From an uncultured Pedosphaera sp. (GTDB lineage Bacteria > Verrucomicrobiota > Verrucomicrobiia > Limisphaerales > Pedosphaeraceae), in the NCBI GenBank assembly GCA_903918755.1, contig CAIXFN010000111.1, positions 1 through 64,000 of the forward strand: 64,000 bases of DNA, in the 5' to 3' direction. The position numbers and the translations under genes are program-made. Numbering within the stretch: the first letter of the stretch is position 1; each line of letters opens with the position of its first letter. This document shows positions 1 through 64,000 of this stretch, in pieces. The notes below the pieces were generated by a model. That model searched no databases. It was not told where the DNA came from and saw only the letters and a list, made by a program, of their open reading frames with translations.

Positions 1-18
1 CCCCCCCCCCCCCCCCCC
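1..18. other. Poly-C run at the window edge
   Basis: The first 18 bases are all C, followed by a GC-rich stretch and then the stop codon of gap. A homopolymer this long at the exact edge looks like a contig end or a sequencing artefact. A real G-tract beyond the gap terminus cannot be excluded. Confidence 0.6.
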
Positions 19-54
19 GCGGCGGTAAAGGACAGGATCAGATCAGGCCGGGGC

Positions 55-1110
<1,056 letters not shown>

Positions 1111-1189
1111 CTATAATATTGAACTGCGACAAGCCGGGGAGTCTTGCCGACAATGCTGCCGCCGTCAACCCGGTTTTCCCCGGGACGAT

Positions 1190-1217
1190 AGCATAAATTA
1201 GAACCGTCCGGACGCAA
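1190..1217 (-). promoter_or_regulatory. Candidate sigma-70 promoter of gap
   Basis: Read on the minus strand, TTGCGT (1212-1217) and TATGCT (1190-1195) are separated by 16 bp, giving a good -35/-10 pair about 85 bp upstream of the gap start. It lies in the only sizeable gap between oppC and gap. This is prediction from motif match only. Confidence 0.5.
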
Positions 1218-1281
1218 GCCTTGCTTTGGCGGATGCTCCGCATTTCTTGCCGCGGTCTTTTTGGCGGAAGACTTGCGGAGC

Positions 1282-2241
1282 TTACTTGTCAGCCCGGACA
1301 TCCCAAGCGTCGCGCAACCCGTCACCCACGAAATTCAACGCGAGCAGTGTGGTGACGAGCAGGGCTCCGGGAAAAGCGAGCAGCCACCAGTAAATCTTGA
1401 GCGAATTAATTTGCCCGGCACCTTCGGCGATGAGGGAACCCCAACTGGCCATCGGTGGCTGAATGCCCAATCCCAGATAACTGAGAAAAGATTCATAGAG
1501 GATGATGGCGGGCACCGTCAACGTGAGGTAAACAATCACCACGCCAAGGACATTGGGCAAAATGTGCCGGGCCAGAATGTGGGCGTGCCCCGCGCCGAGG
1601 GCACGACTGGCCTCGACGAAGGCGCGATTGCGCAAGGACAAAACCTGACCGCGGACGATCCGGGCCATCGTCAGCCACGAGACGGCGCCCAACCCCACGA
1701 ACAGGAATAACAGGCGGGCCAGCTTTTCCATTCCCGTCGCACCCATCTGGGCGAGCACAAATTTCAACTTGTCTTCCAGGATCGTGATCAAAACGATGAC
1801 AAATATAATTGAAGGCAGGGAATACAGGATATCGACCACACGCATCATCCACCCGTCCCACCAGCCGCCGAGGTAACCCGCCACCGCGCCCCAAAGCACG
1901 CCGATCACGAGGCTTACGACCGCGCCGACCGCACCCACCAGCAGGGAAATTTGCGCGCCATACAGGACTCGGGAAAACAAATCCCGGCCATGGACGTCGG
2001 TGCCAAACCAGTGAGCCCCGCCGGGCGGGGTAAACTGAGCCTCCGACAAGGCATCGGGATCGTGGAGCGCAGCAAAATCCCGCCCTCCGGCGCCGGCATG
2101 GCTGACCAGGCGCAAAATCACCGGCCAAGCCAACACCGCCACGACCAACACCGCCAGAAACCAGGTCCCCACCATCGCCGGTCGATGGGCGCGGAACCTC
2201 TGCCAGGCTCTTTGATTGGGGCTGCGGAGGTCGTCAGTCAT
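1282..2241 (-). CDS. oppC: Peptide/oligopeptide ABC transporter permease, OppC type
   Basis: This is the inner-membrane permease subunit of a peptide/nickel-type ABC importer. At 319 residues it has an N-terminal TM segment after a short cytoplasmic tail, a periplasmic loop with the family sequence HWFGTDVHGRDLFSR, and then the five-helix BPD core. The cytoplasmic coupling segment EASRALGAGHAHILARHILP is the EAA loop that docks the ATPase. The start overlaps the end of oppB by 8 bp, so the two are translationally coupled. No OppD or OppF ATPase gene follows; gap is next. The substrate is unknown beyond the family level, and di- or oligopeptides, including murein peptides, are typical. Confidence 0.93.
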   Translation of the reverse strand: MTDDLRSPNQRAWQRFRAHRPAMVGTWFLAVLVVAVLAWPVILRLVSHAGAGGRDFAALHDPDALSEAQFTPPGGAHWFGTDVHGRDLFSRVLYGAQISLLVGAVGAVVSLVIGVLWGAVAGYLGGWWDGWMMRVVDILYSLPSIIFVIVLITILEDKLKFVLAQMGATGMEKLARLLFLFVGLGAVSWLTMARIVRGQVLSLRNRAFVEASRALGAGHAHILARHILPNVLGVVIVYLTLTVPAIILYESFLSYLGLGIQPPMASWGSLIAEGAGQINSLKIYWWLLAFPGALLVTTLLALNFVGDGLRDAWDVRADK

Positions 2242-3196
2242 ATTTCACGCGCCGGTCCAACAGGCGGTAAACCAGATCCACCACCAAGTTCAATCCCACC
2301 AGCAGCGCGGCGTAGAGCAACACCAACCCCACGACGAGCGTGTAATCGCGGTTCAGGGAACTGTTGACCATGGGGACGCCAATGCCGGGAATTTGAAAAA
2401 CACTTTCAATTACAAACGAGCCGGTGAGCAGATCGGCCAGAAGTGGTCCGGCGTACGAAACCACGGGCAGAATGGCAATCCGTAGACCGTGCTTTAGCAG
2501 GACGGCGCTCTCACCCATGCCTTTGGCGCGCGCCGTGGTGATGAATTCAGACCGCATTACATTCAGCATGCCCTCCCGCAACAGTCGGGCGATTCGGCCC
2601 GAAAAATAGAGCCCCAGGGCGATGGTGGGCAATACCGCATGCCAGGGCGAGGTCCATAGTGCCACGGGAAACCAGCGCCACTTGACGGCCAGGCCTACTA
2701 CCAGGAGCGGCGCCACGACCAATCCCGGAATGCAGATGCACAGAATGGCGAGCAGGCTACCGACGTAATCAGGCCAACGGCCACGATTGACCGCAGTCAC
2801 AAATCCCAAGGGCAGCCCGACCCCCAGGGCAAAGCAGAAGGCGAGACAACCGAGGGTCATGGAAACCGGCAACCCCGCGGCGATGATATCGTTGACCGTA
2901 TGGTTGCGGTAGCGGTACGAGGGGCCGAGATCCCCCCGGACCAGTCCGCCCTCGAACCAATGCCGCCGACCGTCGGCGTCCCGTTCGTAGCCCACTCCCA
3001 GGTAGCGGAGATACTGCAGGATAAAGGATTCATCGAGATGATATTTGCGCGCCAGATTGCGCTCGATTTCCGGGGAGGCGGGCTTGCGTTCCCGGTCGAA
3101 CGGTCCGCCGGGGGCCAGGCGCAACAGGCCGAAAGCCAGCAGGCTGATCAGCAGCAGCAGGGGCACCGTGAGCACCAGGCGTCGCAGGAAATACAT
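2234..3196 (-). CDS. oppB: Peptide/oligopeptide ABC transporter permease, OppB type
   Basis: This is the second inner-membrane permease of the importer, 320 residues long. It begins MYFLRRLVLTVPLLLLISLL, the usual first helix of OppB/DppB. A large periplasmic segment (residues about 30-95) contains the conserved region preceding LGPSYRYRN, and the C-terminal half carries four or five further helices. The EAA-loop sequence TTARAKGMGESAVLLKHGLR is near residue 220. It begins 3 bp after the stop codon of oppA and overlaps oppC by 8 bp, so oppA-oppB-oppC is one transcription unit. It should pair with OppC and borrow an ATPase encoded elsewhere. Confidence 0.93.
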   Translation of the reverse strand: MYFLRRLVLTVPLLLLISLLAFGLLRLAPGGPFDRERKPASPEIERNLARKYHLDESFILQYLRYLGVGYERDADGRRHWFEGGLVRGDLGPSYRYRNHTVNDIIAAGLPVSMTLGCLAFCFALGVGLPLGFVTAVNRGRWPDYVGSLLAILCICIPGLVVAPLLVVGLAVKWRWFPVALWTSPWHAVLPTIALGLYFSGRIARLLREGMLNVMRSEFITTARAKGMGESAVLLKHGLRIAILPVVSYAGPLLADLLTGSFVIESVFQIPGIGVPMVNSSLNRDYTLVVGLVLLYAALLVGLNLVVDLVYRLLDRRVKYD

Positions 3197-3199
3197 GGT

Positions 3200-4909
3200 T
3201 TACGGGGAAGAACGCGGTTTTGACAAACTGGCGGACCGCTCTTTGTAGATCGCGTTAATGGGGTGCATATCCAGGATGTTCGGATAGAGGCCCTGCAGCA
3301 CGGTCTCATCATGATATTCAAAACCCACGTAAAAGTAGAGCGGTACCGCCGGAATCTCGTCATGCGCCAGGATGGTCTCCGCCGCCTGGAAGAGTTGCTC
3401 GCGGCGCGCCAGGTCCGTCTGGAGATCGGCTTCCCGCATGAGCTCGTCATACCGCGCATTCTTCCAGCCGGTCCGGTTGTTCCCGCTGTTACTCATCCAC
3501 ATGTTGAGGAAAGTGTCGGCGTCATTGTAATCGCCAATCCAACTCGACCGGCAAAGATCGAAATCGAGCTTGTTCTGGGCCGCGAGGTAAACACTCCATT
3601 CCAACTGCTTTAATTCCATTTCGATGCCGAGTTCATCGTGCCACATCTGGCGCATTTCGATGGCGATTTTCGCGTGCACGCTGGCCGGTCCGCCGGCCCC
3701 GGCGTTGAAAATGTATTGGAACGCGGGAAAACCCCTGCCGCCGGGGAAACCTGCTTCGGCCAGCAGGCGGCGGGCCCGTTCCGGGTCGTAACCCAGCCCC
3801 GGGGGCGCATGGTATCGGGCCGTACCGGGCGGGGTGAAATTATCGGCCGGCAGCTCGCCGCCCTTCGTAATCTTGCGGGTGATGCGCGCCTTGTCGATGG
3901 CCAGGGCCAGCGCCTGGCGCACCCGCGGATCAGTGAAAGGCGCCCGCGTGACATTGAAGCGGAAGAAATAAAGGCCAAGGTATGGAAAAGTGTGAAAATC
4001 ATGCCTTTTGAGCAGCTCCTCCATCAGTTCGATGGGCACCAAATCCTTGTCCCAAACCACATCTGCCGCGCCCGTCTCATACAAATTCAGCGCCGTGGTG
4101 GGGGAACTGACCGGCAGGAAATCCACCCATTCACAATGGGTGTTCGCCGCATCCCAATACCGGGAGTTCTTGTGCAGCCGGATCTTGTCACCCAACCGCC
4201 AACCGCGGAGCTCGTAGGCCCCGCTGACGGGCACGGGTTGGACCATCAACCAGCGGTCACCGTACCGTTCGATCGCCTGCCGCGGCACCACGGCAAGCGT
4301 GGAAAAGGCACATAAATCCAAAAAGAAAGCGGTCGGACTGTTCAGTTCCACCCGCACGGTCAAGGGATCCGGCGCATGGACGCCCACCTGATCGGGGTCC
4401 TTGAGCTTGCCGGAATTATAATCCTCGGCGTTCTTCAGGTAGAACAATTGGCTGGCATAGGAACTGGCGGTATTCGGATCCAGCGCGCGGAGCCAGGAAT
4501 AGACCACATCCTCCGCGCGGAGCGGTTCCCCGGTGGACCAGACCAGATTGCTGCGGAGATGGAAAGTATAGGTCCTTCCGTCGGGCGTGATTTCCCAACG
4601 GTAGGCGAGGCCGGGCACCGGATCCGCGGTGCGGGGATCCAGGCGCGTCAAGCCCTCAAACAGGGCGTTGCCCACGCGCATATCCGCCACGCCCGTGAGG
4701 ATGGCCGGATCCAAGGACTCCGGCTCCATGCCATTGATAATAACCAAATCGGCCCGCGTTTCCCGGGGACCGCAACCGGTGGAAAAAACGCAGGCCAGCG
4801 CAAGGGCGAGAATTGCGATCCAAACGCCGCGCCGCGCCGGGGATGGCCGGTCGTAAAAATGACGAAGCCCCCTCCGCCAGGCGAAGGGGGACTCCGTCGG
4901 GAATTTCAT
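3200..4909 (-). CDS. oppA: Peptide ABC transporter substrate-binding lipoprotein, OppA type
   Basis: This is the extracytoplasmic solute receptor of the importer, family SBP_bac_5, 569 residues. A basic N-terminus is followed by a hydrophobic stretch (about 29-43) and the lipobox-like FSTGC with Cys at residue 46, so it is probably a membrane-anchored lipoprotein. The mature part opens with NGMEPESLDPA, typical of OppA/DppA, and contains the family segment DPRVRQALALAIDKARI. It starts 7 bp after the stop of secG and is followed directly by oppB. The lipobox is slightly non-standard (Thr at -2). Peptide binding is inferred from family; the ligand cannot be read from the sequence. Confidence 0.93.
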   Translation of the reverse strand: MKFPTESPFAWRRGLRHFYDRPSPARRGVWIAILALALACVFSTGCGPRETRADLVIINGMEPESLDPAILTGVADMRVGNALFEGLTRLDPRTADPVPGLAYRWEITPDGRTYTFHLRSNLVWSTGEPLRAEDVVYSWLRALDPNTASSYASQLFYLKNAEDYNSGKLKDPDQVGVHAPDPLTVRVELNSPTAFFLDLCAFSTLAVVPRQAIERYGDRWLMVQPVPVSGAYELRGWRLGDKIRLHKNSRYWDAANTHCEWVDFLPVSSPTTALNLYETGAADVVWDKDLVPIELMEELLKRHDFHTFPYLGLYFFRFNVTRAPFTDPRVRQALALAIDKARITRKITKGGELPADNFTPPGTARYHAPPGLGYDPERARRLLAEAGFPGGRGFPAFQYIFNAGAGGPASVHAKIAIEMRQMWHDELGIEMELKQLEWSVYLAAQNKLDFDLCRSSWIGDYNDADTFLNMWMSNSGNNRTGWKNARYDELMREADLQTDLARREQLFQAAETILAHDEIPAVPLYFYVGFEYHDETVLQGLYPNILDMHPINAIYKERSASLSKPRSSP

Positions 4910-4916
4910 GACCGCA

Positions 4917-5381
4917 CTATTTCTTTTCGCCGCCCGCCGGGGCGTTTGAACCAGCGGTTGTGGTCGCCGTCTTGACGGCGTTCGAAGCGGGGGTCGTTAA
5001 CGCGACCGGGGCACTGACGGCATTGGTGGCCGCCGGGGTGTTGGTCGGGGTCACCGTCGGAGCAGTCCCAGCGCCAGGGGCGGTGGGAATGGGGGCGGCT
5101 TGCAGCGCCTTCGAGAACCGGTCAGGCCGCTCGCTGCGCGCATGAGAATTCAGCATGGACAGGATCAAGGCCAGGCCGAAGAAAATGCCCGCCGCCCATT
5201 TGGTAACGCTGGTGAGCACATTGCCCGAGCCCGCGCCAAACAAGGCGTCCGTGGCGCCGCCGCCGAAGGCCAGTCCGGCGCCTGCTTCCTTCTTGGGCAG
5301 CTGAATCAGGACGAGCAGCATCAGGACGAGACAGTCCAGCACCATGGCAATCGTCAAAATAACGGTCAAAAACGTAATCAT
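4917..5381 (-). CDS. secG: Preprotein translocase subunit SecG
   Basis: SecG is the small auxiliary subunit of the SecYEG channel. The 154-residue protein has two TM helices (about 5-26 and 59-80) flanking the family sequence QLPKKEAGAGLAFGGG and a glycine-rich loop with LFGAGSGNVL. An Ala/Thr/Pro-rich tail of some 65 residues extends past the usual 75-110 residue length; this low-complexity tail is the odd feature. It sits 23 bp downstream of tpiA, and a tpiA-secG arrangement is common in bacteria. The start ATG follows a run of T and lacks an obvious ribosome binding site. Confidence 0.95.
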   Translation of the reverse strand: MITFLTVILTIAMVLDCLVLMLLVLIQLPKKEAGAGLAFGGGATDALFGAGSGNVLTSVTKWAAGIFFGLALILSMLNSHARSERPDRFSKALQAAPIPTAPGAGTAPTVTPTNTPAATNAVSAPVALTTPASNAVKTATTTAGSNAPAGGEKK

Positions 5382-5404
5382 ATAAAAAGCGATCTGCGGT
5401 CAGC

Positions 5405-6169
5405 CTAGATGGAATTCTTGATAATGTCAGCAAAACTCCGGGTTTCGAGCGAAGCCCCGCCCACGAGCGCGCCGTCCACATCCGGCTGGCTCATCAATTC
5501 CCGGGCATTCGAGCCCTTCACGCTGCCGCCGTACTGGATGCGGACCCGGCGCGCAATGGTTTCGTCAAACAGCTTGCCGACCAATCCGCGGATGAAAGCG
5601 TGCGCTTCCTGCGCCTGGGCGGCGGAGGCGGTCCGGCCCGTGCCGATGGCCCAAACGGGTTCATAGGCCAGCGTGGTTTCTTCCATCTGCTCTTTGCTCA
5701 ATCCGGCCAGGCTGCCGCGCACCTGGGTTTCCAAAACCTTTTCGGTATTACCCGACTCGCGGTCCGCGAGCAATTCCCCAACGCAAATAATCGGCTTCAG
5801 GGAGGCCAGATGAGCGGCCAGCGCCTTCTTGGAGATCAATTCGTCCGATTCCTTCTGGTACTGCCGGCGCTCGGAATGACCCAAAATGACGTAACGCACG
5901 GAGAATTCCTTCAGCATGCCCGCGGCAATTTCTCCGGTGTAGGCCCCGGAATTCTGCTCGCTCATGTTCTGGGCGCCCAGCCGGATGTTGGAGTGGAGAA
6001 TCACCTTGGAGACTTCCCCGAGGGCGGTGTAGGGCGGGCAGACCACGATGTCCACCTCTTTGACACTGGCCAAGCTCAGCTTCACGTCAGTGACGAGATC
6101 GATCGCCTCGGCCACCGTCTTGTTCATCTTCCAATTGCCGGCGATGATCAATTTGCGTTCTTTTTGCAT
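5405..6169 (-). CDS. tpiA: Triosephosphate isomerase
   Basis: This enzyme interconverts dihydroxyacetone phosphate and glyceraldehyde 3-phosphate. At 254 residues it has the normal length. The catalytic Lys is in GNWKMNK (Lys14), the catalytic His in ILGHSERR (His98) and the catalytic Glu in AYEPVWAIGTG (Glu170). The phosphate-binding loop sequence GGSVKGSN lies near the C-terminus. It is the second gene of the pgk-led transcription unit, 47 bp after pgk and 23 bp before secG. The ATG is preceded by an AT-rich run and no clear Shine-Dalgarno sequence. Confidence 0.98.
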   Translation of the reverse strand: MQKERKLIIAGNWKMNKTVAEAIDLVTDVKLSLASVKEVDIVVCPPYTALGEVSKVILHSNIRLGAQNMSEQNSGAYTGEIAAGMLKEFSVRYVILGHSERRQYQKESDELISKKALAAHLASLKPIICVGELLADRESGNTEKVLETQVRGSLAGLSKEQMEETTLAYEPVWAIGTGRTASAAQAQEAHAFIRGLVGKLFDETIARRVRIQYGGSVKGSNARELMSQPDVDGALVGGASLETRSFADIIKNSI

Positions 6170-6216
6170 ATAAAAAATTTCGCTTTGCTTGCTGGTTGGG
6201 GTGGCGTCGGCGAAAA

Positions 6217-7473
6217 TCAGGCCTCACTGAGGGCGGCCACTCCGGGCAACACTTTGCCTTCGAGGAATTCAAGACTGGCGCCGCCGCCGGTGCTCATAAA
6301 GGTCACCTGATCGCCCAACCCGGCGTTGTTGATCGCTTTCACGCTGTCGCCACCACCGATGATGCTCTTGGCCCCATTCTTCTGGGTGGCTTCCGCCACG
6401 ACGCGGGCGACGGCAAAAGTGCCCACCGCAAAACGTGGGTCTTCAAAGATGCCCATCGGACCGTTCCACAGAATGGTCTTGGCCTGACGCAAAATATCCC
6501 CGAACGCCAGAATGGAGGCCGGACCGATGTCCACGCCTTCTTCCGTATCAGGAATGTTGGGTTCGCTGAGGGGGCGTTCGTTGCGCAATTCGATGACGGG
6601 CTTGCCCTTCTTGTTCAATTTGTCCGTTTTGAAGGGGGTGGCGACGGTGTTGTCCACGGGCAGCAGCAACTGCACGCCGCGCGCCTTCGCCTTTTCCAAG
6701 GCGGCTTTCGCGATGTCCGTCTTGTCAGCCTCCACGAGGGATTTGCCAACCTGAAAGCCGAGGGCCAATTTGAAAGTGTAGGCCATGGCCCCGCCGATCA
6801 ACAGGGTGTCGGCCTTTTCGAGGAGGCGGTCGATCACCTTGATTTTGTCGGAAACTTTGGCCCCGCCGAGGATAACCACGAACGGACGGGCGGGATTTTC
6901 CAATTCGTCGCCCAAAAACTTGAGCTCGCGCTCCATGAGCAAACCGGCCGCGCATTGACCGCCCCGTTGGGCGATGAAACGGGCCACCCCCTCGGTGGAG
7001 GCATGAGCCCGGTGGGCGGCGCCGAAGGCATCGTTCACGTAGAGATCGCCCAAACGCGCCAATTTTTCCGCGAAGACGGGGTCGTTGGCCTCTTCCTCGT
7101 TATAATAGCGGACGTTTTCCAGCAACAGGACATCGCCCGGTTGGAGGAGGCTGACGGTCTTTTCGACCTTTTCGCCAATGCAATCATCCACGAAGGCAAC
7201 GTTGGCCCCGAGCATGTCGGCGAGCTTGGCGGCAACCGGACGCAAGGACATGGAAGGCTCACGCTGGCCCTTGGGCCGACCCAAGTGGGCCATGAGGATG
7301 ATCTTGGCACCCTGTTGGATCAGATATTCCAGGGTCGGCAGGGTTTCCTTGATGCGGGTGGCATCATTGATCACCATCTGACCGTTCTGGTCTTCCATCG
7401 GTACATTATAATCAACGCGCACCAAAACGCGTTTGCCCTGCACCTTCAAATCTTTAACCGTAAGCTTTGCCAT
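6217..7473 (-). CDS. pgk: Phosphoglycerate kinase
   Basis: This enzyme transfers phosphate from 1,3-bisphosphoglycerate to ADP in glycolysis. The 418-residue protein has the N-domain motif RVDYNVP at about 22-28 (a common variant of RVDFNVP), the substrate-binding LMAHLGRPKG, and the C-domain nucleotide-binding stretch with IIGGGDSVKA and FMSTGGGASLEFLEGK. It is the first gene of the cluster pgk-tpiA-secG-oppABC and has a good promoter immediately upstream. It overlaps no neighbour. The ATG is preceded by an AT-rich leader. Confidence 0.98.
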   Translation of the reverse strand: MAKLTVKDLKVQGKRVLVRVDYNVPMEDQNGQMVINDATRIKETLPTLEYLIQQGAKIILMAHLGRPKGQREPSMSLRPVAAKLADMLGANVAFVDDCIGEKVEKTVSLLQPGDVLLLENVRYYNEEEANDPVFAEKLARLGDLYVNDAFGAAHRAHASTEGVARFIAQRGGQCAAGLLMERELKFLGDELENPARPFVVILGGAKVSDKIKVIDRLLEKADTLLIGGAMAYTFKLALGFQVGKSLVEADKTDIAKAALEKAKARGVQLLLPVDNTVATPFKTDKLNKKGKPVIELRNERPLSEPNIPDTEEGVDIGPASILAFGDILRQAKTILWNGPMGIFEDPRFAVGTFAVARVVAEATQKNGAKSIIGGGDSVKAINNAGLGDQVTFMSTGGGASLEFLEGKVLPGVAALSEA

Positions 7474-7492
7474 AAATACAAATAGGGGCGAG

Positions 7493-7520
7493 AGGATAGC
7501 GAACCCGGGGCTGGAGTCAA
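7493..7520 (-). promoter_or_regulatory. Candidate sigma-70 promoter of the pgk cluster
   Basis: On the minus strand TTGACT (7515-7520) and TATCCT (7493-7498) are 16 bp apart, with the -10 element ending about 19 bp before the pgk start codon. The resulting leader would be very short, under 20 nt. This is the best sigma-70-like pair in the window. Confidence 0.6.
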
Positions 7521-7622
7521 AGCCAATTTGCCGGGGAAGCGGACCGCCAAAAGATCGGAGCCAAGATGCCCTATCGTGGGAAAGGATGCAAGTTCTGCGC
7601 GAAACTGAGGAAAAGGGCTGAA

Positions 7623-8183
7623 TTAGAGCCGTTTTGGCTCAGGCTTCACAATGGGCAGATTCGTTAAATCTACTTCGACGGGAGGGAGTAGCAGATTTTG
7701 ATTAGTGCCCGCCATGCGGTTGGTGCCGGCATCCATTCCGGGCATTTTGTGCCCTCCGCGCACCCGATGATCCTCCCGGTCCCACTCCCGGGTAGCCGCC
7801 TCGCCCCGAAGCAACCGGGCTTTCATCAACTCATCAAATTTTTTCCGCTGCCCCGGTTTTAACTCCTCGCGGATGCCCTCGCGCACGGTCTGCATCTCCG
7901 CCGTCATTTGGGGCGTGATCGGTTTCCAAAGCGACCGGGTCCGATCCTGACTTTCGCCGATGATCTTCTCGATCCGTTCGTGCTGTTCCAAGGTCAGGTG
8001 CAATTCCCGGTCCATCCGCCGCAACAAATCACGGTTTTGCGCCTGCCACGGGGTGGCGGAATTGGCGGCGGGGGAATTGGCGGAATTGGCTTGCAGGGCG
8101 TGACTCACCACTAAACCGCCGGTCACAACCCCGGCGCCAAAGATGACGAGGGTGGCCAGAATGATCTTCCAGGTGTTCACCAA
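7623..8183 (-). CDS. Spy/CpxP/CnrX-like periplasmic protein
   Basis: This 186-residue protein has an N-terminal hydrophobic segment (about 6-27) that serves as signal anchor or signal peptide. A helical region follows with the LTxxQ-like sequence LTLEQHERIEKI at residues 63-74, characteristic of Spy/CpxP and heavy-metal-resistor proteins. A second helix pair contains MTAEMQTVREGIREELKPGQ, and the C-terminus is Pro/Asn-rich and probably disordered. It is the last gene of a sigma factor / one-TM protein / Spy-like triad and overlaps the middle gene by 7 bp. By analogy with CnrX/CpxP it may sense or buffer envelope stress. The ligand is unknown, and metal binding is not supported by any obvious His or Cys cluster. 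Confidence 0.7.
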   Translation of the reverse strand: MVNTWKIILATLVIFGAGVVTGGLVVSHALQANSANSPAANSATPWQAQNRDLLRRMDRELHLTLEQHERIEKIIGESQDRTRSLWKPITPQMTAEMQTVREGIREELKPGQRKKFDELMKARLLRGEAATREWDREDHRVRGGHKMPGMDAGTNRMAGTNQNLLLPPVEVDLTNLPIVKPEPKRL

Positions 8184-8491
8184 ATCTCGCTGTTGGGATC
8201 GCCCGTCCCGCCATCCACGGCGGCGAACAGAGCCTGATCCAGATCCTGGGCCAGATTGTCGCCGCCGGAATCCGGACCGACCACCACGACGCAGCTCAAA
8301 AACAGGGACAGGCCGACACAGAAAGCCGCGGCCCGGGTCAATCCCCGCGCCCAGACCCGCCAGGGATCGCTGGGCAGGCAGTCGGCCAGCCGCGCCATAA
8401 TGCGCTTTTCAAACGCATAGGGCACCTGCGCACCCGGCGGGTGGGCACGGGCGGCGGCGAGCAGCTTTTTTTGTAGTTTCGGCAAGTCCAT
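8177..8491 (-). CDS. Small one-TM protein, probable anti-sigma factor
   Basis: This 104-residue protein has a soluble N-terminal half containing the helical stretch YAFEKRIMARL, one TM helix (about residues 52-72) and a short acidic periplasmic tail. It lies between an ECF sigma gene and a Spy-like gene, 39 bp after the sigma stop codon and overlapping the next gene by 7 bp. That is the position usually held by an anti-sigma factor in such loci. No zinc-binding HxxxCxxC motif is present, so it is not a standard ZAS-type protein. The role is inferred from context and topology only. Confidence 0.6.
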   Translation of the reverse strand: MDLPKLQKKLLAAARAHPPGAQVPYAFEKRIMARLADCLPSDPWRVWARGLTRAAAFCVGLSLFLSCVVVVGPDSGGDNLAQDLDQALFAAVDGGTGDPNSEIW

Positions 8492-8530
8492 AAACCTTCA
8501 ATTTTCCAGACGTCCCGCCGGAGGGGACGG

Positions 8531-9106
8531 TTACAGATACTTCTCCCGGGCCAATTTGGCGAGCCACTTTTTCATCTCGGCCCGGGCGCGAAACGCCCGT
8601 ACTTTGACCAACGGCACCGACCAGCCGGTGAGTTGGGCGATTTCCTTCACGCTCCGTTCCTCAATCTCCAGCAAGGTGATGACCAGGCGGGCCGCGGGTG
8701 ACAATTGGTCCAAAACCCGTTGAATCAACTGCCGCGCGGCATCCGCGTGATGATCCGCGCCTTCCGGCTCGGTGACGAACCGGTCCAACCAATCGGATTC
8801 CGGCTCCGAAATCTCGGAGAAGGACATCTCCCGATTGCGCTGGTGGCCGCGGAGAAAATCATAACAGGTCCGCACCGTCAGGCGCATCAGCCAATGTTCA
8901 AACGGCGCATCACCCCGAAAAGTTTTCAGTTTCTGAAAGGATTTGAGCCAGACTTCCTGGACAATGTCCTCCACCTCGCTCTCCCGCCGGGCATAGCGGC
9001 GCGCGGTGGCAAATACCCGCGGCGAGTATTTGCCCACCAACACCTCGAAACTCGCGGTGTTCCCCTGCAACACCGCGGCAATCAGTTCCGTGTCGGTTGA
9101 TTCCAT
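8531..9106 (-). CDS. RNA polymerase ECF-type sigma factor
   Basis: This 191-residue sigma factor has region 2 (about residues 15-90, with DIVQEVWLKSFQKL) and region 4 (about 125-185, with the helix-turn-helix around VKEIAQLTGWSVPLVKVRAF). The start chosen is MESTDTELIAAV at 9106, preceded 9 nt upstream by AAGGTGG. An in-frame upstream ATG at 9307 would add 67 residues with no family resemblance and would run across the tRNA-Pro gene, so it is rejected. The gene heads a triad with a one-TM protein and a Spy/CpxP-like protein and is probably controlled by them. No cognate promoter could be identified. Confidence 0.9.
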   Translation of the reverse strand: MESTDTELIAAVLQGNTASFEVLVGKYSPRVFATARRYARRESEVEDIVQEVWLKSFQKLKTFRGDAPFEHWLMRLTVRTCYDFLRGHQRNREMSFSEISEPESDWLDRFVTEPEGADHHADAARQLIQRVLDQLSPAARLVITLLEIEERSVKEIAQLTGWSVPLVKVRAFRARAEMKKWLAKLAREKYL

Positions 9107-9247
9107 TTGCGGTTCCACCTTGCCACACTCGCGGGACGGACAGAAGCCTAAAGCCGGACAGCGCGGGTCCCCCTTCCGGGCAGTCAAAAAACAATCGCAA
9201 AACAATCGTTGCATTCGCCGGCGGGAACCGGCAAGGTAACAGCGGTT

Positions 9248-9325
9248 CGGGGCGTAGCGTAGCCTGGCTAGCGCGCGTGGTTCGGGTCCACGAGGTCGTG
9301 AGTTCAAATCTCACCGCCCCGACCA
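9248..9325 (+). tRNA. tRNA-Pro (anticodon CGG)
   Basis: The acceptor stem CGGGGCG pairs with CGCCCCG at the 3' end. The anticodon arm is CGTGG, loop TTCGGGT (anticodon CGG), CCACG. The T arm contains GTTCAAAT, and CCA is encoded. The C1-G72 pair fits bacterial proline tRNA. It is transcribed divergently from the sigma factor and ends 42 bp before trmB. Confidence 0.95.
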
Positions 9326-9367
9326 TTTTTTCATCGGTGCACCCACACCCTTATTTCGTGTTCAACC

Positions 9368-9994
9368 ATGCCGCAGCCAGCCGTTGACCCTTCGGTGGTC
9401 CCTTCCAGTTCTCCGGTCCTTTTAAAAATCACCTCGATCATTGACCGTTTGGAACCGGCACAACTGTTTGTCCGGCCCCAACCTTTGGAAGTGGAGCTGG
9501 GCAGCGGGGATGGTTCCTTCCTGGTGAATTACGCCAAATTACATCCGGAACGGAATTTCTTCGGCATCGAGCGACTGCTGGGCCGGTTGCGAAAAGTGGA
9601 CCGCAAGGGACGCCGGATGCAATTGCAGAATCTCCGGGGACTGCGCATTGAGTCCGCTTATTTTATCGAATACCTGTTGCCGGCAGGTTCGGTCACCGCC
9701 CTCCATATCTACTTTCCCGATCCGTGGCCGAAGCGCAAACACCGCAAAAACCGGCTCATTAACGAAACCTTCACCCGATTGGCCCACCAGGTCTTGCAAC
9801 CGGGCGGGGTGGTTTATTTGCGGACGGATGATGCCGATTATTTCAGCCAGATGACCGAGGTATTTGCGGCCAATGCCACGTTCGTGCCGGTGGAAACGCC
9901 GATCGAATTGAGCGAAGTGGTGACGGATTTTGAGAAGACGTTTCACGCCCGCGGCATTTTCACGCGCCGGGCCGCCTACGCGAAAAAGCCCTGA
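9368..9994 (+). CDS. trmB: tRNA (guanine-N7-)-methyltransferase
   Basis: TrmB methylates G46 of tRNA to m7G using S-adenosylmethionine. The 208-residue protein has the SAM-binding motif VELGSGDGSFL at about 39-49 and the TrmB signature FPDPWPKRKHRKNRL at about 117-131, with the terminal region containing the FEKTFHARG substrate segment. Length is normal for the family. It lies just downstream of tRNA-Pro in the same direction and may share its transcript. It converges with the PF04020-type gene, whose stop is 13 bp away. Confidence 0.95.
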   Translation: MPQPAVDPSVVPSSSPVLLKITSIIDRLEPAQLFVRPQPLEVELGSGDGSFLVNYAKLHPERNFFGIERLLGRLRKVDRKGRRMQLQNLRGLRIESAYFIEYLLPAGSVTALHIYFPDPWPKRKHRKNRLINETFTRLAHQVLQPGGVVYLRTDDADYFSQMTEVFAANATFVPVETPIELSEVVTDFEKTFHARGIFTRRAAYAKKP

Positions 9995-10007
9995 GCGGAA
10001 GACCGGG

Positions 10008-10454
10008 TCAGACGTCGATGACCGGGCCACCCGGACCGTCATCCTGACGCGGCGGCGGTGGGCCACCCCGGCGGACCTGCACGCGGGCGGTGCCGGAACC
10101 GGTCAGGGAATTCAGCACCGTGGTGACCGCCCACATAACCACCGCGCCCCAGAGCGCCGCGGAAAAGCTGTCCACGTGAAACCCCTTCATCCGCCCCACC
10201 CAGTAAAGCAGCACGGCGTTAACGACGAAATAAAACAAGCCCAGCGTGAAGATGAGCAACGGCAGGGCCAGGAGCATCAGCAAGGGCCGGAGGAACGCAT
10301 TCAGGATTCCCAGCACCAGCGTGGCGACCAGCAAGTCCGATGCGCGGTCATAGCGGATTCCGTTCACCGCGGCACACGCCACCAGCACCGCAGCGGTGTT
10401 GATGACCCAGCGGAGCAAAAAATCTTTGAGTCTGGGAGACATGGATGGAATCAA
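10008..10454 (-). CDS. PF04020-type small membrane protein (phage holin family IV-like)
   Basis: This 148-residue protein is predicted to have four TM helices (about 13-31, 38-54, 56-80 and 98-118). The pattern matches PF04020, with the conserved stretch VATLVLGILNAFLRPLLMLL. The C-terminus is a Gly/Pro/Asp-rich tail. The function of this widespread chromosomal family is unknown and the holin label is historical; no phage genes are near. An alternative start is the Met at 10442 (MSPRLKDF). It is the last gene after accA and manA, 48 bp downstream of manA. Confidence 0.8.
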   Translation of the reverse strand: MIPSMSPRLKDFLLRWVINTAAVLVACAAVNGIRYDRASDLLVATLVLGILNAFLRPLLMLLALPLLIFTLGLFYFVVNAVLLYWVGRMKGFHVDSFSAALWGAVVMWAVTTVLNSLTGSGTARVQVRRGGPPPPRQDDGPGGPVIDV

Positions 10455-10502
10455 ACCTGCACGCCAGCAAGATGACGCAATTTATCGCCGAACACAAGCC
10501 CA

Positions 10503-11480
10503 TCAAACCACGCGGTTCTGGACATGGAGATACTCGACCCGGGTGGCGGCGCTGAGCGTCACCCGACCCAGACTGGCTGGGAGCAGGACAAATTGGCCGG
10601 CCTGGAGCATGACTTCGGTGGTGCCATGCTTGACCCCCAAGCGGCCGTGGAGCACGCCGAGGACTTGGGCGCCATCGCTGGTGATATGGAATCGCTGGTT
10701 GCGGCGCACGCGGCAGGCATCCACGCGGAACAGCGGGTCATCCACCAGGAAACGGACCGCAAAGGTTGGACTCTTGGAATAGATGTTGTGGTTCAGCCGC
10801 GGCTCGAAGTCCGCAAAATCAATGCTCGCCAGCGACTGGGGGATATGAAGATCCCGGGGGCGGCCATCGAGTCCCACCCGGTTCCAATCGAACACGCGAT
10901 AGGTCGTGTCCGAATTTTGTTGGATCTCAAAAATCACATTTCCGCCGCCGAGGGCATGCACGCGACCGCTGGGCAGGAACATGGCGTCATCCTTCCGCAC
11001 GGTCAGCCGGTGGAAACAGTCCGCCACGGTGCCGGCGGCGAGTTGACGTTCGAATTCCTCGCGCGTGACGCCGCGTTTCAAGCCGACAAAGAGGTCGGCG
11101 CCCGGATCGGCCTCCGCCACATACCACATTTCCGTCTTGGGTTCCCCGCCCAGGCTGGCGGCCAAGTGCGCGGGGGGATGCACCTGGAGGGAGAGTTTTT
11201 CCCGGGCATCCAGAATTTTGACCAGGAGCGGGAAGCGGGTGGCGCCGGCCCCGGCGGGACCCAGGACTTCTGCCGCGTGATGCTCCATCAGCCAATGGAG
11301 ATCACGTCCCGCCAAGGGTCCGTTGGTAATGACGCTGGCATCCCCCGGGCGATCGGAGATTTCCCAGGATTCACCGATGGGTACGCCGGGGGGAAGAGCC
11401 TTCTGGTAGAGCTGCTCCAACTTGCGGCCACCCCAGACGCGTTCCTTGAAAATGGGCTGAAACGTGAGTGGATACAGCAT
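10503..11480 (-). CDS. manA: Mannose-6-phosphate isomerase, class I type
   Basis: This enzyme interconverts mannose 6-phosphate and fructose 6-phosphate. The 325-residue cupin protein starts MLYPLTFQPIFKERVWGG, the usual N-terminus of the short class I family (as in Bacillus ManA). The metal ligands are visible in LSLQVHPP and in the EIQQNSDTTYRVFDW segment, which carries the catalytic region. It starts 12 bp after accA and is probably cotranscribed with it. It may supply mannose or GDP-sugars for envelope glycans. Confidence 0.93.
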   Translation of the reverse strand: MLYPLTFQPIFKERVWGGRKLEQLYQKALPPGVPIGESWEISDRPGDASVITNGPLAGRDLHWLMEHHAAEVLGPAGAGATRFPLLVKILDAREKLSLQVHPPAHLAASLGGEPKTEMWYVAEADPGADLFVGLKRGVTREEFERQLAAGTVADCFHRLTVRKDDAMFLPSGRVHALGGGNVIFEIQQNSDTTYRVFDWNRVGLDGRPRDLHIPQSLASIDFADFEPRLNHNIYSKSPTFAVRFLVDDPLFRVDACRVRRNQRFHITSDGAQVLGVLHGRLGVKHGTTEVMLQAGQFVLLPASLGRVTLSAATRVEYLHVQNRVV

Positions 11481-11492
11481 GGCAGGAGCTCC

Positions 11493-12470
11493 TTAGGCGG
11501 CGACGGGAACGGATTCCGAGAAACGGCCCAGGGCGCGAAAACGGTCGTAACGCTGCTTCAGCAATTCGGGTAGGGGCTTCTGTTCCAGCTCGGCCAGATG
11601 CCGCAGGAGGGATTCCCGCAGCGTTTGGCCGGCGGCGGCGGGCTGGGTGTGGGCGCCGCCGAGGGGTTCGGGTATTACGTCGTCCACCAAACCGAGTTCG
11701 AGCAGGTGGCGGGCGGTGATTTTGAGGGCTTCCGCGGCTTTGGGAGCGGCGGCCCGATCCTTCCAGAGGATGGCGGCGCAGCCTTCGGGGCTGATCACGG
11801 AATAATAGGCGTTTTCCAAAATCAGCACACGATCCGTCACGCCGATGCCGAGCGCTCCGCCGGAACCGCCTTCCCCAATCACGGCGGCAATGGTGGGCAC
11901 GCGCAGAAGCATCATCTCGCGGAGGTTTACCGCGATGGCTTCGGCGATGTGGCGTTCCTCGGCGCCGATGCCAGGGTAAGCGCCGGCGGTGTCGATCAGG
12001 GTAATGATCGGCAAACCAAATTTATCGGCCAAACGCATGAGGCGCAAAGCCTTGCGATAACCCTCCGGATGGGCGGAACCGAAATTGCGCCGGATGTTTT
12101 CCTTGGTATCGCGACCCTTTTGAGTGCCGATCACCACCACCTTTTTCCCACCCAGACGGGCAAATCCGCCGACGACAGCGCGATCTTCGGCATAAAGCCG
12201 ATCGCCATGCAATTCGTTAAAGTCCGTGAACGCGCTGGCCAGGTAATCCAGGGTAAAAGGTCGCTTGGGATGGCGGGCGAGTTGAACCCGCTGCCAAGGG
12301 GTCAGATTGGTAAAAATCTGTTTACTCGTCTCGATGATCTTGACCTCGATCCGCCGAATCTCATCCTCCACATCCACCCCGACGGGATGGATGGAAGCCT
12401 GCCGCCGGAGATCGTCCAGGCGTTTCTTGAGATCGTAAATCGGCCTTTCAAAATCCAGCAGATTTTTCAT
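11493..12470 (-). CDS. accA: Acetyl-CoA carboxylase carboxyltransferase subunit alpha
   Basis: AccA is one half of the carboxyltransferase that makes malonyl-CoA, the first committed step of fatty-acid synthesis. The 325-residue protein starts MKNLLDFERPIYDLKKRLDD and contains the crotonase-fold signature region with GDRLYAEDRAVVGG, TLIDTAGAYPGIGAEE and IGEGGSGGALGIG, the last forming the oxyanion/CoA site. The length is normal. It follows a structured RNA candidate and terminator 60 nt upstream, so expression might depend on read-through or on an RNA switch. The next gene, manA, is 12 bp away. Confidence 0.97.
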   Translation of the reverse strand: MKNLLDFERPIYDLKKRLDDLRRQASIHPVGVDVEDEIRRIEVKIIETSKQIFTNLTPWQRVQLARHPKRPFTLDYLASAFTDFNELHGDRLYAEDRAVVGGFARLGGKKVVVIGTQKGRDTKENIRRNFGSAHPEGYRKALRLMRLADKFGLPIITLIDTAGAYPGIGAEERHIAEAIAVNLREMMLLRVPTIAAVIGEGGSGGALGIGVTDRVLILENAYYSVISPEGCAAILWKDRAAAPKAAEALKITARHLLELGLVDDVIPEPLGGAHTQPAAAGQTLRESLLRHLAELEQKPLPELLKQRYDRFRALGRFSESVPVAA

Positions 12471-12525
12471 GTGCCTTCGAGTTTAAGTTTTCCGGACGGC
12501 CCGCGCAATGGCGAATTCGGTACGC

Positions 12526-12550
12526 AAAAAGAGCCAGATTGCTCTGGCTC
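12526..12550 (-). terminator. Intrinsic terminator upstream of accA
   Basis: On the minus strand an 8-bp perfect stem GAGCCAGA / TCTGGCTC with a four-base loop (12531-12550) is followed directly by TTTTTG. It ends the structured RNA region and lies 55 nt before the accA start codon, so it either ends the zwf-pgl/RNA transcript or acts as an attenuator for accA. Confidence 0.8.
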
Positions 12551-12676
12551 AGTGATGAGAAGGTTAATACGCCTTCACCGAGGCGCTCAGAAGGGCAGTG
12601 AGGCCACCTGTTTCCGTTGCTCGAACCTCACCACTAGCATAACCTTTCTGCCAACCCTAAACGAGCAACGACGATC
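12526..12676 (-). ncRNA. Unassigned structured RNA candidate upstream of accA
   Basis: The 250 bp between pgl and accA carry nested complementary segments when read on the minus strand. CGTTGCTCG (12662-12670) is perfectly complementary to CGAGCAACG (12615-12623). AAGGTTA (12640-12646) pairs with TAACCTT (12560-12566). GTGAGG (12626-12631) pairs with CCTCAC (12598-12603). The 9-bp pairing crosses the other two, so the fold would be a pseudoknot with the hairpin loop captured by the 5' end. A small GC hairpin (12571-12584) and an intrinsic terminator complete it. It does not contain the SRP GGAAG..AGCAGCC motif, tmRNA ends or RNase P core. It could be a standalone RNA or a leader controlling accA. 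Confidence 0.5.
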
Positions 12677-12721
12677 ACATATAGATAGACCGGGGTGCCG
12701 GGATTTCGTTCAGCAGATTTC

Positions 12722-13435
12722 TTAAAAAATTAAATCAGTAAAAATTCGGGTCATCCCCCGCGACTTGACGACCCGGCCGAACGGGGTACCGCCCGCCGGG
12801 GACAAGGATTCGCGCAACGCCGCCTCCTTGCCTTGGCCGGACGCCAGCATCCAGACTTCCGTGGCGGCCGCGAGCGCGGCGTAGCCAAGGGTAAACCGGC
12901 GTGGGGGCGGTTTGGGGGTCGTTACGGCACGATAAATCGCCGGACTACCGGCAATTGCCTCCGGCTCACCGGGAAACAAAGAAGCCACATGGCCTTCCTC
13001 GCCCATGCCCAGAAAAACCAGGTCCAGCACCGGCTGGCCCCCGGCATTCACCGGCGCATGCGTCGTGATTTCAGTCACCGCCCGGGCCAGAGCCACCGCT
13101 TCTGGCTCCTCCCCGCGCAACCGATGCACCTGGCCGGCCGGAATCGCGAGCGGATCCAACAGGGTTTGCCGAGCCAGCAAATAATTGCTGTCGGGATGTT
13201 CGGGCGCAACGCAGCGCTCGTCGGCCCAGAAGAAATGGACATTCTCGAAGGAGGTTCCGCGGGCGAGCGCCCCATGGGCGACCGCCTCGAAAAAGACGCG
13301 CGCAATTCGCCCCCCGGAGATGGCCACCGTGTAGGGGCACGCCGGATTCCGAGCCGCCAACTGGTCCAGCCAGGCGCCCGCCGCCGCTTGCGCCAGGGAA
13401 AGATCACCGGCGAACGGGAAAAGGGCGAAGTTCAT
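12722..13435 (-). CDS. pgl: 6-phosphogluconolactonase
   Basis: This enzyme hydrolyses 6-phosphogluconolactone in the oxidative pentose phosphate pathway. From the Met at 13435 (MNFALFPFAGDL) the protein has 237 residues, the usual size for the DevB/Pgl family. Family motifs are VAISGGRIARVFFE, FFWADERCVAPEHPDSNY and LGMGEEGHVASLFPG. The open frame continues another 94 residues upstream, but that extension lies inside zwf and has no family resemblance. It follows zwf by 25 bp, and the pair forms an operon for the first two steps of the pathway. Confidence 0.95.
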   Translation of the reverse strand: MNFALFPFAGDLSLAQAAAGAWLDQLAARNPACPYTVAISGGRIARVFFEAVAHGALARGTSFENVHFFWADERCVAPEHPDSNYLLARQTLLDPLAIPAGQVHRLRGEEPEAVALARAVTEITTHAPVNAGGQPVLDLVFLGMGEEGHVASLFPGEPEAIAGSPAIYRAVTTPKPPPRRFTLGYAALAAATEVWMLASGQGKEAALRESLSPAGGTPFGRVVKSRGMTRIFTDLIF

Positions 13436-13460
13436 GGTCGGAGTAGGGAGTGGAGCCCGC

Positions 13461-15026
13461 TTACTTGTTCGCTTGCGGATTGCGCCACACATGCCCGCGC
13501 TGGGCGAGCAAATCTTCAGACGCCACCGGCCCCCAGGTACCGGCGGAATAAAATTCGCGGTTGGTGAGCGCCTGACCATTCCAGCCCTGGCGGATGGAAT
13601 CCGCAATGGACCACGCGGCCTCAACTTCGTCGCTGCGGATGAACAGCGTGGCATCGCCGGCCACCGCTTCCAGCAGCAAACGCTCGTACGCCTCCGGGGT
13701 ATAGGCGCCAAATTCACTGTTGTAGCTGAACGACATCCGGACCGGCCGCACGCTGGTGCTGGTCCCGGGCACTTTGCCGTTGAAGCGCAGGGAGATGCCT
13801 TCTTCCGGCTGCAGCCGCAGGGTAAGAGCGTTGGGATCGAGCTTGGTGCCGCATTGGGCGGCGAACAGGACGTTCGGCGTGGGGCGGAACTGGATCCGGA
13901 CTTCGCTGGCGCTCAACGGAAGGTATTTTCCGGTGCGCAGATAAAAAGGCACGCCGGACCACCGCCAATTGTCCACAAACAACTTCAAGGCGACGAAGGT
14001 TTCGGTGTTGGAGTCGGACTTCACCTTGGGCTCCTGCCGGTAGCCGGGGCGCAGTTCGCCATCGACCGTGCCGGCAAAGTACTGGCCGCGGACGACGTTT
14101 TTCGCCACGTCCGCCGGGGTTAACGGGCGGATGGATTTGAGCAGCTTCACTTTTTCATCGCGAATCGGCTCGGCATCCAGGGAAACCGGCGGTTCGATGG
14201 CGACCAGCGACATGACCTGGAGCAAGTGGTTCTGGACCATGTCCCGCAGGGCGCCAGCCTCCTCGTAGTACCCGCCGCGCTGCCCCACCCCCAGGCTTTC
14301 GCTGACGGTGATTTGGACGTGATCCACGGAATCCCGGTTCCAGAGGCGTTCAAAAATGGAATTGGAAAAGCGGAACATCAAAATGTTCTGCACCGTCTCC
14401 TTGCCGAGATAATGGTCGATGCGGAAGACCTGCCGTTCGCTGGCGTAGCGGGTGAGCTCGGCGTTTAATTGGCGGGCGGAGGCGAGATCGTGGCCAAAGG
14501 GCTTTTCCACGACCAAGCGCTGCCAACCGGGCCCCTCTTCGCCCTTGCGCAGAAGCCGCGCCTCGTGCAACTGCTGGACACATTCGCCAAACTGGCTCGG
14601 CGAGGTGGCCAGGTAAAAAAGCAAATTGTCCCGGAGCGCCGGCTGCCCGAACGAGGTGAGCATTTGTTCCAATTTGCCATAGGCGGCGGAGTCGGAGAAC
14701 TCACCCTGGCAATAAAACACATTGGCGGCGAATTCCGTCCAAACCTGCTCATCCACCGGCTTGGTGCGGGAAAACTGGTTCAGGGCGGCGCGCAATTCCG
14801 TGCGCCAATCGGCATCGGATTTCTCGCGGCGGGCAAAACCGATGACCCGGTAGGACGAGGGCAGTTGCTTTTCCTTGTGCAAATGATAAAGGGCCGGAAT
14901 CAATTTGCGCGCGGTCAGATCACCGCTGGCACCGAAGATCACGATGGAACAGGGCTCCACGGTCTTCCGGGTCTGGTTCAGACGGCACACCATCAGCTCA
15001 TCCAGTTGATCATCCATGGCGGGCAC
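13461..15026 (-). CDS. zwf: Glucose-6-phosphate 1-dehydrogenase
   Basis: This enzyme oxidises glucose 6-phosphate to 6-phosphogluconolactone with NADP, opening the oxidative pentose phosphate pathway. The 521-residue protein has the coenzyme motif GASGDLTARKL at about 32-42, the EKPFGHDL motif at 174-181 and the substrate-binding RIDHYLGKE at 202-210, containing the active-site His and Lys. The C-terminal domain carries the RNxxWSxxxV-like segment in the form VDNWRWSGVPFYLRTGK. It is the first gene of a zwf-pgl unit. Gnd is not present nearby. Confidence 0.97.
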   Translation of the reverse strand: MPAMDDQLDELMVCRLNQTRKTVEPCSIVIFGASGDLTARKLIPALYHLHKEKQLPSSYRVIGFARREKSDADWRTELRAALNQFSRTKPVDEQVWTEFAANVFYCQGEFSDSAAYGKLEQMLTSFGQPALRDNLLFYLATSPSQFGECVQQLHEARLLRKGEEGPGWQRLVVEKPFGHDLASARQLNAELTRYASERQVFRIDHYLGKETVQNILMFRFSNSIFERLWNRDSVDHVQITVSESLGVGQRGGYYEEAGALRDMVQNHLLQVMSLVAIEPPVSLDAEPIRDEKVKLLKSIRPLTPADVAKNVVRGQYFAGTVDGELRPGYRQEPKVKSDSNTETFVALKLFVDNWRWSGVPFYLRTGKYLPLSASEVRIQFRPTPNVLFAAQCGTKLDPNALTLRLQPEEGISLRFNGKVPGTSTSVRPVRMSFSYNSEFGAYTPEAYERLLLEAVAGDATLFIRSDEVEAAWSIADSIRQGWNGQALTNREFYSAGTWGPVASEDLLAQRGHVWRNPQANK

Positions 15027-15134
15027 TATCCGTCAACAGGCGGGTTATTTCAACTCCTGATCTCCGGCCAACCAGCGGCCCGGTCCGCCCGGGCTTTACA
15101 ATCCGGTCGTTTCGGTTGAATTTATCCGCCAGCT

Positions 15135-15317
15135 ATGAACGACCAACCGCCCCGCCCGGACGCCCCGGCCCCACCCGCGACACCCCCGCCGGATCCGTCC
15201 GCCGCCACCCAAGTACCCCCCGCCCCGCCCGCACCCCCACCCCTTTCCCGGGAAGAGCAAATGGCCCGTTTTGAGGAAGCGCTCAAGGAGGAGGATTGGG
15301 GCCATCAGCCTTGCTGA
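15135..15317 (+). CDS. Small proline-rich protein of unknown function
   Basis: This is a 60-residue protein with a Pro/Ala-rich N-terminal two thirds and a compact charged C-terminus, SREEQMARFEEALKEEDWGH, followed by QPC. It is transcribed divergently from zwf and lies 64 bp before the secreted glycosidase. The amphipathic helical tail after a disordered arm, and a frame free of stops in a short intergenic region, suggest a real gene. No family is recognised and no ribosome binding site is obvious. Confidence 0.5.
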   Translation: MNDQPPRPDAPAPPATPPPDPSAATQVPPAPPAPPPLSREEQMARFEEALKEEDWGHQPC

Positions 15318-15380
15318 GGACGCCGGGGCGGGCAAATTCCGCTGGTGAGCACTGGAGCGCAGGATTATCCTGTCGCATCC

Positions 15381-18300
15381 ATGAAAGTGAAAGTTTTTTT
15401 GACCGCTCTCCTGGCGGCAGCCCTGCAGCTATCCACCGTTCCAAGTAGTGAGGCCGCAGACCCGGCCTTCATCTGGCTCGAAGGAGAAGCGGCGACAACG
15501 ACTTTCAAGACCAGCATCGGCGACTGGGGCCACCCGCAGTTTCTTTCCGGCAGCAATTGGTTGCACCTCAGCGTCGAGGAAGGCCAGGTGGAAAAAGCAG
15601 TCCCGGCGGAAGGCATCCTGCTGGATTACGGGTTCAGAAGCCCGAAGGCGGGGCTTTACGAAGTGTGGGACCGGGTGGGTTTTGAATTTGTCCGCTCGCC
15701 CTTCGAGTGGCGGGTAGACGGGAGCGCCTGGCAAAAGTCAACGCCGGATGAGCTCACAACGGACCTGGTGGAAATGGGCTTTTGGAGCGAGATCGCCTGG
15801 TTGCAGCTGGGTACCGCGGAATTGACGGCCGGCGATCACCACTTGCAAGTCCGCCTGGCAAAGACCAAGAACGAGAAGGGACAATGGCAAAAGATCCTGT
15901 ATGCCTCGGACGCGTTGTGCCTCCACGAAGGGCCCTTTCATCCCAATGGCAAATTCCGCCCGGATCAATCCAGTCGCGATCCGGCCGATGAGGCGGCGAG
16001 CACCCAGGTTTACGAAATTCCGGGGGCAGCACCGTCCGTGCGCACCAGCCGCAGTCTGGGTGGGGTCTGGGAAATCGCGCGGGATGACGAGCAGATGCCG
16101 GGCGAAGTGGCGGAACCCATTCACGAACTGCCGGCCAATCCGCATTGGCACGCCATCACCGTGCCCGGTGACAAAGGGACCTTGCGACCGGAATTAATGT
16201 TCGCTCACCGCGTGTGGTATCGCACGCGGGTGGCGGTGCCGCCGCCCCTCGCCGGGCGCGCCTTTTACCTCGATTTCCCGGGCAACAACCTGAACACCAC
16301 CGTCTTTGTGAACGGGGTGCTTTACGGTTTTGAAAAGAATCCCTTCGCGCCCTTCCAAGTGGATGTCACCAAGGGCGTCAAGGCGGGCACGACGAATGAG
16401 GTCTGGGTGGGCATCCGGGATGCCTGGTACGGCCGCTCCGCCGACCCGAAACGCCCGCTCAAACTGCGCAAGACGTTCAATTATCCCGTGGGGCTGTTCA
16501 ACCAGGGATTCCAGGATCTGGATTATCCGGTGTGGAATTGCCCGCAGTCGGGCCTGCTCGCCACCCCCACCTTTGTGGCGGCCGGCGGCGGCGTTTATGC
16601 GGCCGATGTTTTTGTGAAACCGGGTGTGGCTGATAAACGGCTCGCCGCCGAGCTGACCCTCAACAATACCACCAGCCGAGACGCGAGCGGGGAAATCGCC
16701 TGGGAGGCAGTGGAGGATGCCTCCGGCCAGGTGGCGAAGGTGTTTCCGCCAACGACGTTTGCGGTAAGCGCAGGCCAAGCCAAAGCGATTGAACTCAGCG
16801 GTCCCTGGACCGATTTCAAATTGTGGTGGCCGGACACGCCGCAGCTTTACCGGCTCCGCACGATCATCAAAATCAGCGACCAACCGGTGGATGTCCGGGA
16901 AACACTGTTTGGCTTCCGGGAATGGGGAACGACCGGCACCCAGTTTACCCTAAACGGGGTGGTGTGGCGCATGTGGGCGGACCTCATCGGCGAGGAACGT
17001 TCCCCGCAAGCCTGGCTGGCCGCCTATCGGCGGACGTTTCAGCGGACGACGCGGTTGAGCACCGCCGGCCAGGCGGGCCATGATTTTCGCTGGCTGGGAA
17101 TGGAACCACCGGCGGCTTTGGAATTCTGCGACCGCAATGGGGTGGTCGTCCGCCGCAACGCCACGCTGGACGGGGAGACGATCGGTTACCAATTCAGCGA
17201 GCAGGACCAGGAGACCCGCCGGCAGCAGGGAGGCTCGGAATTGAAGCTGGCGCTGCTGAAGAATTGGCGGGACCAGTGCGTGGCCCAAGTGAAAGGTGAG
17301 CGCAACCACGCCGCCATCCAAATCTGGTCCCTGGAAAACGAATTCGCCTTCATCAACCTGATCAACCTGCTGGGTAATTCACCGAACATGGATCGTTACG
17401 AGGAAGAGATCACCCGTACGCACGAAGCAGTGCGCGCGGCAGATCCCACCCGTCCCGTCATGTCGGACGGCGGCGGCGCCACGTTGAAAAACACCCTCGG
17501 AGTTCAGGGGGATCATTATGTCGCCACGCTGGACGCGCGGTATCCAGACCAGGCTTATGAGCCATTTCCGGAAGGGGGCGGCCGGGGTCGCTGGAAATGG
17601 GATCAACAAAGGCCCCGGTTCCTCGGAGAGGACTTTTATGCCACGGGAATCAATCCGGCCGATTACGCGACCTGGGGCGGGGAAGTGGCGTTTCAGGGCA
17701 AGGCGGCCACGAAGGAAGCCATTGCCACCTGCTATCGCATGCTCACCGAAGGCTATCGCTGGGGTGGGCACTACGCCGCCTGGCATTTGTGGGTGGGTGG
17801 AGAGGGCGGTCCGCGACAATGGGGTGCCAATGCGCCGCGCGCCGTCCTGGTCCGACAATGGGATTGGAGCTTTGGCTCGGGCCAAAAAGTGACGCGCACG
17901 TATGGGATTTTCAACGACACGCAATACCCGGAACCCATCGAATTCACGCGGGAATTACGGGTGCAGGGCAAAACGACCTTCACCAAGTCCACCACGCACG
18001 TGGTTGCCCCCGGCACCGCCGTGAAATGGGAGGAGGAACTGCCGCTCCCCGCTGTGACGAGTCGCCAGGAAGGCGAGTTGCGCCTCCGCCTCTCGGTGGG
18101 TGGCCGGGAGATTTATCAGGATACGAAGGCGGTTTCGATCCTGCCGTCCCCGTTACCGGAGAAATATGCCGCCGGGCAGGTGGGCGTGTTTGACCCGACG
18201 GGGGAAACCGCCGCGTCTCTCCAACGAACCGGGCTGATGTTCACCAAGCTCCCATCATTGGACGATGTTCCGCCAAGCGTGCGGGTACTGGTAGTCGGCC

Positions 18301-20489
18301 GCGATGCCCTGACCGCCGCGGAGAGCACTTCGACGCGCCTGGCGGTGCAGGCGTCGGAAGGCCGGGCGGTCATTGTTCTGGACCAAACCAACCCGTTGAA
18401 ATACCAGGCCATCCCGGCCGAGTTGGAACTGGCGCCGCGCTCCCACAAGAATGATTTTGGCATGGAGGTGCCCACCGCGGAAGGCCGCACCGCGTTTCTA
18501 GAGGACACCGCGCACCCGGCGTTGCAAGGATTGCAGGACAAGGATTTCTTCACCTGGGGACCCGACCGCCCGTCGGGGTCGCCTGCGCACCTGGTGTTCC
18601 GCAATGCGTATGTCAAACCCACCCGGGGTGGCAAAAGTCTGGTGCAGTGCGGGCCGCGCTTGGAGTATTCCGCGCTGGTGGAAGTGCGCGTGGGCCAGGG
18701 GGTGCTTTACCTGAGCCAACTCGATCTGGGTCGCAACCTGGCGGAAAATGCCGTGGCGCAGCAAATCCTGTTGAACCTCATTCGTTGCGGTGCCCATTAC
18801 CGGCCGGAACGGGCGGAAGTCGCCACGGTGGTGGAAGACGGGCCGTTCAGCCAGGCGCTGGAAGCCACCGGTTTGCAGTCCGCCAAGGCGGGCGATGCTG
18901 TGGCCGCACTGCGCGATGCGCAGCGCCAGATCGCCGTGATCTCCGCCACGCCGGCGCACTTGCAACAACTCGCGACCAACCAAGCGACCCTCCAGGCGTT
19001 CTGGGAGCGAGGGGGCACGCTCTTCCTCGGGGGACTGACGCCCGCGGGCCTCGCCGACTACAACCGCATCGTTGGCATCAATCATGTTTTACGTCCGTTT
19101 ACCCGCGAACGGGTTTCCTTTCCGGCGGTGCGGAATCCCCTGACCGCCGGCCTTACCACAGGCGACATCGTCATGCTCTCGGGCAAACGGATGTTCGACT
19201 GGAACGCGGATGAATATGTGGCGGCCGATGTGTTCAGTTATGTCGTGGACCTGGAGGATATCGCGCCGTTCGCGAAAAGCGATTTCGCCAGTTACGACAA
19301 AATTGTCAACGGGTTCGTGGGTTCGGATGGCTGGCCGTTGATCATCGACTTCCCGTTCCCGAAGGACGGCAAGCCGTTCGCCATAAATCTGGATCTGCCG
19401 CAGCCGGAGACGATTGTGGAATACACGCACGATCCTTCGGTAAACTATAATCCCACGACCAAGATTGCGCTGTTGTTCGATGGAGAAAACCGGCGGGAAT
19501 TTGCGCTCGCCCCGAATGGCGATCCGCAGACCTTTGCGGTGGATCCGCCCCAGTCGGCACGCCGGGTGACGCTCGAAATCACCGGCTGGCAGGTGGACCC
19601 CGCCAAACAGCCCAATATCGGGATCGACAACATTTATCTGAAAGTCGCACGTTCCGCGGCCTGGCACGCGACGGTGAAACCGATGCTGAACATCGGGGCC
19701 CTGGTGCACTACGTGAAAGGCAAAGGCGGCGTGGTGCTGTGCAATCTGAATTTTCCAGAGACAGAAACTGTGCCGATCAACCGGCAAAAGAAACTGACCA
19801 TCCTGGCCACCCTTTTGCGCAATTTGAACGCTCCGTTCGCGGGCGGCCGGACGGTGCTGGCCGGAGGCAATCTCACGGCCACGCCGATCGACATTCACAC
19901 CAAGGCCACCACCTACAAGGACGAGCGCGGTGCTTTTGGCGACCGGCAACGCACCTTGAAAGGCCTGCCGCCCGGAGAACATGTTTTCGCCGGCGTGAAA
20001 TTCAATGTTTACGAAATGCCCACCTCCCCCGTCCCGCAGGTCCTGATGCTGGGCGGCAACGGCATTCCCGGAAATCTGCCGGCGGCGATCACGGGCATCC
20101 CGGTGAACACAACAGCGGACGCCTTGTTCTTCCTCCACACCGCGCGCCTGGACCGCCGCCGGGATGAGCGCGAACGGAATGAGAAAAAGCGCTTCGAGCT
20201 TTGCCAATACGTCATTCATTACGCCGATGGACAAAACGTCGTGGTGCCCATTGTCGCGGAAATCGACATCGACGACTTCCGGCAACGGGAACCCCATGCC
20301 CTCCCTGGCGCGCAAATGGCCTGGACCGGCAAATTTGAGCAGGGCGACGAAAACGCGGTGGTTTACGCAAAGCAATGGAACAATCCCCGGCCGGGCGTGG
20401 CCATCCAATCCGTGGATCTGCAGTATGGTCCGGACAAGGATCGCGGGGTGCCGGCCTTGCTGGCCATCACGGCGGTGGTGGCGAAATAG
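15381..20489 (+). CDS. Very large secreted glycoside hydrolase family 2-type protein
   Basis: The start is taken at 15381 (MKVKVFLTALLAAALQLS), giving 1702 residues and a signal peptide ending near SSEAADP; an upstream in-frame ATG at 15345 only adds a hydrophilic dozen. After a CBM-like beta domain opening with FIWLEGEA come a GH2 sugar-binding jelly roll (around RVWYRTRV and DFPGNNLNTTVFVNG), an Ig-like domain and a TIM barrel. The barrel has the acid/base motif IWSLENE (Glu about 654) and a probable nucleophile in RFLGEDFYATG (Glu about 750). The C-terminal half has two class I glutamine-amidotransferase-like or beta-galactosidase-trimerisation-like segments and a discoidin-like domain. 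Beta-galactosidase, mannosidase or glucuronidase activity cannot be told apart from sequence alone. Confidence 0.85.
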   Translation: MKVKVFLTALLAAALQLSTVPSSEAADPAFIWLEGEAATTTFKTSIGDWGHPQFLSGSNWLHLSVEEGQVEKAVPAEGILLDYGFRSPKAGLYEVWDRVGFEFVRSPFEWRVDGSAWQKSTPDELTTDLVEMGFWSEIAWLQLGTAELTAGDHHLQVRLAKTKNEKGQWQKILYASDALCLHEGPFHPNGKFRPDQSSRDPADEAASTQVYEIPGAAPSVRTSRSLGGVWEIARDDEQMPGEVAEPIHELPANPHWHAITVPGDKGTLRPELMFAHRVWYRTRVAVPPPLAGRAFYLDFPGNNLNTTVFVNGVLYGFEKNPFAPFQVDVTKGVKAGTTNEVWVGIRDAWYGRSADPKRPLKLRKTFNYPVGLFNQGFQDLDYPVWNCPQSGLLATPTFVAAGGGVYAADVFVKPGVADKRLAAELTLNNTTSRDASGEIAWEAVEDASGQVAKVFPPTTFAVSAGQAKAIELSGPWTDFKLWWPDTPQLYRLRTIIKISDQPVDVRETLFGFREWGTTGTQFTLNGVVWRMWADLIGEERSPQAWLAAYRRTFQRTTRLSTAGQAGHDFRWLGMEPPAALEFCDRNGVVVRRNATLDGETIGYQFSEQDQETRRQQGGSELKLALLKNWRDQCVAQVKGERNHAAIQIWSLENEFAFINLINLLGNSPNMDRYEEEITRTHEAVRAADPTRPVMSDGGGATLKNTLGVQGDHYVATLDARYPDQAYEPFPEGGGRGRWKWDQQRPRFLGEDFYATGINPADYATWGGEVAFQGKAATKEAIATCYRMLTEGYRWGGHYAAWHLWVGGEGGPRQWGANAPRAVLVRQWDWSFGSGQKVTRTYGIFNDTQYPEPIEFTRELRVQGKTTFTKSTTHVVAPGTAVKWEEELPLPAVTSRQEGELRLRLSVGGREIYQDTKAVSILPSPLPEKYAAGQVGVFDPTGETAASLQRTGLMFTKLPSLDDVPPSVRVLVVGRDALTAAESTSTRLAVQASEGRAVIVLDQTNPLKYQAIPAELELAPRSHKNDFGMEVPTAEGRTAFLEDTAHPALQGLQDKDFFTWGPDRPSGSPAHLVFRNAYVKPTRGGKSLVQCGPRLEYSALVEVRVGQGVLYLSQLDLGRNLAENAVAQQILLNLIRCGAHYRPERAEVATVVEDGPFSQALEATGLQSAKAGDAVAALRDAQRQIAVISATPAHLQQLATNQATLQAFWERGGTLFLGGLTPAGLADYNRIVGINHVLRPFTRERVSFPAVRNPLTAGLTTGDIVMLSGKRMFDWNADEYVAADVFSYVVDLEDIAPFAKSDFASYDKIVNGFVGSDGWPLIIDFPFPKDGKPFAINLDLPQPETIVEYTHDPSVNYNPTTKIALLFDGENRREFALAPNGDPQTFAVDPPQSARRVTLEITGWQVDPAKQPNIGIDNIYLKVARSAAWHATVKPMLNIGALVHYVKGKGGVVLCNLNFPETETVPINRQKKLTILATLLRNLNAPFAGGRTVLAGGNLTATPIDIHTKATTYKDERGAFGDRQRTLKGLPPGEHVFAGVKFNVYEMPTSPVPQVLMLGGNGIPGNLPAAITGIPVNTTADALFFLHTARLDRRRDERERNEKKRFELCQYVIHYADGQNVVVPIVAEIDIDDFRQREPHALPGAQMAWTGKFEQGDENAVVYAKQWNNPRPGVAIQSVDLQYGPDKDRGVPALLAITAVVAK

Positions 20490-20591
20490 ACTTGGGACTC
20501 CTGATCCCACGCCTTCCCGCCCTGTCCCTCTGCCTTGCGCACTCCATGACCCTCACCTGGCCTCACCGGCCCCGATCATTGAACATGAGCA

Positions 20592-20639
20592 AACAGAGAT
20601 AACAGAGAAATGGTTCTGTGTCTCTCTGTTACCTCTGTT
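20592..20639. repeat. 17-bp inverted repeat after the glycosidase gene
   Basis: AACAGAGATAACAGAGA (20592-20608) is the reverse complement of 20623-20639 with one mismatch, around a 14-base spacer. Each arm itself contains two AACAGAG-type units, so the element is a palindrome made from a short tandem repeat. It lies 100 bp after the glycosidase stop and may act as a transcription terminator or REP-like element, although no T-run follows directly. Confidence 0.7.
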
Positions 20640-20653
20640 ACCTCCTGTTCATT

Positions 20654-20700
20654 CATTTTCCAAGTCCCCGATATTCCAGGTCCGGAATCAGGAGGCCTGC
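20654..20700 (+). repeat. Partial copy of a dispersed palindromic repeat
   Basis: The segment beginning CATTTTCCAAGTCCCC and continuing to CAGGAGGCCTG closely matches the right end of the longer repeats at 24245-24396 and, on the opposite strand, 41551-41712. Only the right-hand 45 bp or so are present here. Confidence 0.65.
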
Positions 20701-20761
20701 GACTCTGGCAGCCCGCGCTTCCAAGATTGCGGGGACCGCCCGGCGCGGTTAGGCTGACGCC

Positions 20762-21745
20762 ATGTCCTGGAAGGTGCTTATTACGGCAACCCCCATGGAG
20801 CGGGTCGGCGGGGCGGCGCTCGCCCGGCTCACCGCTGCGGGTTGCGAAATTGTCTCCGCGCCACGGAACGCCGTGGCGGGGAATGAATTGATTGGACTGC
20901 TCGCGGGCGTGGATGCAGTCATCGCCGGCGCGGGCGACCATTATACCGCCGCCGTGCTCGCGGCGCCGACTTCCAGTCGATTGAAGATTATTTCGCGTTG
21001 GGGCGTGGGCTATGACGCCATCGATGTGGCGGCCGCCACCGCCCGGGGCATCGCGGTGGCTTACACGCCGGGAATGACCGATAACGCGGTGGCCGATTAC
21101 ACCATGGCCCTGCTCCTCGCGCTGGCCCGGCGCATACCGCCTGGTCACCAATCCATGCGCGAAGGCTGGTGGCTGCCGGAATGGGGGCAGGACCTGGCCG
21201 GGCAGACCCTGGGAATTCTCGGGTTCGGCCGGATCGGGCGAGCGGTGGCCCGGCGCGCGCAGGGATTCGACTTACGCCTGCTCGCGCATGACCCGAAACC
21301 GAACCAGGAAGATGTGCCCACAGGGGTCCAATTCGTCACGTTCGATGAGCTTCTTTCCCGGAGTGATTTTCTGACTTTGCACGCGGCCGCGCCCCCCCGA
21401 AACCGGGGACTGTTGGGCCGGGAGCAATTCCGACGGATGAAACCCACCGCCTGTCTCATCAACGCTGCGCGCGGCGCCTTGGTGGATGAATCCGCACTCT
21501 TGGAAGCCCTGCGGGAAGGCTGGATTGCTGGGGCGGCACTGGATGTTTTCGACACGGAACCGCTGCCCCCACACGATCCATTGCGCACCGCCCCCAACGT
21601 CCTGCTTTCCCCCCACCAGGCGTCCGCCACCATCGGCACCGGGGAACGGGTCAGCCTGGCGGCGGCCCAGGCCATTTTGGATCTACGGGACGGCCGGCGA
21701 CCAGAGCAGGTGGTCAACCCGGAGGTATTCGCGGGGCGTCCCTGA
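20762..21745 (+). CDS. D-isomer-specific 2-hydroxyacid dehydrogenase (phosphoglycerate dehydrogenase-like)
   Basis: This is a 327-residue NAD-dependent dehydrogenase of the D-2-hydroxyacid family. The nucleotide-binding motif is LGILGFGRIGRAVARRA near residue 150. The catalytic Arg is in INAARGALVDE, the Glu in DVFDTEPLP and the His in LSPHQASATIG. It lacks the C-terminal ACT domain of many SerA proteins. Related proteins reduce hydroxypyruvate, glyoxylate or 3-phosphohydroxypyruvate, and the sequence does not decide which. It stands alone between the glycosidase and metF, 62 bp before metF. Confidence 0.88.
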   Translation: MSWKVLITATPMERVGGAALARLTAAGCEIVSAPRNAVAGNELIGLLAGVDAVIAGAGDHYTAAVLAAPTSSRLKIISRWGVGYDAIDVAAATARGIAVAYTPGMTDNAVADYTMALLLALARRIPPGHQSMREGWWLPEWGQDLAGQTLGILGFGRIGRAVARRAQGFDLRLLAHDPKPNQEDVPTGVQFVTFDELLSRSDFLTLHAAAPPRNRGLLGREQFRRMKPTACLINAARGALVDESALLEALREGWIAGAALDVFDTEPLPPHDPLRTAPNVLLSPHQASATIGTGERVSLAAAQAILDLRDGRRPEQVVNPEVFAGRP

Positions 21746-21807
21746 ACGCTTTTCGGGCGGAAAATTTTGATTCTTTTTTGCGCGGGGCTGTGCATCATGA
21801 AAGCCGC

Positions 21808-22701
21808 ATGCAATTAATTCGCGCCATCCATGAAGCCAAGCTCGCCGCCCAGCGACCGGTGGTTTCCTTCGAGTTTTTTCCGCCCAAGACCGAGGAAGGC
21901 GACCGGATCTTGCTGGAAAAGACGATCCCCGCCCTGCTCCAGGTCCGGCCCGACTTTTGTTCGGTCACTTATGGCGCGGGCGGTAGCACCCGCGAAAAGA
22001 CTTTGATGATCGTGGACCGCATCCAGCGTGAACACAATCTGCCGGCCCTGATGCATCTGACCTGCGTCAATGCGACCAAGGAGCAAATCGCCGAGGTGGT
22101 CGCCCAGGCCCGCGCCAAGGGCATCAACAACATCCTGGCGCTCCGGGGTGACCCGGTGGCGGGCAGCAATGGGGAATTCCGGCCCACGGAAGGCGGCTTT
22201 GAATATTCGTACCAGCTCGTCCGTTACCTGAAGGAACTCGGCGGTTTTTCCATTGGCACCGCCGGCTTTCCGGAGGGGCACATCGCCTGCAAGGAAGGCA
22301 AATACGTGGATTGGCAGCGGCTCAAGGAGAAGATCGATTGCGGGGCCGACTTTGTCATCACCCAGTTGTTTTTTAACAACGCGGATTATTTTGAGTTTCG
22401 CGATTTCCTCACCAGCCGGGGGGTCACGATCCCCATCGTGCCGGGAATCCTGCCCATCCTCAGCGCCGGTCAGATCAAGCGCTTCACCGCCCTGTGCGGG
22501 GCGCAATTGCCGGCCTCCCTGCTGTCGGCCCTGGAAAAAATCGGCGACGACGACCAGGCGGCCACGCAGTTCGGCATCGATTACGCCACCCAGCAGTGCC
22601 TCGAACTCCTGCGCGGCGGGGCCCCCGGGCTGCACCTTTATACGCTCAACAAAGCCCATTCCACGGTGCAGGTCGTCAAAAACCTGAACCTGGAGCCCTG
22701 A
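21808..22701 (+). CDS. metF: 5,10-methylenetetrahydrofolate reductase
   Basis: This FAD-dependent TIM-barrel enzyme reduces methylene-THF to methyl-THF for methionine synthesis. Taking the start at 21808 (MQLIRAIHEAKL) gives 297 residues, the usual bacterial size; ten upstream in-frame residues have no family match. The conserved start VSFEFFPPKTEEGD, the segment FCSVTYGAGGSTREKT, the folate/FAD site NILALRGDPV and FVITQLFFNNADYF are all intact. It ends 12 bp before the convergent XdhC-like gene. Confidence 0.96.
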   Translation: MQLIRAIHEAKLAAQRPVVSFEFFPPKTEEGDRILLEKTIPALLQVRPDFCSVTYGAGGSTREKTLMIVDRIQREHNLPALMHLTCVNATKEQIAEVVAQARAKGINNILALRGDPVAGSNGEFRPTEGGFEYSYQLVRYLKELGGFSIGTAGFPEGHIACKEGKYVDWQRLKEKIDCGADFVITQLFFNNADYFEFRDFLTSRGVTIPIVPGILPILSAGQIKRFTALCGAQLPASLLSALEKIGDDDQAATQFGIDYATQQCLELLRGGAPGLHLYTLNKAHSTVQVVKNLNLEP

Positions 22702-22713
22702 GTCCGGGCCGGT

Positions 22714-23682
22714 TCAAAGCACCCCGGCGCGGGGCGACTGCTTCCCTTCCCCGGCTTCCAAGAGAACAGCGCGCCGTTCGATGAACTGCGCCAGAATGCT
22801 GACGGCGATCTCGGGCACGCTGCGCGCCCGGATCCGCACCCCTACGGGGCACGCCACCCGGGCCAACTCTTCCGGGGTGGCCAGGTTCTCCGCCCGGAAA
22901 TGATCAAAGATCGTCCGTGCTTTCCGGACACTGCCGATCATACCGATGAAGGGAAAAGGCCGCCGGACCCAATCCTTGAGCACGAGCGCGTCATGGCGGT
23001 GGCCGCGGGTCACCACGAGGCCGAAAGTGGGCTCGGTCGGCCACGGCTCCGCGGTGAGGCGTTCCCAGGCGTCAGCCCGTAACGTGATTTCCGGCGGGAA
23101 ATAATGGTGATTGGCCAGAGCCGGGCGATCATCAAAAACGGTCACCGTAAAGTCGAGTTGGTGGGCCATGGGCGCCACCGCCTGGGCGATGTGTCCGGCC
23201 CCGGCAATCCACAGGCAACACGGTGGGCGAACGGTTTCCACATAAGGCCAATCCCCTGCCACGCCAGCCTGGACGGGCGCGTAGGCGAGGGCAAAATCCG
23301 GCCGCACCCCCCATGTCAGGGTGGATTGGCGGGCTTCCAGTGCCGCCCAGAAAGGAACGCCGGCGGCGGCGGCATCCGGCAGGATCACCCCGGCCACCTT
23401 GCCGCCACAAATCAGGCCATCATCCCAGCCAAAATCATGATCCAGCAGCAGTTCGAACGTGGCCGGCTCCCCGGTTTGCAGCGCCGCGATGGCCCGGTGC
23501 TGGATTTCCGCCTCCAAACAGCCCCCGCCCAGCGTTCCTTGAATCCGTCCATCGGCGTAAAACAAGGCCTTGGCCCCGGTTTTTTGCGGACTGGATCCCT
23601 TGGCCCCGGCAATGACCGCCAAAGCCACCCGTTCGCCCTGACGGGCGGCGTTGGCCAACGCTTGAAACACAGGGTTTTTCAT
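22714..23682 (-). CDS. XdhC/CoxI family protein (molybdenum-hydroxylase maturation-like)
   Basis: This 322-residue protein has an N-terminal XdhC/CoxI domain, with AVIAGAKGSSPQKTGAKALF and the conserved GTLGGGCLEAE, and a C-terminal Rossmann domain starting LWIAGAGHIAQAVAPMA. XdhC proteins bind and sulfurate molybdenum cofactor for xanthine dehydrogenase-type enzymes. The start chosen is 23682 (MKNPVFQALANAARQG), because the 24 residues upstream show no family match. No molybdenum hydroxylase genes are within the window, so this is an orphan copy and its partner enzyme is unknown. Confidence 0.88.
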   Translation of the reverse strand: MKNPVFQALANAARQGERVALAVIAGAKGSSPQKTGAKALFYADGRIQGTLGGGCLEAEIQHRAIAALQTGEPATFELLLDHDFGWDDGLICGGKVAGVILPDAAAAGVPFWAALEARQSTLTWGVRPDFALAYAPVQAGVAGDWPYVETVRPPCCLWIAGAGHIAQAVAPMAHQLDFTVTVFDDRPALANHHYFPPEITLRADAWERLTAEPWPTEPTFGLVVTRGHRHDALVLKDWVRRPFPFIGMIGSVRKARTIFDHFRAENLATPEELARVACPVGVRIRARSVPEIAVSILAQFIERRAVLLEAGEGKQSPRAGVL

Positions 23683-23843
23683 GGCGATCCGACAGCGGCG
23701 CGAAACGACGGCGGACCATGGGCCCGTCGGGTGTCGGCAAGATAGCCAAGCCAATCCCCGGGAGCAAGGGCGGGTGAGTGACCGGACCTCCGGGGAGGAG
23801 TGCCTCCCTTGACGCTAACGCGCACAGCCCCTATGAATACGGC

Positions 23844-24233
23844 ATGCCTACATACGAATATGAATGTGCGAAGTGCGGCCACCAATTTGAACAGGTGCAG
23901 CCGATGTCCGCGCCCGCCCTCACCACCTGTCCCAAGGACGTGTGCGGCATGAAACGGTGGGGCAAAGGCAAGGTCACCCGGGCCATTGGCGCCGGGGCGG
24001 GCCTGATCTTCAAGGGCAGCGGCTTTTACATCACCGATTACCGGAGCGAAAACTACAAGGCGGGTGCCAAAAAGGACGCCCCCGCGTCGTCGAGTTCCTC
24101 CTCGGACAGCAAGCCCGCGACGGAAATCAAGGCGGCGGCCACGCCCAAGCCGGCCGCCACGTCCACGCCCGCCCCGGCAGCAGCACCGGCCAAATCCGAG
24201 AGCAAGTCCGCCGCCAAATCCAAGGCGAAATAA
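23844..24233 (+). CDS. FmdB-type zinc ribbon protein
   Basis: This 129-residue protein starts MPTYEYECAKCGHQFEQVQP, the hallmark of the FmdB regulatory zinc-ribbon family. The first Cys pair is CAKC at residues 8-11; a second pair is formed by CPKDVC. The conserved GAGLIFKGSGFYITDYR segment follows. The last 55 residues are a Ser/Ala/Pro/Lys low-complexity tail, probably disordered. Function is unknown for most members. It is followed by a dispersed repeat and tRNA-Leu. Confidence 0.88.
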   Translation: MPTYEYECAKCGHQFEQVQPMSAPALTTCPKDVCGMKRWGKGKVTRAIGAGAGLIFKGSGFYITDYRSENYKAGAKKDAPASSSSSSDSKPATEIKAAATPKPAATSTPAPAAAPAKSESKSAAKSKAK

Positions 24234-24244
24234 GCTCGCGATTC

Positions 24245-24396
24245 CGGGGACCATGGAATTTGCATGGCCCGCCACGATGGCCGACCAGCCCCCTTCCCCC
24301 TCGCTGCCATTCAGAATGGCGGAGGGTTGGGGAGAGGTGGTGCCCTTCATTTTCCACGTCCCCCAAAATTCCAGGTCCGGGATCAGGAGTCCTGAG
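24245..24396 (+). repeat. Dispersed palindromic repeat, copy 1
   Basis: About 150 bp here are matched, in opposite orientation, by 41551-41712, with many shared blocks including CCATGGAA..TTGC..TGGCCCGC, GACCAGCCC and CAGGAGTCCTG. At the centre is the perfect palindrome GCCATTCAGAATGGC (24306-24320), flanked by pyrimidine-rich then purine-rich arms that lengthen the hairpin. A partial copy lies at 20654-20700. The features fit a REP/MITE-like non-coding mobile element; no transposase is seen. Confidence 0.75.
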
Positions 24397-24478
24397 CCTC
24401 GCGGCCAAGCGGCCCGCAAAAAATCCCGTCGAATCGCCTTGCGCAATCCGTCCGGGACTGGTTCATTAGAGGTGTTGG

Positions 24479-24563
24479 GCGCTTATGGTGGAATTGGCAG
24501 ACACGCTACTTTGAGGTGGTAGTGGGGTAACCCGTGCAGGTTCAAGTCCTGCTAAGCGCACCA
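24479..24563 (+). tRNA. tRNA-Leu (anticodon GAG)
   Basis: An 85-nt class II tRNA. The acceptor GCGCTTA pairs with TAAGCGC. The D arm sequence GGTGGAATTGGCAGACACG is typical of leucine tRNA, the anticodon loop is TTGAGGT (GAG), and there is a short variable arm around GTGGGGTAACCCGT. The T loop is GTTCAAGTC and CCA is encoded. It marks the left border of the repeat-rich, gene-poor region. Confidence 0.95.
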
Positions 24564-24789
24564 CTTCTTCTTTTTCTTCGAATCTCCTTTGGCAAGTGGC
24601 AGGGGGCAAAATACTTCCAGAATTTCTGAAGCACTCGGTTTTTCCTATTCCGGCGAGTTGAGTCGCAGGTTTCTTTGGCGACTGTCACCGGGGTTTCTTG
24701 CTTTCAGCCGCGCCGTCATCCGCTACCCCACCGGAACTCCAAATGGATGGGAGTCGGGATTTCTCAAACTGGACCCGACTTCGCTGGGA

Positions 24790-25690
24790 GCTACGTCGGG
24801 CAGGTTAAATGTCCGGAGGTTGGACTCGGACGGCAAGACCAGGAGGGATTAGCCGCAAAAAGGCGCAAGAGTCGCAAAGCAAGGGCCTTTCTCAGCGCGG
24901 ATCGCAGCGGACCCAACCTCGACCGGAAGGATGGGCCACGAGACTGGATTAAGTTCGTAGAACCTGGGTTTGGGCAGGAGGACCGGAATTTGATTGGCCG
25001 CAAAAGGAGCAAGAATCGCAAAAAGGATCCCATTCAGCCGTCATCGAAGCGGGGCAGGTCGACTTCAACCAACCGGAGCGCGAAACTGGATTAAGTTTGT
25101 ATAACCTGGACTCGGGCCGAAAGACCGGGAGGATTGCCCGCAAAAGGCGCAAGAATCGCAAAAAGGAACCCATTCAGCCGTCATCGAAGCGGGGCAAGGC
25201 GGCTTCAACCAACCGGAGCGCGAAACTGGATTAAGTTTGTATAGCCTGGACTCGGGCCGAAAGACTGGGAGGATTGGCCGCAAAAGGCGCAAGAATCGCA
25301 AAAAGGAACCCATTCAGCCGTCATCGAAACGGGGCAAGGTGACTTCAACCGACCGGAGCGCGAAACTGGATTAAGTTTGTATAACCTGGACTCGGGCCGA
25401 AAGACCGGGAGGGATTAGCCGCAAAAAGGCGCAAGAGTCGCAAAGCAAGGGCCTTTTCCAGCGCGGATCGCAGCGGATCCAGCCTCGACCTGAAGGATGG
25501 GCCACGAAACTGGATTAAGTTTGTGGAACCTGGACTCGGGCGGGAAGCCCGGGAGGGGATTAGCCGCAAAAGGCGCAAGAATCGCAAAAAGGAATCCATT
25601 CAGCAGTCAACGAAACGGGGCAAGGTGGCTTCGACCAACCGGAGCTCGAAACTGGATTAAGTGTCCGGAACCTGGACTGGGGCGGTTCAG
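24790..25690 (+). repeat. Tandem array of six 140-145 bp units, two unit types
   Basis: The anchor GCCGCAAAAGGCGCAAGA, or a close variant, recurs at about 24852, 24997, 25137, 25277, 25418 and 25563, so unit lengths are about 145, 140, 140, 141 and 145. Units 1 and 5 share one interior (type A, containing GCAAGGGCCTTT and CAGCGCGGATCGCAGCGGA). Units 2, 3, 4 and 6 share another (type B, containing CCCATTCAGC and CGGGGCA). The order is therefore A-B-B-B-A-B. All units share ACTGGATTAAGT followed by CCTGGACTCGGG. Short open frames here are repeat translations and vary between copies by frameshift, so it is probably non-coding. Confidence 0.85.
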
Positions 25691-26186
25691 GGGGGAACCC
25701 ATCAACAGTGACGACGGTTGGGAAGAGGCGCGGATGCAAGGTTATCGATAACGGCGCGCAGTGGAGGTGCGGGAAGGATTCCCGGAGGGATCAGGCGGTG
25801 GCGGTGGGCCGCGTGCCGGTTTCGACGGCACGCGGCGAGGACTGCGATCGGGCGACCGCCGGTCGCGTCAGACCGATGCTGACAGCCGTATTAATATGTC
25901 AAAGAGCAGGCCGAGCGGAATCTTGGTTCCACCGGGCAAAATTCAACTCTTGCCGGGCGGCGCGGCAGTTGCCGTACCGGAACGGGCTCCCCAGATACTC
26001 TTAGCACCTGTTGGCGTGGTTTGAATTACTACCGTAGGAATTTGGCGGCATTTCGTGCGTATGGTGTGACGCAGCGGGCAGTTTGATCCCTTTTGCAAAA
26101 TGATCCGAAGCCGCCGCGAAAACCGATTCGCCGATCGGAGTATTGGCGAATTGGGAAAAGGTGAGAAGCTAGCTGCCGCAACGTTT
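25691..26186. other. Gene-poor spacer with a strong GC hairpin
   Basis: About 500 bp between the tandem array and the autotransporter-type gene. It contains an 11-bp perfect stem, GCCGCGTGCCG (25808-25818) with its complement at 25826-25836 and a 7-base loop. No T-run follows, so it is not a simple terminator. Short plus-strand frames of 87-98 codons exist but have no recognisable domains and skewed composition; I do not call them genes. Confidence 0.5.
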
Positions 26187-27851
26187 ATGAGGATAATTAG
26201 TCAACTCCATTTAAAACAGCTTCCAGCTGCCCGTTCTGGTTTGCTGACGGTGGGCTGGGCCAGTTTGGCGCTGCTGGCGGGGCGGCAAATCGGCCACGGT
26301 GCAAATTATACCTGGACGGGCGGCGGCGCGAGCAGTCGCTGGAGCGAGGCCGGCAACTGGCGAAGCAGCCAACCGCCACACTCAGGTGAAACAGCGGCGG
26401 TCCTGGTTTTCCCGGTCGGCGCCGCGAGGCTGACCTCCACGAATGATCTGACCAACCTGGGAGTGGATGAACTCGCCATTGCGGGCACCGGCTATGTGCT
26501 CGCCGGAACCAACGCACTTTTGCTTTCCCCCAACGCTCCCGTGTCGGTTCAGGCCACTGGTTGGACGAACCGGATTGCTTTGCCGCTGGTGTTACAGGGC
26601 ACCAATATTTTTCAAGTGGCCGCGAACGCGGCGCTGTCGCTAGCGGGCAATCTGACCGGACCAGGAGGATTTTCATTGTCGGGCGGCGGACGGCTGGAAC
26701 TCGCGCCAAGCAAGGGTCAGGACAACACCTATGCGGGGCCGGCCGCGGTGCGGGACGGAATCTTGCAGCTGAACAGCGGCTTCGTCACGAATCCAGTTTT
26801 TGGGAATCGGACTTATGCGCTGGCGGTGCCGGGTGCGTTGACGGTAGGCCAGATCGGCGGCACCAACATCGCCATCGTCGAGGGCATGGCGATGAGCACC
26901 AACACGGCGTTGACCTTGCTCGGGAGCGGCCAATACCAAGTGGCGGGTGATTCACTCGGGTTTGGCAGCCTGGCCGGGGATGGCCTGGTCAATCTCGTGG
27001 AACAAGGATTTCAAGTCGGGTTCGACAACCGTTCCACGGTTTTCAGTGGAACCTTCACCAACCGGTTTGAAACGGGTCTTTACAAGGTCGGAAGCGGTTC
27101 CCTGACCTTGAGCGGCCGGTCCAGCGGCAACGTGCCGTTGGGCGTTTTGGGCGGGACGCTCTTCTTGGACGGCGATTTCTCGGCCTCGACCGTGCAAAAT
27201 TCAGCGATGCTGCGAGGCAATGGCCAGGTCGGCTTTTTTCTGGTGGACGGACCAGTTTCACCCGGGCACGGCGGGCCGGGTCGGTTGACCGGAAACAGCA
27301 TCGCTTTTGACCAGGACAGCTTGTTCCTGGCAAAGCTCGGCGGCACCAACGCCGGTGTCAGCTATGATCAACTGGTCGCCAAACAAAGCTTTGGTTTTAC
27401 TGACCGGAACGCCGCTTTGCAGGTGGAGCTGTTGCCGGGCTTCGTGGGGACGGCCGGCGACCAATACACGATCGTTCGCGACGACAGCACGGATCCCATC
27501 GTCGGCAATTTCAACGGCATGCCCGAAGGGACGGTTTTCAAACTGCCCAGCGGCGCCGCCTTTCGCATCAGTTACCAGGGCGGCGACGGCAATGACGTGG
27601 TTCTGACCCAGACCAGTTTGCCGACGCAACCCAGCCTCAACGGTGTGGTCCATCTCGGCGGCGGCATTATTCAGATCAATGGTTTCGGCGAGCCAAATCT
27701 GACCTACACGGTTATGGCCAACACCAACCTGGCGACGACGAATTGGGTGAATATCGGCACCGCCACCGCCAGCAGTCTGGGCGTGCTCCAGTTCACTGAT
27801 TTCAACACCAACAATTATCTCATGCGGTTCTACCGGTTTTCGTGGCCGTGA
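26187..27851 (+). CDS. Secreted autotransporter-type beta-strand protein
   Basis: The start is at 26187 (MRIISQLHLKQLPAARSG), giving 554 residues with a signal peptide ending near GHGANYTW. An open frame continues 29 residues upstream but that part is highly charged and non-signal-like. The mature protein begins WTGGGASSRWSEAGNWRSS, the opening of autotransporter-associated beta-strand repeat proteins, and has a Gly/Asn/Thr-rich beta-helical middle with FSLSGGGRLELAPS and GSLTLSGRSSG. Its last 60 residues form a beta module ending RFYRFSWP, shared in pattern with the two subtilases in this window. No classical 12-strand translocator is present. Role unknown; probably cell-surface. Confidence 0.75.
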   Translation: MRIISQLHLKQLPAARSGLLTVGWASLALLAGRQIGHGANYTWTGGGASSRWSEAGNWRSSQPPHSGETAAVLVFPVGAARLTSTNDLTNLGVDELAIAGTGYVLAGTNALLLSPNAPVSVQATGWTNRIALPLVLQGTNIFQVAANAALSLAGNLTGPGGFSLSGGGRLELAPSKGQDNTYAGPAAVRDGILQLNSGFVTNPVFGNRTYALAVPGALTVGQIGGTNIAIVEGMAMSTNTALTLLGSGQYQVAGDSLGFGSLAGDGLVNLVEQGFQVGFDNRSTVFSGTFTNRFETGLYKVGSGSLTLSGRSSGNVPLGVLGGTLFLDGDFSASTVQNSAMLRGNGQVGFFLVDGPVSPGHGGPGRLTGNSIAFDQDSLFLAKLGGTNAGVSYDQLVAKQSFGFTDRNAALQVELLPGFVGTAGDQYTIVRDDSTDPIVGNFNGMPEGTVFKLPSGAAFRISYQGGDGNDVVLTQTSLPTQPSLNGVVHLGGGIIQINGFGEPNLTYTVMANTNLATTNWVNIGTATASSLGVLQFTDFNTNNYLMRFYRFSWP

Positions 27852-28036
27852 CAATGGGCCGGCGAAAGATTTTCGAAAGCGATTAGGAAAGCTTGGATAT
27901 TGTTGCGTGTGGAGAGGAGGTTGAGTTGAAAGGGCCTGGCGTGTCTACGAAAGGTGGCAGGCTTTTTCGCAAGCTTTTCCTGGGAACGAATTACGGACGT
28001 CTTTCGGTTCTCCGACTCGTTGCGTCCACACTGAAT
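27852..28036. other. Convergent intergenic spacer, nothing recognised
   Basis: This is 185 bp between the ends of the autotransporter-type gene and the small membrane protein gene. Base composition is lower in GC than surrounding DNA. I see no strong hairpin with T-run, tRNA or convincing small gene. Confidence 0.5.
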
Positions 28037-28294
28037 TCATCCATCGCGCTTGCGTCCTTTGATTCTGTCAAACAACTCAGCTCCAACGATTGTCACAATA
28101 GCGGCATGAAGCAAGCCACCCATTTCGGGGGAAACATTGAAATAACCCAGGCTGACGACAAAGAGAACACCTATGGCCGCTCCCGCGATCCACATATGAA
28201 GGGTTTTCTTCAGCAAAACGCCGGCAGTAATCATGCAAAACATGTAAGCAAGCATTATGATGAGGTCAACGTGGTAATCTGGCAGATTCTTCAT
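28037..28294 (-). CDS. Small membrane protein of unknown function
   Basis: This 85-residue protein has three hydrophobic segments (about 10-28, 33-50 and 58-75) and a basic C-terminus, GRKRDG. It starts MKNLPDYHVDLIIMLAYMF. It lies 33 bp downstream of the HEAT-repeat gene in the same direction, so the two are probably cotranscribed. No family is recognised. Its codon composition is lower in GC than the flanking operons. Confidence 0.6.
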   Translation of the reverse strand: MKNLPDYHVDLIIMLAYMFCMITAGVLLKKTLHMWIAGAAIGVLFVVSLGYFNVSPEMGGLLHAAIVTIVGAELFDRIKGRKRDG

Positions 28295-28327
28295 TCGGCG
28301 CTTAAGGTGGCGGATTTTTGGTTCCGA

Positions 28328-29260
28328 TTAATTCGAGAGGCCTTTGGTGATCTGCGCCAGGGCATTCGTGGCTTGCTTGCGCACGGCGGCGTCGGGATCG
28401 ACCAGTAAATCTTGAAGTTTTTTACTGGCGGGCAGTGATTTGCCGCCGAATCGACCCAGGCGGTAGGCGGCTTCGGAGCGAATGTTCGGGGAATCATCGT
28501 TTAGGAGGCGGGCGAGGATGGGCACAATTTCCTCTACGTGGCTTTTCTTCAAAAGGCACAGCGAGATGGTTGCCTGCAAACGGATTGCCGGATCCGGATC
28601 GGCGAGAGCGCCCAGCAGCGTGGGCACCAAGATAGAATTCTGAAGTTCCACGTAGGCTGGAGTTTCGGCGACGGGCAGGCCACAAATGAAAACAAACTCG
28701 CCGAGCACCTTCAGCGCCGCGATGCGCTGACAGGCGTCACCCCGGGCACAGAGGTTGGTGAGCAAAGGAAGGCCATTCGTTCCACCGGAAAAAAGGGAAA
28801 TCGCTATGGTGTCCCAATCGCAATCGCACCGGATGAGATTCACAAGCTGGGGAGCTGCCGAGGCCGCGTTCGTGCCCAAGATTTTAAAACAAAGCGACGC
28901 CAGGATTCGGCGTTCCTCAACGGACAGAATCAAGGTTCGAGCCGGCAAGAATTGCCGGAGCAATCGGTCACCGGCGATATCGAATGGCGTTGACTGCCGC
29001 CCCAACCATTCCAACAGCGTCGGAATGGCGGCAGGTCCCAGTCGCCGAACACTTTCTTCGATGGCACGGCCTTCGGCCGAATTAGCGTCAGACTTGGCAT
29101 AGGCTCTGACCAAGCGATCCAACTCGTGCTCGACGCTTGAACTACGTCTCCAAAAAAGGAAACCGCTGGCGACAAGCAATAGAATGGCCATGGCCATGGC
29201 AGCGCGAGGCCAGTTGCCTTTTCTGGCAAAGCCGATGCTTTTTTGTTCGATAAGCCCCAT
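28328..29260 (-). CDS. Membrane-anchored HEAT-repeat protein
   Basis: From the Met at 29260 (MGLIEQKSIGFARKG) the protein has 310 residues; 12 upstream in-frame residues are possible but unsupported. One TM helix (about 20-38, AAMAMAILLLVASGFLFW) is followed by an all-helical domain. At least four HEAT-like units are visible, for example GPAAIPTLLEWLG, DPDPAIRLQATISLCLLKK, DSPNIRSEAAYRLGRFG and DPDAAVRKQATNALAQI. Such proteins act as protein-binding scaffolds; the partner is unknown. It is probably cotranscribed with the small membrane protein downstream. Confidence 0.8.
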   Translation of the reverse strand: MGLIEQKSIGFARKGNWPRAAMAMAILLLVASGFLFWRRSSSVEHELDRLVRAYAKSDANSAEGRAIEESVRRLGPAAIPTLLEWLGRQSTPFDIAGDRLLRQFLPARTLILSVEERRILASLCFKILGTNAASAAPQLVNLIRCDCDWDTIAISLFSGGTNGLPLLTNLCARGDACQRIAALKVLGEFVFICGLPVAETPAYVELQNSILVPTLLGALADPDPAIRLQATISLCLLKKSHVEEIVPILARLLNDDSPNIRSEAAYRLGRFGGKSLPASKKLQDLLVDPDAAVRKQATNALAQITKGLSN

Positions 29261-29446
29261 GGACTTTCGCCGCCTGGCTGGTTTGTCCCAAATCAAACCA
29301 GGTGCGTCACTTCAGCGCGCCAGCCCTTTAACTTTTCCGAGGTGAGCAAGTGCCAGACTTTGGGAGACATTAACATGGTTCTTGCGGGTCGCAAATCGCA
29401 GGTTTCACGCATAAAACTGTCAGGCCGCCCGAGGTTCCCGGCGGCA

Positions 29447-29782
29447 TCATCCCTCGGGCTCCAGAATGGAAGCTCCCGCGGCCTGGAACAACCAGCGCAA
29501 TGATCCCCAAGGGAAAGGCCATCCTTCCACCACCACCGCCACGAGAATTTGACCGCCATCGTCGAGCACCTGAGCATCCCACCAATACCATTGCCGGTCG
29601 CTGGGTTCCATCATGAATGGTCTGAAGCAGACCCGCCATTTTTGCAAGCGCTTCGTTTGCGCCCGGGAGACAAGGGTAAGTGGGGGACACCTTTCCGCCT
29701 TTTTGTGCAGGATGCAGTGCAGCGGCACTCGTTTGATGCCGGATTTCTGTTCTGGTTTCTGGCTGTCGCGTCGACGATCCAA
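29447..29782 (-). CDS. Possible small or remnant protein, Trp-rich
   Basis: This 111-codon frame has a protein-like C-terminal half containing RQWYWWDAQVLDDGG and EGWPFPWGSLRWLFQAAGA, with alternating hydrophobic residues of the kind seen in small alpha/beta domains. The N-terminal third is low quality and its start is uncertain; internal Mets at about residues 57-58 are alternatives. It may be the surviving C-terminal end of a longer gene. It borders the first copy of the two-hairpin repeat. Family not recognised. Confidence 0.4.
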   Translation of the reverse strand: MDRRRDSQKPEQKSGIKRVPLHCILHKKAERCPPLTLVSRAQTKRLQKWRVCFRPFMMEPSDRQWYWWDAQVLDDGGQILVAVVVEGWPFPWGSLRWLFQAAGASILEPEG

Positions 29783-29792
29783 TTGGGGCCCA

Positions 29793-29888
29793 CTTTCAGT
29801 GCTTGGGGATTCTTTTGGGGATAGTTCCTGGGGCGACGCGAGGGACGCTTTGCCCCAGGCTGAGGGATCGCGGGCCTTCAGCCCGGGG
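29793..29888 (+). repeat. Two-hairpin dispersed repeat, copy R1
   Basis: It begins CACTTTCAGTGCTTGGGGA. Hairpin 1 is CCTGGGGC (29827-29834) with GCCCCAGG (29852-29859). Hairpin 2 is GGCTGA (29858-29863) with TCAGCC (29878-29883), sharing two bases with hairpin 1. Copies R2 and R3 have the same layout and R4 is truncated; all are on the same strand. Confidence 0.8.
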
Positions 29889-30385
29889 GGATGGGGAATT
29901 GGAATTGGCTTTTGCGGGCCTTTTGGCCGGCCGGGTTGGTGGATTTGCGAGGGAGACCCGACCGCATAAATGCGGAACTCCGAGCCGGGCGGTCGGCGGG
30001 CGGGGGCGTTGGGGCCGAGTGGTGCTCATGGGGGTTTTGGCGGGCGGGTTGTTGCGCACTTTCAGCGCCGGGGGATGGGAAATTTGGAATTGGCTTTTGT
30101 GGGCCTTTTGGCCTGGCGGGTTGGTGGATTTGCGAGCGAGACCCGACCGCATAAATGTGGAACTCCGAGCCGGGCGGTGGACGGGCGGAGGCGCTGGGGC
30201 CGGGTGGTGCTCATGGGGGTTTTGGCGGGCGGGTTGTTGTGCACTTTCAGCGCCGGGGGATGGGAAATTGGGAATTGGCTTTTGCGGGCCTTTTGACCGG
30301 GCGGGTTGGTGGATTTGCGCGGGCGAGCCGACCGCATAAATGCGGAACTCCGAGCCGGGAGAATGGTGGCGCACTTTCAGCGCTT
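29887..30385 (+). repeat. Tandem array of a 185-bp unit, two full copies and one partial
   Basis: The anchor GGAACTCCGAGCCGGG occurs at about 29973, 30159 and 30343, spacing 186 and 184 bp. Each unit starts with GGGGATGGG..AATTGGCTTTTG, contains the near-palindrome CCGCATAAATGCGG and, in full copies, ends with CACTTTCAGCGCC, the same sequence that opens the two-hairpin repeat. The third unit lacks the segment between the anchor and that end. Overlapping short frames on both strands in different phases show that it is not coding. Confidence 0.8.
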
Positions 30386-30467
30386 GGGGATTATTTGGGA
30401 ATGGTTTCCTGGGACGACGCGGGGGACGCTTTCCCCCAGGCTGAGGAATCGCAGGCCTTCAGCCCGG
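30372..30467 (+). repeat. Two-hairpin dispersed repeat, copy R2
   Basis: About 95 bp beginning CACTTTCAGCGCTTGGGGAT and ending CCTTCAGCCCGG, matching R1 closely. The first hairpin is CCTGGGAC..CCCCAGG with one imperfect pair; the second is GGCTGA..TCAGCC. It closes the 185-bp tandem array. Confidence 0.8.
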
Positions 30468-30630
30468 CGGGTCTGCGCCACCCGGCCGGGGCCCGTGCTG
30501 TAACCGCAGCCATTCCGCTTCCCAAGGTGTTTGGTTTTCGGCCATTGGGGTCTCAATGTTGATATATAAATGCTGGCACGTTCGACCAACGATTCGCCCG
30601 ATGCAGTTTCGCTATGTTCCAGACCGGTCA
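30468..30630. other. Short spacer, nothing recognised
   Basis: About 160 bp between repeat R2 and the end of the small lipoprotein gene. It becomes AT-rich around GATATATAAATG. No hairpin with T-run or small gene stands out. Confidence 0.4.
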
Positions 30631-31053
30631 TTATTTGACCCGCTTGAAATTGAACTCCATGGGAGTCGTGCCGGGTTTTACGTCTTGCAGGATGGCGGTG
30701 AATTCTCGCCGGGGGAAATTCTGCGGGAGTTTTAGGACAAACTTGTCGAGGAAGTTTTCGTTGTATCTGACTTCGCATACCAGTTCAAACCCCCGGCGTT
30801 CCAGGATTTTGAGGGGAAAGGCCGGGCCCGATTTGAAATCGTGAGGTTTGCTGGGTTCCAGGAGGAAAAACGTGCCTGAGACGGCATTTGACTGAAGGCT
30901 GAGTTCGAGGCCGTTTCCGGGTTTGTCGCCATAATCGTTGGAGGCACGCCACACCATGGTCTTCGCGGAGGTCGGGTTGGCGTGGACGCAACCCGTATGG
31001 CTGACCATGGCGAGGATGGCGACCGTGAGGCAAATCATCGTCCGCAGCATCAT
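30631..31053 (-). CDS. Small putative lipoprotein of unknown function
   Basis: The start is taken at 31053 (MMLRTMICLTVAILAMVSHT), giving 140 residues with a lipobox-like SHTGC and Cys at about residue 22. A longer in-frame start at 31182 would add a Pro-rich stretch that is unlikely in front of a signal peptide. The mature part is a probable beta-rich domain with GTFFLLEPSKPHDFKSG and ERRGFELVCEVRYNENF and the C-terminus MEFNFKRVK. No family is recognised. It sits alone between repeats R2 and R3. Confidence 0.6.
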   Translation of the reverse strand: MMLRTMICLTVAILAMVSHTGCVHANPTSAKTMVWRASNDYGDKPGNGLELSLQSNAVSGTFFLLEPSKPHDFKSGPAFPLKILERRGFELVCEVRYNENFLDKFVLKLPQNFPRREFTAILQDVKPGTTPMEFNFKRVK

Positions 31054-31199
31054 TTGTGGATAAGGGTGAAAGAAGGCGGTTGGTTTTGCCAGCTTTTTGG
31101 GAGCGACGGGTGGTCGTGCAGGTGGATGTGTTTTGGCGGGGATGAGAACCGGCGGAAGGGTAAGCGGGCCGAGGCGTTTCATTACCGTGATGCAGGAGG

Positions 31200-31371
31200 T
31201 GTGGCAGCACTCGGTTTTGGTGGCGGATTTACAGAATGATTTTCGGCAATCGCGTTGCCGATCTAGTTGGGTTGCACTTTCAGCGCTTGGAGATCTTTAT
31301 TGAAATGGTTTCCTGGGGCGGCGCGAGAAACGCTTTGCCCCAGACTGAGGGATCGCGGGCTTTCAGCCCGG
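31200..31371 (+). repeat. Two-hairpin dispersed repeat, copy R3, with left extension
   Basis: The core (31275-31371) begins CACTTTCAGCGCTTGG, has CCTGGGGCG..TGCCCCAG and CTGAGGGATCGCGG..TTCAGCCCG, and matches R1 and R2. A 75-bp left extension with GGCAGCACTCGGTTTTGGTG and GGCGGATTTACAGAATGATT is found again in front of R4, so R3 and R4 form a direct repeat of about 120 bp around the nucleotidyltransferase cassette. Confidence 0.8.
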
Positions 31372-31544
31372 AGGGAAGCGCCCATTGGCGGGCGGGGGGA
31401 ATGACGAGCGGGGAGCGAAAAGAAGTTGTGGCAGAGTTGTCTCTGACTCCCGAGGCAACAGAGGCTTCACAATCGGTACACCCGGTCGGAGAGGCGACTG
31501 TGTTTGCCGCTATTCAGAGCTGTGGCTTGTGGTAAGATTGGCTC

Positions 31545-32054
31545 GTGAAGGAACTGGCGCAATTGCTCAACGCGATGCAGCAAGCCGGCGTGATTCGTAA
31601 TTACGCGGTGTTCGGCGCGGTCGCGCAGATGCGTTATACCGAGCCTGTGGCGACCCTCGATGTCGACGTACTCGTGGCGGTGCCGGCGCCGGACCGACTG
31701 GATATCTTGAGTGGCATTTATGAGTTCTGCGCCACCAGGGGCTACCCGACGGAAGGAGAAGCGATCCGTGTCGGGGCATGGCCCGCGCAATTTGTGCCGG
31801 CCTTTAGTCCGCTAACGCAGGAGGCTATGGAAAAAGCAGCGGTTGCAGACTTTGAAGGTGCACCCTTCCGGGTGGTGCGAGCCGATTATCTGGCGGTGAT
31901 CGCATTGAGTGTCGGACGAGCCAAAGATTTTACGCGAATCCTGGCCCTGCTGGAATCGGGCGGCACCAACCGTGAATCCATCCGAATTCTGGCGGCGCAA
32001 CACGGCTTGGCGAACGCCTGGCAAAGATTTGAAAGCAGGTTCTTGAATGAATGA
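31545..32054 (+). CDS. Nucleotidyltransferase-fold protein (AbiEii/DUF6036-like)
   Basis: This 169-residue protein has the N-terminal nucleotidyltransferase pattern, YAVFGAVAQMRYTEPVATLDVDVLV, with the DVD pair matching the catalytic Asp pair of the fold. A segment FRVVRADYLAVIALSVGRAKDFTRI follows, of the type seen in AbiEii-like and DUF6036-like proteins where the K/R-D pair ends the core. The GS motif before the Asp pair is reduced to GAVAQ. The stop codon overlaps the next small gene by 8 bp. A toxin-like role in a two-gene module is suggested by family and layout; it is not proven here. Confidence 0.7.
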   Translation: MKELAQLLNAMQQAGVIRNYAVFGAVAQMRYTEPVATLDVDVLVAVPAPDRLDILSGIYEFCATRGYPTEGEAIRVGAWPAQFVPAFSPLTQEAMEKAAVADFEGAPFRVVRADYLAVIALSVGRAKDFTRILALLESGGTNRESIRILAAQHGLANAWQRFESRFLNE

Positions 32055-32256
32055 CCCTGAACAAATACTCAACCGTCAGGCCCGGTGGCAAAAAAGTCGT
32101 CAATCCCTGACTTGGGCGGAAAAAATCCGGATGGCGGAGCGAGTTCGGGAGAGCGTCCGTCACTGGGGTCCAAGACCCAGTCCCGTGATTCAAAAGCCAG
32201 GCGAAGGTCTGCCCAGCGAGGCGTTCCACAAGGGATCTCAGCACGGAGGGCGCTAG
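32047..32256 (+). CDS. Small partner protein of the nucleotidyltransferase
   Basis: This 69-residue basic protein starts MNDPEQILNRQARWQKSRQ and has a helical stretch, LTWAEKIRMAERVRESV, resembling short proteins that accompany nucleotidyltransferase genes. It overlaps the upstream gene by 8 bp, which implies translational coupling. The last 25 residues are low-complexity. It is a candidate antitoxin or adaptor, in the order toxin then antitoxin, with no DNA-binding motif recognised. Confidence 0.6.
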   Translation: MNDPEQILNRQARWQKSRQSLTWAEKIRMAERVRESVRHWGPRPSPVIQKPGEGLPSEAFHKGSQHGGR

Positions 32257-32299
32257 AATTTAGGCGGGAATTGCAAAACTGGGAAACCAGAGGGGGATG

Positions 32300-32420
32300 C
32301 GGCAGCACTCGCTTGGTGGCGGATTTACGGACTGATTTTCGGCGATCATTTTACGGATCGGATTGAGTCGCATTTTCAGCGCTTGGGGATCTTTTTTGGA
32401 AATGGTTACCGGGCGAAGCA
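32300..32420 (+). repeat. Two-hairpin dispersed repeat, copy R4, truncated
   Basis: It contains the same left extension as R3 (GGCAGCACTCGCTTGGTGGC, then GATTTACGGACTGATTTTCG) and the opening of the core (CATTTTCAGCGCTTGGGGAT to AATGGTTACCGGGCG). It then diverges before the second hairpin. Confidence 0.75.
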
Positions 32421-32445
32421 TAGTTAATTTCGGCACGGGGACAAG

Positions 32446-32560
32446 CTGGCCACAACCTCTTTCAGGGTTGGGGAAATTTATTGCTGGGTACCATGGTAGG
32501 CGCTCGTGCCTCGCGCCAATCATGGGCTAGCTGGCGCAACACCTTTGGTGTTGGGGAGAG
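32446..32560 (+). repeat. Triple-hairpin REP-like element
   Basis: Three palindromes follow each other: CAACC (32453-32457) with GGTTG (32466-32470); CCATG (32491-32495) with CATGG (32521-32525) enclosing GGCGC (32499-32503) with GCGCC (32513-32517); and the perfect CAACACC/GGTGTTG hairpin (32537-32553). This layout resembles REP-type extragenic elements. It lies 80 bp upstream of the MocA-family gene and has no transposase nearby. Confidence 0.65.
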
Positions 32561-32640
32561 GGAGAAGAAGGGTTTGCGGTTGCGCTTGACCCACGGGCGG
32601 GGGCGGTTCAATTTCACACAACCACATCCCGAATATTTTT

Positions 32641-33903
32641 ATGAAACAAACGCATTTTTCTCAGTCAACGAAGGAAGAGCTGACCGCGGCAGCAACGACG
32701 ACGGAGGGTGGGTGGTCGCGGCGGGGGTTTTTGCAACGGGCGGGGGCGTTGGCGGGGGGAGTGGTTTTGGGCGGAGCAGCCGCGGGCGGGGCGGCGGAGC
32801 CGCCGGTGATTCCGGGGCTGGCGAAGGTGCCGGATGATCCGAACGCGGCGGCGGGGTGGAAGCCGATTTCGGACCGCAAGTTGCGCGTGGGGTTGGTGGG
32901 GAACGGGGTGTGCAAATTCGCGCCGGCGTTTGGATTTCAAGATCATCCGAATGTGCAGGTGGTGGCGGTGAGTGATTTGGAGCCGGATCGCTGCGCGGAG
33001 ATGGCCAAGGTGTGCCGGTGTCCGAAGACTTATCCGAGCCTGGCCGAATTGGTAAAGGACGACACGATCGAAGCGGTGTTTGTGGCCACGGACGCGCCGA
33101 GTCATGCCCGGCATTGCATCGAAGTGTTGCAACATGGCAAGCATGTGGCGTCGGCAGTGCCGGCGATGTTTGGCTCCCTGGAGGAAGGGGAACAATTGCT
33201 GGAGGCGGTGCGGCGGAGCGGCCGACGGTACATGATGTTTGAGACCTCGGCGTTCCATGAAGACCTGGCGGCGATGCGGCGAATCTACCAGGCCGGCGGG
33301 CTGGGTAAACTGGTTTACACGGAGGGGGAATATTATCATTTCATGCCGGAGCCGATTGATTCGTATCACGGCTGGCGGGTGGGGTTGCCACCGCAATGGT
33401 ATCCGACGCATTCGAATGCGTATTATCACTGCGTCACGGGCGGGCGGTTTACGGAGGTTTCGTGCTTGGGAATCCCCAGTGGGATCGCGCATTTGCAACC
33501 AGGTAACAATCCCTACAAGAACGCCTTTGGCACGGAGATCGCCCTGTTCCGCACGAGCGAAGGGGGGACGGCGCGGATGGCGGTGAGTTGGGACACGCCG
33601 GGCGCGGGCGGCGAGGTGGGACGGGTGCGGGGAACGAAGGGATCGTTTTACGGACAGTATGAGGGTTTGGAAAAGAACCTGCCGGATTTGCGGCGTCCGC
33701 CGCTGCCGCCGGGAGTGGCGGGAGGCGGGCACGGGGGCTCACACGGGCATTTGATGAACGAATTTGTGTCGGCGATTTTTCAGGATCGGGCGCCGCTGGT
33801 GGACATCACCATGGCGCTGCATTTGACGGCGGCGGGGATCGTGGCGCACCAATCCGCGCAGCGGGGCGGGGAGTGGTTGAAAATCCCGCACTACCAGCTT
33901 TAA
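32641..33903 (+). CDS. Tat-exported Gfo/Idh/MocA family oxidoreductase
   Basis: This 420-residue NAD(P)-dependent oxidoreductase has a twin-arginine signal, SRRGFLQRAGALAGG, at about residues 28-42. The N-terminal Rossmann domain begins LRVGLVGNGVCKFAPAFGFQ near residue 80, with VVAVSDLEPDRC as the second strand and the family segment HCIEVLQHGKHVASAVPAM. The C-terminal domain has MFETSAFHEDLAAMRRIYQ and GGRFTEVSCLGIPSG. The likely function is periplasmic sugar or inositol oxidation, where cofactor is carried out bound by Tat; the substrate is unknown. Its 3' end overlaps the convergent cyclase gene by 4 bp. Confidence 0.88.
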   Translation: MKQTHFSQSTKEELTAAATTTEGGWSRRGFLQRAGALAGGVVLGGAAAGGAAEPPVIPGLAKVPDDPNAAAGWKPISDRKLRVGLVGNGVCKFAPAFGFQDHPNVQVVAVSDLEPDRCAEMAKVCRCPKTYPSLAELVKDDTIEAVFVATDAPSHARHCIEVLQHGKHVASAVPAMFGSLEEGEQLLEAVRRSGRRYMMFETSAFHEDLAAMRRIYQAGGLGKLVYTEGEYYHFMPEPIDSYHGWRVGLPPQWYPTHSNAYYHCVTGGRFTEVSCLGIPSGIAHLQPGNNPYKNAFGTEIALFRTSEGGTARMAVSWDTPGAGGEVGRVRGTKGSFYGQYEGLEKNLPDLRRPPLPPGVAGGGHGGSHGHLMNEFVSAIFQDRAPLVDITMALHLTAAGIVAHQSAQRGGEWLKIPHYQL

Positions 33904-36605
33904 GGCGGGGCGAGAAGTGCCGGCTTGGCGCAGAGCACGCGGTAGCAGGCCAACGGGGCGCTGACGCCTTTCACCGGGACGGCGGGGCGGGGTTCCAATT
34001 CAAAGTACGCCGCCACTTCCATGCGGACCTCTTCGCTGATGATGGCCTCGCCACCTTGCGCGAGCGTTTGCAAGCGGGCGGCCACGACCACGGCGTGACC
34101 GAGGCAGGTAAAGCCCACCTGCCGGGTGGCGTTGCCGACCAACCCCACGACGGCTTCGCCGACATGGAGCGCAATGCCGACCTGGAGGGAACTGTGGCCA
34201 CCGGCGGCGCGGTTGGTGGATAATTCGAGCGTGGCGTCGCGCATGGCGAGGGCGGCGTGAACAGCCTTGATGACCCCGGCGGGATCACCATCGGGAAGGC
34301 GAAACATGGCCATGAGACCATCCCCGGTGTACTTGTCCAAAATACCACCGTACTGGTGGAGGGCGTCGGTCATGACCTGCAAGTAGGCATTCACCACCTT
34401 GATGACTTCCTCGGGAGAATGGGCTTCGGCGAAACGGCTGAAGCCGCGCACGTCCGCGAACAAGATGGCGAGGCGTTCGCGCTGACCGCCGAGGGCGAGG
34501 CGGGTGGCGGGATTCTCGAGCATTTTTTGCACGACTTCCGGCGCGACGAAACGTTGCAACACGCGACGGTTTTGCTCCTTGGCCTGGCGCTCCAGGGTGA
34601 GGGTAAGTTGAACCAGAAGGAGAAAGCCCGTCAGGGCGGTGGCAAAGGGCAGCACCGGATCCAACCAAACGCCGGAAAGAAACGCGGCCACGCTGATTCC
34701 CAGCACCAACACCAGGATCACCAACAGGCGCCAACTACGGGCCACCAATCCGGTCCGACCGCAGAGGATGCCAACCAGCAGGGCGCAAAGAAGCGATTCG
34801 CAAATGATCCACCCGCGCGGGAGGCCACGCAGCCCCGAACCACGCCACACCGTTTCCGTGGCGAACGCCAGGACCTCCATGCGGGGCATTTCCCCGACCG
34901 GAGTGGCGTGCGGTTGGGAGACCAGGGGCTCGAGAAACACGGCTTTGTCCCGCAGAACATCCCGGGCGGGCATCCATCCGGCGTTCCCGTCCCGGCCACG
35001 GGCAAAAATGAGGCTGTCGTCCAGGACCGCGGAAATGGGCAGGCGGAGGAATGGGGCGCCACGGTCGCGGGTATTGAAATCGATGAGGACGGTGGCGTCC
35101 GCAATCAGGGAGTTGGTCCGGCCTTGCACCAAGGCGCGCGAACCCGGCAGCGACTGGACGGTTTCCACCACCCGACCGGACAGGGCGGCGGCCACCAGCA
35201 GCGGGACCGGGAGGGGGTTTTCCGGGGACGTCCGGAGGGAAAGCGTGGGGAGGGTGGCGCTATGAAAGCCCGGGGCCTCGTCACGCCCCACCTGCCGGGC
35301 GGCGGCACGCAAGGGTTCCCAATCCGCGGAGGCATTGGTGGCGCCCCGGCCAAGGGAACGTTCCGGGCCCATGCCCTCCTCAATCCCTTCGAAGAAATCA
35401 TCCAGGAGTTCTTTGCCGGAACTCGCGACGGGGGGAAGCGCCAGGATGGTGTTGGCAGCCTCGCGGAGGGCGGTTTGTAACTGGGGCAGATCGCGCAGAT
35501 TGGCGGCGATTTCGGCGGGACCGAGGGGCAAGAGCTGAGCGGACCAATGGTTGGTGCGGGGATGCCATTCCAAGGTGGGAGGAGGCACCACGAAACAGGC
35601 GACACCCAATTCCGCCAGGCGGTGGACCAACCGGGCCTGGACGGCGCTCTCCGAGCTTTCCCGGCCGGCCTGACGCAAGGCCGGGTTATCCCATTCCAAC
35701 AGGACCAAGCGATCGGTCAGCGGCGTGGACGCCTCCTGGTTCAGGGACACCCCGAGACGAGCCAGGGAATGGCGTTGGGAAATCAGCCAGACCTGGGTGG
35801 CGGTTTGCATGCCGGCGAGCAGGCCCAGTCCCGCGAGGGCGAACGCGAGGCCGCAGCCGGCCAGGGCGCAAAGGGTGGGACGCAGGTCGAGGCGCCGGTG
35901 ATGCCCCCGCCAGTTGAAGTGCCAGACCCACCAGTTTTGGAGCCAACGGACGAGCCACTGGGCGACGGACTCGGATTCGAGGTGGCGGGCAATGGGAACC
36001 AACCAGAGCACCAACAGGGGCAGGCCGCCGAGCAGGGCGGTGCTCCAATCGCCAGGCAAACCGGTCCATTTCACGAAACGGCGGAGCAGCAGGATGGCGA
36101 GCAGGGTGAGCCAGAGACCCATGACGCCCACTTTGGCCACCGGGGTTTGTTGCGGGCGATGGCGGGCCAAAAATCCGCCGATGGCGGCACCGAAGGCGCT
36201 GACGAAGAAGGTGCCGAGCCAGGCGAATGGCAGGGAAATCAGGAGGCACAGGAAAAAGAGCATGCCCCCGGGGATTTCCAAATCGGTGGCCTGGACAACC
36301 AGTTTCTCCAAGAGGGCGTGGAGAAAAACCACCAACAGGCAGGCGACGCCGAAAGACCAGCGCAACAGGGTGGGACGGACGCGAAAAAGCACTCGGGGGT
36401 GAAGCAGCGCCCAAAAGGCGACGCGGACCGCAAAGAGCAGGTTCAGGACCTCCCAAAGCCCGCGCAACACCGCGCCGGGCTGACCGGTGGTGACCATCAA
36501 GAGGAGGACGAGGAGCAGGATAGCCAGGTAAGCCAACTGGCGAGACCGGCGGAGCCCCGTCCACCAGCCAGCAAACGCCCGGGTGATGGTCCGGAGAAAA
36601 TTCAT
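33900..36605 (-). CDS. CHASE2-domain, class III adenylate/guanylate cyclase-like membrane protein
   Basis: This 901-residue protein has a long hydrophobic N-terminal region (several TM helices in residues 20-280), an extracytoplasmic CHASE2-like sensor (about 280-580), and three TM helices (about 600-665). A class III cyclase domain follows (about 690-880). The metal-binding Asp residues are present in LAILFADVRGF (about 715) and DKYTGDGLMAMF (about 760). However, the region normally reading DYTxIGDxVNxAARL is GFTCLGHAVVVAARL (about 837), so the base-recognition Asp and the transition-state Asn are replaced while Arg is kept. It may be inactive, a regulator, or have altered specificity. The gene is 15 bp downstream of the SEC-C/TPR gene. 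Confidence 0.85.
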   Translation of the reverse strand: MNFLRTITRAFAGWWTGLRRSRQLAYLAILLLVLLLMVTTGQPGAVLRGLWEVLNLLFAVRVAFWALLHPRVLFRVRPTLLRWSFGVACLLVVFLHALLEKLVVQATDLEIPGGMLFFLCLLISLPFAWLGTFFVSAFGAAIGGFLARHRPQQTPVAKVGVMGLWLTLLAILLLRRFVKWTGLPGDWSTALLGGLPLLVLWLVPIARHLESESVAQWLVRWLQNWWVWHFNWRGHHRRLDLRPTLCALAGCGLAFALAGLGLLAGMQTATQVWLISQRHSLARLGVSLNQEASTPLTDRLVLLEWDNPALRQAGRESSESAVQARLVHRLAELGVACFVVPPPTLEWHPRTNHWSAQLLPLGPAEIAANLRDLPQLQTALREAANTILALPPVASSGKELLDDFFEGIEEGMGPERSLGRGATNASADWEPLRAAARQVGRDEAPGFHSATLPTLSLRTSPENPLPVPLLVAAALSGRVVETVQSLPGSRALVQGRTNSLIADATVLIDFNTRDRGAPFLRLPISAVLDDSLIFARGRDGNAGWMPARDVLRDKAVFLEPLVSQPHATPVGEMPRMEVLAFATETVWRGSGLRGLPRGWIICESLLCALLVGILCGRTGLVARSWRLLVILVLVLGISVAAFLSGVWLDPVLPFATALTGFLLLVQLTLTLERQAKEQNRRVLQRFVAPEVVQKMLENPATRLALGGQRERLAILFADVRGFSRFAEAHSPEEVIKVVNAYLQVMTDALHQYGGILDKYTGDGLMAMFRLPDGDPAGVIKAVHAALAMRDATLELSTNRAAGGHSSLQVGIALHVGEAVVGLVGNATRQVGFTCLGHAVVVAARLQTLAQGGEAIISEEVRMEVAAYFELEPRPAVPVKGVSAPLACYRVLCAKPALLAPP

Positions 36606-36620
36606 CGCGAAAACAAGGGG

Positions 36621-37487
36621 TCAGGCTTCCTCACGGGACTTTTCAAGATAGTACTTGGTTTCTTTCAGGTGAGCGGGAACGAAGGGTTCCCCTTCCTTCA
36701 TTTGCTCGATCACGGCCCGGTTGCCGCGCGCGGGGGCATAAGCCGGGTCCAATTCCAAAGCACGATCCAGGCTGGCCAAGGCAGCAGCCCGCTGCCCCAC
36801 TCCAGCGAGGGCCAGCCCCAAATTGCCATGCGACGCGACATGGTCCGGAGAGTCGGCCAGCACCAAACGGAAGAGAGTGACCGCGCGGTCAAATTTTTGC
36901 TCCTGGAGACAAACGAACGCCTCGTCAAAAAGCCGCCCATTGGCCAGATAAGCCTCCAGACTTTTGAAATGGGTCGTGGTCAGCACGATTTTTTCCAAAT
37001 CCTGAATTCCCCGCCGGGCCAATTGAGCAACCTGATCACCGGTCTGGGAGTGGCGAATGGCGGCGCGGTAAGCATCGACGCTTTTGACCAACTCACCGAT
37101 TTGCCGGGCGGCCCCGCCCAGGTTGTAATGGGCCTCGGCGAAATCGGGCTGCAGGGCGACCGCGCGCTCAAAGTAAGGGATGGCACTCTCCCCATCCTTG
37201 AGCACCATGCCGTGGAAAACTCCCATGGCGTAATGGACGGTGTGATAATCCGGATATTCCAGCAACAAGGTGGTCAACTCAGCCTCGACCGCACGCCCGG
37301 CGCCGGCTTCCAGTCGTTGCAAGATTTGATCCAACTGCTCTTCCAGCTCCGGGATGAAGCGCAACTCTTTGGCGAGCGGGTTCGGGTGCACGCGTTGGCG
37401 GGTGGCGGAATCCAACGCCAGACAGCATTTCTTGTATTTCTTGCCACTCCCGCACGGACAGGGGTCATTGCGACTAAACTTACTCAT
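36621..37487 (-). CDS. SEC-C zinc-motif and TPR-repeat protein
   Basis: From the Met at 37487 (MSKFSRNDPCPCGSGKKYKK) the protein has 288 residues. It opens with a SEC-C motif (CPCGSGKKYKKCC), the zinc-binding motif of the SecA C-terminus, followed by TPR units such as AIPYFERAVALQPDFAEAHY and AALASLDRALELDPAYAPAR. An open frame 25 residues further upstream has no domain. SEC-C/TPR proteins are thought to bind proteins or ribosomes; no specific role is known. It lies 15 bp upstream of the cyclase-like gene, 81 bp after the second subtilase. Confidence 0.85.
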   Translation of the reverse strand: MSKFSRNDPCPCGSGKKYKKCCLALDSATRQRVHPNPLAKELRFIPELEEQLDQILQRLEAGAGRAVEAELTTLLLEYPDYHTVHYAMGVFHGMVLKDGESAIPYFERAVALQPDFAEAHYNLGGAARQIGELVKSVDAYRAAIRHSQTGDQVAQLARRGIQDLEKIVLTTTHFKSLEAYLANGRLFDEAFVCLQEQKFDRAVTLFRLVLADSPDHVASHGNLGLALAGVGQRAAALASLDRALELDPAYAPARGNRAVIEQMKEGEPFVPAHLKETKYYLEKSREEA

Positions 37488-37568
37488 GGCGCGAGGATAG
37501 AGGGAATGCGGGGCGATGGCAACCCGGGCGCCACCGCCGTCCGCCGGGAGCGAGGAAGCCAACGGAAA

Positions 37569-40500
37569 TCAGTGGCAACGGACCCGGTAGAAACGCTGGC
37601 CGGGCGGCGGCACGGAAGTGATGAACTGCAGCACATCACCCGTTCCCGATTGTTCCGGAGGGAGGAGTTGCCAGTCGGGCGTCTGCAGGGAATCGGTGGC
37701 CTCCAAACCATAGACCAGCCCGACCAAACTGGGCACCTGCAGAGTGAGCAAAGCACCGTCACCGAAAACGGCCGTGAGCGAAGGCGGAGGCGCAACGAAC
37801 ACGAGGTTGACATCATTCGTGTGGGCATCCGCCGCGTTTACGGAGGTGGTGGTGATCGTAACCTGATTGGTAAGATCACCCGCGGCAAGGGGGCTGATCG
37901 TGAAGGCGAAATTCGTGCCGGAATTGGCGGCAAGAGTGGGAAGCCGACCGATGGCCTGGCCGCTCTGCCAAATTAGACCGGGATCCAGCGAGAGCAAGGT
38001 GACAGCGGGCGGAAGCGTGTCCGTAAGAGTGATGTCCGCGGCCGGGGCGGGACCGCGGTTCGTGAGCGCCAGGGAATAGGTCAGGTTTTGACCGAGCATT
38101 ACGGGGTTCGGCGCGGCGGAGGCAAACACTGCGAGGTCGGGAAAGCCGGTGCAACACACGTAACGGCCGGAGTTGGTGAGCGTGAGCGAGTCCAGGAACC
38201 AGCCCCCCACCCCGCCAAGCGCGGCGTTATTGCCGTCGGTGGCCGCCCGCCAGCGAAACTGGATGGTCTGGCCGTAAGCAGCGGCCGGGAGGCGCACCTG
38301 GGTGGTGAGGAAACTGCCGGAATTGCCGCTCCAGGCGGAACGGCCGTTAAGGATCTGGCTGCTGTCCGAGGCGATGGCCAGGTTGTAGCCGCCCACCAGA
38401 AAGGTGCCGCCCGCGGCGACAATGTCGGTAAAATCACCGCTCCCGATCCGGATCTCCAGCACCCCGCCGTCATAGCCCGTGGGGGGAGCGGCTTCAAAGT
38501 TGTAGCTCTGACGGAAGCTGAGCACGGTATTGGAGGCGGAGAGGAAAATGGCGGGGCTGACCAAATCCGCGACGCCGGGAGCGGCCGGAGTGCCCACCGT
38601 CGCGGAGTTCGGCGGGGTGTCGGCCCGCGCGGCGGTGGTGACGAAGGGAATGGCCGCTCCAGAGGCGACGCTCGACCAACCGGCGGGCAACGCGGGCGGG
38701 GTGGCGGTGTCAAAATCCTGCGCCAGGAGCGTGAGGTAGGTGAACTGGCCGAGGGGAAATCCGAAGCCGAGGTTGCCCAGATCATTGGCGCCGTCCTGCA
38801 AGTGCAAGGTGGCGGAGAGAGTGCTGCCACAAAGGCCAGCGGCCGTAAACGTGAACGGCCGACCGACCGCAGCCCCTCCCGGGGGCAGCAGCCCGTAGGT
38901 CTGGGGGGCGGACGGGGACAACACATTCGTGCCGGGCAGCAGGGTGGCCACCAAGTTGGTGGTGGGCACGACCCCGGCATTTTGGAGGCGGAAGAGGACG
39001 TTGACCGTTTCCCCGGGATCCACGGCGCCATTGGTGGGAGTACAATTTTCGGCCAGCAGGGTGAGCCCGGCGGCGGCCACATCCGGGACCCCGGCGGCGT
39101 TATAAATCACGAGGGCGAAGTCCTGATCGAGCGGGGTGGCGTTGTTGGGGACCCCATCGGAGTTGATGCTGGTGGCCACCACCTGGACGGTGAAAGTGCC
39201 GGTCAGACCGGCGGGCAGGAAAACACTTTCCACATTGTTCCGGAAATCGGCGAAGCCCCCGGGGACGGAATAAGCGCCGTTAAAAACATTCCCTTTGTAG
39301 GTATGGCCGGCGACGGTGACGAGAAGATCCAGATTATTGTTGTAGGCATTACCGGTGGTGCTCCCCGGGGCATCGGTCCAGGCGAGCGTCACGCGGAAGG
39401 GTTGGCCCGGGGCGGCCACTGCGCCATGGAACGTCCGCGTCTGCCCGCTGGCCGTGAAGAGGTTGGCCGGGGTTTGGTCCCAAACGAGGCGGGACACGCC
39501 ATCGAAAGCGGTGCCCAGGTTCAGCGCACCGAAGCCCTGGGTGTTCGAGGGCAAGGTGTCGCCCCCGCCGCTGCCCGTGAGGTAACGGGCGGAGTTGAGC
39601 AGCCAGGCCTTGGTCAACGCGGGACTGGGGGCGTTACTACCGCGGTTGAGCCAATACTGGCGCAACAAAGCGCAACCGCCCGCAACGGCCGGTGTGGCGT
39701 GGCTGGTGCCGGATGACGCCGTGTAAAACTGCTGGCCGGCGGGCCAGAAGGGCGCGCCATTGAGACCACCGGACACGCCGGAAGCAGTGAAGCAGGCGTC
39801 GGCGGTGCCGGTGGGATCCGGATTGGCAGCCTGGACCACGCCGCCGCTGATGTGCGTGCCGGGGGCCAGCAGATCCGGCTTGAGGCGGCCATCCTGGCAG
39901 GGTCCGCGGCCGGAAAAGGGGGCGATATCATTGGCGGACGCAGCCTGCGCATCGGGGACGCCGTCACCATCCGGGCCACCGAAAGCCTGCACGCCCGCGC
40001 TGGCGCCGACGGTCAGGACGTTCTTGGCGGTGCCGGGCAGGCTAACGCTGCCCGAGGCGGAACCCGCGTTGCCGGCGGCGAAGACGATGACCATTTCCTG
40101 GTTGCCCGCAGCGGAGTAAGTGGCACCCGCCGGTTGGGCATCGCGAACCAGAGCGTCGAACGTCTGCGCCTGCACGTCATAAACGCCGCCGAAACCGGCG
40201 CTTTTGGCGCCCCAACTGTTGTTGCTGATTCGGGCCCCGTTTTGATAGGCGGTGGACTGCAGTCTGGGGAAACTCGGGTTGGTGAAGGCGGAGGGATCGA
40301 AAATGACGGAAGAACCGAGCAGCACAAACGGGCAGACCCCCAAGCCGTAGTGGTAGCCCACGCTATCGGCGAAGGGAAAACCGGAACGGTCATCGTAGCC
40401 GCCAATGATGTGGGCATTGATGGTGCCATGGCCGTCGCACCCCTTGAGGGTGCTGCCAGCGTTGGGGGTGCCCTGGAGCAGATTGTAAACAACGCGTCCG

Positions 40501-41726
40501 GGGTTGGCCGGATCGCCATCGATGTGAAGGCCAAAGTGGTCGGGCGAAGTGGTGCCGTCATCAATCCCGCCGTCGGAGACATCCACCACAAAGCCGGAGG
40601 CGGCAAACTGCGCGGGGGTGAATCCCCGGGCGGCGAGCCAGGCGAGATAGCCCGGGCCGGCAGGCGCGGTGCCGGACAGGTTGCCAGAGATAATTTGATC
40701 CTGGCGTTCATCCCAGGGACGAAGCGGGAAATACGCCTGGATCGAGATGACATCTGGTTGGGCGGCGACTTCAGGAAGATCAGCGGGAGAAAGTTGGACA
40801 ATGACATGGAGAAACTCCCGGAAGGACTCACGCTGACGGAAGGGGGAAAGTTTCAGGCGGTCCAGCAACTGCAAGGTGGCAGTATTCGCAGGCGGGTCGG
40901 CAATCATTTGGACCGTGAACTCGGCGGGCTCGGCCGACGCAACCAGAGCGGACGCGGAGAGCGTGTTGGGATGGCGGCGATAACGGTCCAGGTAGGGGCC
41001 TTCCCATTGCACATGGGGCGCGGCGGCAGCCAGCGTTTGCAGCCGGGCGAGGCTCGCCGAATCGGCGTAGAGCAGATAGGCATTTTCCGGCACGAAGGCG
41101 ATGACGCGGGCTCCGGTGGCCAGCAAGTCCGCGTACCACGCCGGTTGGACTGGGCCGGCAAATTGAAGCAAGTGCATGCGCCGGCCGGCAAATTCGCCAA
41201 CCGCCGCCCGGGCGGTGGCCAGGTCGGCCGAAGAGGTGTCGAGAGCGGCGGCATTCAGTTGCACCACGTTGTAGTGATCGCAGACTTCGACCTGGGGAAG
41301 CGCAGCGAGCCCGGGGCGGAGCTGGGGGAGATCCAGAATTTGAAAGGCGCCGTAATCCGCGACGAGGCGCGCGCCCTGCGACTGCAGCGTGGACACCAAC
41401 AGGGGATCGTTGGCCACCCGCACTTTGTGCCCGGGGGGCAGACCCGCAGCCCGGGCGGGGCCCCCGCCGCCCAGCAGGACCAGGGCAAGACCGAGCCACC
41501 GGCACCAGAAGCGGGCGGCGGTAAGGACGGGATTTCCAGGGGAATGCCGCGGGATCAGGACTGCGGCTCCGGCGTCTTGGATTTTGGCGGGCGGGGAAAA
41601 TGGATGGCGCCACCTCTCCCCGGCCCTCTCCGCCATTCTGAATGGCAGAGAGGGAGAAAAGGGCTGGTCAGCCGTCGTTGCGGGCCAGGCAAGTTCCATG
41701 GTCTCAGGAGTCCTGGGGCTACTCAC
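37569..41726 (-). CDS. Giant secreted subtilisin-family (S8) protease, second of a tandem pair
   Basis: The open frame has 1385 residues. The S8 triad is intact: Asp in VDVSDGGIDDG (about 384), His in CDGHGTINAHIIGG (about 431), the oxyanion Asn in ISNNSWGAKS and Ser in SSGTSHATPAVAGG (about 674). C-terminal beta domains include an IgG-like/DUF11 unit (PVMLGQNLTYSLALTNRGP) and a final module ending RFYRVRCH. The signal peptide is FWCRWLGLALVLLGGGGPARA near residues 68-90. The first 60-70 residues are read from a dispersed palindromic repeat and overlap the upstream gene by 8 bp. Internal Mets at 41699 and 41636 are alternative starts. It lacks the Ig-like domain of its neighbour. Confidence 0.88.
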   Translation of the reverse strand: MSSPRTPETMELAWPATTADQPFSPSLPFRMAERAGERWRHPFSPPAKIQDAGAAVLIPRHSPGNPVLTAARFWCRWLGLALVLLGGGGPARAAGLPPGHKVRVANDPLLVSTLQSQGARLVADYGAFQILDLPQLRPGLAALPQVEVCDHYNVVQLNAAALDTSSADLATARAAVGEFAGRRMHLLQFAGPVQPAWYADLLATGARVIAFVPENAYLLYADSASLARLQTLAAAAPHVQWEGPYLDRYRRHPNTLSASALVASAEPAEFTVQMIADPPANTATLQLLDRLKLSPFRQRESFREFLHVIVQLSPADLPEVAAQPDVISIQAYFPLRPWDERQDQIISGNLSGTAPAGPGYLAWLAARGFTPAQFAASGFVVDVSDGGIDDGTTSPDHFGLHIDGDPANPGRVVYNLLQGTPNAGSTLKGCDGHGTINAHIIGGYDDRSGFPFADSVGYHYGLGVCPFVLLGSSVIFDPSAFTNPSFPRLQSTAYQNGARISNNSWGAKSAGFGGVYDVQAQTFDALVRDAQPAGATYSAAGNQEMVIVFAAGNAGSASGSVSLPGTAKNVLTVGASAGVQAFGGPDGDGVPDAQAASANDIAPFSGRGPCQDGRLKPDLLAPGTHISGGVVQAANPDPTGTADACFTASGVSGGLNGAPFWPAGQQFYTASSGTSHATPAVAGGCALLRQYWLNRGSNAPSPALTKAWLLNSARYLTGSGGGDTLPSNTQGFGALNLGTAFDGVSRLVWDQTPANLFTASGQTRTFHGAVAAPGQPFRVTLAWTDAPGSTTGNAYNNNLDLLVTVAGHTYKGNVFNGAYSVPGGFADFRNNVESVFLPAGLTGTFTVQVVATSINSDGVPNNATPLDQDFALVIYNAAGVPDVAAAGLTLLAENCTPTNGAVDPGETVNVLFRLQNAGVVPTTNLVATLLPGTNVLSPSAPQTYGLLPPGGAAVGRPFTFTAAGLCGSTLSATLHLQDGANDLGNLGFGFPLGQFTYLTLLAQDFDTATPPALPAGWSSVASGAAIPFVTTAARADTPPNSATVGTPAAPGVADLVSPAIFLSASNTVLSFRQSYNFEAAPPTGYDGGVLEIRIGSGDFTDIVAAGGTFLVGGYNLAIASDSSQILNGRSAWSGNSGSFLTTQVRLPAAAYGQTIQFRWRAATDGNNAALGGVGGWFLDSLTLTNSGRYVCCTGFPDLAVFASAAPNPVMLGQNLTYSLALTNRGPAPAADITLTDTLPPAVTLLSLDPGLIWQSGQAIGRLPTLAANSGTNFAFTISPLAAGDLTNQVTITTTSVNAADAHTNDVNLVFVAPPPSLTAVFGDGALLTLQVPSLVGLVYGLEATDSLQTPDWQLLPPEQSGTGDVLQFITSVPPPGQRFYRVRCH
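41551..41712 (-). repeat. Dispersed palindromic repeat, copy 2
   Basis: Read on the minus strand this matches 24245-24396: CCATGGAACTTGCCTGGCCC, GACCAGCCC, then the central palindrome GCCATTCAGAATGGC (41632-41646) inside near-perfect arms CCCTCTC/GAGAGGG, then GCCAAAATCC and CTGATCCC. It fills the junction of the two subtilase genes and supplies the predicted start codon(s) of the downstream one. Confidence 0.8.
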
Positions 41727-44700
41727 AGCGAATGCGGTAAAAACGGGCCACGGTCGGAACGGCCGGATCCACCAACGTCATCACATCCCCCGTGCCAACC
41801 GTAGCGGGAGGCAGTGGCTGCCAAACGGCGGGAGCAAGGGAATCCGAGAATTCGAGCGTGTAATTGAGACCGGCGACGCTTTGGAATTCCACCTGGATCG
41901 AAAAGCCATCGCTACTGAGGGAGGTGAGCGAAGGGGGAACGAGGACCCGGAGGTGGGCCACCGGGGAGTTGGTGGTGCCGAAAGGATTCTGCACGGCAAC
42001 GCTGTAAGCGCCCGCCTGGGCGGCTTGGACATTGGTGAGAGCGAGCTGGCTGTCCGTGGCTCCCGGCAGGGCGACACCATTAAACGACCACTGAAAGGCA
42101 AGCGGGGGCGTGCCATCGGCCTGAACCTGGAAGACGGCGTCAGCACCCAAGGCGATGGTCTGGTCCGCGGGCAGCAGGCTCAGCACCGGGGGCGTGACCA
42201 CCGTCAGCAGGTTGGTGTCGGCCAGGTTGATGGCCGGGCCGCTTTGGACAGTGATGAGATTGGTCAGCACGCCCACCGAGGCCGGCAAAATAGTGATGGC
42301 GAAATTGGTGGCGGAATAGGCACCGAGCGGAGCCAGGAAACCGGTGAGGTTGCCGGCATTCAAGGTCAGGCCGGGAGGAGCGGAGACCAGGGCAACGCCC
42401 CCCGGAAGCGTGTCCGTAAACGCCAGGTTGGAACTGCCCAAGGCGCCGGAATTGGTCAACGTAATGGCGTAAGTCAAGGGCTGACCCACGATCGCGGGAT
42501 TGAGGGAAGGCAGATCCACCAGGCCAATGCTGGGGGTGCCGGAACAACAAACATTGCTGCCCGTGTCCGTCAACGACACCGAGTCAATCCGCCAAAAACC
42601 ACCATCATAGAGGGAGTCATTTCCGGTGTCGGTTCCCACGCGCCAGCGGAGGTGAATGGTCTGGTTGTAAGTGGCGGCGGGGAGCCGGACCTGGGTGGTG
42701 ACAAAGCCCCCCGAACTGCTGCTCCAAGCCTGCCGGCCGTTGAGGGGCTGCGAACTGTCCGAAGAAATGCCAAAAGTGTAACCGCCGGACAGAAAACTGC
42801 CGCCCGCCGTGAGAATATCGACAAAGGCGCCGCTCCCGATTTGCAATTCCAGCACACCGCCATCGTAACCAACAGGCGCCGCCGCCTCAAAATTGTAAAC
42901 ATGACGGAAGGTCAGCAAGGCGGCCGGGACCGGAACCGGGATGGCGGGACTGACCAGGAACGACGACCCGGCAGTCAGAGGAGTGCCGATGGTCACCGCA
43001 TTGGGAGGAGTGTCACTGAGAACCGGGGAATTGGTGAACGGCAGGAGTCCACCAGACGCAGTGCTCGTCCAACCAGCGGGCAAGGCGGGCGCAGTGACGG
43101 CATCGAAATTTTCCGCGAACAGGGTCGTGGTCACAAACTGTCCGAGGGGCAGGCTGAAGGTGACATTGCCCAGGTTATTGGTGCCATCCTGAAGTTGCAG
43201 CGTGGCAAAAACCGTGCCCCCACAAGTGCCGGCGACGGTGAATGTGAAAGGCTCGCTGACGGCGGGACCACCCGCGGGAAGCGCGCCATAGGATTGGGCA
43301 GGACCGGGGGACAAAACGCCGGAATTGGGAAGCAAAGTGGCGACAAGATTGGAGGGATTGACCGGGCCGGAATTCAGGAGCGAAAAATTAACGGTAACGG
43401 TTTCACCGGGATCCAACGCTCCGTTCGCCGGAGCACAATTCTCGGCGGCGAGCGTGAATCCCTGCGGGGCAATGGCGGGGGCGCCAAAGGCATTGTAAAT
43501 GACGAGGGCAAAATCCTGATCGAGGAGGGTGTCGTTATTGGGCACGCCGTCGGAATTGATACTGGTGGCGAGGACCTGGACCGTGAAGCCACCCGTGACA
43601 CCGGCGGGGAGAAACACACTTTCCGCATTGTTTTTCGCGTCGGCAGTCCCGTTGTTGGTGGAGTTGGCGCCGTTGAAAACATTGCCCTTGTAAGTCTTGC
43701 CACCGATGGTGACGAGGAGATCGAGATTGTTGTTATAGGAATTGCCGGTAGTGCTGCCCGGGGCATCGGTCCAGGCCAGGGTGACGCGGAAGGGTTGGGA
43801 AGGATCCGCCACGGTGCCGGAGAAGGTCCGGGACTGGCCGCTGGCGGTGAAAAGATGGGCCGGCGATTGATCCCAGAGCAGCCGGGGAACCCCATCGAAG
43901 GCCAGCCCAAGATTCATTTCGCCCATACCCTGCGTGGTGGAGGGAAGCGCACCCAGGGCATGATAACCGATGAGGTAGCGGGCGGAATTCAGCAGGAACG
44001 CCTTGGTCATGGCGGGGCTGGGGGCATTGCTGCCGAGATTAAGGAAATACTGACGCAACAAGGCGCACCCTCCGCTGACGCAGGGAGCCGAATGGCTGGT
44101 GCCGGAAGACACGGTGTAAAACTGCTGATTGGCGGGAAAGAACCGGGCCATGTTGACGCCGCCGGTCACCCCGGAGGCATTGAAACAGGCATCCGCGGTG
44201 CCATTGGTTCCCGGATTGGCGGACTGGACGAGTCCACCACTGATATGGGTTCCGGGAGCCATTAAATCCGGCTTCACCCGGCCGTCCGCGCAGGGGCCGT
44301 GACTGGAAAAGGAGGCGATATCATTCGCACTGACGGCCTGACTATCCGGCACGCCGTTGGTATTGGCCGGACCGTAAGCCTGCACGCCATCGCTGGCACC
44401 GATGGTCAGCACGTTTTTGGCGGTTCCGGGGGGACCGATGGTTCCGGCGCCGGGCCCGGAATTCCCGGCAGAAAAGACAAAGGTCATCTCCTGGTTGCCG
44501 GGAGCCGGATAAGGGGATTCGCCGGGCTGGGCATCCCGAACGAGGGCATCATAGAATTGGGCCTCGGAATCGTACATGCCGAAAATCTTGGTGCCGGCGG
44601 CATTGGTGCCGGTGGAACCCCAACTGTTGTTGCTAATGCGGGCGCCGTTGCGATAAGCGGTCGCCGCCAGTTTGACAAAATCGGGATTGGTCCAGTTCCG

Positions 44701-46029
44701 GAAATCGTAGATGACCGAGGAGCCCACGAGAACGAAGGGACAGATGCCGAGTCCATAGTGGTAGCCGTCGGAATCAGCAAACGGAAAACCGGCGCCATCG
44801 TCATAACCGCCGATGATGTGCGCGTTGAGGGTGCCGTGTCCGTCGCAACCCTTGATGGTACTGCCAGAGTTAGGGGTGCCCTGAAGCAGGTTATAGGCGA
44901 CCCGCCCGGCGTTGGTGAGACCACCCAAAACGTGCAGCCCGAAATGGGTGGGTGAAGTGGTCCCGTTATCCACGCCGCTGTCGGAAACGTCCACGGAAAA
45001 GCCGGAGGCGGTGAACTGGTCCTGAGTAAAGCCCTTGGCGGCCAGCCAACCCAGATAACCCGGCCCATTCGGCACGGCATTGGAGAAACTGTACGCGAGA
45101 TTGCCGGCGATTATCTGGGCCTGGCGCTCGTCAAAAAGTTGGGGGGGGAACCACGGTTGGATGGAGATGACATCGGGCTGGGCGGCCAACCGGGCAAGTG
45201 CGGACGGAGGGAGCCGCACGATAATATTCACAAACCCGCGAAACGTTTGCCGTTGGCGCAGCGGGGCCAACCGTACCTGCTCGAGCAATTGGAGGGTGGC
45301 CGGATTGGCGGCCTCATCGGCGACCAATTGCATGGTGAATTCGTCGGTGCCCAAATCCCGGGTCTGGCCGGAGGCAGCGCTGGCCGCCACGGCGGGAGGC
45401 AGCCGGTATTGATCCAAATAGGCGCCTTCCCATTGAACCAGGGGAGAGGCGGCGGCCCGGGCCTGAAGTTCGGCCAGTTGCGCAGCGTCGCCGTAAACCA
45501 GGTAGGCGTTTTCGGGGAGGTAGCCAACGATCCGGATCCCGGTCGCCAGCAGAGCCGTGTGCCAGGCCGGCAGGATGGGTCCGGCGAAGTGAATCAAATG
45601 CAGGCGTTGGCCCGCGAAGGCCCCGACCGCCGCCCGCGGACCGAGGCGGGAGGAAAGGCTGGTGTCGAGCGGGGAGGCGTTGAGATTGATGATATTAAAA
45701 TGATCGCTGATTTCGACCCGGGAATCCGCCGCAAGGTTTGGACTGAGCGAGGGGGAGGCGTAAAGTTGGTAAGCCCCGTAATCGACAAGCAAGCGCCCAC
45801 CCTGGGCGAGGATCCCGGCCGCCAACCCGGGATCATTGGCCACGCGCAGCTTATGCTGGGCGGGCTCAACCGCCGAAAGCGAAACGGATAACAACAGAAC
45901 AAAGACGAACGCGAGCCGCCAAGCGGTCCGGACGGCAAAGCCAACGCAAGGGCGATCAGAACTGTAAATGCCATTCGGAAAAATCATGCGATTGGGTGAC
46001 ACTGTATCACGCAAGTCGAAGAATTGCAC
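41719..46029 (-). CDS. Giant secreted subtilisin-family (S8) protease, first of a tandem pair
   Basis: This is 1436 residues from the 46029 start; the Met at 45987 (MIFPNGIYSSDRPC) is an equally likely start, and both precede a signal peptide around FVFVLLLSVSLSAVEPA. The S8 triad is intact: Asp in VDVSDSGVDNG (about 350), His in CDGHGTLNAHIIGG (about 395), Asn in ISNNSWGSTG and Ser in SSGTSHSAPCVSGG (about 643). Downstream lie a P-domain-like beta sandwich, CARDB/DUF11-like domains (GQPLTYAITLTNSG), an Ig-like domain around LLPADQTIALGADAVFQV, and a terminal module ending RFYRIRCE. It is paralogous along most of its length to the next gene. Probably degrades external protein; substrate unknown. 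Confidence 0.9.
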   Translation of the reverse strand: MQFFDLRDTVSPNRMIFPNGIYSSDRPCVGFAVRTAWRLAFVFVLLLSVSLSAVEPAQHKLRVANDPGLAAGILAQGGRLLVDYGAYQLYASPSLSPNLAADSRVEISDHFNIINLNASPLDTSLSSRLGPRAAVGAFAGQRLHLIHFAGPILPAWHTALLATGIRIVGYLPENAYLVYGDAAQLAELQARAAASPLVQWEGAYLDQYRLPPAVAASAASGQTRDLGTDEFTMQLVADEAANPATLQLLEQVRLAPLRQRQTFRGFVNIIVRLPPSALARLAAQPDVISIQPWFPPQLFDERQAQIIAGNLAYSFSNAVPNGPGYLGWLAAKGFTQDQFTASGFSVDVSDSGVDNGTTSPTHFGLHVLGGLTNAGRVAYNLLQGTPNSGSTIKGCDGHGTLNAHIIGGYDDGAGFPFADSDGYHYGLGICPFVLVGSSVIYDFRNWTNPDFVKLAATAYRNGARISNNSWGSTGTNAAGTKIFGMYDSEAQFYDALVRDAQPGESPYPAPGNQEMTFVFSAGNSGPGAGTIGPPGTAKNVLTIGASDGVQAYGPANTNGVPDSQAVSANDIASFSSHGPCADGRVKPDLMAPGTHISGGLVQSANPGTNGTADACFNASGVTGGVNMARFFPANQQFYTVSSGTSHSAPCVSGGCALLRQYFLNLGSNAPSPAMTKAFLLNSARYLIGYHALGALPSTTQGMGEMNLGLAFDGVPRLLWDQSPAHLFTASGQSRTFSGTVADPSQPFRVTLAWTDAPGSTTGNSYNNNLDLLVTIGGKTYKGNVFNGANSTNNGTADAKNNAESVFLPAGVTGGFTVQVLATSINSDGVPNNDTLLDQDFALVIYNAFGAPAIAPQGFTLAAENCAPANGALDPGETVTVNFSLLNSGPVNPSNLVATLLPNSGVLSPGPAQSYGALPAGGPAVSEPFTFTVAGTCGGTVFATLQLQDGTNNLGNVTFSLPLGQFVTTTLFAENFDAVTAPALPAGWTSTASGGLLPFTNSPVLSDTPPNAVTIGTPLTAGSSFLVSPAIPVPVPAALLTFRHVYNFEAAAPVGYDGGVLELQIGSGAFVDILTAGGSFLSGGYTFGISSDSSQPLNGRQAWSSSSGGFVTTQVRLPAATYNQTIHLRWRVGTDTGNDSLYDGGFWRIDSVSLTDTGSNVCCSGTPSIGLVDLPSLNPAIVGQPLTYAITLTNSGALGSSNLAFTDTLPGGVALVSAPPGLTLNAGNLTGFLAPLGAYSATNFAITILPASVGVLTNLITVQSGPAINLADTNLLTVVTPPVLSLLPADQTIALGADAVFQVQADGTPPLAFQWSFNGVALPGATDSQLALTNVQAAQAGAYSVAVQNPFGTTNSPVAHLRVLVPPSLTSLSSDGFSIQVEFQSVAGLNYTLEFSDSLAPAVWQPLPPATVGTGDVMTLVDPAVPTVARFYRIRCE

Positions 46030-46151
46030 TCCAGCGTCGAAAAAGGAGTGGCCGAAACGGGGGAAAATGGAGGAGGAGGAGGAAGCCGACCCGAATAAGG
46101 GCAGGCGAAAACAGGCCGGAGACCGGCCCTAGCGGAGCGGGGCGCGCAGGA

Positions 46152-46313
46152 CTATTCGTAACTTACGGTATCACTGCCCGGGCGGGGAGCTCCGGGATGA
46201 AAACCGGCTTCATCCTGATAGCCGACCGGCGCCCGTACAATCGTGAATAATTCCATGATGATCCCGGCCAAAAGGACGCATCCCAAAACTGCAAACCAGC
46301 GTGAAGTGTGCAT
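46152..46313 (-). CDS. 53-residue single-TM protein
   Basis: This short frame codes MHTSRWFAVLGCVLLAGIIM, then ELFTIVRAPVGYQDEAGFHP, then GAPRPGSDTVSYE and stop. It has one TM helix (about residues 6-26) and a Gly/Pro-rich tail, and codons read in the GC-rich style of the neighbourhood while the surrounding intergenic DNA is AT-rich. It lies 122 bp upstream of the first subtilase, in the same direction. A composition break at both ends supports a real gene. No family recognised with certainty. Confidence 0.5.
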   Translation of the reverse strand: MHTSRWFAVLGCVLLAGIIMELFTIVRAPVGYQDEAGFHPGAPRPGSDTVSYE

Positions 46314-46574
46314 AATTCCAAATGGACCCCAGCAGCTCTCACCGTTTTACAAAGTTGCACGTGCGACCGAAATGTTTCCAAAAAATTACAATCCGGCCGC
46401 CAATTTTTTCGTGCTAAAATGCACTTTCTGCCGAGGGTGGATTCCGGTCAACAAAAAAACGAAAATTTTCGGGAACAAATTTCCAACTCCTTACAAAATC
46501 GTTGTCCGAGGCTCATAAAGCGCGTCCAAATGCGGCTTTACAAGCCGAGCAGCCTTGTGTCAACCTGCCCCGGT
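46314..46574. other. AT-rich intergenic spacer between divergent genes
   Basis: This 260-bp stretch is markedly lower in GC than its surroundings. It contains the inverted repeat AAAAAATT (46380-46387) / AATTTTTT (46402-46409). It should hold promoters for the divergent 53-residue gene and the lipoprotein gene, but I cannot assign a convincing -35/-10 pair. A plus-strand open frame from 46308 crosses it into the lipoprotein and is not credible before 46575. Confidence 0.5.
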
Positions 46575-46961
46575 ATGCGAATTTACAAGCAATTTCCGGC
46601 CCTCCTGCTGCTGACCCTGGTTTTGAGCGGATGTGTGACGGCTTCCATGACCAACCTCACCCCCCGGGAATATCCGCGGAATGCGGCGGGCCTGTATTCG
46701 GTGAGCGCCGCCATGGAGTCCGATCAGCAAACGCTGCGGTGGGACACAATCCAGCCCAATGTGGTGGTGGGAACCGAAACCTACCCGATGCGAGCCACGG
46801 CGTTGATGAAAAACCGCTGGGAAACCCTGGTGCCGATCGCGGCGAGCAACAGTGTGGTGTACTTCCGGTTCAAATTTGACTTTAATTACACGGGGATGGG
46901 AAAACTGAAGGTGGACAGCAAGCTTTCGCCGACTTACCGCCTCGAAATCAAGGATAACTAA
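46575..46961 (+). CDS. Putative lipoprotein of unknown function
   Basis: From 46575 (MRIYKQFPALLLLTLVLSGC) the product has 128 residues with a clear lipobox, VLSGC, and Cys at residue 20. The mature domain is predicted beta-rich, with NLTPREYPRNAAGLYSVSAA and YFRFKFDFNYTG, and resembles small envelope lipoproteins. The open frame extends 89 residues upstream through AT-rich DNA without signal features; the lipobox fixes the start. It converges with ppk1, 23 bp away. Confidence 0.75.
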   Translation: MRIYKQFPALLLLTLVLSGCVTASMTNLTPREYPRNAAGLYSVSAAMESDQQTLRWDTIQPNVVVGTETYPMRATALMKNRWETLVPIAASNSVVYFRFKFDFNYTGMGKLKVDSKLSPTYRLEIKDN

Positions 46962-46984
46962 CTTAACCCAAAGCGGCCGGCCGG

Positions 46985-49150
46985 TCAGGCTCCGGGGGCG
47001 GCCGATTTGAGCGCCGCCGGTCGCGGAACCAGTTTGACAACGGGGTACTTGCCGGCGGCAGGACCCTGACCGACCGGAGTCTGGCCCGCGAGGCTCCGGT
47101 GGATGAACTCGGTCTGGCTCCGGAAGCGGGGAGTGCCGCGCTTGAGGCGGGGCCGGTGATAAGAACCATCCGGCCGAAGGTGCCAGGCTTTGACGTTATC
47201 CGCCAAGGTCACGGCCAAAATTCCCGTGATGATCCGTTCGCGCAAATTCCCGTCTTCGACGGGAAATACCACTTCAATCCGGCGGAGGAAATTACGAGGC
47301 ATCCAATCGGCGCTGCCGACATAAACCTTGGGCTGGCAGGCATTTTCAAAATAAAACACCCGGCTGTGTTCCAAAAAGCGGTCCACGACACTGCGCACCG
47401 TGATGTGGTCACTGACGCCCTTCAGGCCAGGCCGGAGACAGCAGACTCCCCGCACAATCAAATCGATTTTGACGCCCGCCTGGGAGGCCGCATAGAGCGC
47501 AGCGATGACGCCCGGGTCAACCAGGGCGTTCATCTTGGCGATGATGCGGGCGGGCAGGCCCTGCCGGGCATGCTCGGCCTCGCGAGCCACCAGGGCCAGA
47601 ATATGCTGGCGTAATTCGAAGGGGGCGATGAGCAATTTTTGAGTGCCTTGAAACTGCGCAATCCCGGTGAGCAGATTGAAAAGATTGGTGGCATCCTCGC
47701 CAAAAGCCGGGCGGCAGGTCAGGAGGCCGATATCCGTGTAGATGCGGGCGGTGGTGGGATTGTAATTACCAGTGCCGAGGTGAAGGTAGCGGCGGATCCC
47801 ATCGGCATCGCGCCGGACCACGAGGCACATTTTGGCGTGGATTTTGAAACCCACCAGCCCATACACGACATGGACGCCGGCTTCCTCCAATTGGCGCGCC
47901 CATTTGATATTGTTGGCCTCATCAAAGCGGGCGCGCAATTCCACCACGGCGGTGACCTGTTTGCCATTGCGGGCGGCGTCGATCAAGGCCCCGATGATCC
48001 GCTTGTCGCCCCCAGTGCGATACATGGTCTGCTTGATGGCCAGCACATCGCGGTCGGCGGCAGCCTGTTCGAGAAGGTGGACGACACTTTCAAAACTGTC
48101 GTAGGGATGATGCAGCATCACATCATTTTCCCGGATGGCGGCAAACAAGTCCGGCTGGCCCAAGAGCGCGGGTGCGACGGGCGCCACAAACGGAGGGTCG
48201 CGCAGTTCCGGCGAGTTGTCCGCATCGCAGATGGACATGAGGCGCGAGGGATTCAGGGGCCCCTCAATGAGGTAAAGGTCGTCCTCGGTGAGTTTGAGCG
48301 TGCCCAGGAGGGCCTGCCGTAAATCCGGAGGACAGTCCGCATCAATCTCGAGCCGGACAGCGTCGCCCTTGCGCCGGTTGTGCAGCTCATTCTCGACGGC
48401 TTTGAGCAAATTGATGGTTTCCTCCTCATCAATGTAAAGTTCGCTATTCCGGGTGACGCGAAAGGTCCAAAAACCGAGAATCCGGGTGCCGGGAAACAAA
48501 TCGGCGAGATGATAACCGAGCAGATTGCTCAGGAAGAGGTAATCCTGGCGATCATCCGACCGGGGAAGACGGACGAGTCGGGGAAGGTTGCGCGGCACCT
48601 GGACCACGGCTTGATGCCGGAGGCTTTCCCCATCCTTGGCCAATTCGAGGCGGACAATGAGATTGAGGGATTTGTTGAGGAGCTGGGGGAAGGGATGGGC
48701 GGGATCCAACGCCAGCGGGGTGGCCACGGGGCGGACCTGCGCCCGGTAATATTCGCCCACCCAGGTCAGGTCAGCGGGGGAAAGTTCGGGCAGGGTAAGA
48801 AAGCGGATCCCGTTAGCCGCCAGAGCCGGGACGAGCTCCTCGCGCCAGCAAAGATATTGTTGCGCCACCATGCGCCGCACCCGGGCGGTGACGAGGCGGA
48901 GGGTTTCGGCGGCGGTCTGGCCGTCCACGCTCCGTTCGGTGGCCCCGCTCTCGATCTGCTGTTTGAGACCGGCGACGCGAACTTCGAAAAATTCGTCGAG
49001 ATTCGAACTCGTGATGGAGAAAAACTTCACGCGTTCCAGCAGCGGGTTGCGGGCGTCCAAAGCCTCCTCGAGCACGCGTTGATTGAATTCCAACCAACTC
49101 AGCTCGCGGTTCAGAAAATGCGCCGGGTCAAAACTGGTTTCACAGCCCAT
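46985..49150 (-). CDS. ppk1: Polyphosphate kinase 1
   Basis: Ppk1 polymerises the gamma-phosphate of ATP into polyphosphate at the membrane. The 721-residue protein has the N domain starting FLNRELSWLEFNQRVLEEA, the H domain, and two C-terminal catalytic domains with GFKIHAKMCLVVRR (the His of the first phospho-His motif), YLHLGTGNYNPTTARIYTD and LEHSRVFYFENA. Length is normal (690-740). It is the last gene of the pst-phoU unit, 3 bp after phoU, linking phosphate import to storage. Confidence 0.97.
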   Translation of the reverse strand: MGCETSFDPAHFLNRELSWLEFNQRVLEEALDARNPLLERVKFFSITSSNLDEFFEVRVAGLKQQIESGATERSVDGQTAAETLRLVTARVRRMVAQQYLCWREELVPALAANGIRFLTLPELSPADLTWVGEYYRAQVRPVATPLALDPAHPFPQLLNKSLNLIVRLELAKDGESLRHQAVVQVPRNLPRLVRLPRSDDRQDYLFLSNLLGYHLADLFPGTRILGFWTFRVTRNSELYIDEEETINLLKAVENELHNRRKGDAVRLEIDADCPPDLRQALLGTLKLTEDDLYLIEGPLNPSRLMSICDADNSPELRDPPFVAPVAPALLGQPDLFAAIRENDVMLHHPYDSFESVVHLLEQAAADRDVLAIKQTMYRTGGDKRIIGALIDAARNGKQVTAVVELRARFDEANNIKWARQLEEAGVHVVYGLVGFKIHAKMCLVVRRDADGIRRYLHLGTGNYNPTTARIYTDIGLLTCRPAFGEDATNLFNLLTGIAQFQGTQKLLIAPFELRQHILALVAREAEHARQGLPARIIAKMNALVDPGVIAALYAASQAGVKIDLIVRGVCCLRPGLKGVSDHITVRSVVDRFLEHSRVFYFENACQPKVYVGSADWMPRNFLRRIEVVFPVEDGNLRERIITGILAVTLADNVKAWHLRPDGSYHRPRLKRGTPRFRSQTEFIHRSLAGQTPVGQGPAAGKYPVVKLVPRPAALKSAAPGA

Positions 49151-49153
49151 AGG

Positions 49154-49831
49154 TCAAGGCGACGCCAAGGGGGCGTGGCCAAGGCCAGTGTGGCGGATGT
49201 CCCGGGCTTCGTAAAGGTACACCACTTCCTCCGCCACACTGGCGGCGTGGTCAGCAATGCGCTCGAGGCTCTTGGAAATGACCATCAGATTGAGACAACG
49301 GGTGATGGTGCTGGGCCGTTCCACCATGTAACTGGAAAGTTCCCGGTGCAACTGCTTGTTCAGGGAGTCCACCTCCTTGTCCCGGGGGACGACCGCCATG
49401 GCCTTGGCGGGCTGACGGTTCACGAAGGCATCGAGGGCTTCCTTCAGCATGGACAGAGCCATCTCCGCCATGCGGGGGATATCGACGTAGGGTTTGAGTT
49501 GGGGTTCCGTGCTGAGTTCGAGGGAGCGGCGGGCAATGGTGGTGGCCTCATCCGCGACGCGTTCGAGATCATGGGAGATTTTCATGGCCACGGTGATCAA
49601 CCGGAGGTCCGTGGCCAGCGGGGCCTTGGACAACATCAGAATGGCGAGTTCATCGATCTCGACCTCAAATTGATCGACGATCATATCATCGGCAATCACC
49701 TGCCGGGCGAGTTCGTCGTCGCGGCCGGTCAGCGCCTGGATGGCACGGGTGACCGCGCTTTCGGCGTGGCTGGCCATGGTCAGGAGTTTTTCCTTCAAAC
49801 CGGCCAGTTCATTCTCAAAGTGAAGCGTCAT
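49154..49831 (-). CDS. phoU: Phosphate transport system regulator PhoU
   Basis: PhoU binds the Pst transporter and the PhoR kinase to signal phosphate status. From the Met at 49831 (MTLHFENELAGLKEKL) the protein has 225 residues with two three-helix bundles; each carries a PhoU metal-binding consensus, DLRLITVAMKISHDLERVAD and CLNLMVISKSLERIADHA. An upstream start at 49864 overlaps the spacer to pstB and is less likely. The gene lies between pstB and ppk1, with 3 bp before ppk1. Confidence 0.96.
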   Translation of the reverse strand: MTLHFENELAGLKEKLLTMASHAESAVTRAIQALTGRDDELARQVIADDMIVDQFEVEIDELAILMLSKAPLATDLRLITVAMKISHDLERVADEATTIARRSLELSTEPQLKPYVDIPRMAEMALSMLKEALDAFVNRQPAKAMAVVPRDKEVDSLNKQLHRELSSYMVERPSTITRCLNLMVISKSLERIADHAASVAEEVVYLYEARDIRHTGLGHAPLASP

Positions 49832-49871
49832 AATGTGTGCCAAGGCAATTGACAACCAAACCAAGAACCTG

Positions 49872-50711
49872 TCAACCGAATCGTCCGGTGACGTAATCCT
49901 CGGTCTGTTTTTGGGAAGGATTCGTGAAAATCCGGCCGGTGCGATCGTACTCGATCAAGGAGCCCATGTAGAAGAACGCCGTGTAATCAGAGATACGGGC
50001 CGCCTGCTGCATGTTATGTGTGACGATCACGATGGTGAACTCCTGCTTCAGTTCGAGGATCAGTTCCTCGACCTTCGAGGTGGCGATGGGGTCGAGGGCG
50101 GAGGCGGGTTCGTCCATCAGCAGAATCTGGGGGCGGATGGCAATGGCCCGGGCGATGCACATGCGCTGTTGCTGGCCGCCGGAAAGGCCAAGAGCGCTGG
50201 TATGCAAGCGGTCTTTGACTTCCTCCCACAAGGCGGCGCCGCGGAGGCTTTTTTCCACGATGCCATCCAATTCGGAGCCACGGCGCATGCCCTGCAACCG
50301 GAGGGCATAGGCAATGTTTTCGTAAATGGATTTCGGGAAGGGATTGGAACGCTGGAAAACCATCCCCACGCGTTTGCGCAATTCAATGACGTCCACCTTG
50401 TCGTGGTAAATGTCATGCCCGGCCACCCGCACGGTGCCCTCGATGCGCACATTGTCGATCAAGTCGTTCATGCGGTTGAAACAGCGCAAGAGCGTGGATT
50501 TGCCGCAGCCGGAGGGGCCGATGAAGGCGGTGACGAGCTTTTCGCGAATCTGGATGCTGATTTCCTTCAAGGCCTTGGAATGGCCGTAATAGAGGGCCAG
50601 TTTGTCCGTCTCGATCAAGGGCGGTTCGGGGGTAGCCGGACCGGGCGCAGCGGGAGCGGCGCCAAGACGAGGGGCGTTGACAGGAGCGCGGGAGGGGCTG
50701 GCGTCAGTCAT
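49872..50711 (-). CDS. pstB: Phosphate ABC transporter ATP-binding protein
   Basis: PstB is the ATPase of the high-affinity phosphate importer. The 279-residue protein has Walker [10 protein letters not shown] at 65-73, the signature [14 protein letters not shown], Walker [14 protein letters not shown] and the switch His in IVTHNM. An Ala/Pro-rich N-terminal extension of about 30 residues precedes the domain and may be disordered. It follows pstA by 8 bp. Confidence 0.97.
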
Positions 50712-50719
50712 AAGCAGGA

Positions 50720-51676
50720 TCAGTTCATGGCGCGCAATTTTTTGCGCATGTTTGCGCGGACAAAAATGGCGACAAGGTTCAAACTGAAAGTAAGCAGAAG
50801 CAGCACCGCCACCGTGCCATACAAAATTGGCTTGGTTTTATCCACGTTGGGCGACTGGGTGGAGAGGACGAACACGTGGTAGCCCAGGTCCATGAACTGA
50901 TCGGTGAGGGAATGAGGAAGCGAAGCCATGTAGTAGGCGGCCCCGGTGAACAGGATGGGGGCCACCTCGCCGGCGGCCCGGCTGACCGCCAGGATGCCCC
51001 CGGTCATGATGCCGGGAAGCGCCTGCGGAAGCACGATCCGGACAATGGTTTCCAACTTGGAAGCACCCAGAGCCAGACTGGCTTCCCGGAGCCCGGGAGC
51101 GATGGCTTTGAGGGCTTCCTCGGTGGTGACGATGACCACCGGCAAGGTCATGACCGCAAGCGTGAGGGAGGCCCAGATGATGGCTGGTTTGCCCCAGGCG
51201 ATGATTTCAGGGTGACCGGGGTGCAGGGCCGGATCCAGCACGGAATGGCCCAGAAAATTGATGAAAAAGCCCAGACCAAACAAGCCAAAGACAATCGAGG
51301 GAACGCCGGCCAGATTGTTCACCGCACTCCGAATGGCGCGGGTGAAAAGCGAGGAAGCGTGCGCGTATTCCGTCAGGTAGATCGCGGTGATGACCCCGAC
51401 CGGGATCACAAAAATCGTCATCAGAATCACGCGGGCCGTGGTGCCAAAAATCATGGGGAAGACGCCCGCCTTGTCCACGTCGAACATGTCCTTTTCCGTC
51501 CCGGCGGTGACGAACCGCCAGGAGAGGCCCGACCAGCCGTTAATGAACACATTGAGCAGAATGACCGCCAGGATGGCGAGGATCAAAGCCGTGGCCAGCC
51601 CGGTAACGCCGGTGAAGAAAAACGAGGCGAAATTGAAACGACCGGTCTCGAAGGAACGACGGGAATCCGAGGTCAT
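50720..51676 (-). CDS. pstA: Phosphate ABC transporter permease PstA
   Basis: This is the second membrane subunit of the phosphate channel. The 318-residue protein has six predicted TM helices, with the BPD core including [20 protein letters not shown] and the EAA loop [20 protein letters not shown]. Its start overlaps pstC by 4 bp, so the two are translationally coupled. It lies directly before pstB. Confidence 0.95.
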
Positions 51677-52854
51677 GCTGATTTGCCCTCCAGCCGGCGC
51701 TTCAACCGGTGAATCACCAGGTCACCCGCCAGATTGGCGACAAAGGTCACCACAAACAACAAGGTGCCCAACATAAAAAGGATGCGATAATGGGTCCCGC
51801 CGACGACGGCCTCAGCCATTTCGGCGGCGATGGTGGCGGTCATGGTGCGGGCGGAATCGAAGATATTCCACGAAACGATGCTGGCATTGCCGCTGGCCAT
51901 CAGAACAACCATGGTTTCACCGATGGCGCGGCCGAACCCAAGGACCACGGCGGCGAAAACGCCGGGAATGGCGGCGGGGAGAACGATTTGCCAGGCGGCC
52001 TGCCAGCGGGAGGAGCCGAGGGCCAAGGCGGCCTGGGTGTAAGTGCGGGGCACGCTCGTGAGGGCATCTTCCGCGATGGAAAAGACCCCGGGGATGATGG
52101 CCAGCCCGAGGGCGATGCCCGCGACGAAGGCGTTCAGCCGGGATTGATAGCCGAACACCTTTTGCAGGACCGTGGCCAGGACGATCAGGCCGAAAAAGCC
52201 GAGCACGACCGAAGGAATTCCGGCGAGCAGTTCGATCATGGGTTTGAGCCATTCCCGGACGCGGGGATTGGCCAATTGGGAAACATAGATGGCCGCCCCC
52301 AACGAAAGCGGAACGGAGAACAAAAGAGCCACGAGCGTGGCCTTGAGACTGCCGAGCAGCAGCGGAATGATGTTGTATTTCTGCACCTCCGAGACGGGTT
52401 GCCAGATATAGACCGGCGCGGGATAACCAGACCACTGATGGCCAAAGATCATTTGCCGCCAAGCCACGGTGTTCAAGGCGGTGTCAGGATCTTTGGAAAT
52501 CCCCTTTAATTCCTCGATCTTCACCTCCATGAGCGTCCGCTTGGTGTCGGTATCCATTTCCGCGTACTGGCGGGGGGTGAGCCCCAGATACGCCTGGAGT
52601 TCCGCGGGGGTGAGCTTTTCCATATCGGCGACGGGAATCACCTTTTGCCCGCTGGCGGTGCTCACCTGTCCGAGAAAGATGGGCAAGGCTTCCCGGGCGA
52701 CAAAAACGAAGATCAGGAAGATCATGAGAATGGCCGAAAGAGAAACGAGAAATATTCCCTTCTCCACGAGCCAAGCCCAGGGCCGTACGCGCTGCCCCCG
52801 CTGGATTCCCACCCAACTGTCGTTCATTTTGCTGCCGGGATTTGTGATCGCCAT
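51673..52854 (-). CDS. pstC: Phosphate ABC transporter permease PstC
   Basis: This is the first membrane subunit of the phosphate channel. At 393 residues it is longer than usual (300-330) because of an insertion of about 75 residues between TM1 and TM2 that reads KLTPAELQAYLGLTPRQYAE and onward and is predicted periplasmic. The BPD core contains the EAA loop TSVPRTYTQAALALGSSRWQ. It follows pstS after a spacer with two strong hairpins and overlaps pstA by 4 bp. Confidence 0.95.
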   Translation of the reverse strand: MAITNPGSKMNDSWVGIQRGQRVRPWAWLVEKGIFLVSLSAILMIFLIFVFVAREALPIFLGQVSTASGQKVIPVADMEKLTPAELQAYLGLTPRQYAEMDTDTKRTLMEVKIEELKGISKDPDTALNTVAWRQMIFGHQWSGYPAPVYIWQPVSEVQKYNIIPLLLGSLKATLVALLFSVPLSLGAAIYVSQLANPRVREWLKPMIELLAGIPSVVLGFFGLIVLATVLQKVFGYQSRLNAFVAGIALGLAIIPGVFSIAEDALTSVPRTYTQAALALGSSRWQAAWQIVLPAAIPGVFAAVVLGFGRAIGETMVVLMASGNASIVSWNIFDSARTMTATIAAEMAEAVVGGTHYRILFMLGTLLFVVTFVANLAGDLVIHRLKRRLEGKSA

Positions 52855-52875
52855 GCGGTGGCCCTTAAATTAAGA

Positions 52876-52981
52876 AGGGCGGGCGAGGATTGCAACCGTG
52901 GAACCACCCGCCCGCCCTGACTGATTGCGACCCGCCGAGGAACTATCGAGGGAGTCGCCGGCGGGCAAGGGCACCCGCCGG
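52876..52981. promoter_or_regulatory. Two strong hairpins between pstS and pstC
   Basis: Stem 1 is AGGGCGGGCG (52876-52885) with its complement at 52909-52918, 10 bp perfect. Stem 2 is CCGGCGGG (52958-52965) with CCCGCCGG (52974-52981), 8 bp perfect. No T-run follows on the minus strand, so they are more likely mRNA-stabilising or partial-attenuation elements than full terminators. Such elements after pstS would raise PstS relative to the permeases. Confidence 0.65.
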
Positions 52982-52994
52982 AATGCGCGTTAAC

Positions 52995-53846
52995 TCATTT
53001 CGTCTGCAAATCGGCAGGCAAAGCGTAATAACCGACTTCTTTCACCACCTTTTGCCCCGCGGCACTGCGGATCCAGGTCAGGTAAGCATGGACGGCGTCC
53101 TTGTCGAGCGCCGGGTTCACATAGTTGTACAGGTAGCGCCAGATCGGATAGGTCTGATTCAGCACGGTGGTTTCAGTGGGTTCCACGGCCGGGCTCGCGG
53201 CATCTTTTTTGACCCCAATGGCGCGGGCTCCCGAACCGTAGGCGGCACCACCGTAGCCAATCCCGTTTTTGTCCTTGGAGATGGATTGAAGCAGGAGAGC
53301 GGTGCCGGGCATGGTTTGGGCACTCGCTGCAAAGTCGTCCTTGTTCAGCACGTGCTCCTTGAAGAATTCGTAAGTTCCGGAACTGTTTTCCCGGCTATAA
53401 ACGGTGATCGGGGCGTCCTTCCCGCCGACTTCTTTCCAGTTTTTTATCGCGCCGGTGAAAATACCATGCAAGTTCGTGAGCGTCAGTTCCTTCACCGGAT
53501 TGGCGTCGTTAACGTAAACGGATAGCCCATCCACCGCCACCTTGTATTCCGTCGGAACCTTGTTAAAGGCCTTGATGCAGGCGGCCTTTTCGGCGGGCTT
53601 GATCGGGCGGGAGGCGTCGGCAATGTCGGTGGTCTGGTTCTGCAGCGCGGCAAAGCCGACACCAGACCCACCGCCCGTAACTTGAATTTTCACGTCGGCA
53701 TGCTGGCCCATGTACACTTCCGCCCATTTTTGGGCGAGAACAACCAGGGTATCAGAACCTTTAACGGTAATGTCAGCCGCATGGGTGGAAGTAGCAAGCG
53801 CCAATCCGGCAGCCACAAAGCTCAGTTTTTGGAATAAGGATTTCAT
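52995..53846 (-). CDS. pstS: Phosphate ABC transporter substrate-binding protein
   Basis: PstS captures phosphate in the periplasm. From the Met at 53846 (MKSLFQKLSFVAAGLALATS) the protein has 283 residues with a signal peptide cleaved near THAADITVKG. The phosphate-binding loops are visible in VKGSDTLVVLAQKW, TGGGSGVGFAALQNQTTDIA and the central YSRENSSGTYEFFKEHVL. The open frame extends 94 residues upstream, but that part overlaps the porin gene and has no family match. Flanked by hairpins on both sides. Confidence 0.96.
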   Translation of the reverse strand: MKSLFQKLSFVAAGLALATSTHAADITVKGSDTLVVLAQKWAEVYMGQHADVKIQVTGGGSGVGFAALQNQTTDIADASRPIKPAEKAACIKAFNKVPTEYKVAVDGLSVYVNDANPVKELTLTNLHGIFTGAIKNWKEVGGKDAPITVYSRENSSGTYEFFKEHVLNKDDFAASAQTMPGTALLLQSISKDKNGIGYGGAAYGSGARAIGVKKDAASPAVEPTETTVLNQTYPIWRYLYNYVNPALDKDAVHAYLTWIRSAAGQKVVKEVGYYALPADLQTK

Positions 53847-53874
53847 AAAATTTCTGCTTTTCAAGGAAAGTTGT

Positions 53875-53902
53875 GGCCGCGGGAGGCTCCCCTCCCGCGG
53901 CC
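53875..53902 (-). terminator. Perfect 12-bp hairpin between porin and pstS
   Basis: GGCCGCGGGAGG (53875-53886) pairs perfectly with 53891-53902 around a 4-base loop. It lies 8 bp after the porin stop and 28 bp before the pstS start. On the minus strand the bases after it are mixed, so termination would be partial. It may uncouple porin and pstS levels or protect message ends. Confidence 0.65.
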
Positions 53903-53910
53903 GTTTTGGG

Positions 53911-55416
53911 TTAGAATTTGAGGGTAAAGTCCAACTGCAGGAGTTGGTATTTTGTCGCGGGGTTGATTTCCGGCATGTCCAGGTTGCTGCCGCCTGTGCC
54001 CAGCTTCTTGTTGATCCGGTCGGCATAACCGTAACGAACGGTGGTGATGGCGTTGGCGGAAAGGGAATAAGCCACGGCGGCATAGACGCCTTCCAAGTTG
54101 CCCCGGCCTTCCATGAAGTCCGAATCAATCAAATTCACATCGAGAGCATATTGCTCAACGTGTTGCCAGTAGGTGCGAAATTCCCAGGAGCCTTTTTTGG
54201 GATGCTGACCATTCACGAGGTCCACATTGCCGATCGCAAAGCCAATTTGGTAGGCCTTGGTGTCGTCCTTCTGGGCGGTGCCGATGGGGACAATGCCGGC
54301 GGCGGAGGAAGCGGCGGCGGCAAGTTCCGCGCGGCGGCGGCCGTCAAGATTGAGGGCAAAATCGCCAAAAATCCGGGCGGGAAATTTGCCGAGCTTGAAA
54401 TTGACCTCGGCGGGAATCTCCAATACGAGGAGGTCATTGATCCCGGTTTGATTGGCGGAGAAGCCGGTGGCGCTGCCGGGCGTGGCGTTGTTCAAATTGC
54501 CGCCGCTGGTATTGCCCTGACCGACGAATACGCCGTTGAAGCCCGAATTCTGACCGTGACCGGTGTAATTGTACAGGACCGGGGCGATTTTGGCGGAGAT
54601 GTCGTTGTTGAACTTGTACTTGGCCCCGATTTGCCAGGCCAGCAGGAAGACGTCGCTCTGGTTGGACGTGGTGCCCGGACCGGTGATGGCGGGCGCCGGA
54701 TTATCCGGATTCGTATCCTGATAAAGGAATTGGCCAAAAGTGCCAAACAATTCGAGGTTTTTGGTAGGACTGTACTTCAGTTTTTCCGCGGCACCTTCCG
54801 GGGACAGATCCGAATCCCACGCCATGGAAGTCGTATAGATAGGATTGGGCATGCGACCGAGGGTGATGTCCAGCCACTCGGTGGCGCGCCAACCGGCATA
54901 AGCCTGGCCGACATTGATGCCGTCACTGCCGTTGCCGAAGGGACCCACATTGGCGGAGGAGGTCGAGCCACCGCCGGAAGAACTCAATTTTTCATCCCCA
55001 AAAGTCACCCACGCGGAGCGGTTATTGGCGGAAGTCTGGAGCCGGAGGCCGTAGTAAAAGTCATCGAAAGCCTCGCCGCGCAGGCCGAAGCGGAGGGAGT
55101 AACGGAAGCGTTCCCGGGCATAAGTGTCCTTGCCGGGAGCGGTCTGCGTTTCGCGGTATTCGTAGCGAAAGCGGGCATCCCCGAAAAGTTCGACGTTTTT
55201 AAACGCCGAGTTGACCAGGAGAAATTTGGGAGCCCCTTCGGCTTGACCGCCATCTTTGACTTCCGTCTGGACCGCTTTGGCCTCAGTTTCAGTGAGAACA
55301 CCCTTTTTGATCAGGGCGTTCAAGAGCGGATCACTCGTCTGGGCGGAAGCCGCCCCGACCAGCGTCACCGAGGCAAGAGCCCCAGCCACGAGCGCCATTT
55401 TTTGATGATAGTTCAT
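53911..55416 (-). CDS. Outer-membrane porin, probably phosphate-regulated
   Basis: This 501-residue beta-barrel protein has a signal peptide, MNYHQKMALVAGALASVTLV, ending at GAASAQTSD. A short N-terminal helical segment (LLNALIKKGVLTETEAKAVQ) of the kind found in Porin_5 and OprO/OprP-like porins follows, then a long series of alternating strands, and a C-terminal Phe in LLQLDFTLKF, as required for outer-membrane insertion. The Pho-box-like sites in front and the pst operon behind suggest phosphate or polyphosphate uptake. Selectivity itself cannot be read from the sequence. Confidence 0.85.
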   Translation of the reverse strand: MNYHQKMALVAGALASVTLVGAASAQTSDPLLNALIKKGVLTETEAKAVQTEVKDGGQAEGAPKFLLVNSAFKNVELFGDARFRYEYRETQTAPGKDTYARERFRYSLRFGLRGEAFDDFYYGLRLQTSANNRSAWVTFGDEKLSSSGGGSTSSANVGPFGNGSDGINVGQAYAGWRATEWLDITLGRMPNPIYTTSMAWDSDLSPEGAAEKLKYSPTKNLELFGTFGQFLYQDTNPDNPAPAITGPGTTSNQSDVFLLAWQIGAKYKFNNDISAKIAPVLYNYTGHGQNSGFNGVFVGQGNTSGGNLNNATPGSATGFSANQTGINDLLVLEIPAEVNFKLGKFPARIFGDFALNLDGRRRAELAAAASSAAGIVPIGTAQKDDTKAYQIGFAIGNVDLVNGQHPKKGSWEFRTYWQHVEQYALDVNLIDSDFMEGRGNLEGVYAAVAYSLSANAITTVRYGYADRINKKLGTGGSNLDMPEINPATKYQLLQLDFTLKF

Positions 55417-55444
55417 TCGTTTGAGTTGGTTGGTTGTTTAGCCG

Positions 55445-55504
55445 GTGACACGTTATGGCACAATTATGACAAACGTGCAGCAGCAATGTTACGATTGTGT
55501 GACG
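55445..55504 (-). promoter_or_regulatory. Cluster of five Pho-box-like half-sites upstream of the porin-pst unit
   Basis: Read on the minus strand, half-sites TGTCAT (55466-55471), TGCCAT (55455-55460) and TGTCAC (55445-55450) are spaced 11 and 10 bp. Further upstream CGTCACA (55498-55504) and CGTAACA (55487-55493) are spaced 11 bp. The half-site and helical spacing match the PhoB consensus CTGTCAT with 4-bp AT-rich linkers. The sites lie 29-88 bp before the porin start. A weak -10-like TAAACA is at 55435-55440. PhoB regulation is an inference. Confidence 0.7.
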
Positions 55505-55769
55505 GACCAACCCACTTCGTGGAAGCGCGGGCCAGGCGGTGTTGCTGGCGCAATTTCATCAAATAGTAGCCGGGCAGCGCCGTGCCGCCGTGCCGCTCCT
55601 GCAATTGCTTATGGCGATGACCCAGGGGCAATTCGGAATGAGCGGGAGTCCAACCGGCGAACAAATCGCCCGCGGGCACTTCCCGAACGGCACCTGTGAA
55701 TGATTGCTTCATCTTTTTCACCGCGTCTCGGGCGGTGACCCAACCAAACCTGCCCCGAAGGGATGGCAA
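55464..55769 (-). CDS. Hypothetical basic protein
   Basis: This 101-residue frame contains VPAGDLFAGWTPAHSELPLG and HGGTALPGYYLMKLRQQHRL. Its codon choice has the high GC at third positions usual in this genome, which favours a real protein. It is Arg/His-rich with no TM segment or family recognised. The 3' end lies inside the Pho-box-like cluster of the porin, so if it is a gene its coding end doubles as the regulatory region. Confidence 0.4.
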   Translation of the reverse strand: MPSLRGRFGWVTARDAVKKMKQSFTGAVREVPAGDLFAGWTPAHSELPLGHRHKQLQERHGGTALPGYYLMKLRQQHRLARASTKWVGPSHNRNIAAARLS

Positions 55770-55882
55770 ATAGATGTCAGTTGCGTGACGATTGGGAAAC
55801 AGCGCGTTGGGGCGGGAGTCCTAAATCGCGGGGTGGAAAATGGCTCGCCGACAGCGTCGAGCGGGCATTAAAATGCCAGCGT

Positions 55883-57229
55883 ATGGACAGAACCAAACCC
55901 ACTTTACCGCCGTTTGTCGGGCAACCCCGGCGGTACGAAGGTCCTTCGGCGGCAGAGGTCCTGCGACTGCGGCAGGAATACCTCAGCCCGGCCCTGTTCC
56001 TGTACTACAAAAAGCCGGTGATGTTTGTGGAGGGAAAGGGGCAATACCTTTTTGATGAAACCGGACGGCGTTATCTGGACGGATTGGGGGGGATTGTCAC
56101 GGTCAGCGTGGGGCACTGTCATCCGCACGTGGTGGCGGCGGTAAACCGGCAGAATGAAATCCTGCAGCATTCCACCACGATCTACCTGCACCCCAATATT
56201 GCCGAATACGGGCAGGCGCTGGCGGCGAAAATGCCAGGGGAATTGAAGGTTTGTTATTTTGTGAATTCCGGCTCGGAGGCCAATGATCTGGCGCTGCTGA
56301 TGGCCCGGGCGTACACGGGCAACTATGATGTGATCGCGCTGCGGAATTCGTATCACGGCGGCGGAGCGGCGACGATGGCGGTGACTTCGCATCACACGTG
56401 GAAGTTCAACGTGCCGCATAGCTTTGGGGTGCACCACGCCCTGGCACCCGACCCATATCGCGGCCCGTGGGGGCGCACCGATCCCGCTGCGGGACGGAAG
56501 TACGGGGCGGAGGTGCAGGAGTTGATTCAGATGGGGACCTCCGGAAGGGTGGCGGGGTACATTGCGGAATCGATTCAAGGGGTTGGCGGCGTAGTGGTAT
56601 TTCCGGACGGCTATTTGAAAGAGGCGTACGGGCATGTGCGGGCGGCGGGCGGATTGTGCATCGCGGATGAAGTCCAGACGGGCTTTGGGCGCACGGGCAG
56701 CCATTTTTGGGGTTTTGAAGGCCAGGGCGTCACGCCGGACATCGTGACCATGGCCAAGGGCATTGGGAATGGCTGTCCGCTGGCGGCAGTGGTGACCACT
56801 CCCAAGATTGCCGCCACGCTGGCCCAACGCCTGCATTTCAACACGTTTGGCGGCAACCCAGTCGTGTGCGCCCAGGGCAAGGCGGTTCTGGAAGTCATCG
56901 AGCGCGAACAATTGCAGGCCAACGCCGCGCGGGTGGGAGCTCACCTGCTGGCGGGACTCACCGGTTTGCAGGCCAAACACAGTCTCATCGGGGATGTCCG
57001 GGGCCGGGGACTACTGTTGGGAGTGGAACTGGTGCGGGACCGGGCGACCAAGGAACCGGCCCGCACGGAATGTGCCCAAGTGCTGGAAACCTGCAAAGAC
57101 CTCGGATTGGTACTCGGCAAAGGAGGATTGAACGGGAGCGTCATCCGGATTGCTCCGCCCATGTGCCTCACCCTGGCGGACGCGGATTTTCTGCTGGCGG
57201 TCCTCGATCACGCCTTCACAAGTCTGTGA
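55883..57229 (+). CDS. Class III PLP-dependent aminotransferase (AGXT2-like)
   Basis: This 448-residue enzyme from 55883 (MDRTKPTLPPFVGQPRRYEG) has the class III layout: LYYKKPVMFVEGKGQYLFDE at the substrate side, GSEANDLALLMARAYTGN for phosphate/PLP contact, VGGVVVFPDGYLKEAY, CIADEVQTGFGRTGSHFWGF with the PLP-binding Asp, and DIVTMAKGIGNGCPLAAVV carrying the Schiff-base Lys. The overall pattern resembles alanine-glyoxylate aminotransferase 2 and similar omega-aminotransferases. A frame 40 residues longer exists but has no match. It runs just ahead of the NYN-domain gene, 35 bp away. Confidence 0.9.
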   Translation: MDRTKPTLPPFVGQPRRYEGPSAAEVLRLRQEYLSPALFLYYKKPVMFVEGKGQYLFDETGRRYLDGLGGIVTVSVGHCHPHVVAAVNRQNEILQHSTTIYLHPNIAEYGQALAAKMPGELKVCYFVNSGSEANDLALLMARAYTGNYDVIALRNSYHGGGAATMAVTSHHTWKFNVPHSFGVHHALAPDPYRGPWGRTDPAAGRKYGAEVQELIQMGTSGRVAGYIAESIQGVGGVVVFPDGYLKEAYGHVRAAGGLCIADEVQTGFGRTGSHFWGFEGQGVTPDIVTMAKGIGNGCPLAAVVTTPKIAATLAQRLHFNTFGGNPVVCAQGKAVLEVIEREQLQANAARVGAHLLAGLTGLQAKHSLIGDVRGRGLLLGVELVRDRATKEPARTECAQVLETCKDLGLVLGKGGLNGSVIRIAPPMCLTLADADFLLAVLDHAFTSL

Positions 57230-57264
57230 TATCGAAAAACCTCCGTTCGGCTTAAGGTGAGAGC

Positions 57265-57735
57265 ATGGCGTTGGTGCGTATATTGGTGGATGGCTACAGT
57301 CTCCTGCACAAGTGGCCGGAACTGGCACCCGGGAAGGCGCGGTTCTCGGCGGCGGCGCGGGATGAACTGGTGCAGAAGCTGACGCTTTACCGCGATGCCG
57401 TGGGCACGCCCCTGACCATCGTATTCGATGGGGCGAATCAGGATATCCGGCTGTCCACCGTCGATTCCACGCCCCAAGTCGAAATCCTCTATTCGCGGGC
57501 CGGCCAGACGGCGGATCAGATCATCGAACGGGTCGCCCACCGGATGGCTCCATATGGGGAAATACTGGCAGTGACAGACGACTTTGCGGAACGGGACACG
57601 GTCATTGCGATGGGCGGACTCGCGTCCAGTTGTTACAATTTCATCCAAACAGTTGAGGATGCCCTGGGCGGGGTGGCCGAGGATGTCACCGAATATAATC
57701 GGCGGGAGCGGATGCGGTTCCAGCGGCCGCCGTGA
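57265..57735 (+). CDS. YacP-like NYN domain protein (putative RNase)
   Basis: This 156-residue protein of the NYN/PIN-like fold has LVDGYSLLHKWPEL at residues 7-20, with the conserved Asp, then IVFDGANQDIRL, EILYSRAGQTADQIIERVAH and VTDDFAERDTVIAMGG. These carry the acidic residues of the metal-binding active site seen in YacP/Rae1, an mRNA endonuclease associated with ribosomes. Length matches the family. It ends 1 bp before the convergent hydrolase gene. Confidence 0.85.
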   Translation: MALVRILVDGYSLLHKWPELAPGKARFSAAARDELVQKLTLYRDAVGTPLTIVFDGANQDIRLSTVDSTPQVEILYSRAGQTADQIIERVAHRMAPYGEILAVTDDFAERDTVIAMGGLASSCYNFIQTVEDALGGVAEDVTEYNRRERMRFQRPP

Positions 57736-57736
57736 C

Positions 57737-59734
57737 TCAATCCAGCGGGGAATAACGCCACTGCTCGTCGAAAAATCCGGCGTCCACGACGCCGTCGGTC
57801 CCATCCATGCGCAGGACGGCGTAATCCGGCAATTTGGGGATCTGCAGGGCATTGCTGGTGGACGCTTCATCGGCAAAGGTGAAACCGCTGTTCACGACGA
57901 CATATTTTTCCGGATTCAACGGATTGGGGAAGATGAAGACCGGGGCATTGGTGGTCGGGGAGTAGGTCTTCAAACCGATCTGGATTCGTTTGGCGTCCCA
58001 CTGAACGGGCAAGCGCGCGGCGATTTTCCCAAGGACTTCATTACTGCGGGGATCGCCCCACAAAATGAGATTATTGCCGGCGATATCAGCTTCGGTGACC
58101 TCGAAATCGAACTTCACCCGGGGCTCGCCGCGGAATTGTTTGCGCCAGTCATTGCGGGCCTCGCGCAGCCGGGCCTCGGTCCAAGCCTCGGTCCGGGCGG
58201 ACAAGGGCTTTCCGCTTGCCCGCACAAAGATGAACGAATCCATGAACGCATCATCAATGGGTCCCTGCAGGCCATGGCGTTTGTGCAATTCCCCCGGGAA
58301 GGACATGGTGACGGGCGTCCAGGTCGCGGATAAGCGCTCAAAATGCACCGTCCAAGAACGGTCGGCCGCGACCGCGGGACCGGTTATTTCCTGGCCATCC
58401 AGCGTGATCAAGGGCGTGGAACCGACGGGAAACGGACACAGCCCGGCCGGCATCGACAAGGTAAGGGCGGTCACATTGGTGGTCGTGACCTGAACCTGAT
58501 TCGTGGACGCAATTGCCGCTTCCACCCGGGCGCGTTGCCAGTGTTGCTCCAGACCATCGACCGTCACCCAGGCCTGTTGATTGTAGCGGAGGGTCCAGGT
58601 GGTGAAGCGCACTTTGCGGGGCAGTGGATCGCGGCCTTTGGTAGCCAGTTCATCCACGAGCCGGGCCACTTCGATCTTGGCTTTGGGCTCAAATTTGTGG
58701 CCGGTTTCCGGTCCGATGATATGCGTCAGATTGAGTCCCTCGAGCGCCATGGAGCGGTTCATGAGGTCGGCAGCTTGTTTCTGCGGATCAATTTCCCCGC
58801 TGTACGCCACCACCGGGCAGTTGAACAAGTTGGCCGCATAGTCGGTCATGTCATACAAGTGCCACAGCCGTTGCTGATACCATGGGGGCGTGGATTCCCG
58901 GGGGCGTTGATAAAGCTTTTGAAAGATGGCCGTATCGACAAATCCCGCGCCAGGGGAGGCCACGGCCCAGCGACTGGCGTAATGGCCGGCCAGGTGCCAG
59001 GTCACGGCCCCGCCCATCGAAAAGCCGCGCACGCTGATCCGGTTTTCATCAATCTGGTAATGCGTCCGGGCATTTTGCAGCGCTTCAAACGTATCCACTT
59101 CACCCGCAAATTTGTTGGCGTTGCAATACCGCCCGTACGGATGCAGCACCAGCGTGTCCGCCGGGGCGAATTCTCCGGAATTTTTCTCCCGGTCATTGAG
59201 GAAAGCCAGTTCGCTCAGGTTCACTCCGCGGCCGTGGAACCAGAAATCGAGCCGGTAGGGCTGGGCGGACTTGGGGTCGTAGGTGGCCGGCACCACCATG
59301 CCATAGGGTTGAACGGAGCCGTCGAGTTGGGAAACATAACCGCGCACGACCAGGCCGGTGGCGGTGTTCCACGGGGCGCGGCCTTGGGCCAGGGCCAGGG
59401 CGCGCTCGTGTCCCTCGGCGAGCAAACGGCGGGCTTCGTTGAAATCATTCGTGCGGTAAAAAATGTCATCCTCGAGGGCATAACGGACGGCATTGTAATA
59501 GATCTGAACGTCAGGGAGCAGTGGCTGCGCGGCGGGTTTGGCTTGCAGGGAGGCGATTTCGGCGCCGAGCCGGGCTACTCCGGCGGTCAATTCCGCCTTG
59601 ATGGCGGCAGGCACCGCGATGCCCGGGGGTGGCATGGGGGGCAAGACCTTGCGGGTCATTGGGGTATCCGCGCCAAAAGAAGTGGTGACACCCTGGAGGA
59701 GGGCAACAACGAGAATGGTTCGCAACGCTTGCAT
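57737..59734 (-). CDS. Secreted alpha/beta hydrolase of the prolyl oligopeptidase/esterase type
   Basis: From 59734 (MQALRTILVVALLQGVTTSF) the protein has 665 residues with a signal peptide ending near SFGADTP. A purine-rich AGGGAGGG lies 4-5 bp upstream, one of the few good ribosome binding sites in the window. The hydrolase domain contains the nucleophile elbow RGFSMGGAVTWHLAGHYASR and a late FIGPETGHKF-like segment (HIIGPETGHKFEPKA) with the probable catalytic His. The C-terminal domain is beta-rich. Predicted to cleave an ester or peptide bond outside the cytoplasm; substrate unknown. Confidence 0.82.
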   Translation of the reverse strand: MQALRTILVVALLQGVTTSFGADTPMTRKVLPPMPPPGIAVPAAIKAELTAGVARLGAEIASLQAKPAAQPLLPDVQIYYNAVRYALEDDIFYRTNDFNEARRLLAEGHERALALAQGRAPWNTATGLVVRGYVSQLDGSVQPYGMVVPATYDPKSAQPYRLDFWFHGRGVNLSELAFLNDREKNSGEFAPADTLVLHPYGRYCNANKFAGEVDTFEALQNARTHYQIDENRISVRGFSMGGAVTWHLAGHYASRWAVASPGAGFVDTAIFQKLYQRPRESTPPWYQQRLWHLYDMTDYAANLFNCPVVAYSGEIDPQKQAADLMNRSMALEGLNLTHIIGPETGHKFEPKAKIEVARLVDELATKGRDPLPRKVRFTTWTLRYNQQAWVTVDGLEQHWQRARVEAAIASTNQVQVTTTNVTALTLSMPAGLCPFPVGSTPLITLDGQEITGPAVAADRSWTVHFERLSATWTPVTMSFPGELHKRHGLQGPIDDAFMDSFIFVRASGKPLSARTEAWTEARLREARNDWRKQFRGEPRVKFDFEVTEADIAGNNLILWGDPRSNEVLGKIAARLPVQWDAKRIQIGLKTYSPTTNAPVFIFPNPLNPEKYVVVNSGFTFADEASTSNALQIPKLPDYAVLRMDGTDGVVDAGFFDEQWRYSPLD

Positions 59735-59821
59735 AGGACCCTCCCTTTTTACGCGGGCGGGAGGGTAATCAAAAGTAAAATCGCGGCGACAAACGGGGAC
59801 TGCGCCGGCGGAGCAACGAGA

Positions 59822-59848
59822 TTGACAAACCGGTGCCACAATGGCACC
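59822..59848 (+). promoter_or_regulatory. Promoter/operator candidate of the tacA-tacT pair
   Basis: A -35-like TTGACA (59822-59827) is followed by the perfect inverted repeat GGTGCCA (59832-59838) / TGGCACC (59842-59848) with a 3-base spacer, ending 8 bp before the tacA start at 59857. The palindrome sits where the -10 element and start site should be, which fits autorepression by an RHH antitoxin. Confidence 0.65.
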
Positions 59849-59856
59849 ATCCTGGA

Positions 59857-60141
59857 ATGAAAAAGATAATTTCAGAGCCGCGCACGCGGATCACGGCTCG
59901 TGTATCTGACGGCGTGCGGGACACATTGGAACAGGCGGCGGAGCTTTTGGGCGCCACGGTCAATCAGTTCGTCGTGCAGACCGCTTATCTGGAAGCACAG
60001 CGCGTGATTGAGCGGGAGTCGATCATTCGCCTTTCGCAAAAAGACGCGCAGAAGGTGCTTGCCCTGTTGGACAAACCACCCAAACCCAACCAGCGTCTCC
60101 AGGATGCGGTAAAAACATTTAAAGCCACAGTGCGTGCGTAA
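59857..60141 (+). CDS. tacA: TacA-type antitoxin (DUF1778, ribbon-helix-helix)
   Basis: From 59857 (MKKIISEPRTRITARVSDGV) the protein has 94 residues. The N-terminal RHH region includes TRITARVSDGVRDTLEQAAELLGATVNQFVV, typical of DUF1778, and the C-terminal tail contains LLDKPPKPNQRLQDAVK, the part that blocks the GNAT toxin in the Salmonella TacA-TacT system. An upstream in-frame Met adds 8 residues inside the operator and is rejected. Its end overlaps the toxin gene by 8 bp. Confidence 0.85.
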   Translation: MKKIISEPRTRITARVSDGVRDTLEQAAELLGATVNQFVVQTAYLEAQRVIERESIIRLSQKDAQKVLALLDKPPKPNQRLQDAVKTFKATVRA

Positions 60142-60646
60142 AATTGAACTGCTGGCGAAGATTCACGACCGGGAAGGATTCGACTGCGGGAGTGAGCTGC
60201 TCAATTTGTTTCTCAAACAAACCGCCCGGCAACACGCGGATAGAGGAATTTCTCGCACCTTTGTGTTAGTGGATGAGGAGAATGCCACACCGCAACCCAT
60301 TCTCGGCTTTTTCTCGCTCAATCTCTGCCAAATAAAATCAGAAGTGCTTGCGCCGGAAGAAGCAAGAAGGCTGCCACGAGACGTGTCCGGGGTCCGGTTG
60401 GGCCGGTTGGCGGTTGCCAAATCTTGCCAGTGTCAAGGCATAGGGAAAACTCTGCTGGTGGCGGCAATGGAGAAGTTTGTCGAGATTTACAACACGGCGG
60501 GTGGAATTGGTCTTTTCGTGGACGCGAAAGACCAGTACGCGAAGCGCTACTACGAGCAGTTTGGGTTCGTCCCCCTTCCCGCCAATGAATTCGAATTATT
60601 CCTGCCGTTAAGCACGATTCAGGAGGCGTTGACTTCATCCTCCTGA
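60134..60646 (+). CDS. tacT: TacT-type GNAT acetyltransferase toxin
   Basis: This 170-residue GNAT-fold protein opens like TacT/AtaT with KIHDREGFDCGSELLNLFLK and HADRGISRTFVLVDEE. The acetyl-CoA motif is VRLGRLAVAKSCQCQGIGKTL, with the C-terminal GIGLFVDAKDQYAKRYYEQF and the Tyr that acts as general acid. Family members acetylate aminoacyl-tRNA and stop translation. The residues 132-147 segment is intact, so the protein appears active. Cotranscribed with tacA. Confidence 0.88.
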   Translation: MRKIELLAKIHDREGFDCGSELLNLFLKQTARQHADRGISRTFVLVDEENATPQPILGFFSLNLCQIKSEVLAPEEARRLPRDVSGVRLGRLAVAKSCQCQGIGKTLLVAAMEKFVEIYNTAGGIGLFVDAKDQYAKRYYEQFGFVPLPANEFELFLPLSTIQEALTSSS

Positions 60647-60987
60647 ATCACTTTGTCCTTGTGGACGGCGGCAAATAATGGGGCGGGCTTTTTTTGGTTT
60701 AATCCCGGGGCAGGGAACTTTCGGGCACGGCGCAGCACTCACGCGCAACAATGCATGGCCTGGAAGGTCTGGTTGAAAGAATTTAATCACACCCACGGAG
60801 GTTACACCCCTGCAACGCTGTCCCCAATCGTGTCCCCAGTACTGGTGACTGGTGGGAAATGGGGGCTGAGGTAAGCTGTTCTTGTTGACAGTGCAAAATG
60901 CAGTGTTTCGCGTGTGTCTGATGGCGTATGTCTGCGGCGCCGCACCGGTTAACCAAAGAATTTAAAAGCTTTGTTCTCATTTCAATC
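60647..60987. other. Intergenic region without recognised gene
   Basis: About 340 bp between tacT and an orphan terminator. It contains a TTGACA hexamer at 60885-60890, the palindrome GCGGCGCCGC near 60934, and a 73-codon plus-strand frame (60653-60874) with no family features that I do not accept. A small RNA ending at the terminator at 60988 is possible. Confidence 0.4.
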
Positions 60988-61019
60988 AGGCCGGACGAAA
61001 GTCCGGCCTTGTTGTTTTT
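60988..61019 (+). terminator. Intrinsic terminator with GAAA tetraloop
   Basis: GGCCGGAC (60989-60996) pairs perfectly with GTCCGGCC (61001-61008) around a GAAA tetraloop, extended by one A-T pair, and is followed by TTGTTGTTTTT. It is an excellent rho-independent terminator on the plus strand, 340 bp beyond the nearest upstream gene (tacT), and isolates the glycosyltransferase genes. Confidence 0.9.
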
Positions 61020-61100
61020 CACTCCTCGTCGGCAGCCTTTCCGGCGGTTTTTGTTTGTCTTCGTCGAGCGGTTTCCCGCATAACGTCTCCGCTTTTAACC

Positions 61101-62228
61101 ATGCGCTTTCTGATGCTGAATTGGCGGGACCCGAAAAACCCGCTCGCCGGCGGGGCGGAAAGGGTCACTCTGGCCTATTTGGCCGGATTGGCCCGGCGCG
61201 GCCATGAGGTGTTCTGGTTCGCCTTCGACTTTCCGGGCGCGTTGCCGGAGGAGACGGTGGAGGGGGTGCGCATCGTCCGGGGCGGCGGGGTGGGCACAGC
61301 CATCGTCAAGGCGATCCAATGGTATCGCCGCCAACCACGGTTCGACCTGGTGATGGACCAGCATCACGGTCTGCCGTGGTATGCGCCCTGGTGGGCCCGC
61401 ACCAACACCGTCGCCTATATCCACGAAGTGTTGGGGCCGATCTGGCATGCATTTTATTCGCCACCAGTGGCCGTGATCGGCCGGTGGCAGGAGCGCTGGA
61501 CCCATTGGCTTTACCGCCGGGTGCCTTTTTGGACCGCCAGTGATTGCACGAAGGGAATCCTGCACGCGCATGGGGTGCGGCAGGTTCAGATCATTCGCTA
61601 CGGCGTCTATACGGTGCCCCTGCCCGCGCTGGATCCCAAGCCGTTGCGGCTACCATTGCGCCTGATTGTGGTTTCGCGCCTGGCCCCCAACAAACGAATT
61701 GATCACGCGGTCCGATTGGTGAAATGCCTGACCGACCTGGGCATTGACACCCGGCTCACCATCGTGGGCACCGGGGAGGAAGAACCCCGGCTGCGCCAAC
61801 TGACCGAGGAACTGAAACTCACGGATCGGATCGTTTTCACCGGCGGGCTCGGCGAGGAGGAAAAGGATGCCCGGCTACGCGAGGCGCATTTCCTGGTGCA
61901 CAATTCCATCCGGGAGGGCTGGGGCCTGAATGTCATCGAAGCCAATGCCATGGGTACACCCGGGTTGGTGTATCCGGTGGAGGGACTTATCGAATCCACG
62001 CTGCATGACCAGACGGGGATTGTGGCCGACAAGGAAACGCCGGAATCCATGGCGGCGGCGGCGGCGGCGATTTTGAAAGCGCCGGCCAATTATGCCACCT
62101 ACCGCGTGCAGGCGTGGGAACGCGCCAAGACGCTGCATTGGAATTACATCATTCCGCAGGCGTGCGACTGGCTGGAAGCGCGCGCCCGGGGTGAGGCCCA
62201 AACCACGCCGGCGGGGACGCGGCCATGA
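61101..62228 (+). CDS. Glycosyltransferase family 4 (GT-B fold)
   Basis: This 375-residue protein starts MRFLMLNWRDPKNPLAGGAE, with an N-terminal Rossmann domain, and has the GT4 C-domain segment LRLIVVSRLAPNKRIDHAVR, VGTGEEEPRLRQ and the donor-binding SIREGWGLNVIEANAMGTPG with the conserved EGWGLxxxEA-type Glu residues. It probably transfers an activated sugar to a lipid- or glycan-linked acceptor in envelope or exopolysaccharide synthesis. It overlaps the following GT2 gene by 4 bp, so the two are coupled. Donor and acceptor unknown. Confidence 0.92.
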   Translation: MRFLMLNWRDPKNPLAGGAERVTLAYLAGLARRGHEVFWFAFDFPGALPEETVEGVRIVRGGGVGTAIVKAIQWYRRQPRFDLVMDQHHGLPWYAPWWARTNTVAYIHEVLGPIWHAFYSPPVAVIGRWQERWTHWLYRRVPFWTASDCTKGILHAHGVRQVQIIRYGVYTVPLPALDPKPLRLPLRLIVVSRLAPNKRIDHAVRLVKCLTDLGIDTRLTIVGTGEEEPRLRQLTEELKLTDRIVFTGGLGEEEKDARLREAHFLVHNSIREGWGLNVIEANAMGTPGLVYPVEGLIESTLHDQTGIVADKETPESMAAAAAAILKAPANYATYRVQAWERAKTLHWNYIIPQACDWLEARARGEAQTTPAGTRP

Positions 62229-63268
62229 CCCCGCTGATTTCCGTGGTTATTTTGAACTACAATGGCGCCCGCTGGCTGGAGCGGTGCCTGGCGTCGCTCC
62301 AAAACCAGACGATTTTCGACCGCATCGAGGTTATTCTGGCGGACAATCTTTCCACGGACGGTTCCGACCGCATTTCCGAGGAACTCATGCGCGGGTGGAC
62401 CAACGGGTGGTTCGTGCAAAACGGCAAGAACTATGGTTTTTGCGAAGGCAACAACCGGGGCGCCCGGGGGGCGACGGGCAAATACCTGTTCTTCCTGAAC
62501 AACGACACCTGGTTGGAACCGAACTGTCTGGAAGAATTGCTGGCCGGCACCGAACAAAACGACGCGGCGGTCGCCACGCCCCTGGTGTTGAATTACGACA
62601 GCGACACCTTTCAATCGCTCGGCGCCGCGGGCTTTGACATTTTCGGACTCGTGACGGCCCGCCTGCCCCACACCGAGGTGCGGGAAGTGTTCATGCCCGA
62701 GGGCTGCTCCTACCTGATCCGGCGGGAGCTATTTGATACCATCGGCAAATTTGATGCGGAGCTCTTCATGTTTGCCGACGAACTGGATGTTTCGTGGCGC
62801 GTCTGGCTTTCGGGAAACAAAGCGGTGGCCGTGCCCGCGGCGCGGCTGCACCACCGCGGCGCGGCGAATGTAAATCCCAAGGGGGAGGCGGCGGTGGTGG
62901 AATTCCGCACCAGCGACACCAAACGTTTTTACGCCAACCGGAATGCCCTGCTGGTCTTGCTCAAAAACGCGCAAAACCTCCTTTTGCTGCTGGTTCCCCT
63001 GCAAATCTTGATGCTGGCGGCGGAATCCATGGTGGGGGCGGTGCTTTTGCGTCGCTGGAGTTTTGTCCGGGAAACCTTCCTGGCGGCACTGGCGGACTGC
63101 TGGCGGTTGCGGGGGCACATTCGCGCCGAGCGACGGCGGGTGCGCACTTTCCGGCGCCACGGCGATTGGTGGATGCTCCGGTTTTTGAACTGGCGTCTGA
63201 ACCGGTTGGAGGAAGTGCGCCGGCTCTGGCAATTCGGCCTGCCCAAAGTGGACGCGAAGAAACGTTGA
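62225..63268 (+). CDS. Glycosyltransferase family 2 (GT-A fold), membrane-associated
   Basis: This 347-residue protein starts MTPLISVVILNYNGARWLER, the usual opening of GT2, with NNDTWLEPN as the metal/nucleotide site at about residues 96-104 and the acceptor-side motif MFADELDVSWRVWLSGNKAV. A hydrophobic stretch near residues 252-275 (LLLLLVPLQILMLAAES) may anchor it to the membrane, and the C-terminal 60 residues are basic. It is coupled to the GT4 gene by a 4-bp overlap and converges with the RmlD-like gene, 10 bp away. Confidence 0.92.
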   Translation: MTPLISVVILNYNGARWLERCLASLQNQTIFDRIEVILADNLSTDGSDRISEELMRGWTNGWFVQNGKNYGFCEGNNRGARGATGKYLFFLNNDTWLEPNCLEELLAGTEQNDAAVATPLVLNYDSDTFQSLGAAGFDIFGLVTARLPHTEVREVFMPEGCSYLIRRELFDTIGKFDAELFMFADELDVSWRVWLSGNKAVAVPAARLHHRGAANVNPKGEAAVVEFRTSDTKRFYANRNALLVLLKNAQNLLLLLVPLQILMLAAESMVGAVLLRRWSFVRETFLAALADCWRLRGHIRAERRRVRTFRRHGDWWMLRFLNWRLNRLEEVRRLWQFGLPKVDAKKR

Positions 63269-63277
63269 CCGGACGGT

Positions 63278-64000
63278 TCAACCGGCCAACAGATCCCGGA
63301 TGGTGGTGGCGAAATCGGTGGCTTGGAAGCCCAGGGCACCGGTTCGCTCGGAGATCATGCCAGCCCGCAATGGGCGGAGGGCTTTCTGCTGCAATTCGGC
63401 GGTCGTCAGGGTTTTGAGGGCGAACCCCGGCTGCGCGGCGATGCCGGCCTGGGCATAAGCGGCGATCAATTTTTCCGCCCATTCCACCCGCGTGCACTCC
63501 GGCCAGGGACCGCCCAAATGCCAGATGCCGCGCTCCCCCAATTCCAATAACCGGATCAACCACCGTGCAACGTCGGCGGCAGCCGTCGGATTCCCGCATT
63601 GGTCCGCCGGCAGAGTGAGCGGCCGTCCGGTGCGCAGGGCCTGCAAGACCTGGTAGGCAAAGTTCTTTTTTTGTTCCTCGGCCCCGTAAACGCAGATCAC
63701 GCGGGGAATGAGCGCGACGCCATTGGTGGCGGCCAGCACCCGTTGCTCCCCCTCCCATTTGGAACGGGCGTACACATTGATGGGCCGGGGAGTGGCGGAC
63801 TCGGCGTAGGGTCCGGCTTCGCCGTCGAACACATAACTCGTCGAAAAATAGGCGAAGCGCACCCCCGAAGCATGGCAGAGACGGGCCATCATTTCCGGTT
63901 GCAGGGCATTCTCAGACTGAGCCCGCGCGGGATCGTCCTCGCAACCATCCACCCAGGTCCAACCTGCCGCATGGACCACCGCGACCGGTTGCACCCGGGA
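63278..64000 (-). CDS. rfbD: dTDP-4-dehydrorhamnose reductase-like (RmlD) protein, partial
   Basis: The C-terminal part of an SDR-type NAD(P)-dependent reductase. Visible are the AGWTWVDGCEDDPARA segment (typical AxTxVDxAE region of RmlD), FAYFSTSYVFDG and the active-site YxxxK in VYARSKWEGE, ending LGFQATDFATTIRDLL. The N-terminal Rossmann GxxGxxG lies beyond the window, so about 60-70 residues are missing; the first Met in the frame (63994) is internal. In rhamnose pathways it makes dTDP-L-rhamnose; here the neighbouring glycosyltransferases agree with a surface-sugar role. Confidence 0.8.
   Translation of the reverse strand, partial: SRVQPVAVVHAAGWTWVDGCEDDPARAQSENALQPEMMARLCHASGVRFAYFSTSYVFDGEAGPYAESATPRPINVYARSKWEGEQRVLAATNGVALIPRVICVYGAEEQKKNFAYQVLQALRTGRPLTLPADQCGNPTAAADVARWLIRLLELGERGIWHLGGPWPECTRVEWAEKLIAAYAQAGIAAQPGFALKTLTTAELQQKALRPLRAGMISERTGALGFQATDFATTIRDLLAG

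Follow-up and report, generated by a model that had tools for sequence, protein, structure and literature searches.

The spacer between pgl and accA in the window (the whole 64,000-nt stretch of DNA analysed, from an uncultured Pedosphaera sp.) carries on its minus strand a conserved element (Table 1) that, judged by sequence comparison, would represent a new structured RNA family of the order Limisphaerales. The preferred reading, to which we give a probability of about 0.85, is a stand-alone non-coding RNA gene of about 150–165 nt, with a double pseudoknot and with a promoter-like sequence and a terminator of its own, whose product acts in trans. The RNA would be made as its own short transcript, probably starting some nucleotides upstream of 12671, and would work as a compact folded molecule. 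The E-value listed for the window RNA was obtained with a covariance model whose training set includes the window's own sequence. The pgl gene as called probably starts too early, because its open reading frame overlaps zwf.

Table 1. Features of the RNA locus and its neighbours, in window coordinates
Feature	Positions	Strand	Evidence or remark
accA, acetyl-CoA carboxylase carboxyltransferase alpha	11493..12470	minus	Pfam ACCA 7e-140; neighbour, outside the RNA
accA promoter-like element: ATTGC (12509-12505), TAAACT (12485-12480), 9 nt to ATG	12480..12509	minus	family element 3′ of the terminator
Conserved RNA, PK1 start to end of U-tract	12526..12671	minus	model match 1-150 of 150, E 1.2e-31; DNA homologues
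Intrinsic terminator: 8-bp stem 12550-12531 plus U5 12530-12526	12526..12550	minus	terminator scan
PK2 3′ strand UCAUC, just 3′ of P2	12554..12558	minus	covariation
P2 3′ strand TAACCTT	12560..12566	minus	covariation
P4 hairpin 3′ strand AGGCGU	12569..12574	minus	sixth pair 12581-12574 covaries
PK2 5′ strand GGUGA, P4 loop	12575..12579	minus	covariation
P4 hairpin 5′ strand GCGCCU	12581..12586	minus	6 bp with 12574-12569; not crossed by PK1
J3/4 joining segment CCUUCUGA	12587..12594	minus	unpaired in model; UCUGAGCG nearly invariant
P3 3′ strand CCTCACTGC	12595..12603	minus	covariation
PK1 3′ strand CGAGCAACG, within P3 loop	12615..12623	minus	covariation
P3 5′ strand GTGGTGAGG	12626..12634	minus	9 bp, two G-U here; covariation
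P2 5′ strand AAGGTTA	12640..12646	minus	7 bp with 3′ strand; covariation
J1/2 joining segment UUUAGGGUUGGCAGA	12647..12661	minus	unpaired in model; strongly conserved; GGGT invariant 29/29
PK1 5′ strand CGUUGCUCG	12662..12670	minus	pairs with 12623-12615
RNA promoter-like element: -35 CTGAAC (12713-12708), 16-nt spacer, -10 GGTCTA (12691-12686)	12686..12713	minus	family consensus
pgl, 6-phosphogluconolactonase-like, upstream neighbour	12722..13717	minus	Pfam PF01182, 8.5e-52

The preliminary description of this locus, which was made from the sequence alone, had pointed to a pseudoknotted RNA in front of accA, and the elements it named can be read directly on the minus strand. The perfect 9-bp complement is formed by CGTTGCTCG (12670–12662) and CGAGCAACG (12623–12615), and it crosses two nested stems: P2, with the 7 bp described, and P3, with 9 bp, the inner six of which are Watson–Crick and correspond to the 6-bp stem described. 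The distance of 55 nt from the intrinsic terminator (12550–12526) to the accA ATG at 12470 was also given correctly. A second pseudoknot, pairing 12579–12575 with 12558–12554, had been missed.

Within the single sequence, the evidence for structure goes barely beyond chance. A perfect 9-bp inverted repeat is present in 4.2% of 2000 dinucleotide shuffles, and the fold stability of the region is about that of its shuffles (z = −0.84, with 40 of 200 shuffles as good). P2 and P3 are formed differently in the minimum-energy fold than in the model, the 5′ strand of P3 being paired elsewhere. Terminator-like sites number four in the 901-nt region, against 1.0 expected. With a z of −0.84 the fold energy of one sequence is uninformative, and it is the comparison of relatives that settles whether the structure is real.

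The elements follow each other, 5′ to 3′, as the PK1 5′ strand, J1/2, the P2 and P3 5′ strands, a 2-nt loop, the PK1 3′ strand, a second loop (11 nt in the window copy), the P3 3′ strand, J3/4, the P4 hairpin, whose loop contains the PK2 5′ strand, the P2 3′ strand, the PK2 3′ strand and the terminator. The predicted fold thus consists of two H-type pseudoknots, one of PK1 and P3 and one of P4 and PK2, tied together via the shared helix P2. Strong conservation begins at PK1.

Two alignments were used to examine the helices, one of 29 sequences built without structure and one of 103 matches built on the nested helices, without the pseudoknots. The 103 matches come from 100 of 161 loci, of which 139 had been compared for duplicates and L150–L154 were added to these (L155–L161 were left out), and form a non-random sample in which five matches are tandem copies in two loci. 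In the 29-sequence alignment, PK1 was paired in 93.1% of cases, P2 in 95.1%, P3 in 99.2% and both P4 and PK2 in 100%, and changes on both sides of a pair were found at 5 of 9 pairs in PK1, 6 of 7 in P2, 7 of 9 in P3, 0 of 5 in P4 and 4 of 5 in PK2. With 103 matches, paired cells made up 97.7% (PK1), 95.9% (P2), 99.7% (P3), 100% (P4) and 99.6% (PK2), and both-side changes reached 7/9, 7/7, 8/9, 0/5 and 4/5, respectively. The five P4 pairs scarcely vary in the larger set; among 14 matches in genomes whose copies are multiple or divergent, which overlap partly with the 103-match alignment, both-side changes were seen in three of six P4 pairs. For the 29-sequence alignment, 500 shuffles were scored by five measures, and on none of these did a single shuffle attain the observed value; when the 3′ strand was shifted by 1–3 columns, pairing fell from 87.8% to 36–47%. 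The structure used in both controls included the poorly aligned terminator helix, which is 51.6% paired. The sets of 103 and 14 matches behaved likewise, with 0/500 shuffles at the observed values and the signal abolished by sliding. Conservation of the pairing in related genomes was one of the points on which the preliminary description had staked its proposal. The pairing is conserved, and all three stems it named covary in both alignments.

All pairs of columns in the 103-match alignment were also scanned, with five rows omitted (three truncated ones, L082 and L098). The ten highest-ranking pairs comprised eight pairs of the model, the sixth P4 pair (12581–12574) and one pair in the terminator region. 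Model pairs made up 18 of the 45 pairs listed, including four from PK1 and one from PK2; most of the others listed are non-complementary, and shared descent may lie behind them. In one locus (L126) two other complementary strands, UGACGGC and GCCGUCA, take the place of most of PK1. In a divergent copy, L184:1487-1632, a separate hairpin occupies, by inspection, the position of the PK1 3′ strand, which suggests that PK1 can be lost.

The joining segments are nearly constant across the family, reading GGGUUGG.AGA in J1/2 and CUUCUGA in J3/4. Two further pairings between them were considered and rejected. A 4-bp helix of CAGA in J1/2 with UCUG in J3/4 was left out of the model, as the J1/2 side varies against a constant UCUG: of the 103 matches, 49 have CAGA, 37 CATA, 12 TATA and two another sequence, UCUG being unchanged, and three are unreadable. 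An A-U to G-C type change at this helix is present in two divergent copies (L176 and L182). For the pairing AGGG with CCCU, the GGG is invariant and the C side variable. A small protein was discarded as an explanation, since by inspection the indels among homologues are not multiples of three and the changes track the pairing. Conservation along the RNA peaks at the 12-nt unit CTTCTGAGCGCC, which occurs as six tandem repeats within one copy (L082:7391-7462), either a biological expansion or an assembly artefact.

A DNA search gave accepted matches in 28 of 57 other genomes, most of them spanning the equivalent of about 12671 to 12527. The raw search at E 1 had matched 49 of 58 genomes, mostly by short chance matches, from which L009–L036 were kept; L037 was dropped after alignment. 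The covariance model built from the 29 sequences, applied at E 0.01, gave matches in 110 of the 245 Limisphaerales genomes sampled, 29 of them from the training set and 81 outside it. Four more of the 58 genomes (G013, G035, G040 and G055) were positive by the covariance model and not by the DNA search. The other 135 of the 245 gave no detected copy under the strict filters used, some of these genomes being incomplete. In a draw of 288 genomes from the phylum the model, at E 0.1 and under strict filters, matched the genome of the window and none of the 287 others, of which the 20 listed are all marked as belonging to the same class. The strict filters may overlook divergent copies, the E-values of the model are rough, and the genomes are mostly metagenome-assembled. 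When laxer filters and a second model were applied to 25 Limisphaerales genomes that had appeared negative and to 11 genomes from other relatives, eight had a match at E 1, the best being E 0.026 and 23.6 bits in G016.

An exact core pattern, scanned against the named genome collection, was found in 92 stretches. Among the 80 of these that were listed, 69 are titled Verrucomicrobia (or -ota, -les, -iia), Limisphaerales, Limisphaera or Pedosphaera; the order Limisphaerales lies within Verrucomicrobiota in the NCBI taxonomy. The other 11 are five entries titled 'bacterium', two Akkermansia, one Methylacidimicrobium, and one each of Omnitrophota, Patescibacteria and Hyphomicrobiales. The last three (L073, L098 and L137) are taken to be mis-binned contigs; L073 is probably a mis-binned Limisphaerales contig, as zwf and accA adjoin the RNA there too.

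The RNA corresponds to no known family at gathering score, either in the window or in six homologous loci, when searched with the covariance models of Rfam 15. A hit to a known family would have told against the proposal of the preliminary description, which by motif had matched the RNA to none of the common classes. The only window matches at the gathering threshold are two tRNAs, neither of them at the RNA, and tmRNA (RF00023) is not among these two matches. The element might still be an established RNA, housekeeping or regulatory, in a form too diverged for the Rfam models to recognise, and matches below threshold do exist. In a permissive search of 12460–12760 the best match was PinT (RF01404), with 27.4 bits against a gathering score of 60; in ten homologous loci searched at E 2, PinT was absent, and one of them, a divergent homologue, matched ar35 (RF02346; 24.2 bits against 45) and ncS011 (17.1 bits against 48). 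Six further loci searched at E 5 gave neither PinT nor ar35, and one match overlapping the RNA, to ctRNA_pGA1 at E 5. In our reading these weak matches lean on the terminator hairpin. PinT and ar35, which are stand-alone intergenic sRNAs, resemble the RNA in size class and in having a terminator, but the scores are far below gathering and neither match recurs. The 6S RNA is likewise free-standing and of similar size, but it is a separate locus in the same genome: the genome's single match to RF00013 is at C101:175618-175799, and its matches to bacterial SRP RNA (RF00169) and RNase P RNA A type (RF00010) are at C30:61854-61950 and C96:55075-55468, all three above the cut-off and away from the RNA. 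Descent from one of these known RNAs is therefore extremely unlikely.

Searches of the open-licence literature on noncoding, structured or small RNAs of Verrucomicrobia or Limisphaerales listed no description of the RNA. Clade-specific structured ncRNA candidates from earlier comparative-genomic surveys (PMC2864571, PMC8632094, PMC11109978) are similar in being intergenic, in having covarying structure and in their limited range; the RNA described here differs from them in its two interlocked pseudoknots and in sitting in the order Limisphaerales. The main texts of PMC11109978 and PMC8632094 contain none of the Verrucomicrobia genus stems tried and no accA, and a term count for PMC2864571 gives no 'verrucomicrobi'.

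The RNA is preceded by a promoter-like sequence. A family consensus, TTGAAC-N16/17-TATCTA, scores at least 9 of 12 in 89 of the 99 loci with enough upstream sequence, compared with 28 of 297 dinucleotide-shuffled copies; the count is biased in favour, because the consensus was itself derived from these loci, so that the promoter evidence is descriptive. The window element scores 9, as does ACGAAA-N16-TATCTA, which lies 4 nt downstream of it. On the minus strand of 12300–13200, a generic sigma-70 scan gave no promoter-like site. At the other end, 93 of the 103 matches have a stem of 6 bp or more and, after it, four or more T in 8 nt. By sequence, the RNA is thus bounded by a promoter-like element and a terminator of its own, as a stand-alone non-coding RNA would be, and it has conserved covarying structure.

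Neighbouring genes were assigned with a simple ORF caller and with Pfam on 20 chosen proteins (17 neighbours and three from the window). A same-strand accA start lies within 400 nt downstream of 64 of the 103 matches, at gaps of 45–398 nt (median 68 nt), and pgl or zwf lies within 600 nt upstream on the same strand in 62. There is no accA start within 400 nt in 39 matches, for 33 of which the downstream sequence extends for 1000 nt or more (L133 has accA at 425 nt), and no pgl or zwf link in 41, nine of which have <900 nt of upstream sequence. Of the matches with ample flanks (900 nt or more upstream and 1000 nt or more downstream), 18 have neither neighbour, five of these being the tandem copies in two loci. 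Where accA is missing, the annotated downstream genes include, on the same strand, an aldehyde dehydrogenase and a GFO/IDH oxidoreductase and, on the opposite strand, a response regulator as well as four convergent genes, for an FAA hydrolase, a PTR2 transporter, an alpha/beta hydrolase and a CHASE2 kinase.

These neighbourhoods bear on two cis-linked explanations. Pseudoknotted riboswitches in terminator-controlled leaders are a known class and, like the RNA described here, they are short and intergenic and combine a pseudoknot with a terminator. The preliminary description had accordingly raised, besides a stand-alone RNA, a metabolite switch on fatty-acid synthesis, that is, a riboswitch or attenuator in the accA leader whose ligand would shift the pseudoknots and so the terminator. 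The frequent same-strand accA a short way past the RNA, with the terminator in between, fits such a switch. However, the lack of accA downstream of 39 matches, with neighbours that vary and are in some cases convergent, means that accA does not follow the RNA family-wide as it would follow a leader. Moreover, the terminator arms share, by inspection, no strand with another conserved helix, so that no antiterminator is visible.

The accA gene also frequently has a promoter-like element of its own, 3′ of the RNA terminator. This element (GTTGC or ATTGC, 18–20 nt, then a TAAACT-like sequence) scores at least 9 of 11 in 36 of 63 accA-linked loci, against 11 of 1260 mononucleotide shuffles, with a consensus that was picked after viewing the same loci; the 63 are the distinct ones among the 64 accA-linked matches. 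Its distance to the ATG is 7–9 nt in 26 of the 36 and 26–30 nt in eight. The sequence GAATTC stands just 5′ of the element in many accA-linked loci. When other consensus sequences were applied to the gap between the RNA and accA (53 of the 64 accA-linked matches), the RNA's own gave no enrichment (mean score 7.21, against 7.13 in shuffled sequence) and the generic TTGACA/TATAAT a slight one (7.66 against 7.14), the smallness of which is a point in favour of a leader. The element suggests that accA is often transcribed from a separate promoter, as a message that is leaderless or almost so, in which case the RNA would lie outside the accA message. Compared with the pseudoknotted leader riboswitches, then, the Limisphaerales RNA has no constant downstream gene and no visible antiterminator, and in 36 of 63 loci a promoter-like element intervenes before accA. 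We consider a cis-acting switch in the accA leader highly improbable, and it is the stand-alone RNA of the preliminary description, found with and without accA and flanked by a promoter-like element and a terminator, that the sequence data support.

The upstream linkage suggests a different origin, in which the RNA would be processed out of the 3′ end of the zwf-pgl message, as 3′-UTR-type RNAs are, and would regulate carbon or NADPH metabolism. The 62 matches with pgl or zwf upstream on the same strand are what it would predict, but the promoter-like sequence ahead of the RNA in 89 of 99 loci, the 41 matches in which the link is missing and the tandem copies that lie away from zwf-pgl in L151 all argue against it, and we regard it as very unlikely. 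Given how frequent both linkages are, a functional tie of a stand-alone RNA to zwf-pgl or to accA is conceivable.

For the stand-alone RNA, the working surface would most likely be formed by the two joining segments, in contact with a protein or by base-pairing with target messages. They are read as partner contacts because they are conserved though unpaired, beside helices that change yet stay complementary. A protein-bound RNA or scaffold is tentatively placed first among the possible roles, a base-pairing regulator second, and other roles, including ligand sensing or catalysis, last; the slight preference for a protein partner is a judgement, based on a rigid multi-pseudoknot fold being unusual for a plain antisense regulator. 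A bolder possibility than binding by a protein, which we think doubtful but worth stating, is that the RNA is a machine in its own right with a fold not described before, forming the core of a new ribonucleoprotein or acting in trans as a ligand-sensing or catalytic RNA, and not a simple antisense regulator.

In its layout of crossing helices the RNA brings to mind ribozymes with nested pseudoknots, such as the HDV-like ones. A self-cleaving or ligand-binding RNA released as a free transcript would account for the compact multi-pseudoknot fold, for the nearly constant joining segments and for conservation that starts at PK1. However, no Rfam ribozyme or riboswitch matches at threshold, and the order of helices is unlike that of HDV-like ribozymes, the PK1 3′ strand being placed within the P3 loop; this explanation is very unlikely.

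Regulatory RNAs of Verrucomicrobiota seem to have been little studied; one review tabulates 345 distinct sRNAs in Proteobacteria and 8 in the entire PVC group (PMC9029176). A covarying structured RNA that has no Rfam family and is found in a large part of the sampled genomes of a mostly uncultured order is a concrete target, for which RNA boundaries, a model and compensatory mutants can be defined now. A specific partner is suggested by the double pseudoknot and by the near-constancy of the joining segments, and function could be approached through the tandem copies and the frequent zwf-pgl and accA linkage.

Several genomes have more than one copy. G242 has five, three of them in tandem ∼250 nt apart, and G214 and G234 have three each. 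The tandem copies at L175:2113-2758 (the three of G242, contig C72) and at L077:2746-3136 (two) are flanked in both loci by a gene for glutathione peroxidase on one side and, on the other, by a convergent gene for an alpha/beta hydrolase, the gene names being from Pfam for L077 and otherwise from shared BLAST clusters. Two low-scoring extra copies, L176:1503-1651 (G046) and L177:1666-1814 (G234), occur beside a standard copy, and their terminator hairpin is not clear in the alignment; they are possibly paralogues of a different role, or decayed copies.
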